Origin: Chloroflexota bacterium
GTDB lineage: Bacteria; Chloroflexota; Limnocylindria; Limnocylindrales; CSP1-4
Assembly: GCA_021786385.1 (NCBI GenBank)
Contig: JAJYNJ010000006.1
Coordinates: 1-47,727, forward strand
Length of the DNA stretch: 47,727 nt
Direction: 5' to 3'
Of the stretch, positions 1-47,727 are shown piece by piece; position 1 is the first letter of the stretch; each line of letters opens with the position of its first letter. The translations under genes were made by a program, and so were the position numbers. The notes beneath the pieces were generated by a model, which saw only the letters and a list, made by a program, of their open reading frames with translations, made no database searches and was not told the origin of the DNA.

Positions 1-163
1 CCTACCCGCGGCCGCTGCGGGCTCCGCCGCGCCTGGCCTACCCGCGGCCGCTGCGGGCTCCGCCGCGCCTGGCCTACCCGCGGCCGCTGCGGGCTCCGCC
101 GCGCCTGGCCTACCCGCGGCCGCTGCGGGCTCCGCCGCGCCTGGCCTACCCGCGGCCGCTGCG
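1..163. repeat. 36-bp tandem repeat array, about 4.5 copies
   Basis: Four perfect copies of a 36-bp GC-rich unit lie at 1-36, 37-72, 73-108 and 109-144, and a 19-base partial copy follows at 145-163. The array may extend beyond the left edge. The last partial copy encodes the final residues and TAG stop of the aldo/keto reductase read on the minus strand. Because 36 is a multiple of three, each upstream unit repeats that stop in the same frame. There are no unique spacers, so it is not a CRISPR array. Confidence 0.95.
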
Positions 164-1198
164 TCCTGGGCGCTCGGGACCGCTCCCCGCTCCCGTGCGT
201 CGAATGGCCTCCGCGATCTCATTCAGGTCCTCGGCCGAGAGCTGCAGGCGGGCCGCGCCGATCCACCCGTCGACCTGTTCGGGGGATCGGGCGCCCACGA
301 TCGCCCCGGTGACGCCCGGCCAGGCCATGACCCACGCCACGGCCACCGCGGCGACTGTGGTGCCATGCCGTTCCGCGATCGGGCGTAGCGCGTCGCGCAG
401 GGCCAGGTTTGCCTCCAACCTGGGCGACTGGAACTGCTGGTCCCGCCGGCGCCAGTCGTCCGGATCCATGCGGTCGACCCGTTCCCGAGAGAAGGAGTTG
501 GTGAGGATGCCGGACTGCATCGGGCTGTAGCAGATCACGCCGGTGCCGGCGGCGAGGGCCCACGGGATCACGTCGCCACCCGCGTCGCGGCGGATCAGCG
601 AGAACGGCGGCTGGACCGAACCGACGTGGCCGATCGCCTCGCAACGCTCGAGCAGCTCGACGTCGAAATTGCAAACGCCAGGCACGCGGACCTTCCCCTC
701 GCCGACCAGGCGGAGCATCTCGCCCCAGGAGTCCTCTACCGGCGTCCCGCTCTCGTCTGGCCAGTGGAACTGGTACAGGTCGATCCGCTCCACACCGAGC
801 CGCCGCAAGGAGTCCTCGCATTCGCGTCGGATCGACTCCGGGCGGAGCGTGCGCGTGGGTGGCCTCAGGCGGTCATCGGGATCCCAGCGCAGGCCGCACT
901 TCGTGAAGATCAAGGGTCGGTCGGCGACGGGGATCTGCCGTAGCGCCTCGCCGACGACTTCCTCGGAATGCCCCAGGCCATAGACCGCGGCGGTGTCGAT
1001 CCAGTTCACCCCGAGGTCGACGGCATGGCGGATCGCTCGGATCGACGCTGCGTCGTCCTGGCGACCCCAGCCGAACGCCCAGTCGCCCCCGCCGATCGCC
1101 CACGCGCCGAAGCCGACGGGCGTGATCTCCAGGTCCGAGGTGCCCAGTCGCCGGGTGGGGAGCGCCGCGGATGGCGTCGAACTTGTCCACTCTGTCAT
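146..1198 (-). CDS. aldo/keto reductase
   Basis: A 350-residue cytoplasmic NAD(P)H-dependent oxidoreductase of the aldo/keto reductase superfamily (TIM barrel), expected to interconvert carbonyls and alcohols; the substrate cannot be read from sequence. The catalytic tetrad is visible: Asp68 and Tyr73 in DTAAVYG, Lys100 in FTKCG and His145 in QFHWPD. The length is usual for the bacterial branch related to plant auxin-induced and voltage-channel beta-subunit AKRs. The ATG start is preceded by AGGAG at a 9-nt spacing. The last five codons and the stop lie in the terminal unit of the 36-bp array, so the extreme C-terminus (Arg/Gly rich) is probably not conserved. It is followed downstream only by the array, and preceded on the same strand by the cupredoxin gene. 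Confidence 0.93.
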   Translation of the reverse strand: MTEWTSSTPSAALPTRRLGTSDLEITPVGFGAWAIGGGDWAFGWGRQDDAASIRAIRHAVDLGVNWIDTAAVYGLGHSEEVVGEALRQIPVADRPLIFTKCGLRWDPDDRLRPPTRTLRPESIRRECEDSLRRLGVERIDLYQFHWPDESGTPVEDSWGEMLRLVGEGKVRVPGVCNFDVELLERCEAIGHVGSVQPPFSLIRRDAGGDVIPWALAAGTGVICYSPMQSGILTNSFSRERVDRMDPDDWRRRDQQFQSPRLEANLALRDALRPIAERHGTTVAAVAVAWVMAWPGVTGAIVGARSPEQVDGWIGAARLQLSAEDLNEIAEAIRRTGAGSGPERPGRSGRG

Positions 1199-1356
1199 CT
1201 CTGCAGCTCCTGCCCGCTCGGTTCACAGCCAACGGAGGAGCGCTTCCGGCCACGTCCTGAGGCCGATGACGGGCACGTGCATGCCGCTTCTGCCCAGCGC
1301 CCGCGTCTCCATGCTGCCGATAGCGTACCCGATGCGTGGGGTCCGCTTCAGCCCCG

Positions 1357-1920
1357 TCAGCCCTGCACCACCACGGTCCCGGTCATGAAGGGGTGGATGG
1401 CGCAGTGGTAGGCGAAGGTCCCGGCCTTGGTGAAGCGGAACGAGAATGTGGCTCCGGGCGGGAGCGTCCCGCTGTCGAAGGCACCAGCGTTGGCGGTGAC
1501 GGTATGGGCGACCTGGCCGGTGTTGCTCCAGGTGACGGTTGTGCCGACGGTGACGGTGAGCACGGCGGGCGTGAAGCCGAAGTCGACGATCTTGGCTGCG
1601 ACGGCGGTCGGGGCGGGCGCAGCGGACCGCCGTGCACTGGGGGCGGCGGTCGTCGGCGCGAGCGTGGCCCGGGGCGAGGCGGAGGGCGTGGCGTTCCGTG
1701 TCGGAGCCGGGGCCGGCGTGCTCCCGGATCCCGTGGCGCCGGAGACGGAGCTGCCGGGTCCGCGCGAGGCGAGGGCGCCGCTCGGCGTGCCTGCTGCGGA
1801 CGACGCGGGGCTCGGCCCCGTGCTGCCGGTCGGCGCGAGGGCCGTGGCGCTCGGCGCACCACAGGCGCTGATGAGCAACGCCGCCGCCGCGAGCAGGGAG
1901 GGGAGGCGGGTCCGGGACAT
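1357..1920 (-). CDS. cupredoxin-domain lipoprotein (blue copper)
   Basis: A 187-residue exported copper protein. The N-terminus is a lipoprotein signal with lipobox LISAC, so Cys20 would be lipidated and the protein anchored outside the cytoplasmic membrane. Residues about 22-105 are a Ser/Ala/Pro/Thr-rich linker. The C-terminal 80 residues are a plastocyanin/azurin-like fold with the full type-1 copper set: His139 (VAHTV), Cys173, His176 and Met179 (YHCAIHPFM). The role is electron transfer; the partner is unknown. The start is ATG with GAAGAGGAG a few bases upstream. The 5-prime leader (1921-2283) contains two strong hairpins. Confidence 0.93.
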   Translation of the reverse strand: MSRTRLPSLLAAAALLISACGAPSATALAPTGSTGPSPASSAAGTPSGALASRGPGSSVSGATGSGSTPAPAPTRNATPSASPRATLAPTTAAPSARRSAAPAPTAVAAKIVDFGFTPAVLTVTVGTTVTWSNTGQVAHTVTANAGAFDSGTLPPGATFSFRFTKAGTFAYHCAIHPFMTGTVVVQG

Positions 1921-2283
1921 CGCATTGCTCCTCTTCGTTCGAGAGCCTCACCGTTCGAGGGCCGCGCCGGGGATCGGACCGCCGTTGCGGCCGATCCGAC
2001 CGGCGGCGTCCCGCGCGCCTGGCGAGCGGCTCGGTTGCCAGCGCGGCGCTCTGGGCGGCGTCGCCAGCCGGCGACGCCGTCTGCAGGCGGTACGTCGGGG
2101 TGGCCCGGTCGGTTTCAGACGACGGTGGCCGCGGGTCCGATCGACATGGCATGCGCTCCCGGAACCGAGCGGAACGTCCCGTCGCACGGGAAGTGCAGCG
2201 CCCGGAACGTCGCGCGCGACCTCGGCCGATGTGCGCGACACTAACCCCGTCGATCGTCGATTGCAGCGAGCAAGGGGGCAGTC
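1921..2283. other. 363-bp divergent spacer with two strong hairpins
   Basis: No convincing gene lies between the minus-strand cupredoxin and the plus-strand Rieske fusion. Two inverted repeats stand out. One at 1971-1997 has arms GGATCGG/CCGATCC stacked on CCGC/GCGG with a CGTT loop and a single bulged base. One at 2057-2078 has perfect 9-bp arms GGCGTCGCC/GGCGACGCC with an AGCC loop. The first lies 51-77 nt upstream of the cupredoxin start and could be a leader structure or an operator. No riboswitch family is recognised. Confidence 0.6.
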
Positions 2284-3141
2284 ATGCGTCGCAGGGTCGT
2301 CCGCCTGATCGAAGCCCAGGAGTGGTGGGCGCGGCCGGTCGGTGAGTGGAACCAACGATGGCTCGCGGCGGCCTTCGGCGCCGCGGGGCCGGCGAAGGAC
2401 CTCCTCAACGGGGTCTGGCTGGGCCACCCCGTGCACCCGGCGGTCACCGACGTCCCGGTCGGCGCGCTCACCGTCGCCGCCGTGCTCGACATGACGGGGC
2501 ACCGCCGGGCCGCGGACCTCGCCGTCGCGACGGGTGTGGCCGGGATGGTGGCATCGGCCGTGACCGGCGCGGCCGACGCGGTCGACACGTACGGCCGATC
2601 CCAAGTCCAGGCCACGGTGCATGCCTCGCTGATGGTGGGCAGCCTGACGGCCTACCTGGCTTCACTCGGCCTGCGGGCCGCGGGCCCGGCCGGTCGGCCG
2701 CTCGCCGTGGCCCTCTCGCTGCTCGGCTACGCCGGGATGGCCGCGGGCGCCTATGTCGGCGGTGAGCTCGCGTACGGGTCGGGCAACATGGTCGACCGGC
2801 ACGCCTGGCGGGCCGCCGGCGCCCGCTGGCGCCGACTCGATGTGGCGGAGCTGCCCGAGGGTGCGTTGGTCCGGGCGAAGGCGGGCGCAGAGCCGCTCGT
2901 CCTGTACCGGGCCGGCGAGACGGTGCATGCGCTGCACGCGACCTGCGCCCACGCTGGCGGGCCGCTCGACGAGGGAACCGTGGTGGACGGGTGCGTGCGT
3001 TGCCCGTGGCACGGTTCGCAGTTCCGCCTCAGCGACGGCCGTGTCGTCCATGGGCCGGCGGTCTACGACCAACCGGCCTACGAGGTGCGGGCAGTCGAGG
3101 GAGGTCTGGAGGCGCGACGCTTGCCCGCGCCGATCGACTGA
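2284..3141 (+). CDS. DUF2231 membrane domain fused to Rieske [2Fe-2S] domain
   Basis: A 285-residue fusion. Residues about 35-165 are a DUF2231-type membrane domain with several hydrophobic helices, including the GHPVHPAVTDVP signature at 47-58. Residues about 185-285 are a Rieske ferredoxin-like domain with both cluster-binding boxes, Cys221-x-His223 (CAHAGG) and Cys240-x-x-His243 (CPWHGS). The arrangement suggests a membrane-bound single-electron carrier or a redox module delivering electrons to an unidentified partner. The ATG is preceded by an AAGGGGG Shine-Dalgarno. It converges on the parvulin gene 54 bp away. Confidence 0.93.
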   Translation: MRRRVVRLIEAQEWWARPVGEWNQRWLAAAFGAAGPAKDLLNGVWLGHPVHPAVTDVPVGALTVAAVLDMTGHRRAADLAVATGVAGMVASAVTGAADAVDTYGRSQVQATVHASLMVGSLTAYLASLGLRAAGPAGRPLAVALSLLGYAGMAAGAYVGGELAYGSGNMVDRHAWRAAGARWRRLDVAELPEGALVRAKAGAEPLVLYRAGETVHALHATCAHAGGPLDEGTVVDGCVRCPWHGSQFRLSDGRVVHGPAVYDQPAYEVRAVEGGLEARRLPAPID

Positions 3142-3195
3142 CGGGCGCGCCCTCGCCCGGCCTGTCGGCCCCCGCGCCCACCGCCCGTCCGGTGG

Positions 3196-5136
3196 TCAGC
3201 TCGCGGGGGGCGTCGCGCTGGCGATCTCCGGCGACTCCCAGATGTTGGCCTTGGCCTTCTGGGCACTGTACCAGTTGGTGAATGCCGCGCCCTGCAGGGT
3301 GGTCAGCTGGGACGAGTCGACCGGCCGGGCCGCCTTCTCGCTGATCTCGTACAGGTAGATCCCGTCCGATCGGGTTTGTGGCGCGCTGACCTGCCCTGGC
3401 TTGAGGCTGAAGAGGACGTTTTCGATCGACTGGTCGAGCTGGAGCGGCGCGATCCAGCCCATGTCCCCGCCGGAGGCGGCATCGGTCGCGTCGGAGTTCG
3501 CCTTCGCGATCGCCGAGAAACTGGCACCGGGGGCCGCGAGTTCCTTCTGGATCTGCGCCACACGCTGCTGCGGCGCGGGACGACTCGCGACGTAGAGGAT
3601 CACGTGGTAGCCGTACTGTGTCTTCACCGGCCCGATGATCTGGTCCGGTGTGTGGGTCCCGGTGAAGAGGGGTGCCGAGAACGCGGGCACCATCGAGGAT
3701 TGGGTGAACCAGCCGAGGTCGCCGCCGTTGGCGCCGGAGGCTTTGTCGTCGCTCTCGGTTTTCGCAAGCGCGGCGAACGCTGCGGCGCGCTTGGCGGGGT
3801 CGCTGATCGCCCGTAGTTTGTCCGCAACCGCCTGGGCCTTCTTCTCGGCCTCCGCCCAGGAGGGATCGCTCGCCGGCACCGAGCTGGCGTTGTTGGGGTT
3901 GCCCTTCGGGCTGAAGAGGATGTGGGAGGCACGTACCTCCGGGCCGGTGATGGGGTTCCCTTGTGTGCCGGTGGTGGCGACCTCGATCTCCCAGGCGTGC
4001 ACCTGCTCGATGTTGCCCGTGGTGGCCTTGGCGGTGATCGCCTTCTGGAGCTTCTGCGCCAGAAGGTTGTAGCGGACCGCCTCGCGGTAGGCCGAGAAGT
4101 TGACCCCCGCCTGCTCGATCTGTTGCTGGTAGTTGGGGTTGGTCTTGGCGGGCACGATGTCGGTGACCTTCCCAATTCGATAGGTGCCGTCGGCGCCGCG
4201 GATCACCCCGGTCATGCCGTTGAGCGGCAGCTTGAAGAGCGCGCTGACCCAGGCCGGGTCCACCGTGTTGCTCGCTGTGATGTACCCGTAGTTGCCACCG
4301 TTCGTGGCGCTCGGGTCGGTGCTGTATTCCTTGGCGACCTGCGCGAACGGTGTGCCGGCCTTGAGGGCTGCGAGCGCGGCGTCTGCCTTGGCCTGCGCGG
4401 CCGCCTCCTGCGCGGCGGTTGGGCCGGTGGAGGGCGCCGGTGACGGCCCGGCGGATGGGCTGGGGTTCGGTGCGGACGAACCGCTGGGCGTCTGTGCAGC
4501 GGATGCCGCCGCGGACGGGCGCGCAGACGCCGACGGCCTCGGCTTGGGCGAGGGTGTGGCCGACGGGGCGGCGCTGGGGCCGGCGGATGGCGCGGCACTC
4601 GCCTGCGCGGCAGGCGTGGCGCCTGGTTGCACGAAGATCGCAAGCACCTTGCGCTGTTCCGGACTGGTCGCCTCCTGCTTCAGCTCGTTGTCCACCTCCG
4701 CGTCGCTCACCGTAATGCCCATGCCCTTGGCCAGCTGTGTCTGCAGGACGCCATCGATCAGTTCGGTGGCGGCCGTCTGCGGCAGGGTCTGGAGCTGCTG
4801 CTGGAGGTATTGCTGTTCCTGCGCGGCGGCCGCTTGGGTGACCGCACCCGATGCCACGTCCGCCTGGAGGTTCCCCAGCACCGTCTTGATGCGGAACGCG
4901 TCGACCGCCTCGCGCTGGATCCACTGGTCCTTGCTGATCGACACGCCGTTCACCGTGGCGACCGCCACGAGGTGGTCGCTGTAGTAGATCGCGCCGAGGC
5001 CGCCGGCCAGGATCGCGACGGCGACGACGATCAGGCCGACGAAGCCGAGGGTGACGAGCAGTTGCTGGCGCTGTTCGTCGTTCATCGACGAACGCCGCTT
5101 CCCGCGGGGAGCGGCGCGAGGGGTGCGGAAGGTCAT
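3196..5136 (-). CDS. membrane-anchored parvulin-type peptidyl-prolyl isomerase (PrsA/SurA-like foldase)
   Basis: A 646-residue extracytoplasmic foldase. A short basic cytoplasmic tail and one transmembrane helix (about 27-50) anchor it, followed by a SurA/PrsA-like N-terminal helical domain (60-165). A Pro/Ser/Ala-rich stretch (about 172-240) is inserted after a parvulin-type first strand (VLAIFV), splitting module 1, which resumes at about 250-328. Module 2 is canonical (about 400-518, RASHILF, GGDLGWF, YGYHVILY). A third, N-terminally shortened module follows (about 525-600, SGGDMGWI). Three parvulin-like modules are more than the usual one or two. The second ATG (Met18) is an alternative start; neither has a clear Shine-Dalgarno. 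It probably assists folding of secreted proteins. Confidence 0.9.
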   Translation of the reverse strand: MTFRTPRAAPRGKRRSSMNDEQRQQLLVTLGFVGLIVVAVAILAGGLGAIYYSDHLVAVATVNGVSISKDQWIQREAVDAFRIKTVLGNLQADVASGAVTQAAAAQEQQYLQQQLQTLPQTAATELIDGVLQTQLAKGMGITVSDAEVDNELKQEATSPEQRKVLAIFVQPGATPAAQASAAPSAGPSAAPSATPSPKPRPSASARPSAAASAAQTPSGSSAPNPSPSAGPSPAPSTGPTAAQEAAAQAKADAALAALKAGTPFAQVAKEYSTDPSATNGGNYGYITASNTVDPAWVSALFKLPLNGMTGVIRGADGTYRIGKVTDIVPAKTNPNYQQQIEQAGVNFSAYREAVRYNLLAQKLQKAITAKATTGNIEQVHAWEIEVATTGTQGNPITGPEVRASHILFSPKGNPNNASSVPASDPSWAEAEKKAQAVADKLRAISDPAKRAAAFAALAKTESDDKASGANGGDLGWFTQSSMVPAFSAPLFTGTHTPDQIIGPVKTQYGYHVILYVASRPAPQQRVAQIQKELAAPGASFSAIAKANSDATDAASGGDMGWIAPLQLDQSIENVLFSLKPGQVSAPQTRSDGIYLYEISEKAARPVDSSQLTTLQGAAFTNWYSAQKAKANIWESPEIASATPPAS

Positions 5137-5299
5137 GGCGTCTGCAGGATCCCTGTCGTGGTGTGGCGCCGAAGGTGGCGCGGGCCGGCCGGAACCGCGC
5201 GGTCACGCGGCCCGGTGCAGTGCGCAAGCGTAGCGTGTCTCGGCGCTGACGTGTCGCGGCGCGCCCCACTGTGCAGCGCGGAGCAGCGCACCGCGGCAC

Positions 5300-5346
5300 G
5301 CGACCTGCCGTTCAGGTGCGCCCGCGGCCCGCGACCTGCCGTTCAG
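5300..5346. repeat. short direct duplication at the 3-prime end of the PAC2 gene
   Basis: The 16-mer GCGACCTGCCGTTCAG occurs at 5300-5315 and 5331-5346, a 31-bp period, with partly similar flanking bases. The second copy covers the stop of the PAC2 gene, so the duplication copied the gene terminus into the spacer. Confidence 0.8.
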
Positions 5347-6194
5347 ACGTGCCCGTGGCCTTCGTTGCCGCGTTCGCGGAGGAACCGTTCGATCTCCGCG
5401 ATGAGGTCGTCTCCAGTCGGCTGGCGTGCTTCGTCGACGCGCGCCTCCAGTCGCTCGATGTGCGCCCGGGTGGCCTCGTCGGCCGCGGTCGCCAGGTCGA
5501 GGCGTGCGCGGAGCTCGCGGGCCTCGTCGGGGAGCGGACCGAGGGGGATCTCGATCTCGAGGTGGCGGCCCAGGACCCGCAGCAGCTCGATCGCCGCGGC
5601 CGGCGACGGGCCCGCGACGTAGTGGGGCACCTGCGCGTAGTAGCCGACGGCCGGGATGCCCGCGACCCCGATCGCGATCTCCAGCACCGACAGGGCTGCC
5701 GAGGGGACCCGCAGGATCCCCTCGGGGCCCGGCTCGACGCCGCCCCGCAGGAGCTCGGGACGCGACGCGGTGCCCATCACGGGCACCGGCCGCGTGTGCG
5801 GCACGGCCGCGGGGATGGCGCCCAGGCTGATCCACTCGGTCACACCGAGGCGCCGCACCAGGTCGACGACGGCGTCGCACAGCGCGTGCCAGCGGTAGTC
5901 GGGCTCGGGACCTGCGAGCACCAAGATGTCGCGTGCGCCGATCCTGGCGCGCCTGACCGCGAGCTCTGGCCAGGTGAGCTCGCTGGGTCGGCCGTCGACG
6001 ATCTCGAGGGTGGGCCGCCGCGCGCGGTAGTCGAAGAGGGCGTCGGCGTCGAACGTGGCGATCACCTCGCCGCCCTCCGCAACCCGATGCGCGGCCGTGG
6101 TTGCGGCCGTGCCCGCGTCGACCCAGCCATCGAACGCGACCACGATCGCCGGGGCAACGAGTGCGGGTTCGCGTGTCAGGCGATAGAGCGCCAC
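5343..6194 (-). CDS. PAC2 family protein
   Basis: A 283-residue protein of the PAC2 (proteasome assembly chaperone 2-like) family, which is widespread in Actinobacteria and Chloroflexota and of unsettled bacterial function. Family features seen are the N-terminal VAFDGWVDAGTAA segment, the ILVLAGPEPDYRW segment and the GIPAVGYYAQVPHYV segment. The C-terminal 60 residues are charged and helical. I place the start at the GTG of 6192-6194. There is no Shine-Dalgarno, but TATCCT lies 6 nt upstream, so the mRNA is probably leaderless. No proteasome genes are in the window, so a link to protein degradation is only suggested by family. Confidence 0.85.
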   Translation of the reverse strand: MALYRLTREPALVAPAIVVAFDGWVDAGTAATTAAHRVAEGGEVIATFDADALFDYRARRPTLEIVDGRPSELTWPELAVRRARIGARDILVLAGPEPDYRWHALCDAVVDLVRRLGVTEWISLGAIPAAVPHTRPVPVMGTASRPELLRGGVEPGPEGILRVPSAALSVLEIAIGVAGIPAVGYYAQVPHYVAGPSPAAAIELLRVLGRHLEIEIPLGPLPDEARELRARLDLATAADEATRAHIERLEARVDEARQPTGDDLIAEIERFLRERGNEGHGHV

Positions 6195-6200
6195 GGGGCA

Positions 6201-6206
6201 AGGATA
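6201..6206 (-). promoter_or_regulatory. -10 element of leaderless PAC2 gene
   Basis: TATCCT on the minus strand is separated from the GTG start by 6 nt, which places the transcription start at or next to the start codon. No good -35 is seen. Confidence 0.5.
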
Positions 6207-6357
6207 GGGCAGGTCGGGGGCGCCCCGCGTAGGGCAGGACCATCGGCCGCCGCCTCGAGGACGATCGGCCCATCGGCCACCCGCAACGGAACCGGCGCAG
6301 GTTCGTTTCAACGGGCAGAGGTTCGGACAAGCAGACCGCATAGAGGTGAGGACCAGC

Positions 6358-6840
6358 ATGTTCAGGAGCATCGCCAGGTACGTGAGCCTCAGACTCGCCA
6401 CGTCCCTGATCGTCGCAGCCGCCTTGCCGGTGGGTCTCGTCGCGGCGGCCAGCATCGTGAGCCATACCGCGACGCCGGGGCACGCCAGCTTCTCCACCCC
6501 GAGCCATGTCGGGGCCGTGGCCGAGCCGACCGAGTCGCCCGAGGCGACCGAATCCCCCGAGGCGACCGAGTCCCCCGAGGCGACGCACGCGCCGGACGCC
6601 GACACGGCCACCGGCGGCGGTGCCCGCCCGACCGACACCCACGGCTTCGCGGTTTCGCAGGTCGCGCAGGACAAGACGGCGGTCGGCGGTATGAACGACA
6701 ACCACGGCGGCGCCGTGAGCGAGGTGGCACGCGGCAACCACGGTCCGTGCGGAACGAATCCGCCCGGCAAGTCGGCGGGCCACTGCCCGTTCCCCACACC
6801 GAGCCCGTCGCCCACCCCGACGCCGACGGCTACCCCGTGA
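6358..6840 (+). CDS. small secreted low-complexity protein
   Basis: A 160-residue protein of unknown function. A long N-terminal signal or anchor segment (about 12-32) suggests export. It is followed by three near-identical TESPEA hexapeptides encoded by an 18-bp tandem repeat, then a pair of related motifs, HGFAVSQVAQ and HGGAVSEVAR, about 20 residues apart. The end is a Pro/Ser/Thr tail of alternating PTPSP type. I chose the ATG at 6358, because AGAGGTGAG sits 7 nt upstream; an in-frame GTG at 6346 lies inside that Shine-Dalgarno. The paired HG-AVS-VA motifs occur in hypothetical secreted proteins of Gram-positive-type bacteria. No function is assigned. Confidence 0.75.
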   Translation: MFRSIARYVSLRLATSLIVAAALPVGLVAAASIVSHTATPGHASFSTPSHVGAVAEPTESPEATESPEATESPEATHAPDADTATGGGARPTDTHGFAVSQVAQDKTAVGGMNDNHGGAVSEVARGNHGPCGTNPPGKSAGHCPFPTPSPSPTPTPTATP

Positions 6841-6906
6841 CGCAGCTCGCTGGGGGTGCGCCGCGGGCCGGTTCGCTGCGCCCGTCGGGTTCGCGGCGCG
6901 CGCCGC

Positions 6907-7398
6907 TCAGCGGCCGGCGGGTCTCTCGTCGCGGTGCCAGGTTCGGTAGGGGTGCGCCACCAGGTTGGCGTTGAGGTACCGGGGGTCGTCGGTGACTTCT
7001 TCGCCGACCCACCACGGTAGCGCGACCGGACACCCTTCGAACGGCAACTCGACTTCCGCGACGACCAGCCCCTCGTTCTCGCCGGCAAAGACGTCCAGCT
7101 CCCAGGTGAGCTCGCCGGCCGCGACCCGATAGCGCGTTTTCTCGACCAGCGGACGCAGCGCGAGCCGATCGAGCAGCTCGTCCGCATCGTCGCGCGGGAT
7201 CTCGTACTCGTACTCGGCGCGGAGTGCCCCTCTGTTGGGTCCCTTGATCGTGAGAAACGCACGCTCGCCGGTCCGCCGCACCCGCACGGTCCGTTCCGGC
7301 GCCGTGGAGAGGTAGCCCTGGCGGTACACCGTCCCGCTCAGGCCGCGGAGCACCGCCAGGTCCCGCACCAGGAACTTGCGCTCGATCTCCCGTCCCAC
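6907..7398 (-). CDS. CYTH domain phosphohydrolase (triphosphate tunnel metalloenzyme)
   Basis: A 163-residue single-domain CYTH protein. The family signature ExExK is Glu4, Glu6 and Lys8 in REIERKFLV. The later strands carry the alternating Arg/Lys/Glu residues of the tunnel (TVRVRRTG, FLTIKG, YEYEIP, KTRYRV, WELDVF, VVAEVELP). Such proteins hydrolyse inorganic tripolyphosphate or organic triphosphates with Mg or Mn; adenylate cyclase activity is also known in the family. Single-domain proteins of this length are most often inorganic triphosphatases. The start is GTG (7396-7398), with a GGGGGCGG stretch upstream as a plausible ribosome site. It lies 33 bp downstream of nrdJ on the same strand. 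Confidence 0.88.
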   Translation of the reverse strand: MGREIERKFLVRDLAVLRGLSGTVYRQGYLSTAPERTVRVRRTGERAFLTIKGPNRGALRAEYEYEIPRDDADELLDRLALRPLVEKTRYRVAAGELTWELDVFAGENEGLVVAEVELPFEGCPVALPWWVGEEVTDDPRYLNANLVAHPYRTWHRDERPAGR

Positions 7399-7431
7399 GT
7401 TGCCGTGACCGCCCCCGAGTGCCCGATCGGA

Positions 7432-10400
7432 TCAGCTGCAGCCCGACGTGCTGCCGCAGTTGAGGCACTTGTAGCAGCTGCCGTTGCGCACCATGATCGA
7501 ACCGCAATCTGCGCAGCTAGGTGCGTCGGCCTGGGCCTGGAAGGCGACCTTCTGGGAACGGCCGAGTTGGATCCCGACCGATTTCGCCGCGCCGTTCGAT
7601 CCGGGGGCGGCATGGCCGTTCGACTCCGCCCGCGGCGCGCCGCTGGTGGGTGCCAGCGGCGGTTCAGTCGTGGCCGGAGTCGTCGCGGTGGACGGCAGGG
7701 CCTCTCCGGCCGCCGGGGCTTCCCCGGTCGGCGGCACGCTCCCCTCGGTCGGAGTCTGCCCGCCCGAGGGTCCCGCGGCCGTTGGGGCGGCCGTGGGCTG
7801 AGCGGCCGTCGCCGGGCCTTCGGGGGAGGGTGCCACCGCCGCGCCCTCTCCAGCGGCTGCCGCGGGGAGATCGAGCGTGACCGGGACCGGACCCGACCCG
7901 GCCGGCGCCACGCCGAACTCCTCCTCGCTGGAGCGGTCGAGGATCCCGAGCGCCGGGCGGTCTTCCTTCGGGAGGAAACGCGAGCCGAGCCAGCGGAAGA
8001 TGTAGTCCACGCTCGACTTCGCGATCGGAATCTCTGGATTGCCAGTGAACCCGCTTGGTTCGAAGCGCACGTGCGCGAACTTGTTCACGAGATCCTTCAG
8101 CGGCACGCCGTACTGGAGCGCCAGGCTGATCGCCGTCGCGAACGAGTCCATCAGGCCCGAGACCGTCGAGCCCTCCTTGGCCATCTTCAGGAAGATCTCG
8201 CCGGGCTGGCCGTTCGGGTAGAGCCCGACGGTGATGTAGCCCTCGTGGCCGGCCACCTCGAACTTGTGCGTGATCGCCTGCCGTTCTGCGGGCAGTCGCT
8301 GACGATGCGGTTTCTTCGCCTCGGCCTGGGCCACGGCGAGCGCGCGCTCGAGCTCGGCGATGCGCGCCGTCAGCTCGGCTGTAGCCGCCGCCACCGCCTC
8401 GGCCGCAACGACCTCGACGGCTTTGTCGGCCTCGCTCCCTTTCTTCTTGCCGGTGCTGAGCGGCTGCGAGCGTTTGGAGTTGTCGCGGTAGATGGCGATC
8501 GCCTTGAGCCCGAGTCGCCAGCCCTCGAGGTAGACCTGCTCGATATCGGCCGGCGTGGCCGACTCGGGCATGTTGACCGTCTTGCTGATCGCCCCGGAGA
8601 GGAACGGCTGGACCGCCGCCATCATGCGGATGTGGCCCATGTAGTGGATGGACCGTTGCCCGTTGACCGGTTTGAAGGCACAGTCGAAGACCGATAGGTG
8701 TTCCGGCTTCAGTCCCGGGGCGCCCTCGATCGTTTCGTGTTCGTTGACGTAGCGGACGATCTCCTCGACCTGCCGCGAGTGGTAGCCGAGTTTGCGGAGC
8801 GCGGCCGGCACGGTCTGGTTGACGATCTTGAGGAAGCCCTCGCCCACCAGCTTCTTGTATTTGACGAGCGCGATGTCGGGCTCGATGCCAGTGGTGTCGC
8901 AGTCCATCATGAACGCGATCGTCCCGGTCGGCGCTAGGAGCGTGGTCTGCGCGTTGCGGAAGCCGTACTGCTCGCCCAGGCTCAGCGTCTCATCCCAGAG
9001 GCTGCGGGCAGCAGTCAGCATGTCTGTAGGTACCGCGTGATCGGCGATCGCGTAGGCGGCCTCACGGTGTTTGCGGATCACGCGCAGGAACGGCTCGCGG
9101 TTTTTCTCGAACTCGACGAATGGGCCGCCATGGTCGCGTGCGATGATCGCCGACTGGCGGTAGGCCTCAGCCGTCATGATCGACGTGAGGGCGGCCGCGA
9201 ACGCCCGCCCTTCGTCAGAATCGTACGCCAGGCCGCGGCTCATGAGCAGGGCGCCCAGGTTCGCATAACCGAGCCCCAGTGGACGGAAGCGATGCGAGTT
9301 CTCTTCGATCTTGGGTGTGGGGTAGCTCGCGTAGTCGACGAGGATTTCCTGGGCAGTGATCGTGGTTCGGCAGGCGTACCGAAATGCGTCGACGTCGAAT
9401 TCACCGTCCTCGCCCACGAACTTCATGAGGTTCAGCGATGCCAGGTTGCAGCTCGTGTCGTTGATGAACGAGAATTCGGAGCAGGGGTTTGTCGCAACCT
9501 GGCGCGCGGAATTCGAGACCGGGTTCCAGTCGTTGATGGTGGTGTCGTACTGCATCCCCGGATCGCCACAGACCCAGGCGGCCTCGGCGATCTGGTGCAG
9601 GATGTCCCGCGCCCGGTACGTCTCGGCGGGCTCACCCGTGGTGACATAGCGCGTGGTCCATTCGCCGTCCTGCTCGACCGCATGCATGAAATCGTCGGTG
9701 ACACGGACCGAGTGGTTGGCGTTCTGGAAGAAGACCGAGCCGTACGCCTCGCCCGTGAACGACGGGTCGTACCCGGCCTCGATGAGCGCCCACGCCTTCT
9801 TCTCCTCGAGCATCTTGCAGTTGACGAACTCGAGGATGTCGGGGTGATCCGCGTTGAGGATCACCATCTTGGCCGCGCGACGCGTCTTCCCGCCCGACTT
9901 GATGACACCGGCGAACGCGTCGTACCCTTTCATGAAGCTGACCGGGCCAGACGCCATCCCGCCGCCCGCCATCTTCTCTTTCGATGATCGGATCGGCGAG
10001 AGGTTGGAGCCGGCGCCCGAGCCGTACTTGAAGAGCATCGCCTCGGTCTTGGCGAGGTCCATGATCGACGTCATGGAATCCTCGACCGAGTTGATGAAGC
10101 AGGCGGAGCACTGGGGGTGCGGCTCGACGCCGACGTTGAACCAGACAGGCGAGTTGAAGGCCATCTTCTGGTGCAGGATCAGGTGCGTCAGCTCCGCCCG
10201 GAAGGCCTCCAGATCCTCCTCCGTCGCGAAGTAGTGGCCGTCGCGCGCCCAACCGCTGATCGTATCGACGACACGGCTGATGAGCTGCTTGACGCTGCGC
10301 TCGCGCTCCGGCGTGCCCAAGTGGCCGCGGAAGTACTTGCTGACCACCACGTTGGTGGCCAGCTGGCTCCAGCTCTCGGGGACCTCGACGTCCGGTTGTT

Positions 10401-10578
10401 CGAAGACGACCTTGCCGCTTTCGTTGCCGATGCTGGCGGTCCGGATGGCCCACGTGAGCTCGTCGTAGGGATGGACGCCCGGCTTCGTCCAGCGGCGCTC
10501 GAAGGTGAGGCCGCGCACACCCCCGGTGCCGGCGGAGGCGAGGGTGGTGGAGCTGACGATTCCGGTCGCGCGGGCCAT
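7432..10578 (-). CDS. nrdJ: adenosylcobalamin-dependent ribonucleoside-diphosphate reductase (class II)
   Basis: A 1048-residue cytoplasmic enzyme making deoxyribonucleotides with a B12-generated thiyl radical. The key cysteines match the class II pattern: Cys160 (CSACF) and Cys377 (SCNLASLNL) as the redox pair, and Cys366 (NPCSE) as the radical site with Asn364 and Glu368. The LAPTGTIAFMMDCDTTG loop is also present. After the barrel come a coil-rich segment, a TSCPD domain, a long Pro/Ala/Thr-rich linker and a C-terminal Cys-rich zinc ribbon (last 30 residues, four CxxC-like pairs) that probably shuttles electrons to the active site. The ATG at 10576-10578 has a GGAGGGAG Shine-Dalgarno. A strong promoter and paired NrdR boxes lie upstream. 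The linker makes it longer than many homologues. Confidence 0.97.
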   Translation of the reverse strand: MARATGIVSSTTLASAGTGGVRGLTFERRWTKPGVHPYDELTWAIRTASIGNESGKVVFEQPDVEVPESWSQLATNVVVSKYFRGHLGTPERERSVKQLISRVVDTISGWARDGHYFATEEDLEAFRAELTHLILHQKMAFNSPVWFNVGVEPHPQCSACFINSVEDSMTSIMDLAKTEAMLFKYGSGAGSNLSPIRSSKEKMAGGGMASGPVSFMKGYDAFAGVIKSGGKTRRAAKMVILNADHPDILEFVNCKMLEEKKAWALIEAGYDPSFTGEAYGSVFFQNANHSVRVTDDFMHAVEQDGEWTTRYVTTGEPAETYRARDILHQIAEAAWVCGDPGMQYDTTINDWNPVSNSARQVATNPCSEFSFINDTSCNLASLNLMKFVGEDGEFDVDAFRYACRTTITAQEILVDYASYPTPKIEENSHRFRPLGLGYANLGALLMSRGLAYDSDEGRAFAAALTSIMTAEAYRQSAIIARDHGGPFVEFEKNREPFLRVIRKHREAAYAIADHAVPTDMLTAARSLWDETLSLGEQYGFRNAQTTLLAPTGTIAFMMDCDTTGIEPDIALVKYKKLVGEGFLKIVNQTVPAALRKLGYHSRQVEEIVRYVNEHETIEGAPGLKPEHLSVFDCAFKPVNGQRSIHYMGHIRMMAAVQPFLSGAISKTVNMPESATPADIEQVYLEGWRLGLKAIAIYRDNSKRSQPLSTGKKKGSEADKAVEVVAAEAVAAATAELTARIAELERALAVAQAEAKKPHRQRLPAERQAITHKFEVAGHEGYITVGLYPNGQPGEIFLKMAKEGSTVSGLMDSFATAISLALQYGVPLKDLVNKFAHVRFEPSGFTGNPEIPIAKSSVDYIFRWLGSRFLPKEDRPALGILDRSSEEEFGVAPAGSGPVPVTLDLPAAAAGEGAAVAPSPEGPATAAQPTAAPTAAGPSGGQTPTEGSVPPTGEAPAAGEALPSTATTPATTEPPLAPTSGAPRAESNGHAAPGSNGAAKSVGIQLGRSQKVAFQAQADAPSCADCGSIMVRNGSCYKCLNCGSTSGCS

Positions 10579-10660
10579 CGGTGGACTCCCTCCGTGCCTG
10601 GGATGGGACGCTATCGCGAGCGGTCCCGGGCGCCACTCCGGCGGCCGACCGCAGGCTGCG

Positions 10661-10688
10661 AATCTACCGCGCCAAACCCGTTTGTCAA
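10661..10688 (-). promoter_or_regulatory. nrdJ promoter (TTGACA-16-TAGATT)
   Basis: On the minus strand TTGACA (10683-10688) and TAGATT (10661-10666) are separated by 16 bp. This is the closest match to a consensus sigma-70 promoter that I find in the window. The predicted transcript would start near 10654, leaving a 5-prime leader of about 75 nt before the nrdJ ATG. Confidence 0.8.
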
Positions 10689-10696
10689 GGGTGCAA

Positions 10697-10712
10697 ACAC
10701 AACATGTAGTGG
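10697..10712. promoter_or_regulatory. NrdR box 1 (strong)
   Basis: ACACAACATGTAGTGG matches the NrdR palindrome ACACWATATATWGTGT at all but a few positions. It lies 8 bp upstream of the nrdJ -35. NrdR is the ATP/dATP-sensing repressor of ribonucleotide reductase genes. Confidence 0.75.
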
Positions 10713-10729
10713 TGTCCGACCGGCTAGCA

Positions 10730-10745
10730 CCGCAAGATGTGGTGG
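10730..10745. promoter_or_regulatory. NrdR box 2 (weaker)
   Basis: CCGCAAGATGTGGTGG retains 10 of 16 consensus positions, including the core. Its start is 33 bp from box 1, about three helical turns, which is the usual spacing of paired NrdR boxes. It also lies upstream of the divergent GNAT gene. Confidence 0.6.
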
Positions 10746-10841
10746 TCACGTCTCGCGAGGGGGTCGGCAGGCTGGGTCGTCAGACGGGTCGCGGCTGCCC
10801 TAGAATGGCCTTCCCCATACCGCAGGCAGGAGGCCCGCGAC

Positions 10842-11438
10842 GTGCTCGAGCTGCGCCAGGCGACGCCGGCGGACGCGCCGCTCGTGTTGGCCCTGACGCT
10901 TGCCGCATACGAGGAGTACCGCGGCGTCCTGGTCCCCGAGAGTGGGGTCTTCGCGGAGATCGTGGCGGGTGTGCGACGGCACCTGCAAGGCGATGCCGGC
11001 CACTCCCGCGCCACTGGCGGCGGCGGTGAGCCCGCTTCTGGTGCCGTGCTGGCGCTCCTCGATGGCCAAGCGGTGGGCTGCGCCCGCTGGTCGGTGCAGA
11101 CGGACGAGCCGGAGGGCGGCCTGCGCGGGGCCGCCGACGCGCCGGTGACGCGCGGGGCGCGCGCTCAGGGTGGCGCCTATCTCTACGTTGGCCGGGTGGC
11201 GGTGCTGCCCGCCCACCGCCGGCGCGGCGTCGCGACCGCGCTGATGACCTGGTGCGAGCGCCTGGCCCAGCGGCGCGGCCTGCACGAGGTGCGGCTCGGC
11301 GTGCGCCTCACCTTGCCGCGCAACGAGATCTTCTACGAGCGGCTCGGATATCGGCGTACGGGCGAGCTCGAGACGCGGGCCGGGTACGGACCGATCGCGC
11401 GCTGGATGGCCAAGCGGGTGGACGACCCCGCATCCTGA
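10842..11438 (+). CDS. GNAT family N-acetyltransferase
   Basis: A 198-residue acyl-CoA-dependent acetyltransferase of the GNAT fold. The acetyl-CoA binding motif A is clear (YVGRVAVLPAHRRRGVATALM, with the RRRGVA pyrophosphate loop), followed by motif B (NEIFYERLGYRRTGE). The substrate is unknown. I place the start at GTG 10842, because AGGAGG sits 8 nt upstream; reading further upstream would run into the nrdJ operator. A TAGAAT hexamer at 10801-10806 is a possible -10. It is divergent from nrdJ and followed 68 bp later by the PH-like gene. Confidence 0.88.
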   Translation: MLELRQATPADAPLVLALTLAAYEEYRGVLVPESGVFAEIVAGVRRHLQGDAGHSRATGGGGEPASGAVLALLDGQAVGCARWSVQTDEPEGGLRGAADAPVTRGARAQGGAYLYVGRVAVLPAHRRRGVATALMTWCERLAQRRGLHEVRLGVRLTLPRNEIFYERLGYRRTGELETRAGYGPIARWMAKRVDDPAS

Positions 11439-11506
11439 CCGACGAGCTCTTGCGGTCGAGGGCCGGGCGGCTCACGATGGTCCTGCCCCGGGGAGGGGAG
11501 GAGACG

Positions 11507-11866
11507 ATGGTGCACGTCGTGATCGCGCACGGCCGCCTGATCATCGAGGTCGAGGGGATCGAGCGGTTCCTGCCGATCTGCCACCGGATCGATCTGCCGC
11601 TGGAGCATGTCGTCTGGGTGCAGACCCGGCCCGACGAGGCGTACCACGGGCCGACGGGGAAGCGGACGCCCGGAACCCTGCTGCAGGGGCTCATCGCGGC
11701 GGGCACATTCCACGGCACGGACGGCGACGTCTTCTGGGACGTGCACGACCCCGGGAGGAGCATCGCGATCGGGTTCCGTGACGAGCCGCTGATCGGGGTC
11801 GTGGTCGACGTGGACGACCCCGACAAGGTCGAGCGGGCGATCGTCCGGGCGCTGCGCGGCGAGTGA
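11507..11866 (+). CDS. conserved PH-like domain protein
   Basis: A 119-residue protein resembling the small bacterial pleckstrin-homology-like family known from Actinobacteria and Chloroflexota. A single domain rich in beta strands ends in an amphipathic helix (DPDKVERAIVRALRG). It includes the segments PGTLLQGLIAAGTFHG and DVFWDVHDPGRSIAI, which recur in that family. There is no signal peptide. ATG 11507 is chosen for the GGGGAGGAG Shine-Dalgarno just upstream. Function is unknown; no partner is suggested by the neighbouring GNAT. Confidence 0.72.
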   Translation: MVHVVIAHGRLIIEVEGIERFLPICHRIDLPLEHVVWVQTRPDEAYHGPTGKRTPGTLLQGLIAAGTFHGTDGDVFWDVHDPGRSIAIGFRDEPLIGVVVDVDDPDKVERAIVRALRGE

Positions 11867-11959
11867 CCTGCCGACGTCGGTCCGCTGCGGAGCGGTGTGC
11901 TGCAGGGCGCGGTCTGCTCTGGTGCGCCGCGCGCTGCGGATGCGCGTGGGCGAGGTCGC

Positions 11960-12955
11960 CTACGGCACCGTCGGCGGCGTGTTCAGCCCGCTGTACGCGT
12001 GCAGCCCGGAGAAATAGAGGTTGCCGAAGAACGTGAAGAGGATCGCGCCGAAGCCGATGACCAGGATGAGCGCCGCGGGCCGGCCGGCCCATCCGCGTTG
12101 GTTGCGCGCGTGGAGATAGACCGCGTAGATCAGCCAGGTCACGAGCGCCGACGTCTCCTTGGGGTCCCAGCTCCAGTAGCTGCCCCACGCGATCGACGCC
12201 CAGTACGAGCCGAGGATGATCATCGTGGCGAAGATCGGGAAGCCGATGATCACGGCGCGGTACGCCACGGCGTCCAGCACACGGTGTGAGGGGAGCCAGG
12301 CGTAGCGGTCCGCGGGGCCCTGCAGGAGATAGCCAACGGCCGCTCCGAAGCTGGTCGCGAAGATACCGTAGCTGATCATCGCCATCGCGACGTGGATGGT
12401 GAGAAGCGGCGCGTTGTCGAGCGCGGGGACCAGTGGCTCGATCGTCGCGGGAAGTGTCGCGGCGTAGCCCACGAGGAAGAGCGCGACACCGAGCGGGAGG
12501 AAGCCGAGCGCGCGGATCGGGTAGCGGCGCTGCAGGAAGAGGTAGCCGGTCGTGATGCCCCAGCTGAACGCGACGGCGAACTCGTACATGTTGCCCCACG
12601 GTCCGCGCCCGACGATGATCGCGCGCAGCAGCATGGAGAGGCCGATCAGCGCCCACGCGACCCAGGCGCCGGTCATGGCCAGTCCGACGACCGGTGTGCC
12701 GGGCAGTCGCTCCTCGGCTTCGGTCCCGTCTGCGGTCCACTGCGCCGCGCGGCTGGCCGGCGCGCCGCCCTCCGTCACGACCTCCCCCGCGGCGCCTGCG
12801 CCCGCCCCGGCTGCGGCGAGCCCGGCCACGGGGACGAGGACCGCGAACGAGCGGCGGCCGGCGGCCAGCAACGCGGTGTGGACGACGTGGAAGACGAACG
12901 CGAACGCGAGCGCCAGGCCGCCACCGGTGAACAGGTAGAGCGACATCTGAGCCAC
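11960..12955 (-). CDS. ccsB: cytochrome c biogenesis protein CcsB/CcsA-type (System II)
   Basis: A 331-residue polytopic membrane protein of the CcsA/ResC family, which with Ccs1/ResB delivers haem to apocytochromes c outside the membrane. It has eight or so hydrophobic helices and the family tryptophan-rich haem-handling motif (WGSYWSWDPKE). Conserved histidines occur in HVVHTAL, IHVAMAMISYG and SGLHAYSG. An acidic, Ala-rich external loop lies at about 45-85. The start is GTG 12953-12955, with AAGGAG 9 nt upstream; a second candidate is the ATG three codons later. The zinc-ribbon membrane gene lies 37 bp upstream on the same strand. ResB is not in the window. Confidence 0.92.
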   Translation of the reverse strand: MAQMSLYLFTGGGLALAFAFVFHVVHTALLAAGRRSFAVLVPVAGLAAAGAGAGAAGEVVTEGGAPASRAAQWTADGTEAEERLPGTPVVGLAMTGAWVAWALIGLSMLLRAIIVGRGPWGNMYEFAVAFSWGITTGYLFLQRRYPIRALGFLPLGVALFLVGYAATLPATIEPLVPALDNAPLLTIHVAMAMISYGIFATSFGAAVGYLLQGPADRYAWLPSHRVLDAVAYRAVIIGFPIFATMIILGSYWASIAWGSYWSWDPKETSALVTWLIYAVYLHARNQRGWAGRPAALILVIGFGAILFTFFGNLYFSGLHAYSGLNTPPTVP

Positions 12956-12992
12956 GGGTCAACTCCTTCCGGGGATCGCGGGGCTCGTGCGG

Positions 12993-13463
12993 TCAGGCCG
13001 CCGCGGCGCCGCCCGGAGGCGGGCCGCCGGGGGAGGCCGCCACGAGCGCGGGCAGTTCACCGAGGACGAAGCGGGTGCCACAGGCCGCGCAGACCTGTCG
13101 CGCGGCCGGGCGGACGGTGCCGTCGACCGGGCAGCGCACCTGGAGATCGCGGCCACAGACGGAGCAGCGGGTCTCACGCGGAGCGAAGAGCAGCGCATCG
13201 CGTGCGCAGTACGGGACGTTCGGGGGCACGATCGGCACGCCGAGGACGTCGCGCGCCGCGCTCCGCGCCTCGATGCTGGCCAGCCGCGCGTGTCCGCGAT
13301 GCTCGCGCACCGCCGCCGCGGCCCAGCCCAAGGCCAGGAGCGTCATGACTGGGCCCAGCACGCCAAGCACGAGCAGGATCGGCAGCACCGCGATGACCGT
13401 GCCCCAGTCGGGGATGACGATCTTGGCCAGGAGCTGCAGAAACTGCGTCCAGAAGTCCGCCAT
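12993..13463 (-). CDS. small membrane protein with double zinc ribbon
   Basis: A 156-residue protein with one hydrophobic helix near the N-terminus (about 15-45). A soluble domain follows, whose C-terminal half holds CSVCGRDLQVRC and VCAACGT. These are two CxxC pairs plus extra Cys residues, typical of a zinc ribbon. The end is Pro/Gly/Ala-rich. The function is not recognised; position suggests co-expression with ccsB. ATG 13461-13463 is preceded by TATGAT at an 8-nt spacing and no Shine-Dalgarno, so it is probably leaderless. Confidence 0.75.
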   Translation of the reverse strand: MADFWTQFLQLLAKIVIPDWGTVIAVLPILLVLGVLGPVMTLLALGWAAAAVREHRGHARLASIEARSAARDVLGVPIVPPNVPYCARDALLFAPRETRCSVCGRDLQVRCPVDGTVRPAARQVCAACGTRFVLGELPALVAASPGGPPPGGAAAA

Positions 13464-13471
13464 GGTCGACA

Positions 13472-13477
13472 ATCATA
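13472..13477 (-). promoter_or_regulatory. -10 element of leaderless zinc-ribbon gene
   Basis: TATGAT on the minus strand, one base from the TATAAT consensus, lies 8 nt before the ATG. It would serve the zinc-ribbon gene and probably ccsB. Confidence 0.6.
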
Positions 13478-13610
13478 CCCCGAGGCCGTGGCTGCTGGGC
13501 CATCTGGCCCGGGCCGAACGGCAGGGTCCGCATCCGCGCATCGCCCCACTGTTCGCGTGCTGCCGCTGATCGCTCCGCACGGCCGGACCGGCGCCAGCCG
13601 CCAGCCACTA

Positions 13611-13671
13611 CCCGGCGAGTCGGCCGGGCGGCGCACCCGGCGAGTCGGCCGGGCGGCGCACCCGGCGGCGG
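13611..13671. repeat. 25-bp tandem repeat, 2.4 copies
   Basis: Two perfect 25-bp copies lie at 13611-13635 and 13636-13660, with a partial third copy to about 13671. The array lies just beyond the NYN stop codon in the 218-bp spacer before the zinc-ribbon gene. The rest of that spacer shows no feature. Confidence 0.9.
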
Positions 13672-13681
13672 TCGCTCGCAG

Positions 13682-14395
13682 TCAGTGGCCGCGCCGCGGG
13701 TTGCCGCGCTTGCGGGTCGCGCCGCGCCCGGGCCGCCACGGCTCTCGCTCGGCCTCGTCGGCGTCGGCGTTCGGGGGCGCGACGTCAGGATCTCCTTCCG
13801 ACCGATCCGGTCGCTTGGCCGTTGGTCGCGCGCCCGTGGGTGGGGCGCCGGCCGCGGGCCATGAGCCGCCCGGCTCTGCCGGCCCGATCGGTCGCCCGCC
13901 CGGGAAGGATGCGCCCCGCAGCCGTCTCGGCCGCGGTCCGGCGATCGACCCACCGTGGGGCGGCGCCGTCGTCGTTCGGTCGGCGAGCCGCTCCGCGAGC
14001 CACCCGACCGGCCGCGCTCGCCCGCCGGCTCGCCCGACCCGCTCGCCGAGGGCCAGGTCGTTCGTCACGACCAGCACGCCCGCCCGCTCGAAGAACGGCC
14101 GCGCTTCAACGAGCTCGACCAGCAGAGCATCGGCGCTGCGACGACCGGCATGCCGGACCGCCAGCCCGGGGCGAATCCGTGTCGCGGCCGGTGCACCAGG
14201 ATCGGGCGCCCCGTCCAGGATCACCTGTGTCTCGATGCGGGGCGGCACCGCGGCCGCAAGGCGCGCGAGCAAGCCGTGGAGCGGCCCCGGGCCCGGGTCA
14301 CCGGCCCAAGCGTAGAGGACGTTGTTGCCGTCGACCAAGAGAGCCGACACGTCGCGCCAGGGATCACCGTGGCGCCTCATCTGGCCACCGCGCAT
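13682..14395 (-). CDS. NYN/PIN-like (YacP-type) putative ribonuclease
   Basis: About 237 residues. The N-terminal 120-130 residues are a YacP/NYN nuclease-like domain: LLVDGNNVLYAW carries the first conserved Asp, SADALLVELV the middle acidic residue and VVTNDLALGERV the third. YacP-family proteins are thought to cleave RNA. The C-terminal 100 residues are a disordered Arg/Gly/Pro-rich tail of the kind that binds nucleic acid. The start is uncertain: in-frame ATGs occur at 14395 and 14380 with no clear Shine-Dalgarno. Longer versions would overlap the divergent HAD gene, so I use 14395. Confidence 0.75.
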   Translation of the reverse strand: MRGGQMRRHGDPWRDVSALLVDGNNVLYAWAGDPGPGPLHGLLARLAAAVPPRIETQVILDGAPDPGAPAATRIRPGLAVRHAGRRSADALLVELVEARPFFERAGVLVVTNDLALGERVGRAGGRARPVGWLAERLADRTTTAPPHGGSIAGPRPRRLRGASFPGGRPIGPAEPGGSWPAAGAPPTGARPTAKRPDRSEGDPDVAPPNADADEAEREPWRPGRGATRKRGNPRRGH

Positions 14396-14472
14396 TCGGT
14401 GACCGCCGCGCATCGCCGAACAAACGCTTCGGGCTCGCGTCGCGCACCCGGCATGGCTGGCCCCGGGCACCC

Positions 14473-14478
14473 TACCAT
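14473..14478 (+). promoter_or_regulatory. -10 element of leaderless HAD gene
   Basis: TACCAT ends 6 nt before the first ATG of the HAD gene, and no Shine-Dalgarno is present between them. Confidence 0.45.
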
Positions 14479-14484
14479 GGGGCC

Positions 14485-15315
14485 ATGATGCTGCTGGTCG
14501 ACCTCGACGGCGTCCTGTATCGAGGGCGCCAACCGGTCCCCGGCGTCGCCGCCGTGCTGGCGGAGCGCGCGGCGGCCGGCGACCTCGTTCTCTACTGCAC
14601 CAACAACTCGAGCCGCCACCGGAGCGAGTACGTGGAGCAGCTCGCAGGGCTCGGGGCGCCGGTAGGCCCCGGCTCGGTCTTCACCTCGGCGTGCGCGACC
14701 GCCCTCGCCCTGCGCGCCGCCGATCCGCCGCTGCGCGTCGTGATGGTCTTCGGCGCCGAGGGCCTGGCGCGCGAGCTGCGCGACGTCGGGCTGCGCACCG
14801 TCCCGCCGACCGCGCGTGGCCTGGCGGCGGGCCCGGACGCCGTCGTCGTGGGGATCGACCGCCGTCTCACCTATCAGCGGCTCACGGTGGCGATGCAGGC
14901 GGTCCGCGCGGGTGCACGCTTCGTCGCCACCAACCGCGATCCCGTCTTTCCGACGGCCGACGGGCTCGCGCCGGGGGCGGGCGCCGTGGTCGCGGCCCTC
15001 GAGACGGCCGCTCAGCGTCCACCCGACCTGGTCGTCGGCAAGCCGTCGCCGATCCTCTTCGAGCAGGCGGCGCGCTCGGTAGGACGCGAGCCGCAGGAGG
15101 CGATCGTGATCGGCGACGGCGCCCTGACCGATATCGCAGCGGCGAACCGGATCGGCGCCCGCTCTGTGCTGATGCTCACCGGGGTCACGAGCCGGGCCGA
15201 TGCCGAGGCGCTCCCGCCGGACGGCCGTCCGACGCTGGTCGCTGCCGACGCCGCGGAGCTGCGGCGCGCCCTGGCGCAGCTCGCGACCGGCCCATCCGGC
15301 GGCCGAACGCCCTGA
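14485..15315 (+). CDS. HAD-IIA family hydrolase (NagD-like phosphatase)
   Basis: A 276-residue HAD-superfamily phosphatase of subclass IIA. Motif I is Asp6-x-Asp8 in LVDLDGVLYRG (nucleophile and acid/base). Motif II is the Asn/Ser-rich CTNNSS, motif III the Lys of VVGKPSP, and motif IV IGDGALTDI. Relatives act on nucleoside monophosphates, phosphoglycolate or 4-nitrophenyl phosphate; the substrate here cannot be told. Tandem ATG ATG at 14485; the first is used. It converges on adenosine deaminase 23 bp away. Confidence 0.92.
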   Translation: MMLLVDLDGVLYRGRQPVPGVAAVLAERAAAGDLVLYCTNNSSRHRSEYVEQLAGLGAPVGPGSVFTSACATALALRAADPPLRVVMVFGAEGLARELRDVGLRTVPPTARGLAAGPDAVVVGIDRRLTYQRLTVAMQAVRAGARFVATNRDPVFPTADGLAPGAGAVVAALETAAQRPPDLVVGKPSPILFEQAARSVGREPQEAIVIGDGALTDIAAANRIGARSVLMLTGVTSRADAEALPPDGRPTLVAADAAELRRALAQLATGPSGGRTP

Positions 15316-15338
15316 CCTGGGTCGGGCCACGCCGTGCG

Positions 15339-16502
15339 TCATGTATGCAGCAGCGGCTCGGCGGCCGCGAAGGCATCGAAGGCCGCCAGGAGCCGGGCGC
15401 GCAGGGCTTCGTCGTCCCACAGGAACGCCGCCTCGAGCGCATGCCGATCGACGTGCCAGAGCTCGGAGAGCGTCAGACCGAGCACGTCGAGCGCGCGGCG
15501 GTATTCTTCGACCAGCGTCACCGCGCTCACCGTTCGATCGTCCGTGGAGAGCGTGACCGGCACGCCGGCGCGCAGGAGACGCGGCAAGGGATGGTCCGCC
15601 AGGCGCGGGACGATCGCCGCCTGGACGTTGCTGGTCGGACAGAGGTCGAGCGTCACGCCCCGGTCGCGCAGGTCGGCGACGAGCGCGGGATCGTCGATGG
15701 CCGGGGTGCCGTGTGCGATCCGTGCCGGACGGAGCGCGAGCGCCCGCCGGACCTGCGCCGCGCCGCCCCACTCACCCGCGTGGACCGTGATGGCGAGCCC
15801 AGCGGCGCGCGCGGCTTCGATCGCACGGGCATGGAGCAGCGGATCGGGCCGAGCGGCCTCGGGTCCGGCGAGATCGAAGCCGGTCAACCAGGCGCCGGTG
15901 AACCGCGCGGCGGCCTCCGCCACCGCCACGTTCGCCTCCGGCGCGTGGGTGCGCATGGCGACTGCGATGAGCCTGACGGTCAGGGGCGGCAACGCCCCGG
16001 CATCGGAGATGGCGCGTGCGCTCGTGGTGGGGGCCGGCGAGGCGACCGCGGCGCGTCGCACGACGGCGGCCACGCCGTCCCGGGCCCCGGCCACCACCGC
16101 CGCGATCGCGGCGTCGAGGGGCAAGCCGCGCTGCACGTGGAGGGCGGGAGCCCAGCGGATCTCGACGTACCGCGTCCCGTCGGCCGCGACGTCCTCGACG
16201 AGCTCGGCGGTGACGCGTCGCAGGCTCTCGCGGTCCTGGAGCAGGGCGATCGGCAGGTCGAAGGCGCGCAACAGCTCGGCTTGGTCGGCGGCCTGCGCCG
16301 GGCCCGCGAGCCGGGAGCGCATGCCTGGCAGATCGAGCCCTGCGCCGAGGCCGCGTTCGCGGGCGAGCTCCAGGGCGGTCGCAGGCCGCAGCGAGCCGTC
16401 GAGGTGCAGGTGCAGCTCGGCCTTCGGCATCCGACGCAGCAAGGCGCCGACGTCCGCTGGTGCTGCGACGCCGCGCGGTCCTGTGGTTGCGTGGCGCTCC
16501 AT
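15339..16502 (-). CDS. add: adenosine deaminase
   Basis: A 387-residue zinc-dependent deaminase converting adenosine (and deoxyadenosine) to inosine in purine salvage. All family motifs are visible: His31-x-His33 in HLHLDGSL, the VHAGE motif with zinc His and catalytic Glu, IAHG, LCPTSN, and STDD with the zinc Asp. An unusual Ala/Ser/Pro-rich stretch sits in the middle (near residues 150-172), where homologues have a short loop. Related adenine deaminases and aminofutalosine deaminases share these motifs, so substrate specificity is likely but not certain. The ATG start has no Shine-Dalgarno; TACCAT lies 8 nt upstream. It is divergent from the next gene. Confidence 0.9.
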   Translation of the reverse strand: MERHATTGPRGVAAPADVGALLRRMPKAELHLHLDGSLRPATALELARERGLGAGLDLPGMRSRLAGPAQAADQAELLRAFDLPIALLQDRESLRRVTAELVEDVAADGTRYVEIRWAPALHVQRGLPLDAAIAAVVAGARDGVAAVVRRAAVASPAPTTSARAISDAGALPPLTVRLIAVAMRTHAPEANVAVAEAAARFTGAWLTGFDLAGPEAARPDPLLHARAIEAARAAGLAITVHAGEWGGAAQVRRALALRPARIAHGTPAIDDPALVADLRDRGVTLDLCPTSNVQAAIVPRLADHPLPRLLRAGVPVTLSTDDRTVSAVTLVEEYRRALDVLGLTLSELWHVDRHALEAAFLWDDEALRARLLAAFDAFAAAEPLLHT

Positions 16503-16510
16503 CAGCCGCG

Positions 16511-16516
16511 ATGGTA
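16511..16516 (-). promoter_or_regulatory. -10 element of leaderless adenosine deaminase gene
   Basis: TACCAT on the minus strand is followed by 8 nt and then the ATG. Confidence 0.45.
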
Positions 16517-16563
16517 GCGCGCGGTGGGCCGCCCGCCGCCCACGCCGCCCACGCCGTCCGTCG

Positions 16564-16607
16564 GCCGCCCGCCAGCCGCCCGCCAGCCGCCCGCCAGCCG
16601 CCCGCTA
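16564..16607. repeat. 11-bp tandem repeat, 4 copies, in a divergent promoter
   Basis: Unit GCCGCCCGCCA at 16564-16574, 16575-16585 and 16586-16596, and a fourth copy with one change at 16597-16607. The last copy runs into the TAGACT -10 of the next gene. The 11-bp period is close to one helical turn. The array fills much of the 117-bp spacer between adenosine deaminase and the plus-strand membrane protein. Confidence 0.9.
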
Positions 16608-16611
16608 GACT
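16606..16611 (+). promoter_or_regulatory. -10 element of leaderless membrane-protein gene
   Basis: TAGACT is separated from the ATG at 16620 by 8 nt. The 11-bp repeats occupy the -35 region. Confidence 0.5.
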
Positions 16612-16619
16612 TGCATCCC

Positions 16620-17570
16620 ATGCCGGGAAGTCCGCATCGCGCTCGCCGGTTCCCGTTGGCCATCACGTGGCTGGTCGCCGCCCTCTTCATCGCGTTCGGT
16701 GGCGCCGGGCTTGCCGTCAGCGCCGATCACCTGCCCGGCGACGCCAGCCGACCGGAGCTGACCTGGGCGCAGGACGTCGCGTTCCAGGCGCGCATCCGCG
16801 CCCTCGCGCCCGACTACACGGCCCTGGTGGACGACGTGAGCGTGCTGGGGGACACGGCACGGCACGCGCTCGCCGATCTGGTCGCGCGCCGTCAGGATCT
16901 GCTCGAGAACGACCTCGCCACCGGCGACCGGCTGGCCGCCTCGACCGAGGCACGTGTCTCCCGGCTCGACGCCGCGCTGCGCGCGCTCGGGGCCGCGGCC
17001 GGGCCGGGATCCCTCGGCGATCGATCCCGGACCATGCTGGCGGCCGCCAGTGCGGCCGTGCAGACCACGGCACCCGTGCCCGCCGATTGGCGCGCCCTCG
17101 CCGATGGTTCGCTGCCGGCGGTGCAGCTCATCACCGTCCTGCAGCGCCACGACGACCTGGTCTTCGCCGCCACCCAGCAGGCGCACACGGGCAGGTACCG
17201 GGCGGCGCTCGCCACCCTGGCCGAGGCGTCGGCGATGCTCGACCAGGCCCGCCGAACTCGGGATGCCCTGGCGAACCGGGCCGATGTCTCGATCCTCTCC
17301 ACCTACATCGACCGCATGAGCGCCTACGACACGGCGCTGGTCGCGCTGTACACCGAGCTGCAGCAGTCCGGCGCTCGGCTGACGGCACGCGGCGAACGGC
17401 TCGTCGCGCGCGTGGCTGCGGCCCAGAAGCTGCTCCCCCCCGACACCCGGGCGCTGGTGGTGATCCTGGGCGAGATCGCGCAGGCCGGGCTCAACCAGGC
17501 TGCGATCGCGATCGAGGAGGCGCGCGGCGACCTCGCCGACGCGGTGGCGGCGCTACACTTGGCGCACTGA
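16620..17570 (+). CDS. hypothetical membrane-anchored helical protein
   Basis: A 316-residue protein I do not recognise. One transmembrane helix or uncleaved signal (about 12-32) is followed by an exported domain of roughly 280 residues. That domain is almost entirely alpha-helical, Ala/Leu/Arg-rich and without cysteines, which suggests helical bundles or coiled coil. No enzyme motif is visible. It begins without a Shine-Dalgarno, with TAGACT 8 nt before the ATG. The next gene, pepA, starts 111 bp downstream on the same strand. A structural, sensor-like or cell-envelope role is possible but unproven. Confidence 0.7.
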   Translation: MPGSPHRARRFPLAITWLVAALFIAFGGAGLAVSADHLPGDASRPELTWAQDVAFQARIRALAPDYTALVDDVSVLGDTARHALADLVARRQDLLENDLATGDRLAASTEARVSRLDAALRALGAAAGPGSLGDRSRTMLAAASAAVQTTAPVPADWRALADGSLPAVQLITVLQRHDDLVFAATQQAHTGRYRAALATLAEASAMLDQARRTRDALANRADVSILSTYIDRMSAYDTALVALYTELQQSGARLTARGERLVARVAAAQKLLPPDTRALVVILGEIAQAGLNQAAIAIEEARGDLADAVAALHLAH

Positions 17571-17681
17571 CACCGGCATTCCATTCCACCCGCCCAGCCC
17601 CGCCGCGGTCGGGCGCGCGCCGTTCCGCCGACGCGCTTCGTCCGAGCCGCTGCGCCTGACCCACACGAGGAGCCCATCCGC

Positions 17682-19205
17682 ATGCAGATCCGGGTTGTCT
17701 CCGACCAGCCGTGGTCCGTCCGGGCCGACGTCCTGGCCGTGCCCATCACATCCGACGAGCCGGCAGAACCCGACGCCTCGACCCTGGTCGAGCTCGACCG
17801 TCGGCTGGACGGCGCGATCGGCGACTATCGGCGCTTCGGCGAGATCGACGCTTCCCCGTACCGCACCGCGCTGCTGCGGGGCCGCGACCTCGGCGCGGCG
17901 TGGGTGCTCGCGGCCGGCGCCGGCGCAAGCGAGGCGTTCGATGCGGTCGTCGCGTACCGCTTCGCGGCGTCCCTCGAGCGCCGTCTCGCCGGCCGTCGCG
18001 TGACCAGCCTCGCCGTCTGGCTGCCGGCCGCGCTGCGCGCGCGGCCCGGGCTCTCCGCCGCCGACCTCGCGATGCTCGTCGCACGCGGCGTCGTCGAGGG
18101 CGCGTACGACCCGGCCCTGCTTTACCGGACTGACTACACCGAGGCGCCGCCGCAGCTCGAGGAGCTCGTCCTGATCGCACCCGGCGCGGACGTCGGCGCG
18201 TTGCAGGCGGCGGTGGCCCGTGGGATGACCATCGGCGAGGGGGCGCGCATCGCGCGCGACCTGGCCAACCGCGCGTCGAACGACGTGAGCCCGGCGGCGC
18301 TGGCAGACGCGGCGACCGACCTGGCCAGGGCGCACGGCCTCGCGATCGACGTGATCGGGCCGGAGCGCGCGACCGAGCTCGGGATGGGCATGTTCATGGC
18401 GGTCGGGCGCGGCAGCGACAACCCGCCGCGGCTGATCGTGCTGCGCAACGGCGCGGACGGCGCGCGGGATGCCCGCGGGCGCCTCCTCGCGTTGGTCGGC
18501 AAGGGCGTCACGTTCGACTCCGGCGGCATCTCGATCAAGCCGGCCGACCGCATGGAAGAGATGAAGATGGATAAGACGGGTGCGTGCACCGTCATCGCCG
18601 CAATCGTGACGGCGAAGCGGCTGGCACCCGACCTGCCCTTGCTGGCGCTCGCGCCGGCCGTCGAGAACATGCCAGGGCCGCACTCGACCCGCCCAGGGGA
18701 CATCGTCCGGGCCCTCAACGGCAAGCGCGTCGAGATCCAGAACACGGACGCGGAGGGCCGCCTGATCTTGGGCGACGCGCTGACCTACGCGGAGCGGCTC
18801 GGTGGCACGCACCTCGTCGACGTCGCGACGTTGACCGGCGCCGTGGAGCGCGCGTTCGGGAAGCAGATCACCGGCGCGTTCGGCGTTCCACAGTCCTGGT
18901 ACGAGGAGGTGGCCGCCGCGGGAACTCGGCAGGGGGAGCGCTACTGGCAGATCCCGCTCGTCGAGGACTACGTGCCGGACATGGAGAGCTGGTACGCGGA
19001 TCTGCAGAACTCGGGTCCCGCGGACGGCTCGCTCGTCAAGAGCGGCCTCTTCCTGCGCCAGTTCGTGACCCGGCCGTGGGTCCACATGGACATCGGCGGC
19101 AGCGCGTATCTGCGCAAGGCGACGGCGTGGGCGCCGCGCGGCGCCACCGGCGTGACGCATGCGACGCTCGTCGAGCTCGCGCTCGAGGGCGCCCAGCGGG
19201 GATAG
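17682..19205 (+). CDS. pepA: leucyl aminopeptidase (M17)
   Basis: A 507-residue cytosolic dizinc aminopeptidase removing N-terminal residues from peptides. Metal and catalytic residues align with E. coli PepA at a constant offset of four: Lys274, Asp279, Lys286, Asp297, Asp356, Glu358 and Arg360, within VGKGVTFDSGGISIKP, KMDKTGAC and NTDAEGRL. The N-terminal macro-like domain is present and less conserved. ATG 17682 has a GAGGAG Shine-Dalgarno about 10 nt upstream. A 23-bp tandem repeat begins 10 bp after the stop codon. Confidence 0.96.
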   Translation: MQIRVVSDQPWSVRADVLAVPITSDEPAEPDASTLVELDRRLDGAIGDYRRFGEIDASPYRTALLRGRDLGAAWVLAAGAGASEAFDAVVAYRFAASLERRLAGRRVTSLAVWLPAALRARPGLSAADLAMLVARGVVEGAYDPALLYRTDYTEAPPQLEELVLIAPGADVGALQAAVARGMTIGEGARIARDLANRASNDVSPAALADAATDLARAHGLAIDVIGPERATELGMGMFMAVGRGSDNPPRLIVLRNGADGARDARGRLLALVGKGVTFDSGGISIKPADRMEEMKMDKTGACTVIAAIVTAKRLAPDLPLLALAPAVENMPGPHSTRPGDIVRALNGKRVEIQNTDAEGRLILGDALTYAERLGGTHLVDVATLTGAVERAFGKQITGAFGVPQSWYEEVAAAGTRQGERYWQIPLVEDYVPDMESWYADLQNSGPADGSLVKSGLFLRQFVTRPWVHMDIGGSAYLRKATAWAPRGATGVTHATLVELALEGAQRG

Positions 19206-19214
19206 GCGCTGGCC

Positions 19215-19283
19215 GCCGGGCGCGATCTGTGTCGGGCGCCGGGCGCGATCTGTGTCGGGCGCCGGGCGGGACCAGCGTCGGCC
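19215..19283. repeat. 23-bp tandem repeat after pepA, two perfect plus one decayed copy
   Basis: Two perfect 23-bp copies lie at 19215-19237 and 19238-19260. A degenerate third copy follows at 19261-19283. It lies in the spacer between pepA and the prepilin peptidase. Confidence 0.88.
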
Positions 19284-19333
19284 TCCGACCGGGACCACCG
19301 ACGGAGTTGCCCGCGCGCACCAATGCGGGCACC

Positions 19334-19999
19334 ATGCCCGCTGTGGACGGAATCGCGACCTGGGTCATCGCTGCGCTGAGCGGCCTCGCCGGCGGCGTCT
19401 ACGGCTACCTGGCCGACCGGCTGGCGGCCCGCTGGCCCGAGCACGAGGCGGCGCGGGTCCGGCCCGTCGACTGGCGCACGGGGCTCGTGGTGCTGCTCGC
19501 TGCCGGGGCGTTCTTCGCGTTGCCGGGGCGCTTCGGCGCGCCCCGCGACCTCGCGGTCGCTGGGCTCTTCTTCGCGGCGCTCGTGATGCTGCTTGCGACC
19601 GACCTCGACCAGCGACTCCTCCCCGACGAGATCACGCTGCCGCTGGTCCCCGCGGCGCTCGCGATCCTGCTCCTTGGCTGGAACCCGGTCCTCGCGGACA
19701 AACAGCTCGGGCTGGTCAGTGGGCTCGCGGCCGGGATCCTGGCCCCCCTCTTCCTCGCGGTCACCGGCGTCCTCTTCCGGGGCGCGCTGGGGATGGGCGA
19801 TCTGAAACTGGCGGTGAGCTTGGGGTTGGTGTGCGGTGTCTCGCAGCTCGTGGCCGGCTTCATCGTCGCGTCGCTTGCCGCGGGTTTGGTCCTGGTCCTG
19901 CTGCTGGCCACCCGCCGGCTGGGGCTGCGTAGCGCGATCCCGTTCGGTCCGATCCTGATCGTGGCCGCGTTCCTCGCGGTGCTGCGCCCGCTCGGGTGA
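19334..19999 (+). CDS. A24 prepilin peptidase (type IV pilus/Tad type)
   Basis: A 221-residue polytopic membrane aspartic protease that cleaves prepilin-type leader peptides. The two catalytic aspartates are visible: Asp90 (ATDLDQRLLPDEI) and Asp156 in the GxGD signature GMGDLKL. It has six or so hydrophobic helices. It lacks the N-terminal Cys-rich methyltransferase domain of classical PilD, like the shorter CpaA/TadV and FlaK-type enzymes. The ATG at 19334 has only a weak ribosome site. No pilin genes are in the window. Confidence 0.9.
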   Translation: MPAVDGIATWVIAALSGLAGGVYGYLADRLAARWPEHEAARVRPVDWRTGLVVLLAAGAFFALPGRFGAPRDLAVAGLFFAALVMLLATDLDQRLLPDEITLPLVPAALAILLLGWNPVLADKQLGLVSGLAAGILAPLFLAVTGVLFRGALGMGDLKLAVSLGLVCGVSQLVAGFIVASLAAGLVLVLLLATRRLGLRSAIPFGPILIVAAFLAVLRPLG

Positions 20000-20103
20000 T
20001 CCGATCGTCGGGGGCACCGTGGTGGTGCACCAACCGAGGCCGAATGTCCCGCCCTACGCGAGATGCGTCGGCCGCGGCGTTGCGGGCGCCGTACGCGGCG
20101 CCG

Positions 20104-20234
20104 TATGATGCGCTCAGCCGGAGTCGTTCCTGCGGACCGTGCCCTGTCGCTCGAACGGCGCACCACCGGCGGGCAGGGACAGCAACGGCGCCCCGAGGGG
20201 CGTCGCAGGGAGTCGAAGCCTGCACGATGATGCG
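20104..20234 (+). promoter_or_regulatory. promoter-like element and structured leader of the M23 peptidase gene
   Basis: TATGAT at 20104-20109 is a good -10. The following leader of about 120 nt contains a strong hairpin at 20187-20204 (GGCGCCCC, loop GA, GGGGCGTC, one G-U pair). Long leaders of cell-wall hydrolase genes sometimes hold c-di-AMP riboswitches, but I cannot match the conserved core of that class here. Confidence 0.4.
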
Positions 20235-21572
20235 ATGCGTCGCATAGGACACACGCTGCACAGGCGACGTGCGGTGCTCGCCGCACTGCTGCTGATTCCC
20301 CTTCTATTCGGCTCACTCGGCTCGTTCGGTGGCGCCGCGACGGTCCGCGCGGACCCCCTCTCCGATGCCGTCAAGGCACAGAAGGCGCTGGAGGCCAGGA
20401 TCGCCGCGCAGCGGCAGCAGATCCAGGCGCTGCAGGCGAGCGAGGCCAGGCTGCAGAGCGTCCTCGCCGACACCGCTACGCAGCTCAAGGGGATCAACGC
20501 CGACCAGGCCAAGCTCCAGGCCAAGATCGCGACCGCCCAGCGGGTGCTCACCGACGTGCGCGCGCAGTACGCGGCGCTCGTCACGCAGGTCGGCGACCTC
20601 GACGCTGCACTCGCTGCGCTGGACTCCAAGATCGCGGCCAGCCAGCAGCAGCTCGCCGACCAGCGCGCCACGCTCGCCCGCCACATCGCGGACGCGTACA
20701 TGGTGCAGCAGACCACGCTGCTCGAGCAGCTCCTGACCGCGCGCTCGCTCGCGGACGTCCTGGCCGACGTCGGGTACTACCTGAGCATCGGTCACCAGGA
20801 CGCCCGGCTGGCCGCGCAGATCCAGCAGGATGAGCAGTCCCTCGAGGCGCTGCAGGGCGCGACGGCGGTCACGCGGGCCCAGACGCAGCAGGCGCGGCTG
20901 GCCATGTACCAGCAGAAGCAGGAAGTGACGAATCAGCGCAACGCGCTGCTGGCGGCACAGAAGCAGCTGGCTGCGCTCGAGGCGCGCACGCGCGCCGCCC
21001 AGGCGGCGCAGCTCGCGGCGTTCAAGAAGCTCAAGCTGACGAAGGCCCAGGCGGCGGCGCAGCTGGCCGCCGAGCAGAAAGCTCTCGAACAGCTGGCCGC
21101 CCTGATCGCGCGCCTAGTCGCGGAGCAGCAGGGCATCCCCTCGCAGTACAACGGCACGCTCATTTGGCCCATGCCGGGCATCGTCAGCCAGGAGTTCGGC
21201 TGCACCGGGTTCATCGCCGAGCCCCCCCTCGGCAACTGCGCGCACTTCCACACCGGCATCGACATCGTGGCGCCCGAGTACACGCCGATCCGGGCGGCCG
21301 GCGATGGCACCGTCGTCTTCGTGGGCCCCAACCCGTACGACCCACCGTACGCACGGGCCTGGATCGTCATCATCGCCCACTCGCAGAACCTGCTGACTTG
21401 GTACGCCCACGTCGACGCGTACGCTCATCCCCCGGCGGTGACCAAGGGCGAGTTCGTGCACCAGGGGCAGGTGATCGCCTACGAGGGCAACACCGGCAAC
21501 AGCACCGGCCCGCACCTGCATTGGGCGGTCGAACTCAACGGCACGTTCGTCAACCCACGGTTGTTCCTGTGA
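20235..21572 (+). CDS. coiled-coil M23 (LytM-type) peptidoglycan peptidase
   Basis: A 445-residue exported cell-wall protein of the EnvC/NlpD-like architecture. An N-terminal signal segment (about 10-38) is followed by a long Gln/Ala-rich coiled coil (about 45-300) and a C-terminal M23 domain. The zinc ligands are His339 and Asp343 (HFHTGID) and the HLH of TGPHLHWAVE, so the peptidase is probably active rather than a degenerate activator. It would cleave peptidoglycan cross-links during division or growth. ATG 20235 is used, since the sequence upstream of it lacks a signal peptide and looks non-coding. Confidence 0.9.
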   Translation: MRRIGHTLHRRRAVLAALLLIPLLFGSLGSFGGAATVRADPLSDAVKAQKALEARIAAQRQQIQALQASEARLQSVLADTATQLKGINADQAKLQAKIATAQRVLTDVRAQYAALVTQVGDLDAALAALDSKIAASQQQLADQRATLARHIADAYMVQQTTLLEQLLTARSLADVLADVGYYLSIGHQDARLAAQIQQDEQSLEALQGATAVTRAQTQQARLAMYQQKQEVTNQRNALLAAQKQLAALEARTRAAQAAQLAAFKKLKLTKAQAAAQLAAEQKALEQLAALIARLVAEQQGIPSQYNGTLIWPMPGIVSQEFGCTGFIAEPPLGNCAHFHTGIDIVAPEYTPIRAAGDGTVVFVGPNPYDPPYARAWIVIIAHSQNLLTWYAHVDAYAHPPAVTKGEFVHQGQVIAYEGNTGNSTGPHLHWAVELNGTFVNPRLFL

Positions 21573-21741
21573 GCCCCGGCCGCGCGGGAGAACGTCCCGT
21601 GGGGGGCCAGCCTCCCGCCGCTCGGGGCCATCCGGATGCGCGCCGCGGCGATCGACAGGCCGATCCCGGTGAGACGGACTATCCTGCGGGGCAGGCGTGA
21701 CCGGCAGACGATGACCCGCTCGGGCGGGCGCAGTCGGGGTG

Positions 21742-21747
21742 TAGCAT
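21742..21747 (+). promoter_or_regulatory. -10 element of leaderless glgC
   Basis: TAGCAT ends 7 nt before GTG 21755. No Shine-Dalgarno is present. Confidence 0.45.
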
Positions 21748-21754
21748 CGTGGGC

Positions 21755-23182
21755 GTGAAGGGCGTCCTGGCGGTCATCCTCGCGGGCGGAGAGGGCGAAC
21801 GGCTCTCGATCCTGTCCAGCCTCCGTGCCAAGCCGGCCGTGCCGTTCGGGGGCAAGTACCGCATCATCGACTTCGCGCTGAGCAACTGCGTCAACAGCGA
21901 CATCCACAACGTCGTCGTGCTCACGCAGTACAACCCACGCTCTCTGAACGACCACATCGGCGCCGGGCGGCCGTGGGACCTGGACCGCACCAGCGGCGGG
22001 ATCCGGCTGCTGCAGCCCTTCGTGTCGCGCGGCCGCCCCAACGAGTGGTACCGGGGCACCGCCGACGCTGTCCTGCGCAACCTCGAGGTCGTGCAGCGGG
22101 CGCCGGGCGACACGGTCCTGGTCCTGGCCGGCGACCACATCTACAAGATGGACTACCAGCCCTTCCTCTCCGCGCACCGGCGCCACCGGGCCGACGTGAC
22201 GATCGCGGTGCGCACGGTGCCGCTGGAAGAGGCCCATCGCTTCGGGATCGTCACACTCGACGAGAACGATCGAGTGGTCGACTGGCAGGAGAAGCCGCGG
22301 GCCCCCAAGAGCAACCTCGTGAGCATGGGGATCTACGTGTTCGCCAAGCGGGCGCTCCTGCGCTGGCTGGACGAAACGCGCATCGACTTCGGCGCCCACG
22401 TCATCCCGGCCATGCTGGCGGGGGGCGCCCGCGTGTTCGGGTACCGCTTCGATGGCTACTGGCAGGACGTGGGCACGATCGAGAGCTACTGGCAGGCCCA
22501 CATGGATCTGCTCGACGAGCGTCCCGAGCTGGACCTGTACGACACGAGCTGGCCGATCCACACGCGCTCGGAGGAGCGCGCGCCGGCCAAGATCGGCCCC
22601 ACGGCGAGCGTCCATCGCAGTATGGTCAGCCACGGCTGCGTGATCTACGGCACCGTGGAGCACTCGGTGCTCTCGCCGGGCGTGCGGGTGGACGTCGGCG
22701 CGGTCGTCCGTGACAGCGTCGTGATGCTCGACTCCGTCATCCGGGCCGGGGCCGTGGTCGACCGCGCGATCTTCGACAAGCAGGTGGCGGTCGGTCCCAA
22801 CGCGGTGGTCGGCGAGGGAGCGGACCTGACGATCGCCAATCGCCAGGAGCCGTCTCGCCTCAACACCGGCATCACCGTGGTGGGCAAGCGGGCCGTCGTC
22901 CCGCGTGGAGTGCGCATCGGGCGCAACGTCAAGATCGCCGAGGGGGTGCGTGCCGCGGATTACCGCGGCCGCGTGGTGCGCAGCGGCCAGACCGTCGAGC
23001 GTCGCCACGAGACCACCGAACCCGCGCCGCGCGCCCGTGCCGGTGGCAACCGCGGTGGCGCCGAGGCGGCACAGACGCCCATGGCGGTCGGGGTCCGGAG
23101 TGGGCGGGCCGGGCGCAACGACGGCTCGGACGGCGATCTCGGCGTGCCGGCCGGGCAGCCCGGCTTCGGCGTCCTCGACTGA
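21755..23182 (+). CDS. glgC: glucose-1-phosphate adenylyltransferase
   Basis: A 475-residue enzyme making ADP-glucose from ATP and glucose 1-phosphate, the committed step of glycogen synthesis. The nucleotidyltransferase signature is visible ([29 protein letters not shown]), as are the WYRGTADAV and [11 protein letters not shown] metal/substrate motifs. A left-handed beta-helix occupies about 285-405. The last 65 residues form an Arg/Gly/Pro-rich extension beyond the usual end of the family and are probably disordered. GTG 21755 is chosen because of the leaderless promoter; an in-frame GTG at 21749 would overlap it. No other glycogen gene is in the window. Confidence 0.94.
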
Positions 23183-23259
23183 CCGCGCGGCGCCGCCCGG
23201 AGCGGCCAACGAGCCCGCCCGATCCCACGGCCCACGGCTCCGCGACGGCGCCCGACCGC

Positions 23260-23928
23260 GTGCCCGGCCCCGCCGCGCCCGATCCCGCCGCGCCCGATCC
23301 CGCCGCAGCGCCCCACCGACGGTCAGCGGGGCCCCGACCCTTGGCCGCGCGGCGCGTGTCGGCGGCATCGGTCGATGCCTGGCTCGCGGAGCTGGGTCTG
23401 TCGGCGGCCGTGCGCGTGGAGCGGGAGGGCGTGACCGCATGGGACCTGTTGCTCGATGGGCGGCGGCGCTTCGACCTGCGCATCACGGTGATCTGCGGGC
23501 CGGGCATCGGCCTGATCGTCTGGGTGCCGTTCGCGCCGCCGGTCCAGGACGACGCGCGCCGGACGTACCAGCAGCTGCTCCGCTGGAACGACGAGCTGCC
23601 CTTCGTGAAGTTCGGGCTCGACGCCGAGCTCCGTCCCGTGCTCGCGGTGGAGATGCCGGCCGAGGCGGCCGACGTGTGGACCCTTGGCCTGGCGATCGCG
23701 CGGGTGCTCGCGGTGTGCGACTACATCCTCGACACGGCCGCGCCGTGGCTCGGACCCGGCGGCCTCACGGCACCGCCCGGTCCTGGCCGCGCGTCGCGCG
23801 GGGAGTCGCTGCTGCGGCGCTATGCGGCAGAGCTGGCCGAGCTGGTCGGTGGCCCTGCTACACTCGGCGCCGACGATCGCGCGGGCGGGCCAGAGGTGAT
23901 CGGCAACGAGAGGGCAGGGGAGTCGTGA
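23260..23928 (+). CDS. YbjN domain-containing protein
   Basis: About 222 residues if started at GTG 23260. The central 120 residues resemble the YbjN/type III secretion chaperone-like fold (LLLDGRRRFDLRITVICGPGIGLIVWVPFAPP, LLRWNDELPFVKFGLD). Roughly the first 30 residues are Pro/Ala/Asp-rich and come from a 15-bp tandem repeat in the DNA, so the real start may be TTG 23341 or GTG 23356. The stop overlaps the start of the nicotinamidase-like gene (GTGA), implying translational coupling. The function of the family is unclear. Confidence 0.75.
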   Translation: MPGPAAPDPAAPDPAAAPHRRSAGPRPLAARRVSAASVDAWLAELGLSAAVRVEREGVTAWDLLLDGRRRFDLRITVICGPGIGLIVWVPFAPPVQDDARRTYQQLLRWNDELPFVKFGLDAELRPVLAVEMPAEAADVWTLGLAIARVLAVCDYILDTAAPWLGPGGLTAPPGPGRASRGESLLRRYAAELAELVGGPATLGADDRAGGPEVIGNERAGES

Positions 23929-24479
23929 AGGCCGTTATCGTGGTGGACATGGTGCGGGGGTTCCTCGAGCCAGGCCACAACCTCTACGGCGGCGAAGCAT
24001 GCCGCTCCATCATCCCGGCGACGCGGGCGTTCCTCGAGCGCGAGCGCGCCCGCGGGTCGCTGCTGGTCTTCCTGACGGACACCCACGATCCGGATGACCT
24101 GGAGTTCCGCATGTTCCCACCGCATTGTGTGCGGGGCACCCAGGAGGTCGAGGTGATCCCCGAGCTGGCGGACCTCGTCGAGGGGGCGATCGTGGTGCCC
24201 AAACGCCGCTACAGTGGGTTCTTCGACACGCCGCTCGACGTGGTGCTGAGCGATCGCGATGTGACCGAGGTGGCGGTGGTCGGTGTGATGACGGATATCT
24301 GCGTGCTCCACACGACCGCCGACCTACGCAACCGCGACTACGAAACCACCATCGTGACCGACTGCGTCGCCTCGTTCGACCCGGCCGCGCACGCCTTCGC
24401 ATTGGAGCACATGCGCAAGATCCTTGGGGCGCGCTTGGCGAGCAGCGCCGAACTCGCCGCTGCGCCGGCCGGGGCATAG
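23925..24479 (+). CDS. pncA: isochorismatase-family nicotinamidase
   Basis: A 184-residue cysteine hydrolase. The catalytic triad Asp8, Lys93 and Cys126 is present (VVDMV, VPKRRYSGF, MTDICVLHT). Asp52, His54 and His67 (TDTHDPDD, MFPPHC) correspond to the metal ligands that distinguish nicotinamidases from other isochorismatase-family members. It would convert nicotinamide to nicotinate. The next gene, 5 bp downstream, is a nicotinate phosphoribosyltransferase, which supports the assignment. The GTG start overlaps the preceding stop, with GGGGAG upstream. Confidence 0.88.
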   Translation: MKAVIVVDMVRGFLEPGHNLYGGEACRSIIPATRAFLERERARGSLLVFLTDTHDPDDLEFRMFPPHCVRGTQEVEVIPELADLVEGAIVVPKRRYSGFFDTPLDVVLSDRDVTEVAVVGVMTDICVLHTTADLRNRDYETTIVTDCVASFDPAAHAFALEHMRKILGARLASSAELAAAPAGA

Positions 24480-24484
24480 CGCCG

Positions 24485-25522
24485 ATGGAGCAGGTGCGGC
24501 CGGTCCGCCGGCGGCCTTCCCGGGAGATCCTCGAGGGCGACTCGGCCGACGTCTACTTCTACCGCGCCCAACAGGTGCTGGAGCGCGAGGGGATCGACCC
24601 GCTCGTGGTGATGGAGGTCTTCTCGCGCCAGTCCGGCGTCCTGTGCGGCATCGACGAGGCCAAGACGCTCCTGGCGCACGCGTTGCAGGGCGCCGCTCCC
24701 GGCGAGGCGGTCGTGGAGGCGCTCTCCGACGGCGACCTCTTCGCGGAGCGCGAGATCGTGCTGCGGATCCGGGCACGCTACCGCAAGTTCGGGTTGTACG
24801 AGACCGCGATCCTGGGGATGATGGCGCAGTCGACCGGCTGGGCCACCGCAGCGCGGCGCTGTGTGGAGGCGGCGGCACCGCAGCCCGTCATCAGCTTCGG
24901 GGCGCGGCACGTCCACCCGAACGTCTCCGAGACGCTCGACTACGCGGCGATCGTGGGTGGCTGCGTGGGCGCCTCCACGCCGGCGGGGGCGCGGCTCTCG
25001 GGGCTGCGCCCGACGGGCACGATGCCCCATGCGCTCGTGCTCATGTTCGGCGACACGGTGCGCGCGGCGGAGGCGTTCGACCGCGACCTCCCCCCGGACG
25101 TGCCGCGCATCGTGCTCGTCGACACGTTCAAGGACGAGGCCGAGGAGGCGCTGCGGGTGGCGGATGCCCTCGGCGAACGGCTCTACGGGATCCGGCTCGA
25201 CACGCCGTCCGAACGTGGCCGCGTGACGCCCGACCTGGTGACCGAAGTGCGCGCCCGACTCGACCAGGCCGGCTACCAGCACGTCAGGATCATCGTGAGC
25301 GGTGGGCTCAACCCCGACCGGATCACCCATTTCAAGGAGCGCGGAGCCCCCGTCGACTCCTTCGCGGTCGGGAGCTACATCAGCGGCGCGAGCCCCATCG
25401 ACTTCACGGGCGACCTCAAGGAGATCGACGGCAAGCCGATCGCCAAGCGCGGTCGCATCCCGGGCGTGACGCCGAGCCCCCGGCTGCGCCCGATCGACCT
25501 CACCGACTGGCTCGGGTCGTAG
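24485..25522 (+). CDS. pncB: nicotinate phosphoribosyltransferase
   Basis: A 345-residue enzyme of the NAPRTase/NAMPT type II PRTase family, converting nicotinate and PRPP to nicotinate mononucleotide. Family features are VMEVFSRQSGVLCGIDEA, ISFGARHVHP, the substrate loop SGLRPTGTMPHALV, and the phosphate-binding VSGGLNPDRI near the C-terminus. It is shorter than E. coli PncB and matches the compact bacterial/archaeal branch. With the preceding nicotinamidase it forms a two-step NAD salvage unit. Confidence 0.9.
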   Translation: MEQVRPVRRRPSREILEGDSADVYFYRAQQVLEREGIDPLVVMEVFSRQSGVLCGIDEAKTLLAHALQGAAPGEAVVEALSDGDLFAEREIVLRIRARYRKFGLYETAILGMMAQSTGWATAARRCVEAAAPQPVISFGARHVHPNVSETLDYAAIVGGCVGASTPAGARLSGLRPTGTMPHALVLMFGDTVRAAEAFDRDLPPDVPRIVLVDTFKDEAEEALRVADALGERLYGIRLDTPSERGRVTPDLVTEVRARLDQAGYQHVRIIVSGGLNPDRITHFKERGAPVDSFAVGSYISGASPIDFTGDLKEIDGKPIAKRGRIPGVTPSPRLRPIDLTDWLGS

Positions 25523-25546
25523 GCCCCGAGGCGTTTCGTCCGGGGC
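25523..25546. terminator. bidirectional hairpin between pncB and gcvPB
   Basis: Arms GCCCCG (25523-25528) and CGGGGC (25541-25546), continued inward by GGCG/CGTC with a TTT loop and one bulged base, fill the 32-bp convergent spacer. No U-tract follows. Confidence 0.5.
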
Positions 25547-25554
25547 GTCGCGCC

Positions 25555-27180
25555 CTACTCGCCCGTCGCTTCAGTACCGGCCGCGGCGCCGCGCTTGCGC
25601 AGGTAGGCCCGCCAGGTCATCGCCCAGCGCGCCGGATCGTCGAGGGGCCCATGGTCGTGGCGGTGCACCACGCTCGCGTGGGGCGCGGAGCGGACCAGCT
25701 CGGGATCCTCGTATGCCTCGCGCGCGACACGCGCGAGGATCGCGGCGTACTCGTCGAGTTCGTGCTGCGAATACGACTCGGTTGGCTCGAGCGTGAACGG
25801 CTCGGGGATGAGCCACGGGTGATGGCTCGTCCAGTAGTGGACCCCGAAGTCGGCCATGCGCCGGCCGACGTCCTCCGACCCCACGCCGGTCTCGCGCCGC
25901 AGCGGCTCGAAGCTGTAGCGCACCTGTTCCAGCCGGCGCCGGTTGGGCCACGGCACCTCGACGCCGCGGATCCGCCGCACCCGCTCCAGGAGATAGTTGT
26001 TGCAGAGGACGGCCGACTCGGCCACGGTCCTCAGGCCCGCGGCCCCGAGGCTCATGATCCAAGCATAGGCACGCAGGTGGACCTCCGGCACGCCGTACCA
26101 CGTGCGCACCTTGCCTACGCTCGCGGGCCGCTCCGCGTCCAGGTGATAGCGGCGGCCGTCGAAGGTGACGATCGGCGCGGGGAGGTACGGTTCCAGGTGC
26201 GACCGCACGCCGAGCGCCCCGCAGGCCGGGCCGCCCGAACCGTGCGGGGTCGAGAAGGTCTTGTGCAGGTTGAAGAAACAAGCGTCGAAGCCGGCCTCGC
26301 GGGCGCGGGTGATGCCGAGCAGTCCGTTCGCGTTGGCCTGGTCGTACACGCAGAGCCCGCCCACGTCGTGGACCGCCCGGGTGAACGCCGCGATGTCGGG
26401 GTTGAAGATGCCGGTGTCCTCAGGGTTCGTGATGAAGAGCCCGGCGGTGCGCTTGCCGAGCACGGCCCGCAGCGAGGCGAGATCGGGGTGTCCGTGCGGA
26501 CCGGGCTGCAGGGTCACGATACGGAAGCCCGCGACGTGCGCCGCGGCGGCGTCGGACGGATGCGAGAAGATCGTCGTGACGATCTCGTCCCGCGCGGGGA
26601 ACTCGCCGCGTGCTCGCAGGTGCGCGCGCAGCATCGCCGCCGCCGCGAAGATCGCCTGCGAGCCGCTCGCGGGCTGCAGCGTGAAGGCGTCCATGCCGGA
26701 GATCTCGCGCAGCAGCAGGTCGAGCCGATAGATCGCCTCGAGGATCCCCTGCACCGTTCGCTCGTCTTGGAGCGGGTGCAGCTCGGCGAGCTGCGGGCTG
26801 CGCGCCAGCTGGTCGTTGATCTTGGGGCTGTACTTCATGGTGCAGGTGCCCTGACCGACGTCGACATTGAGGTCCGCCCCGAGCGTCTCCTGGGAGAGCC
26901 GCAGGTAGTGGCGCAGGACGGCCTGCTGCGAAAGCTCGGGGAGAGCAGGTGGCCGGCGCCGCCGCATCGCCGCCGGGACCAGCGCCTCCGAGTCGGCCTC
27001 CGGCAGCTCGCGGTCCGGACGGGGCGGTAGGACGCCGCGGGCGCCCGGGACGGAGAGCTCGAAGATGACCGGTTCGTCCCAGCGCGCCTCGTGGAAGCGG
27101 CGCCGCGTCTCCGGCGCCTGCGGGATCGTCATCGCGGGTCCCCGGTCCTCATCCTGTTCGGTGGCTCCCGTGCGCGTCAT
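25555..27180 (-). CDS. gcvPB: glycine dehydrogenase (decarboxylating) subunit 2
   Basis: A 541-residue PLP subunit of the split P-protein of the glycine cleavage system. It decarboxylates glycine and passes the aminomethyl group to lipoyl GcvH. The PLP lysine is Lys307 in FFNLHKTFSTPHG. The Gly-rich SGMDAFTLQPASGSQA and CTMKYSPK motifs are also present. The start ATG overlaps the gcvPA stop by four bases (ATGA), so the two subunits are translationally coupled. Residues 1-25 are a poorly conserved extension; Met17 is an alternative start. GcvT and GcvH are not in the window. Confidence 0.96.
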   Translation of the reverse strand: MTRTGATEQDEDRGPAMTIPQAPETRRRFHEARWDEPVIFELSVPGARGVLPPRPDRELPEADSEALVPAAMRRRRPPALPELSQQAVLRHYLRLSQETLGADLNVDVGQGTCTMKYSPKINDQLARSPQLAELHPLQDERTVQGILEAIYRLDLLLREISGMDAFTLQPASGSQAIFAAAAMLRAHLRARGEFPARDEIVTTIFSHPSDAAAAHVAGFRIVTLQPGPHGHPDLASLRAVLGKRTAGLFITNPEDTGIFNPDIAAFTRAVHDVGGLCVYDQANANGLLGITRAREAGFDACFFNLHKTFSTPHGSGGPACGALGVRSHLEPYLPAPIVTFDGRRYHLDAERPASVGKVRTWYGVPEVHLRAYAWIMSLGAAGLRTVAESAVLCNNYLLERVRRIRGVEVPWPNRRRLEQVRYSFEPLRRETGVGSEDVGRRMADFGVHYWTSHHPWLIPEPFTLEPTESYSQHELDEYAAILARVAREAYEDPELVRSAPHASVVHRHDHGPLDDPARWAMTWRAYLRKRGAAAGTEATGE

Positions 27181-28577
27181 GCCAGCACCTGCCGCAGCGT
27201 ATCGGCCAGCCGGTCGAGCTCGTCACGCGTGTGCAGCTCGGTCACGCAGTAGAGCGCAGCCTGGCCGAGCTCGGGGAACTGGTCGGACAGGTCGGCGCCG
27301 CCGAAGATCCCCGCGTCGAGCAGCGCCGCGTTGATCTCGCGGACCGTCCGGCCGGTCGCCGAGAAGTCGACGACGAACTCGGTGAAGGGGATGCCGGAGA
27401 AGCGCGGAGCACGCACGCCTGGGATGGTCGCCAAGCACGTGGCGGCGTACCGGGCCAGCCGCATGGACGTCTCGCCGATCTCGCGCATGCCCTGTGGCCC
27501 CATCAGCGCGAGGTAGACGCCCGCGGTGATGCCCCACAGCGCGGCGGCCGTTCCCACGAACTCCTTGGCCTCTTCGCGGCCGTGGAAGCTGGTGCGTTCC
27601 CAGAAGACGTCGCCGAACCCGTACTCCCCCTCGACGACCGTGCGGGTCAGGCCGAAGAGCCGCGAGGGATACTCCGCGACGAACCGCTCCTCGTCGGGTG
27701 TGGCGATGAAGCCGCCCTGGCCGCCGCCGAAGTACATGTGGATGCCGAGCGGCTGCAGATCGCCGCAGGCGATGTCCGCGCCGTAGGCCCCGGGCGCCTC
27801 GAGCACGCCGAGCGAGGAAGGATCGACGCAGGCGACGGCGAGGGCGCCCTGCGCGTGGGCCAGCGCGACGATCTCGGGCGCCTGCGCCTCGATGACGCCG
27901 AAGTAGCCGGGGTTCTCGATGAAGACCGCCGCCGTCGCGGGCGACAGCTTCGCGCGCAGGTCGGCGAGGTCGAGCAGGCCGGTCGAGCGGTCGTAGTCGA
28001 CCTCGACCACCTCGAGCGCGCCGTCGACATAGTTCGCGATCACCGACCGCCGCTGGGGGTTGGTCGTCGCGGGCACGAGGACCGCGTGGCGACCGGTGAT
28101 CCGGCCGGCCATGCGCAGTGCCGTCGCGGCGGCCTGCGCGCCGTCGAACGTGGGGACGCTCACCACGTCCATCTCGAGCAGCTCGCCCATCATGCTGCAG
28201 TACTCGAAGAGCGCCTGGAAGCGGCCATGGTCCTCGTACGGCTCACCCCCGTACGCGGTCAGGAACTCCGCGCGGCCGTTGATCTCGTCGCACACGGCCG
28301 GCACGAAGCGCCGATAGCAGCCGGCGCCGAGGAAGCTCGGATACTCGGCGGTGCTGACGTTGCGGGCAAGGAGCCCCTCGATGTGCCGCCGTAGGTCGTG
28401 CTCCGAGCGGAGCGGCTCGGGCAGCTGCAGCGGGCGATCGAGACGCAGTTCGGGCGGGATGTCGGCATAGAGCTCCGCCACGTCGCGCGCGCCGATGCTG
28501 CGCAGCATGGCGTCCCGCATCTCGGGCACGCTGCTCGGGATGTAGGGGTGGACGGCGGTGCCAGCGTCGTTGGTCAC
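27177..28577 (-). CDS. gcvPA: glycine dehydrogenase (decarboxylating) subunit 1
   Basis: A 466-residue partner of GcvPB, homologous to the N-terminal half of single-chain GcvP and lacking the PLP lysine. Recognisable motifs include SFLGAGCYRRFVPAV, FLTAYGGEPYEDHGRFQALFEYCSMMGELLEMDVVS and CGDLQPLGIHMYFGGGQGGFIA. I chose GTG 28575-28577, with GGAG about 10 nt upstream; upstream codons look non-coding. It follows the SDR gene by 54 bp on the same strand, so SDR-gcvPA-gcvPB may be one transcript. Confidence 0.95.
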   Translation of the reverse strand: MTNDAGTAVHPYIPSSVPEMRDAMLRSIGARDVAELYADIPPELRLDRPLQLPEPLRSEHDLRRHIEGLLARNVSTAEYPSFLGAGCYRRFVPAVCDEINGRAEFLTAYGGEPYEDHGRFQALFEYCSMMGELLEMDVVSVPTFDGAQAAATALRMAGRITGRHAVLVPATTNPQRRSVIANYVDGALEVVEVDYDRSTGLLDLADLRAKLSPATAAVFIENPGYFGVIEAQAPEIVALAHAQGALAVACVDPSSLGVLEAPGAYGADIACGDLQPLGIHMYFGGGQGGFIATPDEERFVAEYPSRLFGLTRTVVEGEYGFGDVFWERTSFHGREEAKEFVGTAAALWGITAGVYLALMGPQGMREIGETSMRLARYAATCLATIPGVRAPRFSGIPFTEFVVDFSATGRTVREINAALLDAGIFGGADLSDQFPELGQAALYCVTELHTRDELDRLADTLRQVLA

Positions 28578-28631
28578 GTGGGTCTCACTCCATCGCCGGT
28601 GCCGGCACGCGCTGCGGACCGGCACCGCTGC

Positions 28632-29381
28632 TCAGGCGGTCTCTCCGCCGTCGATGCTGATGCATTGTCCCGTGATGTAGGCCGCCTCGTCGGAGGCGAG
28701 AAACGCGAACAGCGCGGCGACCTCCTCGGGCTGGGCGTGGCGCTGCAGCGGAATGCGGCGGTTGACCGCGGCGAGCATGTCGGGCGTGTACTCGGCCTGC
28801 TGCATGGGGGTCAGGACGTACCCGGGGCAGACGGCGTTTGCACGCAGCCAGGGGGCGCATTCGAGCGCGATGGTCTTCATGAGCAGGTTGATGCCGGCCT
28901 TGGAGGCGTTGTAGTCGGCGTAGAAGGGGTGCCCGTCGAGGCCGTTCGTCGACGACGTGAAGAGGACCACCCCCGAGCGCTGCTCGGCCATCCGCCGCAC
29001 GGCGGCGCGCGCGCAGAGGAAGGCGCCCGTGAGGTTGACGCCGATCACACGCGACCACTGCTCGGGCTCGATGTCGAGAAAGCGGTTACGGACGCTGATG
29101 CCGGCGTTGGCGATCAGGACGTCCACCCCGCCGAGCAGCCCGTCGGTCTCGCCGAACGCGGCCTCCACCTCGTCGGACTGGCTCACGTCGGCGCGGACGG
29201 CGCCGGCAAGCCCGGGCAGCTCGGCACGGGCGCGCTCGAGCGCGGCCGCATCGCGGTCCAGCACCACGACCCGGGCGCCCTCCCCGATGAAGCGCCGCGC
29301 AGTCGCGAGGCCGATCCCGCTGGCGCCGCCGGTGACCACGACGCGGCGCCCGACGTGGGCTCGGGGGGCGGGACCTTCCAT
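28632..29381 (-). CDS. SDR family NAD(P)-dependent oxidoreductase
   Basis: A 249-residue classical short-chain dehydrogenase. The cofactor loop is TGGASGIG (residues 17-24), the structural motif is IANAG, and the catalytic residues are Ser143/Ser144 with Tyr157 and Lys161 (YNASK). The VCPGYVLTPM and YITGQCISIDGG segments are typical. ATG 29379-29381 follows a GGAGG Shine-Dalgarno at 8 nt. It lies upstream of gcvPA in the same direction and is divergent from a second SDR. The substrate is unknown. Confidence 0.93.
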   Translation of the reverse strand: MEGPAPRAHVGRRVVVTGGASGIGLATARRFIGEGARVVVLDRDAAALERARAELPGLAGAVRADVSQSDEVEAAFGETDGLLGGVDVLIANAGISVRNRFLDIEPEQWSRVIGVNLTGAFLCARAAVRRMAEQRSGVVLFTSSTNGLDGHPFYADYNASKAGINLLMKTIALECAPWLRANAVCPGYVLTPMQQAEYTPDMLAAVNRRIPLQRHAQPEEVAALFAFLASDEAAYITGQCISIDGGETA

Positions 29382-29599
29382 GGCTCGAACCTCCAGTGCG
29401 GGCTGCGTCGCCCGTGCGGCGACGGGGTGGAGCTGCTGGTACGGCGTGTAGTATCCCAATTCCGATCGGGCCGGTGGGGCGGGCGGCCGGTCGCGCGGGC
29501 CGGTTGGCGTGGCGGCCGGGGACGGGCTCGCAGGCGTCGGCGTGCCGACCGCGGCTGCCCTCGGGACGGGCCGCGGTCTTCGAAAGGAGGCGGAAGCGT

Positions 29600-30397
29600 A
29601 TGGCGGCATCGCGGCGTGGAGCCCCGCTCGGGCGACTCGCTGGCCGGGTCGCGCTCGTCACCGGCGCGGCGTCGGGGATCGGCGCGGCGACGGCCGTCCG
29701 GTTCGCCGCCGAGGGGGCGGCCGTGGGGCTTGCCGACCGCGACGAGGCGGGTCTGGGGCGCGTCGCGAAGCGCATCGCCGACGCGGGTGGTCGGGCGCTG
29801 CCGATCGTGGTCGACCTGGCGCAGCCCGGTGCGGCGGATCGGGCGGTGACGGCGCTCGCCGAGGCGTTCGGTGGACTCGACCTGCTCGTGACGGCGGCCG
29901 GGATCATCCGGCGTCATACGGCGCTCGAAACGAGCGATGCCGAATGGGACGAGGTCGTGGCGGTGAACCTCACGGCGGTCTTCCGGTGCTGTCGCGCGGC
30001 CATTCCGCGGCTGCGGGCGCGTGGCGGCGGGGCGATCGTGACGGTCGGGTCGGGCTGGAGCCTGGTCGGCGGGCCGCGCGCCGTCAGCTACGCTGCGACC
30101 AAGGCCGCCGTGGCGAACCTCACGCGCGCGCTGGCCATCGACCACGGGCCAGAGGGGATCCGCGTCAACTGCGTCTGTCCGGGCGACACCGACACGGCGC
30201 TGCTGCGCAACGAGTTCGGTCAGCTCGGGGAGTCGCCGGAGGCCGGGATCGCGGGCTCGGCAGCGGCGCGACCGCTGCGCCGGATCGGGACGCCGGAGGA
30301 GATCGCGGCGGCGATCCTGTACCTCGCCTCGGACGACGCCGCCTACGTGACGGGCACGACGCTGGTGGTCGACGGGGGAGGGCTGGCAGGCGGCTGA
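29600..30397 (+). CDS. SDR family oxidoreductase
   Basis: A 265-residue classical SDR with TGAASGIG near residue 21, GSGWS as the catalytic serine region and YAATK as the catalytic Tyr-Lys. The usual NNAG after strand 4 is TAAG, so the structural Asn is Ala here. ATG 29600 has a perfect AAAGGAGG Shine-Dalgarno at 9 nt. Its 218-bp divergent spacer contains TAGTAT (29449-29454) as a possible -10 in either direction. The TPR gene follows by 46 bp. Confidence 0.92.
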   Translation: MAASRRGAPLGRLAGRVALVTGAASGIGAATAVRFAAEGAAVGLADRDEAGLGRVAKRIADAGGRALPIVVDLAQPGAADRAVTALAEAFGGLDLLVTAAGIIRRHTALETSDAEWDEVVAVNLTAVFRCCRAAIPRLRARGGGAIVTVGSGWSLVGGPRAVSYAATKAAVANLTRALAIDHGPEGIRVNCVCPGDTDTALLRNEFGQLGESPEAGIAGSAAARPLRRIGTPEEIAAAILYLASDDAAYVTGTTLVVDGGGLAGG

Positions 30398-30443
30398 TGC
30401 CGGTGGCGCGGACGCCGGGGCGGAAGCGTGCGAGGATTCGGGC

Positions 30444-30965
30444 ATGAACCAGGGCGATCTGGGGCCGCACAGCCCGCGCGATGAGGACGAGGCCAACCGC
30501 ACACCGGGCACGCCGGACCCGCACGGGGCAGACGGCGCACGGGATGGAGCTTCGCCGAGTGAGGAACGGCTCGTGGCGGAGCTCGTGGAGCGCGAGACGG
30601 CGTACGGCCTGCTGCAGCGTGGCCGGGCGCTGATGGGACGGCGTCACTTTGCCCAGGCGGCCGTGCTGCTCGAGCGAGCGGCGCGCCTGGAGCCGCGCCG
30701 CGGCTCGATCATCGAGGCGCTGGGGCGTGCCTACTACAACAGCGGACAGCACGAGCGAGCGGCGGAGGCGTTTCGCGAGCTGCTGCGGATCGACCCGTCG
30801 CTCGCCTACGCGCATTTCGCGTTGGGGCAGAGCCTCAAGCGGCTGGGTCGTCCTGAGGAGGCACGGACGCACCTGCGGCTCGCGGTCGCGCTGGCGCCGG
30901 ACTCGCGGCTGTACCGGGACGCGCTCGCGCGGTTGGAGGGCAACCGGCCACCCTTGGTGTTGTAG
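30444..30965 (+). CDS. TPR repeat protein
   Basis: A 173-residue cytoplasmic protein. A charged, disordered N-terminus (1-45) precedes about three tetratricopeptide repeats (about 52-160), recognisable from A-GRAYYNSGQHERAAEAF and FALGQSLKRLGRPEEA. It is a protein-protein interaction module of unknown partner. ATG 30444 follows GAGGATT. It converges on the NUDIX gene across a strong hairpin. Confidence 0.85.
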   Translation: MNQGDLGPHSPRDEDEANRTPGTPDPHGADGARDGASPSEERLVAELVERETAYGLLQRGRALMGRRHFAQAAVLLERAARLEPRRGSIIEALGRAYYNSGQHERAAEAFRELLRIDPSLAYAHFALGQSLKRLGRPEEARTHLRLAVALAPDSRLYRDALARLEGNRPPLVL

Positions 30966-30989
30966 GCTCGGAGCTTCCCTCGCGTGGCC

Positions 30990-31015
30990 GGCACCGCCCG
31001 GGTGCGGGCGGTGCC
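30990..31015. terminator. bidirectional GC hairpin between TPR and NUDIX genes
   Basis: A perfect 10-bp inverted repeat, GGCACCGCCC and GGGCGGTGCC, flanks a 6-nt loop in the 90-bp convergent spacer. It is the strongest terminator-like hairpin in the window. There is no U-tract on either side. Confidence 0.6.
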
Positions 31016-31055
31016 CGGGCGCCTCTGCCCGCCTCAGCGCCCGTGCGGGGTCCGG

Positions 31056-31649
31056 CTACAGCTCTCCGCGCTCGGCCAGCCGCGCCACCCGGAAGAGCCC
31101 CACGAGCGACTTCGCGTCGTGGATCTCTCCGCGTTCGGCGGCCACCACCGCGTCGCGCCATGGCATCCGCACCAGGTCGAGGCGCTCGTCCGGCTCCGGT
31201 CCCGCGTAGCCGGGAAGCGGCGAGAGCTCCTGCGCCAGGAAGAGGTGCATGTACTCGTCGGTGAAGCCGGGGGCGGTCCAGAATGCGCCCAAGCCGCGCC
31301 AGCGGGCCGCTTGCCTCCCCGTCTCTTCGCCCAATTCCCGCGCCGCGCAGAGCTCGGGCGGTTCGGGCGTGCCGTCCGCGAGCGGGTCGATGGTCCCGGC
31401 CGGAATCTCGAGCAGGGCCCCGCCGGTCGCGTGGCGCCACTGCCGGACGAGCAGGACGTCGTCGCCGTCCAGGGCGACGATCGCCACCGCCCCGGGGTGT
31501 AGGACGAGCTCCCGTTCGTGCTCTCCGCCACCGGCGTCGCGCACCGTGTCGACGCGAAAGGTCAGGTACTTGCCCTGGTAGACGACGCGTTCCGCCACCG
31601 TCGTCTCCTGCAGCCGCTCCTCGTCGCGCGTTGGCTGTGCGTGCGTCAT
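31056..31649 (-). CDS. NUDIX hydrolase (ADP-ribose pyrophosphatase-like)
   Basis: A 197-residue NUDIX protein of the ADP-ribose/nucleotide-sugar pyrophosphatase group (N-terminal strand-exchange region GKYLTFRVDTV, VRQWRHATGGALLEIPAGTID). The catalytic helix is Arg104-Glu105-Leu with Glu108-Glu109 (RELGEETG). The loop between the PAG motif and the helix is about five residues longer than the usual GX5E spacing. The start ATG has no Shine-Dalgarno and lies 8 nt from TATACT on the minus strand, so it is probably leaderless. It is divergent from the diguanylate cyclase by only 21 bp. Confidence 0.92.
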   Translation of the reverse strand: MTHAQPTRDEERLQETTVAERVVYQGKYLTFRVDTVRDAGGGEHERELVLHPGAVAIVALDGDDVLLVRQWRHATGGALLEIPAGTIDPLADGTPEPPELCAARELGEETGRQAARWRGLGAFWTAPGFTDEYMHLFLAQELSPLPGYAGPEPDERLDLVRMPWRDAVVAAERGEIHDAKSLVGLFRVARLAERGEL

Positions 31650-31656
31650 GGCTGCG

Positions 31657-31663
31657 TAGTATA
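31657..31663. promoter_or_regulatory. overlapping bidirectional -10 elements (NUDIX / diguanylate cyclase)
   Basis: The heptamer TAGTATA gives TAGTAT on the plus strand (31657-31662), 8 nt before GTG 31671, and TATACT on the minus strand (31658-31663), 8 nt before ATG 31649. One melted core could fire leaderless transcripts both ways. Confidence 0.65.
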
Positions 31664-31670
31664 GGAGCGG

Positions 31671-33917
31671 GTGCGACCACCACGGCAGGACGGCCAGTGC
31701 CGGTCGCGGCCCACCGTGACAGACGGGGAGCTGCTCGCCCAGCGCCGGCCTGGGTCAGGACCGCCGGCGGCCCTCGCGGCCGCCCTCGTCGGATACCTGC
31801 CCGACGGGGGCGGGAGGTACGATGCTCGATACAACCGCGTCCCGGAGGTCCTCGTCGATGGCGCGCCGTTCGTCTCCGATCCCCGCGGCCTCGACCGCGC
31901 GTCTCGTCGCGGCTTCGCCCCTCCGGCGATGAACGCCGCCCACCAGCCGCCTCCGGGCTTTCCCGACGCGGACGCGGTGGCCATCATCGTGCGCGAGCTG
32001 CGCCGGGACCTGCAGGCCGACGGTGGCATCGCCGTCTACCTGGACGACACGGAGGGCGCGCTCCGCATCGCGTTCGCGGATGGGCCAGTTGCGCGGCGCC
32101 TGGAGCCGCGCGGCACCCGGCGCGTCGGGCTCGATCTGCCGATCCACATCGAGCGGGCAGGTCCCCCGGGCGCCACGCTGCTCGTCGCCGTCCCCGACGT
32201 CGACGGCGGCTTCGTCTACCTCGCGCGCAAAGGTCGACGGCCGTTCACGCGTGCGGATCGGGCGGTCGCCCGGCTCTATGCACGCCGGCTGGCCGAACGC
32301 GTCGCGGCCCTGAAAACGGCCGAGCGCACCTCCCACTGGGTGCAGCAGCTCGAGGCGATCCAGCGCATCGGGGCCCGTCTCACACGCCTCGCGTCGACCG
32401 AGGAGATCGGTCAGACGATCGCGGTGGAGACCCGCAAGGTCATCGAGTACCACAACTGTCGCGTCTACGTCCTCGAGGAGAACGGCGTCGATCTCACCCC
32501 GGTGGCGTTCCGCGGCGAGATCAGTGAGTACCGGGGCGAGACGCTCGACGCCCTGCGCGTGCGAGTGGGGGAGGGGCTGACCGGGCTCGTCGCGCTGCGC
32601 GGCGAGCCGCTCGTGGTGCCCGACGCGGCCCACGACGGCCGTGCGATCCAGATCCCGGGCACGCCTCGCATCGACGAGTCGATGCTGCTGATGCCGATGC
32701 TGTACGAGCAGCAGGTGACCGGGGTGATCGTCCTCTCGAAGCTCGGCATCGATCAGTTCGGCCCCGACGACCTGCGCCTGCTGCGCATCCTGGCCGACCA
32801 GGCCGCCGTCGCGATCGCCAACGCGCGGCTGCTCGCGAGCCGCGACCGCGTCGTCGAGGAGCTGCGGGCCCTGCTCGAGATCAGCCAGAGCGGCAACGAG
32901 GCGCGCGACGAGCGTTCCCTCGCGTCCGTCCTGGCACGGCGGATCTGCGCGGGAGCCGGTGTCGACGCCTGTTCGATCGTGCGCTGGATCGAAGGCACCA
33001 CCCGGCTCGAGCGCCTCGGCCAGTACGGTTCCGACTTGCCACCGGCCACCTACGATCTGCGCGACCGACCGGCCATGCGCCGGGTGCTTCGGGAGCGTGC
33101 CACGGTGATCGTCCAGGCGTCCGACCCGCTGCACGAGCCGGACGAACAGGAGGGGATGCGCAGCCGTGGCGATCGGACGCTGCTGCTCCTGCCGATGATC
33201 GCTGGCGGCGAGGTCCTGGGCCTCGTCGAACTGGCGACGCGCAGCCGCGAGCGCCGCTACTCGGAGGCCGACCTCGAGTATTGCCGGGCGCTGGCGAATC
33301 ACGCGGCCGCGGTCCTCGAGAACGCCTCGTTGCTCGAGCGGCTGCGCCGGGCCGCGGACCTCGATCAGCTCACGGGACTCGCCAACCACCGGCAGCTGCA
33401 GGAGCGACTGGTCCAGGAGGTGGCGCGATCGTCCCGGACGGGGCGGCCGCTCGGCGTGCTGATGCTCGACCTGGACGGCTTCAAGGCGGTCAACGACGAG
33501 TACGGACACGCCGCCGGCGACCACGTCCTCCACGAGCTGGGGACCACGCTTCGGCTCGCCGTGCGGACGAACGACATCGTGGCGCGCTACGGCGGCGACG
33601 AGTTCGTCGTGCTCATGCCCGACACGGCGGCGCGGGAGGCGCGGCTGGCCGCCCAGCGGATCCTCGTGGCGCTGCGCGAGCGGACCTACGCGCTGCCGGG
33701 CGGGGACGTGGCGTCGGTCGGGGCCAGCATCGGATACGCGATCTATCCCCAGGATGGCCTGACGCCTGGGGCGCTCCTCGCGGCGGCGGACCGAGCCATG
33801 TACCTCGTGAAGCGACGAGGTGGTGGGCAGGTGCGCCACTCGATGCGCCCGGGCGAGGGGGCGTCGGTCGGGGCCGTGGCCGGGACGGACGAATCGTCTT
33901 CTTCGCGGCGGGCCTGA
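31671..33917 (+). CDS. GAF-GAF-GGDEF diguanylate cyclase
   Basis: A 748-residue signalling enzyme making c-di-GMP from two GTP. After a poorly conserved N-terminus (to about 100) and a charged region come two GAF sensor domains (about 220-390 and 405-555) and a GGDEF domain (about 570-735). The active site RYGGDEF is intact at 641-645. The inhibitory I-site RxxD (RTND, 632-635) sits at the canonical five-residue spacing, so product feedback is expected. There is no transmembrane segment, so it senses a cytoplasmic signal. GTG 31671 is supported by the -10 8 nt upstream; ATG 31929 is an alternative, removing 86 residues. Confidence 0.9.
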   Translation: MRPPRQDGQCRSRPTVTDGELLAQRRPGSGPPAALAAALVGYLPDGGGRYDARYNRVPEVLVDGAPFVSDPRGLDRASRRGFAPPAMNAAHQPPPGFPDADAVAIIVRELRRDLQADGGIAVYLDDTEGALRIAFADGPVARRLEPRGTRRVGLDLPIHIERAGPPGATLLVAVPDVDGGFVYLARKGRRPFTRADRAVARLYARRLAERVAALKTAERTSHWVQQLEAIQRIGARLTRLASTEEIGQTIAVETRKVIEYHNCRVYVLEENGVDLTPVAFRGEISEYRGETLDALRVRVGEGLTGLVALRGEPLVVPDAAHDGRAIQIPGTPRIDESMLLMPMLYEQQVTGVIVLSKLGIDQFGPDDLRLLRILADQAAVAIANARLLASRDRVVEELRALLEISQSGNEARDERSLASVLARRICAGAGVDACSIVRWIEGTTRLERLGQYGSDLPPATYDLRDRPAMRRVLRERATVIVQASDPLHEPDEQEGMRSRGDRTLLLLPMIAGGEVLGLVELATRSRERRYSEADLEYCRALANHAAAVLENASLLERLRRAADLDQLTGLANHRQLQERLVQEVARSSRTGRPLGVLMLDLDGFKAVNDEYGHAAGDHVLHELGTTLRLAVRTNDIVARYGGDEFVVLMPDTAAREARLAAQRILVALRERTYALPGGDVASVGASIGYAIYPQDGLTPGALLAAADRAMYLVKRRGGGQVRHSMRPGEGASVGAVAGTDESSSSRRA

Positions 33918-33954
33918 TGGTGGGCCGCAGGTGGGGCGGCCGATCGCCATCCGC

Positions 33955-33960
33955 TATACT
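33955..33960 (+). promoter_or_regulatory. -10 element of tRNA-Asn
   Basis: TATACT lies 14 nt upstream of the mature tRNA 5-prime end. No clear -35 is seen. Confidence 0.5.
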
Positions 33961-33974
33961 CCGCGGGTTGCCGG

Positions 33975-34050
33975 TCCGGCGTAGCTCAGTCGGTAGAGCG
34001 GGCGGCTGTTAACCGCTTGGTCGCAGGTTCGAGTCCTGCCGCCGGAGCCA
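33975..34050 (+). tRNA. tRNA-Asn (anticodon GTT)
   Basis: A 76-nt cloverleaf with all stems paired: acceptor TCCGGCG/CGCCGGA, D arm GCTC/GAGC, anticodon stem GGCGG/CCGCT, T arm GCAGG/CCTGC around TTCGAGT. Discriminator G and a genome-encoded CCA. Anticodon GTT at 34008-34010 in loop CTGTTAA, so it reads Asn AAC and AAT. Confidence 0.97.
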
Positions 34051-34188
34051 TTTCTCGACCACCAGGTCCGCTCTGGGCCACCGCGTGCGACCCTGCGCGA
34101 CCCGGGGCGTGGGACGCGTGACGCTCCCGGTGACGCTTCCAGAAGCCGCTCGACGAGCACGGCCGCCTCGCGCGGGTGCGGGCCGCGG

Positions 34189-35406
34189 CTATCCGGGCAG
34201 CTGACCGAGCGTCACGTGCACCGTGGCCTGGCTCCCGTCGGGATGCGTGATGCTCACCGAGACCGTCTGCCCGGGTTTCAGGTCCGCCAGCGCGGTCGCG
34301 AGGTCGGCGGCCGACGTGATCGCTTGCCCGTCGATCGCGGTGATGATGTCGCCGGCCCGCAGTCCGGCCTTCGCAGCGGGGCCACCGGGCACCACGCTGT
34401 AGACGAGCGCGCCGCCGCCCGCGAAGAGGTCGGCGCTCTGGATGCCCAGGTACGCCCGATGCGAGTTGATGACCTTGCCGTAGGCAATGATCTGGCTGGC
34501 CAGGTCCTTGGCCACATTGCTGGGGATCGCAAAGCCGATCCCGGCCGCGGCACCACCGATCTGGGGATCGGTCGCCGCCAAGGTCGGGATGCCGACCACG
34601 TCGCCGGCGAGGTCGACGAGGGCACCGCCGCTGTTCCCCGGGTTGATCGCGGCGCTGGTCTGGATCACGTTGGGGAGCGCGGCGCCGTTCGGTTCGGCCA
34701 CCGTGCGCCCGAGGGCGCTGACGATCCCCTCCGTGACGCTGCTCTGCAGGCCGAGCGGGTTGCCCATGGCCAGGACGATGTCGCCCACCTGCAACTTCGA
34801 GGAATCGCCGAACGTCGCCGGCTGCAGGTTGCTCGCGCTGGCTCGGATCACGGCGATGTCGTTGGGCACGAACTCGCCGACGAGCTTGCCGCTGACGCTG
34901 CGCCCGTCGGCGAGCGTCACGGTGAACGAGGTGGCGCCGCCTGCCACGTGCGCGTTGGTCACGATGTCCCCGTGCGTGTCGAAGACGATCCCGGAGCCCA
35001 GGCCGACGTTCGTCTGGATCAGCACCACCGACGGGTTGACCTTCTGGATCACCGAGACGAATTGCGCCTGCAGGGCCTCCGCCCCGAACGCGGCGCCGGA
35101 GGGCGCGTTCCCCGTGCTCCCGGACGGAGATCCCGACCCATCGGCGGCGGGGGCTGCGCTTGCGCGGGCGGTCCCCGGGGAGAGCGAGGCCCCGGCGGAT
35201 GGCGCGGCGGGGGCGGCGCTGGCGCCCGCGCCGGGGGGCGCCACGGGAGTGGCGGAGGGGGTCGTCGAGGTGCCGCAGGCGGCCACCAGGGTGCTGACCA
35301 GGGCCAACGTTGCGAGCCGGAGAGGCCGGCCGACAGCCCTGCGGTGTCCGGCCGGGCCGCGGCGCGCGGCCACCTCGCGGATGATGGATCTGGAAGCGGT
35401 CGTCAT
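34189..35406 (-). CDS. htrA: HtrA/DegP-like trypsin-family protease with PDZ, lipoprotein
   Basis: A 405-residue extracytoplasmic serine protease for quality control of misfolded exported proteins. The lipobox LVAAC places lipid on Cys44, followed by a Ser/Ala/Pro/Gly-rich linker to about 105. The protease domain has the triad His153 (TNAHV), Asp183 (NDIAV) and Ser259 (NPGNSGGAL). A single C-terminal PDZ domain covers about 310-400 (YLGIQ, AGLRAGDIITAIDG). A lipid anchor replaces the more usual transmembrane helix of Gram-positive HtrA. The start ATG 35404-35406 has no obvious Shine-Dalgarno; the long basic N-terminus before the hydrophobic core (about 30-43) is unusual. Confidence 0.94.
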   Translation of the reverse strand: MTTASRSIIREVAARRGPAGHRRAVGRPLRLATLALVSTLVAACGTSTTPSATPVAPPGAGASAAPAAPSAGASLSPGTARASAAPAADGSGSPSGSTGNAPSGAAFGAEALQAQFVSVIQKVNPSVVLIQTNVGLGSGIVFDTHGDIVTNAHVAGGATSFTVTLADGRSVSGKLVGEFVPNDIAVIRASASNLQPATFGDSSKLQVGDIVLAMGNPLGLQSSVTEGIVSALGRTVAEPNGAALPNVIQTSAAINPGNSGGALVDLAGDVVGIPTLAATDPQIGGAAAGIGFAIPSNVAKDLASQIIAYGKVINSHRAYLGIQSADLFAGGGALVYSVVPGGPAAKAGLRAGDIITAIDGQAITSAADLATALADLKPGQTVSVSITHPDGSQATVHVTLGQLPG

Positions 35407-35505
35407 CGAACTGACCAGTGTTCAGGTGCCGTGGACCCACGGCCGAGGCCGGGACCCCACGGTCCCGGGTCCTCCACGCTAGCACGCCGCGCCCCAAGGG
35501 GCCGG

Positions 35506-35550
35506 CGCTGCGCCTCTGGACGCCGCTGCGCCTCTGGACGTCGCTGCGCC
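35506..35550. repeat. 18-bp tandem repeat, about 2.5 copies
   Basis: CGCTGCGCCTCTGGACG occurs at 35506-35522 and 35524-35540 with an 18-bp period. A truncated third copy lies at 35542-35550. Confidence 0.85.
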
Positions 35551-35609
35551 GACGGCGCGGCGCGCTGCGGCCATGCGACGGCCAAGACGCTTCGACGGCG
35601 CGGCGCCAC

Positions 35610-35795
35610 GTGGTCTGGGGCGATCCGCCCAGTCGGCGGTTCCAGGTGCTGGCGGCGACCGACGCCGGCCTGGTGGTGCTGACGGCGCAGTTCGAGGGGT
35701 AAGTGCTCCAAGGGCTCGGTGCCGCCGGCGAGCGCATCGTCGCTTGGATGAGCGAGGTCCATCGCCGCATCGACCGATCCGCTGTAGGCGGCTGA
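35610..35795 (+). pseudogene. possible interrupted ORF or gene remnant
   Basis: From GTG 35610 a frame with strong G/C bias at third positions reads about 30 codons (ending RFQVLAATDAGLVVLTAQFEG) to TAA at 35700-35702. The same frame then continues for 30 codons (VLQGLGAAGERIVAWMSEVHRRID...) to TGA at 35793-35795. The protein-like composition on both sides suggests one gene cut by a nonsense mutation, or the surviving 3-prime end of a lost gene. There is no Shine-Dalgarno and I do not recognise the family. It could also be chance. Confidence 0.3.
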
Positions 35796-35808
35796 CGCGC
35801 ACCGCCGA

Positions 35809-35852
35809 TTCGCCGACGCCAGCGCGCTCGTTCGCCGACGCCAGCGCGCTCG
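35809..35852. repeat. 22-bp perfect tandem duplication
   Basis: Two identical 22-bp copies lie at 35809-35830 and 35831-35852, 14 bp from the SDR stop codon. Confidence 0.9.
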
Positions 35853-35866
35853 GGTGCCGACCCCGC

Positions 35867-36706
35867 TCAGCGCAGCAGGCGTCTCGCGATCCGCTGGGCG
35901 CGCGCGACCTCGTCGGCGTCGTAGGCGGGGATGCCCGCTGTCATCGCACCGTCGAGGGCGACCGTGGCCCCGCTCACGAACTGCGCGTCGTCCGAAGCGA
36001 GGAACGCCGCCAGCGCGGCGACATCCTCAGGCCAGCCGTACCGGCCGAGCGGTGGCAGCGGGGCAATCTCCGGCACGTCGCCTGCGTCGTGTCCCGAGAT
36101 GCGGTCGGGAAAGTCGCTCATGCCCGGCTCGACGTACGTCGGGCAGATGCAGTTGGCCCGGATCCCGTCCGGGGCGCCGTCGAGTGCCAGCAGCTTCGTG
36201 AGCATCACGACCGCCGCCTTCGAGACCGAATACGCGCCGATCAGCCGCTCGCCGTTGACGGCCGCGTCGGAGCCGATCGTGACGATGGCGCCGCCTCCAG
36301 CGGCCGCCATGCGGGGCATCAGCAACTGGGCGGCGAGGAGCGTCCCGGTGACGTTCGTGCCCATCACCCACTCCCAGTCCGCGAGGTCGGTCCGTGATAC
36401 GAGCTGCACGACGCCAACGCCGGCCGCGCAGGCAAGGATCGTCGGCGTCCCGTGTTCGTGCTCGGCATCGTCGAACGCATGGCGGAGCGCCTCGCGATCG
36501 CGGACGTCCGCCACCGCGAAGCGGACACGGGTCCCGGGCACGGCTTCCTCCAGCGCACGCCGCGCCCGCTCACCCTTGCCCGCGCTGCGCCCGATGATCG
36601 TCACCGCCGCCCCCTCATCGAGGAAGCGCCGGGCGATCGCGAAGCCGATCCCGGAGTTGCCGCCGGTGACCACGGCAGCCCGACCCGCCAGTCGTCGCAT
36701 GTCCAT
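35867..36706 (-). CDS. SDR family oxidoreductase
   Basis: A 279-residue classical SDR with TGGNSGIG (residues 14-21), GSDA as the serine region and YSVSK as the catalytic Tyr-Lys. The NNAG motif is replaced by ACAAG. The C-terminus is about 25 residues longer than in the other two SDRs. ATG 36704-36706 has no Shine-Dalgarno, but TATCCT lies 6 nt upstream, indicating a leaderless mRNA. The substrate is unknown. Confidence 0.9.
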   Translation of the reverse strand: MDMRRLAGRAAVVTGGNSGIGFAIARRFLDEGAAVTIIGRSAGKGERARRALEEAVPGTRVRFAVADVRDREALRHAFDDAEHEHGTPTILACAAGVGVVQLVSRTDLADWEWVMGTNVTGTLLAAQLLMPRMAAAGGGAIVTIGSDAAVNGERLIGAYSVSKAAVVMLTKLLALDGAPDGIRANCICPTYVEPGMSDFPDRISGHDAGDVPEIAPLPPLGRYGWPEDVAALAAFLASDDAQFVSGATVALDGAMTAGIPAYDADEVARAQRIARRLLR

Positions 36707-36712
36707 GCCCGG

Positions 36713-36718
36713 AGGATA
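36713..36718 (-). promoter_or_regulatory. -10 element of leaderless SDR gene
   Basis: TATCCT on the minus strand is 6 nt from the ATG. The same spacing and hexamer occur before the PAC2 gene. Confidence 0.5.
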
Positions 36719-36724
36719 GCGTGC

Positions 36725-36730
36725 GATAAT
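36725..36730 (+). promoter_or_regulatory. -10 element of the small conserved gene
   Basis: GATAAT lies 27 nt before ATG 36758. It is 6 bp from the divergent SDR -10, so the two promoters almost touch. Confidence 0.4.
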
Positions 36731-36757
36731 GCCGCGCGACACGCGGAGAGGAGGACC

Positions 36758-37126
36758 ATGAGCGGCGCGACCGGACTCGCCCCGGACCCTACCGAGTACC
36801 GTCGACGGCTCGAGGCGCAGCCCGACGAGCAGATCGACGCTTGGGCGAAGGAGCTCATGCGCGATCTGTCGATCCGCATCGGTGTGCGGCGGGTGCTGCG
36901 CGACTTCCTGCGGGCGACCCAGATCGAGGAGACTGGCTTCGAGCGGGTCTTCGCTGCCGGCGGCGGGGCTCCCGCGACGCTCGGTCGCACGGCCGACGGT
37001 GAGCTGATGGTGCCCGCGATCGAGCTGTGGTGCCTAGTCCCCGGCATCCGGCACGAGACGCCCGATGGCCGCCATCGCCTGATCGAGTACCTCGTGGAGA
37101 ACTTCCACGAGATGACCTTTATCTAG
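36758..37126 (+). CDS. conserved hypothetical protein
   Basis: A 122-residue cytoplasmic protein I cannot assign. The first 60 residues are charged and helical (DEQIDAWAKELMRDLSIRIGVRRVLRDFLRA in outline). The second half looks like a small alpha/beta region ending in LIEYLVENFHEMTFI. There are no cysteine motifs, signal or membrane segment. It has a clear GGAGAGGAGG Shine-Dalgarno before ATG 36758 and normal codon use, so it is a real gene. Confidence 0.72.
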   Translation: MSGATGLAPDPTEYRRRLEAQPDEQIDAWAKELMRDLSIRIGVRRVLRDFLRATQIEETGFERVFAAGGGAPATLGRTADGELMVPAIELWCLVPGIRHETPDGRHRLIEYLVENFHEMTFI

Positions 37127-37272
37127 GGCACCCGATCTAGTCGACCTGCCGCGGCCGCCGCGCGCGCGTAGTCGCTGGTGGGTGGCCGTCGGCCCGGATG
37201 GCCACCCTGCTGGTCGCCGCTGTGGCAATCGGCCCCGGGGTGCTGGCGAGCCGGCGATCCTCCCGGAGGGCG

Positions 37273-37325
37273 GGACCGGGCCGCGCGAAGCCTGCTCGGC
37301 TTGAGCCCGCCCGGTGTCCCGGTCC
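37273..37325. terminator. nested inverted repeat in convergent spacer before parB
   Basis: Outer arms GGACCGGG (37273-37280) and CCCGGTCC (37318-37325) enclose a smaller hairpin AAGCC/GGCTT (37288-37302). The position between the convergent small gene and parB suits a two-way terminator. The long outer loop makes this tentative. Confidence 0.35.
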
Positions 37326-37333
37326 GTGTGCGT

Positions 37334-38368
37334 TCAGGCCCGGCCCTCGCCGGCGCGGAGCAGCGCGATCGCGTTCTCCAGCCGCAGCTTGGCGATCGTC
37401 AGGTACTTGGCGAGGTTCGCGCGGTCGACCTCGCTCATCCCGTCGAGCGCCTGCGGAGCGCGCAGCACCGCGACGAGATCCTCCAGCGCTTGGCTCAGGT
37501 GGGTCTTCGACGCGACCAGGGCGTCGTCGCCGGCCGGGGTGGGCCGTGGGGCGGGTTCGACCTCGGGCTCGGACGCCGGCGTCTCCGCCGTCGCCGCTGC
37601 AGCGGCTTCGCCCGCGGCGGTCCGGATACGGCGCCGACGCCGGGGCGGATCGTCCTCGTCGGCGACGGGACGGCCCTCGATGCGCTGGCGGAGGCGTTGG
37701 AGCGTCAGTTCCCCGCGCGCGACCTGTTCGGCAAGCCGCTTGCGTCGTCGCGGATCCTGCACTTTGAGGAGCTCGTAGGCGTGTGAGACGGTGTCTTTGC
37801 GCAAAGACACGAGCTCGCGGATCTCGGACGGGGCGTTGGCGAGCCGCAGCCGGTTCTCCACGTAGCCCTTGTCCTTGCCCAGCTTCTGGGCCAGCTTGCG
37901 GACGCTGTAGCCGTAGTCGTGCGTCATGCGCTGGTACATGGCCGCCTCATCGAGCGGCGAGAGGTCCTCCCGCTGGAGGTTCTCGATGATGGCGATCTCC
38001 AGCGCGGTTTCGTCGTCGATCTCTTCGACGAGCGCCGGGATGGTCGCCAGTTCAGCAAGCTGCGCGGCGCGCCAGCGCCGTTCGCCGGCGACCAACTGGT
38101 AGCGCCCGGCCGGCAACGGCCGGAGCAGGACCGGCTGCAGTACACCGTGCTCCCGCACGGATGCCGCGAGCTCGTTGAGGGCGTCCTGGTCGAGCGCGAG
38201 GCGCGGTTGCTCGGGGTTCGGGTCGATGCGTCCGAGCGGCACCTGTCGGACGGCCGTGCTGCGGGTCTTCTCGTCGGGCGAGAGGAGGCTGAGGATGGCA
38301 GGGGAGAGGTCCTCGCGCTCTTCGGACAGGCGGCGCGCGGCGGCACTCCGGAAGTCGGGCCTAGCCAA
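37334..38368 (-). CDS. parB: ParB/Spo0J chromosome partitioning protein (CTPase)
   Basis: A 344-residue centromere-binding CTP clamp. The N-terminal CTP-binding domain has VLQPVLLRP (76-84), GERRWRAA (95-102) and ENLQRED (129-135). The HTH that reads parS is at about 154-176, with [13 protein letters not shown] where canonical ParB has GKSRSHVAN-LRLL, and SHAYELL (195-201) where GHARALL is usual. A basic linker (RRRRR, about 243-247) and an Ala/Pro-rich hinge precede the C-terminal dimerisation domain (about 285-344). A 20-bp palindrome proposed as parS lies inside the gene at codons 187-193. The start overlaps the end of parA by 8 bp. Confidence 0.95.
37791..37810. promoter_or_regulatory. 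putative parS site 1 (inside parB)
   Basis: A perfect 20-bp palindrome with core GTCTTTGCGCAAAGAC at 37793-37808. It lies within parB codons 187-193 (V-S-L-R-K-D-T), where it imposes TCT, TTG and AAA. Confidence 0.75.
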
Positions 38369-39131
38369 GATCGATTACCTCCCGTGCCAGCTCGCGGAAC
38401 GTGCGAGCAGCGTCGGATGCGCCGGCGTATGCCGTGACCGGACGACCGGTCAGTGGCGCCTCGCCCAGCTTCACCGTGTTCTTGACGATGCTGTGAAAGA
38501 CGTGGTGATCGCCCAGCTCGCGCAGCTCGTCGAGCATCTCGCGCCCGAGCAGCGTCCGGCCGTCGTAGAAGGTCGGCAGCAGTCCCAGGATGCGCAGGTC
38601 GGGGTTCAGCCGCTTGGCGCGGATCTGGTTGATCACCTTGACGAGCGCGCTGAGCCCTTTGAGGGCGTAGTACTGCGTCTGCACTGGGATGATCACGTTG
38701 TCTGCCGCCACCAGGCCGTTGATGGTGAGCAACCCGAGGGTCGGCGGGCAGTCGATCAGGACGTAGTCGTAGCGATCGTCCACCCAGCCAGAGGTCGCCT
38801 CGTGCAGCGCCTGTTCGCGGCCGATCGCGGAGAAGAGTTCAACCTCGGTCGAGGCGAGCTCGAGGGTCGCGGGCGCGACGTCGATCCCGCTCGTCTGCGT
38901 CGGGATCACGACCTCTTCGAGCCGGGCCCGCTCGTCCGCCAGCACATCAGCCATCGACCGCTCGACTGTACCGATGTTGATCCCGAGACCGACGGTCAGG
39001 TTGGCCTGCGGGTCCATGTCGATGCACAGCACGCGGTACCCTTGCTCGGCCAGCGCGCCGGCAAGGTTGATGGCCGTCGTCGTCTTGCCGACGCCGCCTT
39101 TCTGGTTCGCGATCGCGATGACGTTCGCCAC
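38361..39131 (-). CDS. parA: ParA/Soj chromosome partitioning ATPase
   Basis: A 256-residue deviant-Walker ATPase that positions ParB-parS complexes. Walker A is KGGVGKTT (11-18) with the signature Lys11. [12 protein letters not shown] and [12 protein letters not shown] are the switch and Walker B regions. The length is that of chromosomal type Ib/Soj proteins without an N-terminal HTH, so it is not a plasmid repressor-type ParA. GTG 39129-39131 has GAGGAAG upstream. A GTTTGATCAAAT near-palindrome lies about 25 nt before the start. The spacer carries DnaA-box-like 9-mers. Confidence 0.96.
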
Positions 39132-39454
39132 GGGCTCGCTTCCTCTCTACGCCGGTTTGATCAAATCCGTATCAGCGCCGGGCGACGGGCTCGCGCCAGT
39201 CTAGCGCCAGCAACCGGCCTGCCCAACGCAGTTGTCCACACAGATGCCGAGTTGTTCACCGAATCGGTGGATAAGTCTGGCCGCTCCGGTCCGCGTCGCC
39301 ATCCCCCGATCGTCCGGTACGGAGACCGGTCCGTCGCGCGGCGACACGCGCCACGCGCAGCGACCACGCGTGCTGCGCCTTGCCCTGGCCGCCTGCGACC
39401 CGCGTACCGCGATCGAGGCTTGTGGCCCAGCCCCCGGGGCGCGCGTCGCGTAGT

Positions 39455-39494
39455 CGTTCGCACGCGGCTCGCGCCGTTCGCACGCGGGGCGCGC
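39455..39494. repeat. 20-bp tandem duplication
   Basis: Two 20-bp copies differ at two positions and share the 13-mer CGTTCGCACGCGG at 39455-39467 and 39475-39487. Confidence 0.75.
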
Positions 39495-39530
39495 CGTCGC
39501 GGCCCCTGGGGCGGCGGACGGGGCCACTGG

Positions 39531-39536
39531 TACGAT
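39531..39536 (+). promoter_or_regulatory. -10 element of the pccB operon
   Basis: TACGAT would start transcription around 39543-39546, directly at the parS-like palindrome. ParB binding there could affect this operon. Confidence 0.45.
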
Positions 39537-39545
39537 AGCCGAACC

Positions 39546-39561
39546 GTCTTTGCGCAAAGAC
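39546..39561. promoter_or_regulatory. putative parS site 2
   Basis: Perfect 16-bp palindrome GTCTTTGCGCAAAGAC in the pccB leader, between the -10 and the Shine-Dalgarno. Confidence 0.72.
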
Positions 39562-39577
39562 AACGGAAGGGAGAGCC

Positions 39578-41131
39578 GTGGCGAGCAATGACGTTCGCGT
39601 CGCGCGCCTGCGGGCCATGCGGGAGCAGAGCCGCCTCGGTGGCGGATCCGAGCGGATCGAACGACAGCACCGGCAGGGCAAGCTGACGGCGCGTGAGCGG
39701 TTGGAGCTGCTGCTCGATCCGGGGTCCTTCGTCGAGTTCGATGCGTTCGTGCTGCACCGGACCGCAGAGTTTGGTCTCGACGAGCAGCGCATCCTTGGCG
39801 ACGGCGTCGTCACCGGACACGGCACGATCGACGGCCGGCTGGTCTTCGTCTTCAGCCAGGACTTCACCGTGTTCGGCGGCTCCCTGTCGGAGGCACACGC
39901 GGAGAAGATCTGCAAAGTGATGGATCTCGCGATGCGGACGGGCGCACCGATCGTCGGCCTCAACGACTCGGGCGGCGCGCGCATCCAGGAGGGCGTGGCG
40001 TCGCTCGGGGGCTATGCCGAGATTTTCCTGCGCAACACCCTCGCGTCGGGCGTCGTGCCGCAGATCTCGCTGATCATGGGTCCCTGCGCCGGCGGCGCCG
40101 TCTACTCGCCCGCCATCACCGACGTCACGATCATGGTCGAGGGGACCAGCTACATGTTCGTCACCGGTCCCGAGGTCGTGCGCGCGGTCACCCACGAGGA
40201 AGTGGACCGCGAGCGGCTGGGTGGCGCGGCCACACACACTCAGGTGAGCGGTGTGGCACATCTCGCTGCCCGGGACGAAGCGAGCGCGCTGGACCTGGCG
40301 CGGCGGCTGCTGGGGTTCCTGCCGCAGAACAACCTCGGCGACCCTCCGCTGCGCCCCACGTCCGATCCGGTCGAGCGGCGGGACGAGATCCTCGATCGCA
40401 TCATTCCCGACGAGCCGACGCGGGCCTACGATATGAAGACCGTCATCCGCGCGATCGTCGACGACGGCGAGTTCCTCGAGCTACAGCCAGACTGGGCCGC
40501 CAACATCATCGTCGGATTCGCGCACCTCGGCGGACGCAGTGTGGGCGTCGTTGCGCAACAGCCGATGGTGCTGGCGGGCGCACTCGACATCGACGCGTCG
40601 GACAAGGCGGCGCGTTTCGTGCGCTTCTGCGACGCGTTCAACGTCCCGCTGGTAACGCTGGTCGACGTGCCGGGGTTCCTGCCCGGCGTGGCGCAGGAAC
40701 ATGGCGGCATCATCCGGCACGGTGCAAAACTGTTGTACGCGTACTGCGAGGCCACCGTGCCGAAGCTGACGGTGATCACCCGCAAGGCGTACGGAGGCGC
40801 GTACGACGTGATGAGCAGCAAGCACATCCGGGGCGACGTCAACCTCGCCTGGCCCACGGCTGAGATCGCGGTGATGGGGATCGAGGGTGCGGTCAACATC
40901 ATCTTTCGCGACCGCATCGCGCGGGCCGCGGACCCGGAGGCGGAACGTGCGATCCTGGTGCGAGAGTACGAGGAACGCTTCGCGCATCCGTACGTGGCGG
41001 CCGCGCGCGGTTACGTCGACGACGTGATCGAACCATCGGAGACGCGGCCCCGGCTGATCCGTGCGCTCGAGATGCTGGCGAGCAAACGCGACCGGAACCC
41101 GTCGCGCAAGCACGGGAATATCCCGCTGTGA
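39578..41131 (+). CDS. pccB: propionyl-CoA carboxylase beta (carboxyltransferase) subunit
   Basis: A 517-residue biotin-dependent carboxyltransferase that moves CO2 from biotin to an acyl-CoA. Both crotonase-like halves are present, with the oxyanion/CoA motifs [38 protein letters not shown] and [10 protein letters not shown]. The Asp in GAYDVM is the residue known to favour propionyl-CoA over acetyl-CoA in actinobacterial homologues. GTG 39578 follows GGAAGGGAG. It is first in a five-gene run with accC, accB and mutA, so the product methylmalonyl-CoA is expected to feed the mutase. Its stop overlaps the next start (GTGA). Confidence 0.95.
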
Positions 41132-42423
41132 CCGTACCGCACGGCAGCGTCTTTGTGCAAAGACAGCAAGCCCCGCTCCCGTCCGTGACGCGGATCGCAG
41201 CGTTCGGAGAATCCGTCATCCGCGAGATGACGCGCCTGGCGCAGCGATACGACGCCGTGAACCTCGCGCAAGGCTTTCCCGATTTCCCGGCCCCGGCGCC
41301 TGTCAAGGCGGCCGCGGTCCGCGCCATCCGGGGCGATCTCAATCAGTACGCCGTCACTTGGGGAGCGCCCGAGCTGCGCGCGGCGATCGCTGCGGCGTAC
41401 GGCCGGCGCGGGTGGGCGGGGATCGACCCCGAACACGATGTCACGGTGGTCTGTGGCGCGACCGAAGCGATCGCTGCGGCCTGCCTCGCGTTGCTGGAGG
41501 AAGGGAGCGAGGTGCTGGTCTGCGATCCGTTGCACGAGTCGTACGCGCCGGCGCTGCTGCTGGCTGGTGCGCGGGCGGTCCCAGTTCCCCTGCGCTGGCC
41601 CGACTGGACGTTCGACGCCGATGCGCTCCGCGGCGCGGTCGGACCGCACACACGCGCACTGATCCTGACGAACCCGCACAACCCCACGGGGCGCGTCTTC
41701 CGTGACGACGAGTTGGCCGCCATCGCAGCGCTGTGCCGCGACCACGACCTCTTCGCGTTCACCGACGAGATCTACGAACACATCGTGTACGAGGGGCGCC
41801 ACCGTTTTCTCGCGCAGTATCCCGGGATGGCCGAGCGCACCGTGACGGTCAGCGCCCTGTCGAAGGCGTACGCGGTCACCGGCTGGCGCGTCGGGTGGGC
41901 CATCGCCCCGGCCCCGCTCAGCGACGCGCTGCGCAAGGTCCACGATTTCCTGACAATCGCGGCACCCACGCCGTTCCAGGCGGCGGGCGTGGCTGCGCTC
42001 GGACTCGGCGACGCATATCACGAGCGGCTTGCCCACGTCTATCGCAGGCGCCGCGATCTGCTGCTGCGCGCACTCGCCGCGGCAGGAATGGCCGGGGCTG
42101 CCCCGCAGGGTGCCTACTACGTGCTGGCGGACGTCAGCCCCCATCTTGCGGCGGGTGGCTTCGCCGACTCCGCGGAGTTCGCGAAGTGGCTAGTGGAGGA
42201 GACAGGGGTGGCGGTCGTGCCCGGCACGGCGCTCTTCCTGACTCCGGGCGCGGGTCGCGCGCTGGTGCGACTGGCGTTCCCCAAGCGAAGCGCCACGCTG
42301 GAGCTGGCGGGCGAGCGCCTGATCGCGGCGGCGCGGCGTCTCGGGGTGGCGCCGCGGCGCGTCTTTGCGCAAAGACAGCGCGCCGGGCGCGCCCAGCAAG
42401 GGCGCGAGGGGCGGCGGGCGTGA
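41128..42423 (+). CDS. PLP-dependent class I/II aminotransferase
   Basis: A 431-residue fold-type I aminotransferase resembling the kynurenine/glutamine/methionine aminotransferase group. Features: [18 protein letters not shown] (Asn185), TDEIYEH (Asp213, Tyr216), PLP lysine Lys246 in [13 protein letters not shown] with Arg254, and C-terminal VRLAFPK. The N-terminus (VFVQRQ, residues 8-13) and the C-terminus (VFAQRQ, about 20 residues from the end) are encoded by parS-like palindromes and are probably not functional protein sequence. GTG 41128 gives a GTGA overlap with pccB; GTG 41185 is an alternative that would leave the first palindrome outside the gene. It may deaminate an amino acid that yields propionyl-CoA. 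Confidence 0.9.
41149..41164. promoter_or_regulatory. putative parS site 3 (imperfect)
   Basis: GTCTTTGTGCAAAGAC, symmetrical except for the two central bases, at the 5-prime end of the aminotransferase gene. Confidence 0.62.
42361..42376. promoter_or_regulatory. putative parS site 4
   Basis: Perfect GTCTTTGCGCAAAGAC at the 3-prime end of the aminotransferase gene, 44 bp before the accC start. Confidence 0.72.
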
Positions 42424-44018
42424 AGCCGCCGTTTCGTCGCGTGCTGGTGGCCAACCGCGGAGAGATCGCGGTGCGCGTCATCCGTGCTTGCCACGAGCTT
42501 GGTTGCGAAGCCGTTGGGGTGTATAGCGACGCCGACGTCCGGGCGCCCCATGTGCGCGCCGCCGACGTGGCGGTCCGGATCGGACCCCCGCCCGCAGCCG
42601 AGAGCTATCTGCGGATCGACGCCATCCTGGCGGCCGCCCGCCAGACGGCCGCCGAAGCCATCCACCCCGGGTACGGCTTCCTCTCCGAGCGGGCGGCGTT
42701 CGCCCGCGCCTGCGCGGAAGCGGGGATCGCGTTCGTGGGCCCCTCCCCGGAAACGCTGGCGGGCCTGGGAGACAAGCTCGCGGCCCGGCGGGCGGCGCGG
42801 GCAGCCGGCGTGCCAGTCGTGCCGGGGACGCTGGAACCGGCACCGGTCGAGGACCTCGAGGCGGCCGCGTCGGTACTGCCCGAGGCCGATCGCGTCGGCT
42901 GGCCCTTGATGGTCAAGGCGTCTGCCGGCGGTGGGGGGCGCGGCATGCGGCGAGTCGACGAGGCAGGGGAGCTGCCGGCCGCCCTGCTCGCGGCGTCGCG
43001 CGAGGCGGCGGCCGCGTTCGGGGACGGATCGGTCTATCTGGAGCGCTACGTGCAGGGCGCGCGGCACGTGGAGGTGCAGCTGCTCGGAGACGCGGAGGGG
43101 GAGATCGTGGCGCTCGGCGAGCGCGACTGCTCGCTGCAGCGGCGGCACCAGAAGCTGGTCGAAGAGGCGCCCGCCCCGGGTTTGACCGCGCCGCGCCGGC
43201 GCGAGCTGCACCGCCTCGCCGTCTCCGTGGCCCGTGCGTTCGGGCTGCGCAACGCCGCCACGGCGGAGTTCCTGCTGGCGCCTGACGGCAGTTTCTGGTT
43301 CCTGGAGGTCAACACGCGGCTGCAGGTCGAACACGGGGTGACCGAGCTGGTGAGTGGCCTCGACCTCGTCCACGAGCAGTTGCGCATCGCGGCGGGTGAG
43401 TCGCTCTCTCGGCGGGTCCGCGCGGCCGCGGCGCATGCCGCGCGTCCCGAACGGCATGCCATCGAGGTGCGGATCAGCGCCGAGGACCCCGGCCGCGAGT
43501 TCGCCCCGGTCTCGGGTCGGATCACGCGCTGGCGCGAACCGGGCGGACCCGGCGTGCGCGTGGATGCGGGGGTGGAGGAGGGGAGCGTCGTCGGCACCGA
43601 CTACGACCCGCTGCTGGCGAAGCTGTTGGTGGTGGCCGAGGACCGGCCCGGGGCGCTCGCCCGGCTGCGGCGGGCGCTCGATGAGTTCGAAGTGGCCGGG
43701 CTCCAGACCACGCTGCCGTTCCACCGCTGGGTGGCCGCGGAGCCGGCGTTCGCGGCGGCCGTGCTCTCGACCTCGTTCGTGCCGGACCGCTGGCGTGCGG
43801 CGCAGCTCCGTGCCGCGGCGGCCGCACGGGCAGCGGCCATCGCGGCGACATGGACGGCGGCGACCGAGTTCGGGAGGCGGGGGGCCGAGGCCTGGTCCGG
43901 CCGGCCGCCCGACGACGTCGGCCCGCGCCGCGATCCGGCCGCTGACGGGTCCGCCAGCTCCGACGAGCGATGGGTGCGCGTCGCCCGGCGCGAGGCCGTC
44001 GAGCGGTGGCCCGCGTGA
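42420..44018 (+). CDS. accC: biotin carboxylase subunit of acyl-CoA carboxylase
   Basis: A 532-residue ATP-grasp biotin carboxylase that carboxylates biotin on the carrier protein with ATP and bicarbonate. Motifs: [32 protein letters not shown] loop [26 protein letters not shown] and catalytic [16 protein letters not shown]. The last 60-70 residues beyond the usual biotin-carboxylase end are Ala/Arg-rich and poorly conserved. The biotin carrier is a separate gene, unlike the fused actinobacterial AccA. The GTG start overlaps the aminotransferase stop and has GAGGGG upstream. Confidence 0.94.
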
Positions 44019-44616
44019 AACGCGGGCCGGGTGGGGCCACGAACCGGCCCGACGCGCTTGCACCGGGTGGGATGGTGGCGACGCCCGAGCCGTCAGGCAG
44101 GGCCGCGGCCGGGCTCGCAGTGAGCGCGCTGGCCCTGCCGCCCCCGGACTCGGCGATCCGAGTGACCGTGGAAGGAGACACGCCGCTCGTGCTCGACGTC
44201 GTGCCGGATCCCGCGCCCGCGGATGGGCCCGCGGCGGGGGCCCTGTGGTCGGTCCGGGTCCTGCCCCGATCCGACGGACAGCCCACCGGGTCTCTACGCG
44301 TGGAGGTCGTCGTGGACGGCTGGCGGTTCGAGGTTACCGTGGAGCCGGCCCGTCGCGCCGCGCTGCGCGAGCGGATGCAGCGGCAGGCTGGCGGGCCCGC
44401 GCTTGGCCGGCAGGTTGTGCGCGCGCCCCTGCCCGGCCGGATCGTCGGGGTCTGGGTCGCCGTCGGCGATCGGGTCGCGGCGGGGGCGCGGCTCTGCTCG
44501 CTCGAGGCGATGAAGATGGAGAACGAAGTGCTGGCCCATCGGGCGGGTACCATCGAGCAGGTGCGCGTCGAGCCGGGCGCTCGCGTGGAGCACGGAGACG
44601 AGCTGGTGGTGATCGC

Positions 44617-44620
<4 letters not shown>
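44015..44620 (+). CDS. accB: biotin carboxyl carrier protein
   Basis: A 201-residue biotinyl protein. The C-terminal biotinyl domain (about 132-201) has the biotinylation site Lys167 in EAMKMENE. The middle (about 48-115) forms a strand-rich adaptor that probably docks to the carboxylase, and the first 45 residues are disordered. It carries carboxybiotin between AccC and PccB. The GTG start overlaps the accC stop (GTGA). Confidence 0.93.
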
Positions 44621-46497
<1,877 letters not shown>

Positions 46498-46567
46498 ACC
46501 GTCCGGGAGAACCGCGCCCACGACGCAGCGCCCGGCAGACGAGCCATCACGCCACACGGGAGGACCG

Positions 46568-47053
46568 ATGACCCCGCAAGAACTGGCCGAGCGCCATGGC
46601 CTCGGCGCGATCCACCACGTCGCCGTCGTCGTGCGCGACATGGACGTCGCGCTGCGCTTCTACCACGACACGCTCGGGCTGGCCCTCGGATCGGTCGTGC
46701 CGATCCCCTCCGACGGAGTCCGCATCGCGTTCCTGCCGGTCGGGGCGAGCCGCATCGAACTGGTCGAGCCGACCGACCCGGCGACCGGCGTGGCGCGCTT
46801 CCTCGAGAGCCGCGGCGAGGGGTTCCACCACGTCTGCTTCGCGGTACCCGACGTGGCCCAGACGCTGGCACGGATGGCGGCCGCTGGCGTCGAGTTGCTC
46901 GACCAGGCACCGCGGCGCGGCGCGGAGGGACCGGTCGCGTTCCTGCACCCACGCAGCTGCCACGGCGTGCTGGTGGAACTGATCGAGGAGCCGGGCGGGC
47001 CCGCATGGGCGGCGCTGTACGGAGCGGGGGAGGGACCGCTCGCCGCCGGCTAG
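46568..47053 (+). CDS. mce: methylmalonyl-CoA epimerase
   Basis: A 161-residue VOC-fold metalloenzyme interconverting (S)- and (R)-methylmalonyl-CoA, the step between propionyl-CoA carboxylase and the mutase. Metal ligands expected from the family are visible: His17 (IHHVAVVV), His88 (GFHHVCF) and Glu137 (GVLVELIE), with IELVEP in the position of the fourth ligand region. The start ATG has a GGGAGG Shine-Dalgarno. It follows mutA by 70 bp, completing the pathway. Confidence 0.94.
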   Translation: MTPQELAERHGLGAIHHVAVVVRDMDVALRFYHDTLGLALGSVVPIPSDGVRIAFLPVGASRIELVEPTDPATGVARFLESRGEGFHHVCFAVPDVAQTLARMAAAGVELLDQAPRRGAEGPVAFLHPRSCHGVLVELIEEPGGPAWAALYGAGEGPLAAG

Positions 47054-47083
47054 CCGGCCGGCCGCGCCACCGAAACCGTGGCG
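47045..47083. terminator. bidirectional hairpins between mce and sucD
   Basis: GCCGGCTAGCCGGC (47045-47058, containing the mce stop) is palindromic. CGCCAC/GTGGCG (47065-47083) forms a 6-bp stem with a 7-nt loop. Both lie at the convergent junction; no U-tract follows. Confidence 0.45.
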
Positions 47084-47087
47084 GCGA

Positions 47088-47727
47088 TTAGCCCGCGCGC
47101 ACTCCCTGCTCGATCAGCAGCCGCGCGATCTGCCCGGGCGTCTCGGCCACCCGAAAGCCGGCCGCCTCGAGCGCCGCGACTTTCGCGGCCGCGGTCCCGG
47201 ATCCGCCGCTGATGATGGCCCCTGCGTGGCCCATCCGCTTCCCTTCCGGCGCCGTCCGGCCGGCGATGAAGGCCGCCTTGGGCACGCCCCGCAGGTGCTC
47301 GGCCGCCCAGGCCGCCGCTTCCTCCTCGGCGCTGCCGCCGATCTCCCCGATCAGCACGATCGCCTCGGTTTCGGGGTCCTGGGCGAAGAGCTGCAGCACG
47401 TCGAGGTGGCTCGTGCCGATGATCGGGTCGCCCCCGATCCCGACACAGGTCGACTGGCCGATGCCGGCGTCCGTCAGCGCCTGGACGACCTCGTAGGTTA
47501 GGGTCCCGGACCGGCTGACCACGCCGACCGGCCCTGCGCGGTGGATCGTGCCCGGGATGATGCCGACCTTCGCCCGTCCCGGCGAGGTGACCCCGGGGCA
47601 GTTCGGGCCGATCAGCCGCGCCCCAGCCGCGCGCACGACGGGCATCACCTTGACCATGTCGAGCGCAGGGATGCGCTCGGTGATGCAGACGACCAGCCCG
47701 ATCCCGGCGTCGACCGCCTCGAGGATC
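47088..47727 (-). CDS. sucD: succinyl-CoA synthetase alpha subunit (partial)
   Basis: The C-terminal 212 residues; the 5-prime end lies beyond the window edge. The subunit binds CoA and carries the phosphohistidine in the reaction succinyl-CoA + NDP + Pi to succinate + NTP + CoA. Seen: [48 protein letters not shown] and [13 protein letters not shown], where the His is the phosphorylated residue. It converges on mce, so succinyl-CoA from the mutase could enter the TCA cycle here. Confidence 0.95.

Follow-up and report, generated by a model that had tools for sequence, protein, structure and literature searches.

A conserved symmetric −10 core in a Chloroflexota family: a likely promoter of two leaderless genes in relatives, and its putative fate after the probable loss of one partner

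In the stretch of DNA of a Chloroflexota bacterium analysed here (47,727 nucleotides, hereafter the window), a NUDIX hydrolase gene diverges from a diguanylate cyclase gene, and between them stands a 7-bp sequence that can be read as a −10 hexamer on either strand. This arrangement raises the question of whether a single −10 element can drive two leaderless genes and, if so, which genes these are. The features on which the answer depends are the following:

31056..31649, minus strand: NUDIX hydrolase gene, predicted leaderless start ATG 31649-31647 (Pfam NUDIX, E 1.2e-13)
31657..31663, both strands: symmetric −10 core TAGTATA, read directly from the letters; CGTAGTATAGG is identical and in the same place in eight related genomes
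31666..31928, plus strand: species-specific stretch where relatives have a PHP-domain gene; homology to the sister species runs through NUDIX and the core as far as 31665 and is found again from about 31929-31936, at the N-terminus of the cyclase
31671..31673, plus strand: GTG originally taken as the cyclase start; comparable in position to the codon at which PHP starts in the sister species, unsupported as a cyclase start
31822..31932, plus strand: short open reading frame led by a Shine-Dalgarno sequence (start 31822 or 31858); its TGA and the ATG of the cyclase overlap as ATGA
31929..33917, plus strand: GAF-GGDEF diguanylate cyclase gene, conserved start ATG 31929 (Pfam GGDEF and GAF)

The geometry of the core is exactly as the original prediction had described it, with both hexamers contained in 7 bp and a spacing of 8 nt to each codon. 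Specifically, the plus-strand hexamer TAGTAT (31657-31662) is separated by 8 nt from the GTG at 31671-31673, and the minus-strand hexamer TATACT (31663-31658) by 8 nt from the NUDIX ATG at 31649-31647, both read directly; the 21-bp spacer also proved right, as this is the distance between the ATG and GTG codons. The two hexamers overlap in such a way that the −11A and −7T positions of opposite directions coincide. In general, bidirectional promoters form a class in which divergent start sites lie 7-25 bp apart on opposite strands, and Warman, Grainger and colleagues have described members of it that arise from one pseudo-symmetric −10 element with coincident −11A and −7T, in which 18 bp is the commonest start-site spacing and which often sit between two mRNAs (PMC10268837, PMC12825309). 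Firing in both directions is common for symmetric −10 elements in bacteria (PMC10268837, PMC12825309). When the spacing rule of these promoters is applied to the window, start sites are predicted at ~31651 and ~31669, 18 bp apart and no more than 2 nt from both codons, so that TAGTATA shares with the known promoters the single pseudo-symmetric −10, the −11A/−7T coincidence and the predicted 18-bp spacing.

Taken by itself, the pattern is not more frequent than expected by chance. A search of the whole 2.68-Mb genome for CAT-N6-8-TANNNTA-N5-8-RTG returned 4 matches (3 distinct sites), as against 4 for the reversed pattern used as control, and the counts among the relatives were likewise similar to those of reversed controls; therefore, any claim must rest on conservation and on gene starts. 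A third match in the window, at 1310-1338, has a called minus-strand gene on either side and was taken as a chance occurrence.

The conservation of the core is marked. The 12-mer CCGTAGTATAGG occurs in exactly one copy per genome, in the orthologous place, in seven of seven sister species; a match in the genome G016 was rejected, being not orthologous. This 12-mer is part of a 19-bp invariant run, the longest of the region, which extends across the core, the PHP-side spacer and the GTG. The PHP coding side downstream of the core shows 84% pairwise identity, and the conservation on that side partly reflects constraint on PHP coding. Moreover, the eight genomes are related, so their conservation does not amount to eight independent events.

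On the NUDIX side, the distance from TATACT to the ATG is exactly 8 nt in the window, as it is in all seven sister species (in one of which, G003, start and core were read at a contig end) and in G022, a genome from another genus of the family. No upstream in-frame ATG, GTG or TTG is available to the NUDIX gene in the window. This arrangement, with a conserved TANNNT 6-9 nt before the start and no Shine-Dalgarno sequence, is that of the TANNNT leaderless genes of high-G+C bacteria, in which TANNNT stands 6-9 nt before the start codon with neither a Shine-Dalgarno sequence nor a visible −35 element, and Chloroflexi are already among the phyla listed with such genes (PMC3160421, PMC12340547, PMC3898074). 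In three genomes, sampled over 647, 400 and 374 kb and analysed with a home-made gene caller, TANNNT is found 5-10 nt before called starts 42 times versus 9.8 expected in the window's genome, and 19 versus 4.2 and 36 versus 5.8 times in the other two. A −35 element gave no positional signal among 90 leaderless candidates. This enrichment without a −35 makes it very likely that bare −10 leaderless promoters are present in the clade. That the NUDIX half of the core is a leaderless promoter is well supported by these comparisons, and it fits the bare −10 class of the clade.

The gene on the other side of the core is, in the relatives, a different one from that of the window. A PHP-domain gene faces the core in all eight related genomes (the seven sister species and G022), the distance from TAGTAT to its GTG being 6 nt for the sister species and 7 nt for G022. 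In the seven sister species this GTG is the only possible start, because an in-frame TAG lies 12 nt upstream of it; the PHP domain begins at residue 9 of the protein. Here, too, the start codon directly follows the −10, as in TANNNT leaderless genes. On the two sister contigs that show it (G002, G003), the gene order is NUDIX leftward from the core and, rightward, PHP followed by GGDEF. All 8 PHP-bearing loci have an adenine after TATACT, the base that makes the hexamer readable in both directions, as against 6 of 90 leaderless promoters of the clade and none of the NUDIX promoters without PHP whose hexamer is readable; since the genomes share kinship, this contrast is suggestive. Taken together, a doubly leaderless two-way promoter in the PHP-bearing relatives is likely.

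Two observations concern gene content at these loci. The PHP gene facing the core in G007 (locus L087) aligns with its orthologue over residues 1-46 and 237-380 of the latter only, and thus seems to be internally shortened, in the species or in its assembly. In G033 (L090) and G022 (L083), the place of PHP before the cyclase is taken by a gene for a small membrane protein, apparently one and the same, so that the family has seen more than one change of the gene preceding the cyclase.

The window's own genome, at 96% completeness, has no PHP orthologue. A possible PHP remnant in 31666-31755 was discarded, as it aligns with the 5′ ends of the eight PHP genes no better than with shuffled sequence, and no close copy of the 31666-31928 stretch was found in the genus or elsewhere. 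The cyclase had been proposed to start at GTG 31671, which has an in-frame TAG 9 nt upstream, and this proposal is the one that the comparison does not support. The coding log-odds of 31671-31928 is 0.45 over 86 codons, whereas called genes, scored over the same length, reach a median of 19.9 with 7.5 as their 5th percentile; this stretch lacks a coding signal, and it shows no similarity to the DNA that precedes the cyclase in the relatives. The start codon of the cyclase instead occupies a position common to the window (ATG 31929) and to G002 and G003 (GTG), and the residues that follow it are shared (PGFPDADAVAIIVRELRRDL versus SGFPAAETVSEIVADLRRDL), whereas the upstream translations share nothing. 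In view of a conserved start at 31929 with no coding signal upstream, the cyclase most likely does not start at GTG 31671. The conserved start lies 266 nt after the TAGTAT hexamer, a distance at which the window's cyclase does not count as leaderless. The overlap of stop and start at the cyclase occurs also in G002 and G003 (GTGA), with a less clear leading frame; the ATGA of the window would fit translation of the cyclase from a leadered mRNA, with translational coupling as a possibility. A search for a riboswitch in the cyclase leader (31500-32100) gave no Rfam match at E values up to 1.

The explanation that we favour, and in which we have good confidence, is that the window carries an inherited two-way −10 that would have served NUDIX and PHP, both leaderless, and that the species lost PHP, with the NUDIX half remaining in use and the cyclase being translated from ATG 31929. 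Conservation, gene content, spacing and start codons are read from the genomes, and from them we infer transcription at the core. TAGTATA would be a minimal pseudo-palindromic −10 that RNA polymerase could bind in either orientation. Transcription to the left would give a leaderless mRNA of NUDIX. To the right, it would give one of PHP in the sister species, and probably did so in their ancestor, with the cyclase behind PHP where the contigs show it. In the window species, PHP would have been lost from between core and cyclase, a loss rather than a gain in the relatives being our interpretation of the distribution, and the core would have been retained, its NUDIX half still in use, because NUDIX needs it. 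As to the right half, its fate would be either that of a relic or that of a promoter reading a leader of ~150-260 nt into the cyclase that starts at ATG 31929. It looks like a relic of a doubly leaderless promoter, and, if it fires rightward, may produce a leadered cyclase mRNA. The idea that one −10 drives two leaderless genes is the best reading for the eight relatives, with PHP and not the cyclase as partner, and in the window only the NUDIX direction is supported.

Other explanations account for part of the same data. A possible, though rather doubtful, one is that in the window species the core is the promoter of NUDIX only, TAGTAT being a chance mirror that is silent rightward, and that the cyclase has its own promoter in 31666-31821. 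This would agree with the control-level frequency of the bare symmetric pattern, with the TANNNT-like TACGAT at 31819-31824 and with the TAGCAT found between PHP and cyclase in G002 and G003; this cyclase-proximal TAGCAT, however, is not clearly kept in the window, and bacterial promoters with a symmetric −10 commonly work in both directions. Much less credit can be given to the notion that the core drives two leaderless mRNAs in the window now, from NUDIX ATG 31649 and from cyclase GTG 31671, and that the loss of PHP extended the cyclase by 86 codons at its N-terminus. The 8-nt spacing on both sides, the frame that stays open from 31671 into the cyclase, the slightly positive coding score of 31716-31928 (5.18) and the presence of TANNNT leaderless genes in the window's genome all speak for it, but open frames arise easily in G+C-rich DNA, the full extension scores just 0.45 with its first 15 codons negative, and the extension is unconserved, whereas the start codon at 31929 is conserved. 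Finally, it is very improbable that the missing PHP is an artefact of a metagenome-assembled genome: the genome is indeed a draft of 100 contigs, but the contig is gapless through both flanks, PHP has no orthologue elsewhere in the genome, and the species-specific scar has no close copy elsewhere.

A second core of the window had been pointed out as similar to TAGTATA:

29449..29455, both strands: TAGTATC between divergent SDR genes, in a non-leaderless arrangement

The likeness is confined to one strand. TAGTAT is indeed present at 29449-29454, but the reverse hexamer is GATACT, and the SDR starts are distant, lying 68 and 145 nt from the core behind Shine-Dalgarno sequences (minus-strand GGAGG at 29390-29394 and AAAGGAGG at 29583-29590). 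Since these distant starts follow good Shine-Dalgarno sequences, instead of lying within ~10 nt of the core and lacking them, neither SDR gene looks leaderless; TAGTATC may be a promoter, though of genes with leaders.

Similar cores are found elsewhere in the family. A stricter symmetric pattern, GTANNNTAC, led to two further gene pairs. In one of them, an independent case, a rhodanese gene diverges from a class-V aminotransferase gene at a TAT[C/G]ATA core that is kept in 27 of the 30 loci fetched (L252-L281). The aminotransferase start lies 6-9 nt from the core in 26 of the 30 and an in-frame rhodanese start 6-8 nt from it in 19; both starts are near the core in 16 loci from nine genera, among them that of the window's own genome (L255, C96:13647-13672). 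Like the NUDIX/PHP core, this core stands between two start codons at 6-9 nt on each side; in contrast with the window, both partners are present and conserved, and thus the doubly leaderless reading holds without the complication of a lost partner. In the other pair, a metallopeptidase-like gene and an alpha/beta hydrolase gene, named by eye with no family search, diverge from symmetric GTATCSTAC or GTAGGATAC cores in G017, G026, G031 and G034 (L178, L180, L183, L189). The family probably keeps a recurrent minimal promoter, in which a bare, symmetric −10 flanked by start codons at 6-9 nt in both directions would give two divergent leaderless mRNAs, all that the expression of two genes requires being contained in ~20 bp. 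Many genera would have kept it at rhodanese/aminotransferase, and two, that of the sister species and that of G022, at NUDIX/PHP, with the window representing the case after partner loss.

Two-way −10 symmetry and TANNNT leaderless promoters are each known. The papers on bidirectional promoters do not describe their mRNAs as leaderless ('leaderless' does not occur in PMC12825309, nor 'leader' in PMC10268837), and the core of the sister species differs from these promoters in that its start codons lie 0-2 nt from the predicted start sites on both sides. Conversely, TANNNT leaderless genes have been described as one-way, with no mention of bidirectional or divergent use in PMC3160421 and PMC12340547. 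In the literature searched, whose coverage was partial, no bacterial promoter was found for which both divergent mRNAs are leaderless, and within that coverage the conserved doubly leaderless combination is new.

For annotation, the locus advises caution, as G+C-rich DNA easily offers an upstream in-frame GTG at the right distance, which mimics a leaderless start. If transcription confirms the proposed reading, ~20 bp would be enough to start both transcription and translation of two genes. In such an arrangement, a polymerase facing one way would exclude a polymerase facing the opposite way, and neither gene would have an untranslated leader available for regulation. Such a promoter would be a natural experiment on the balance that one −10 strikes between two genes, and on the fate of the half left idle when a partner disappears.
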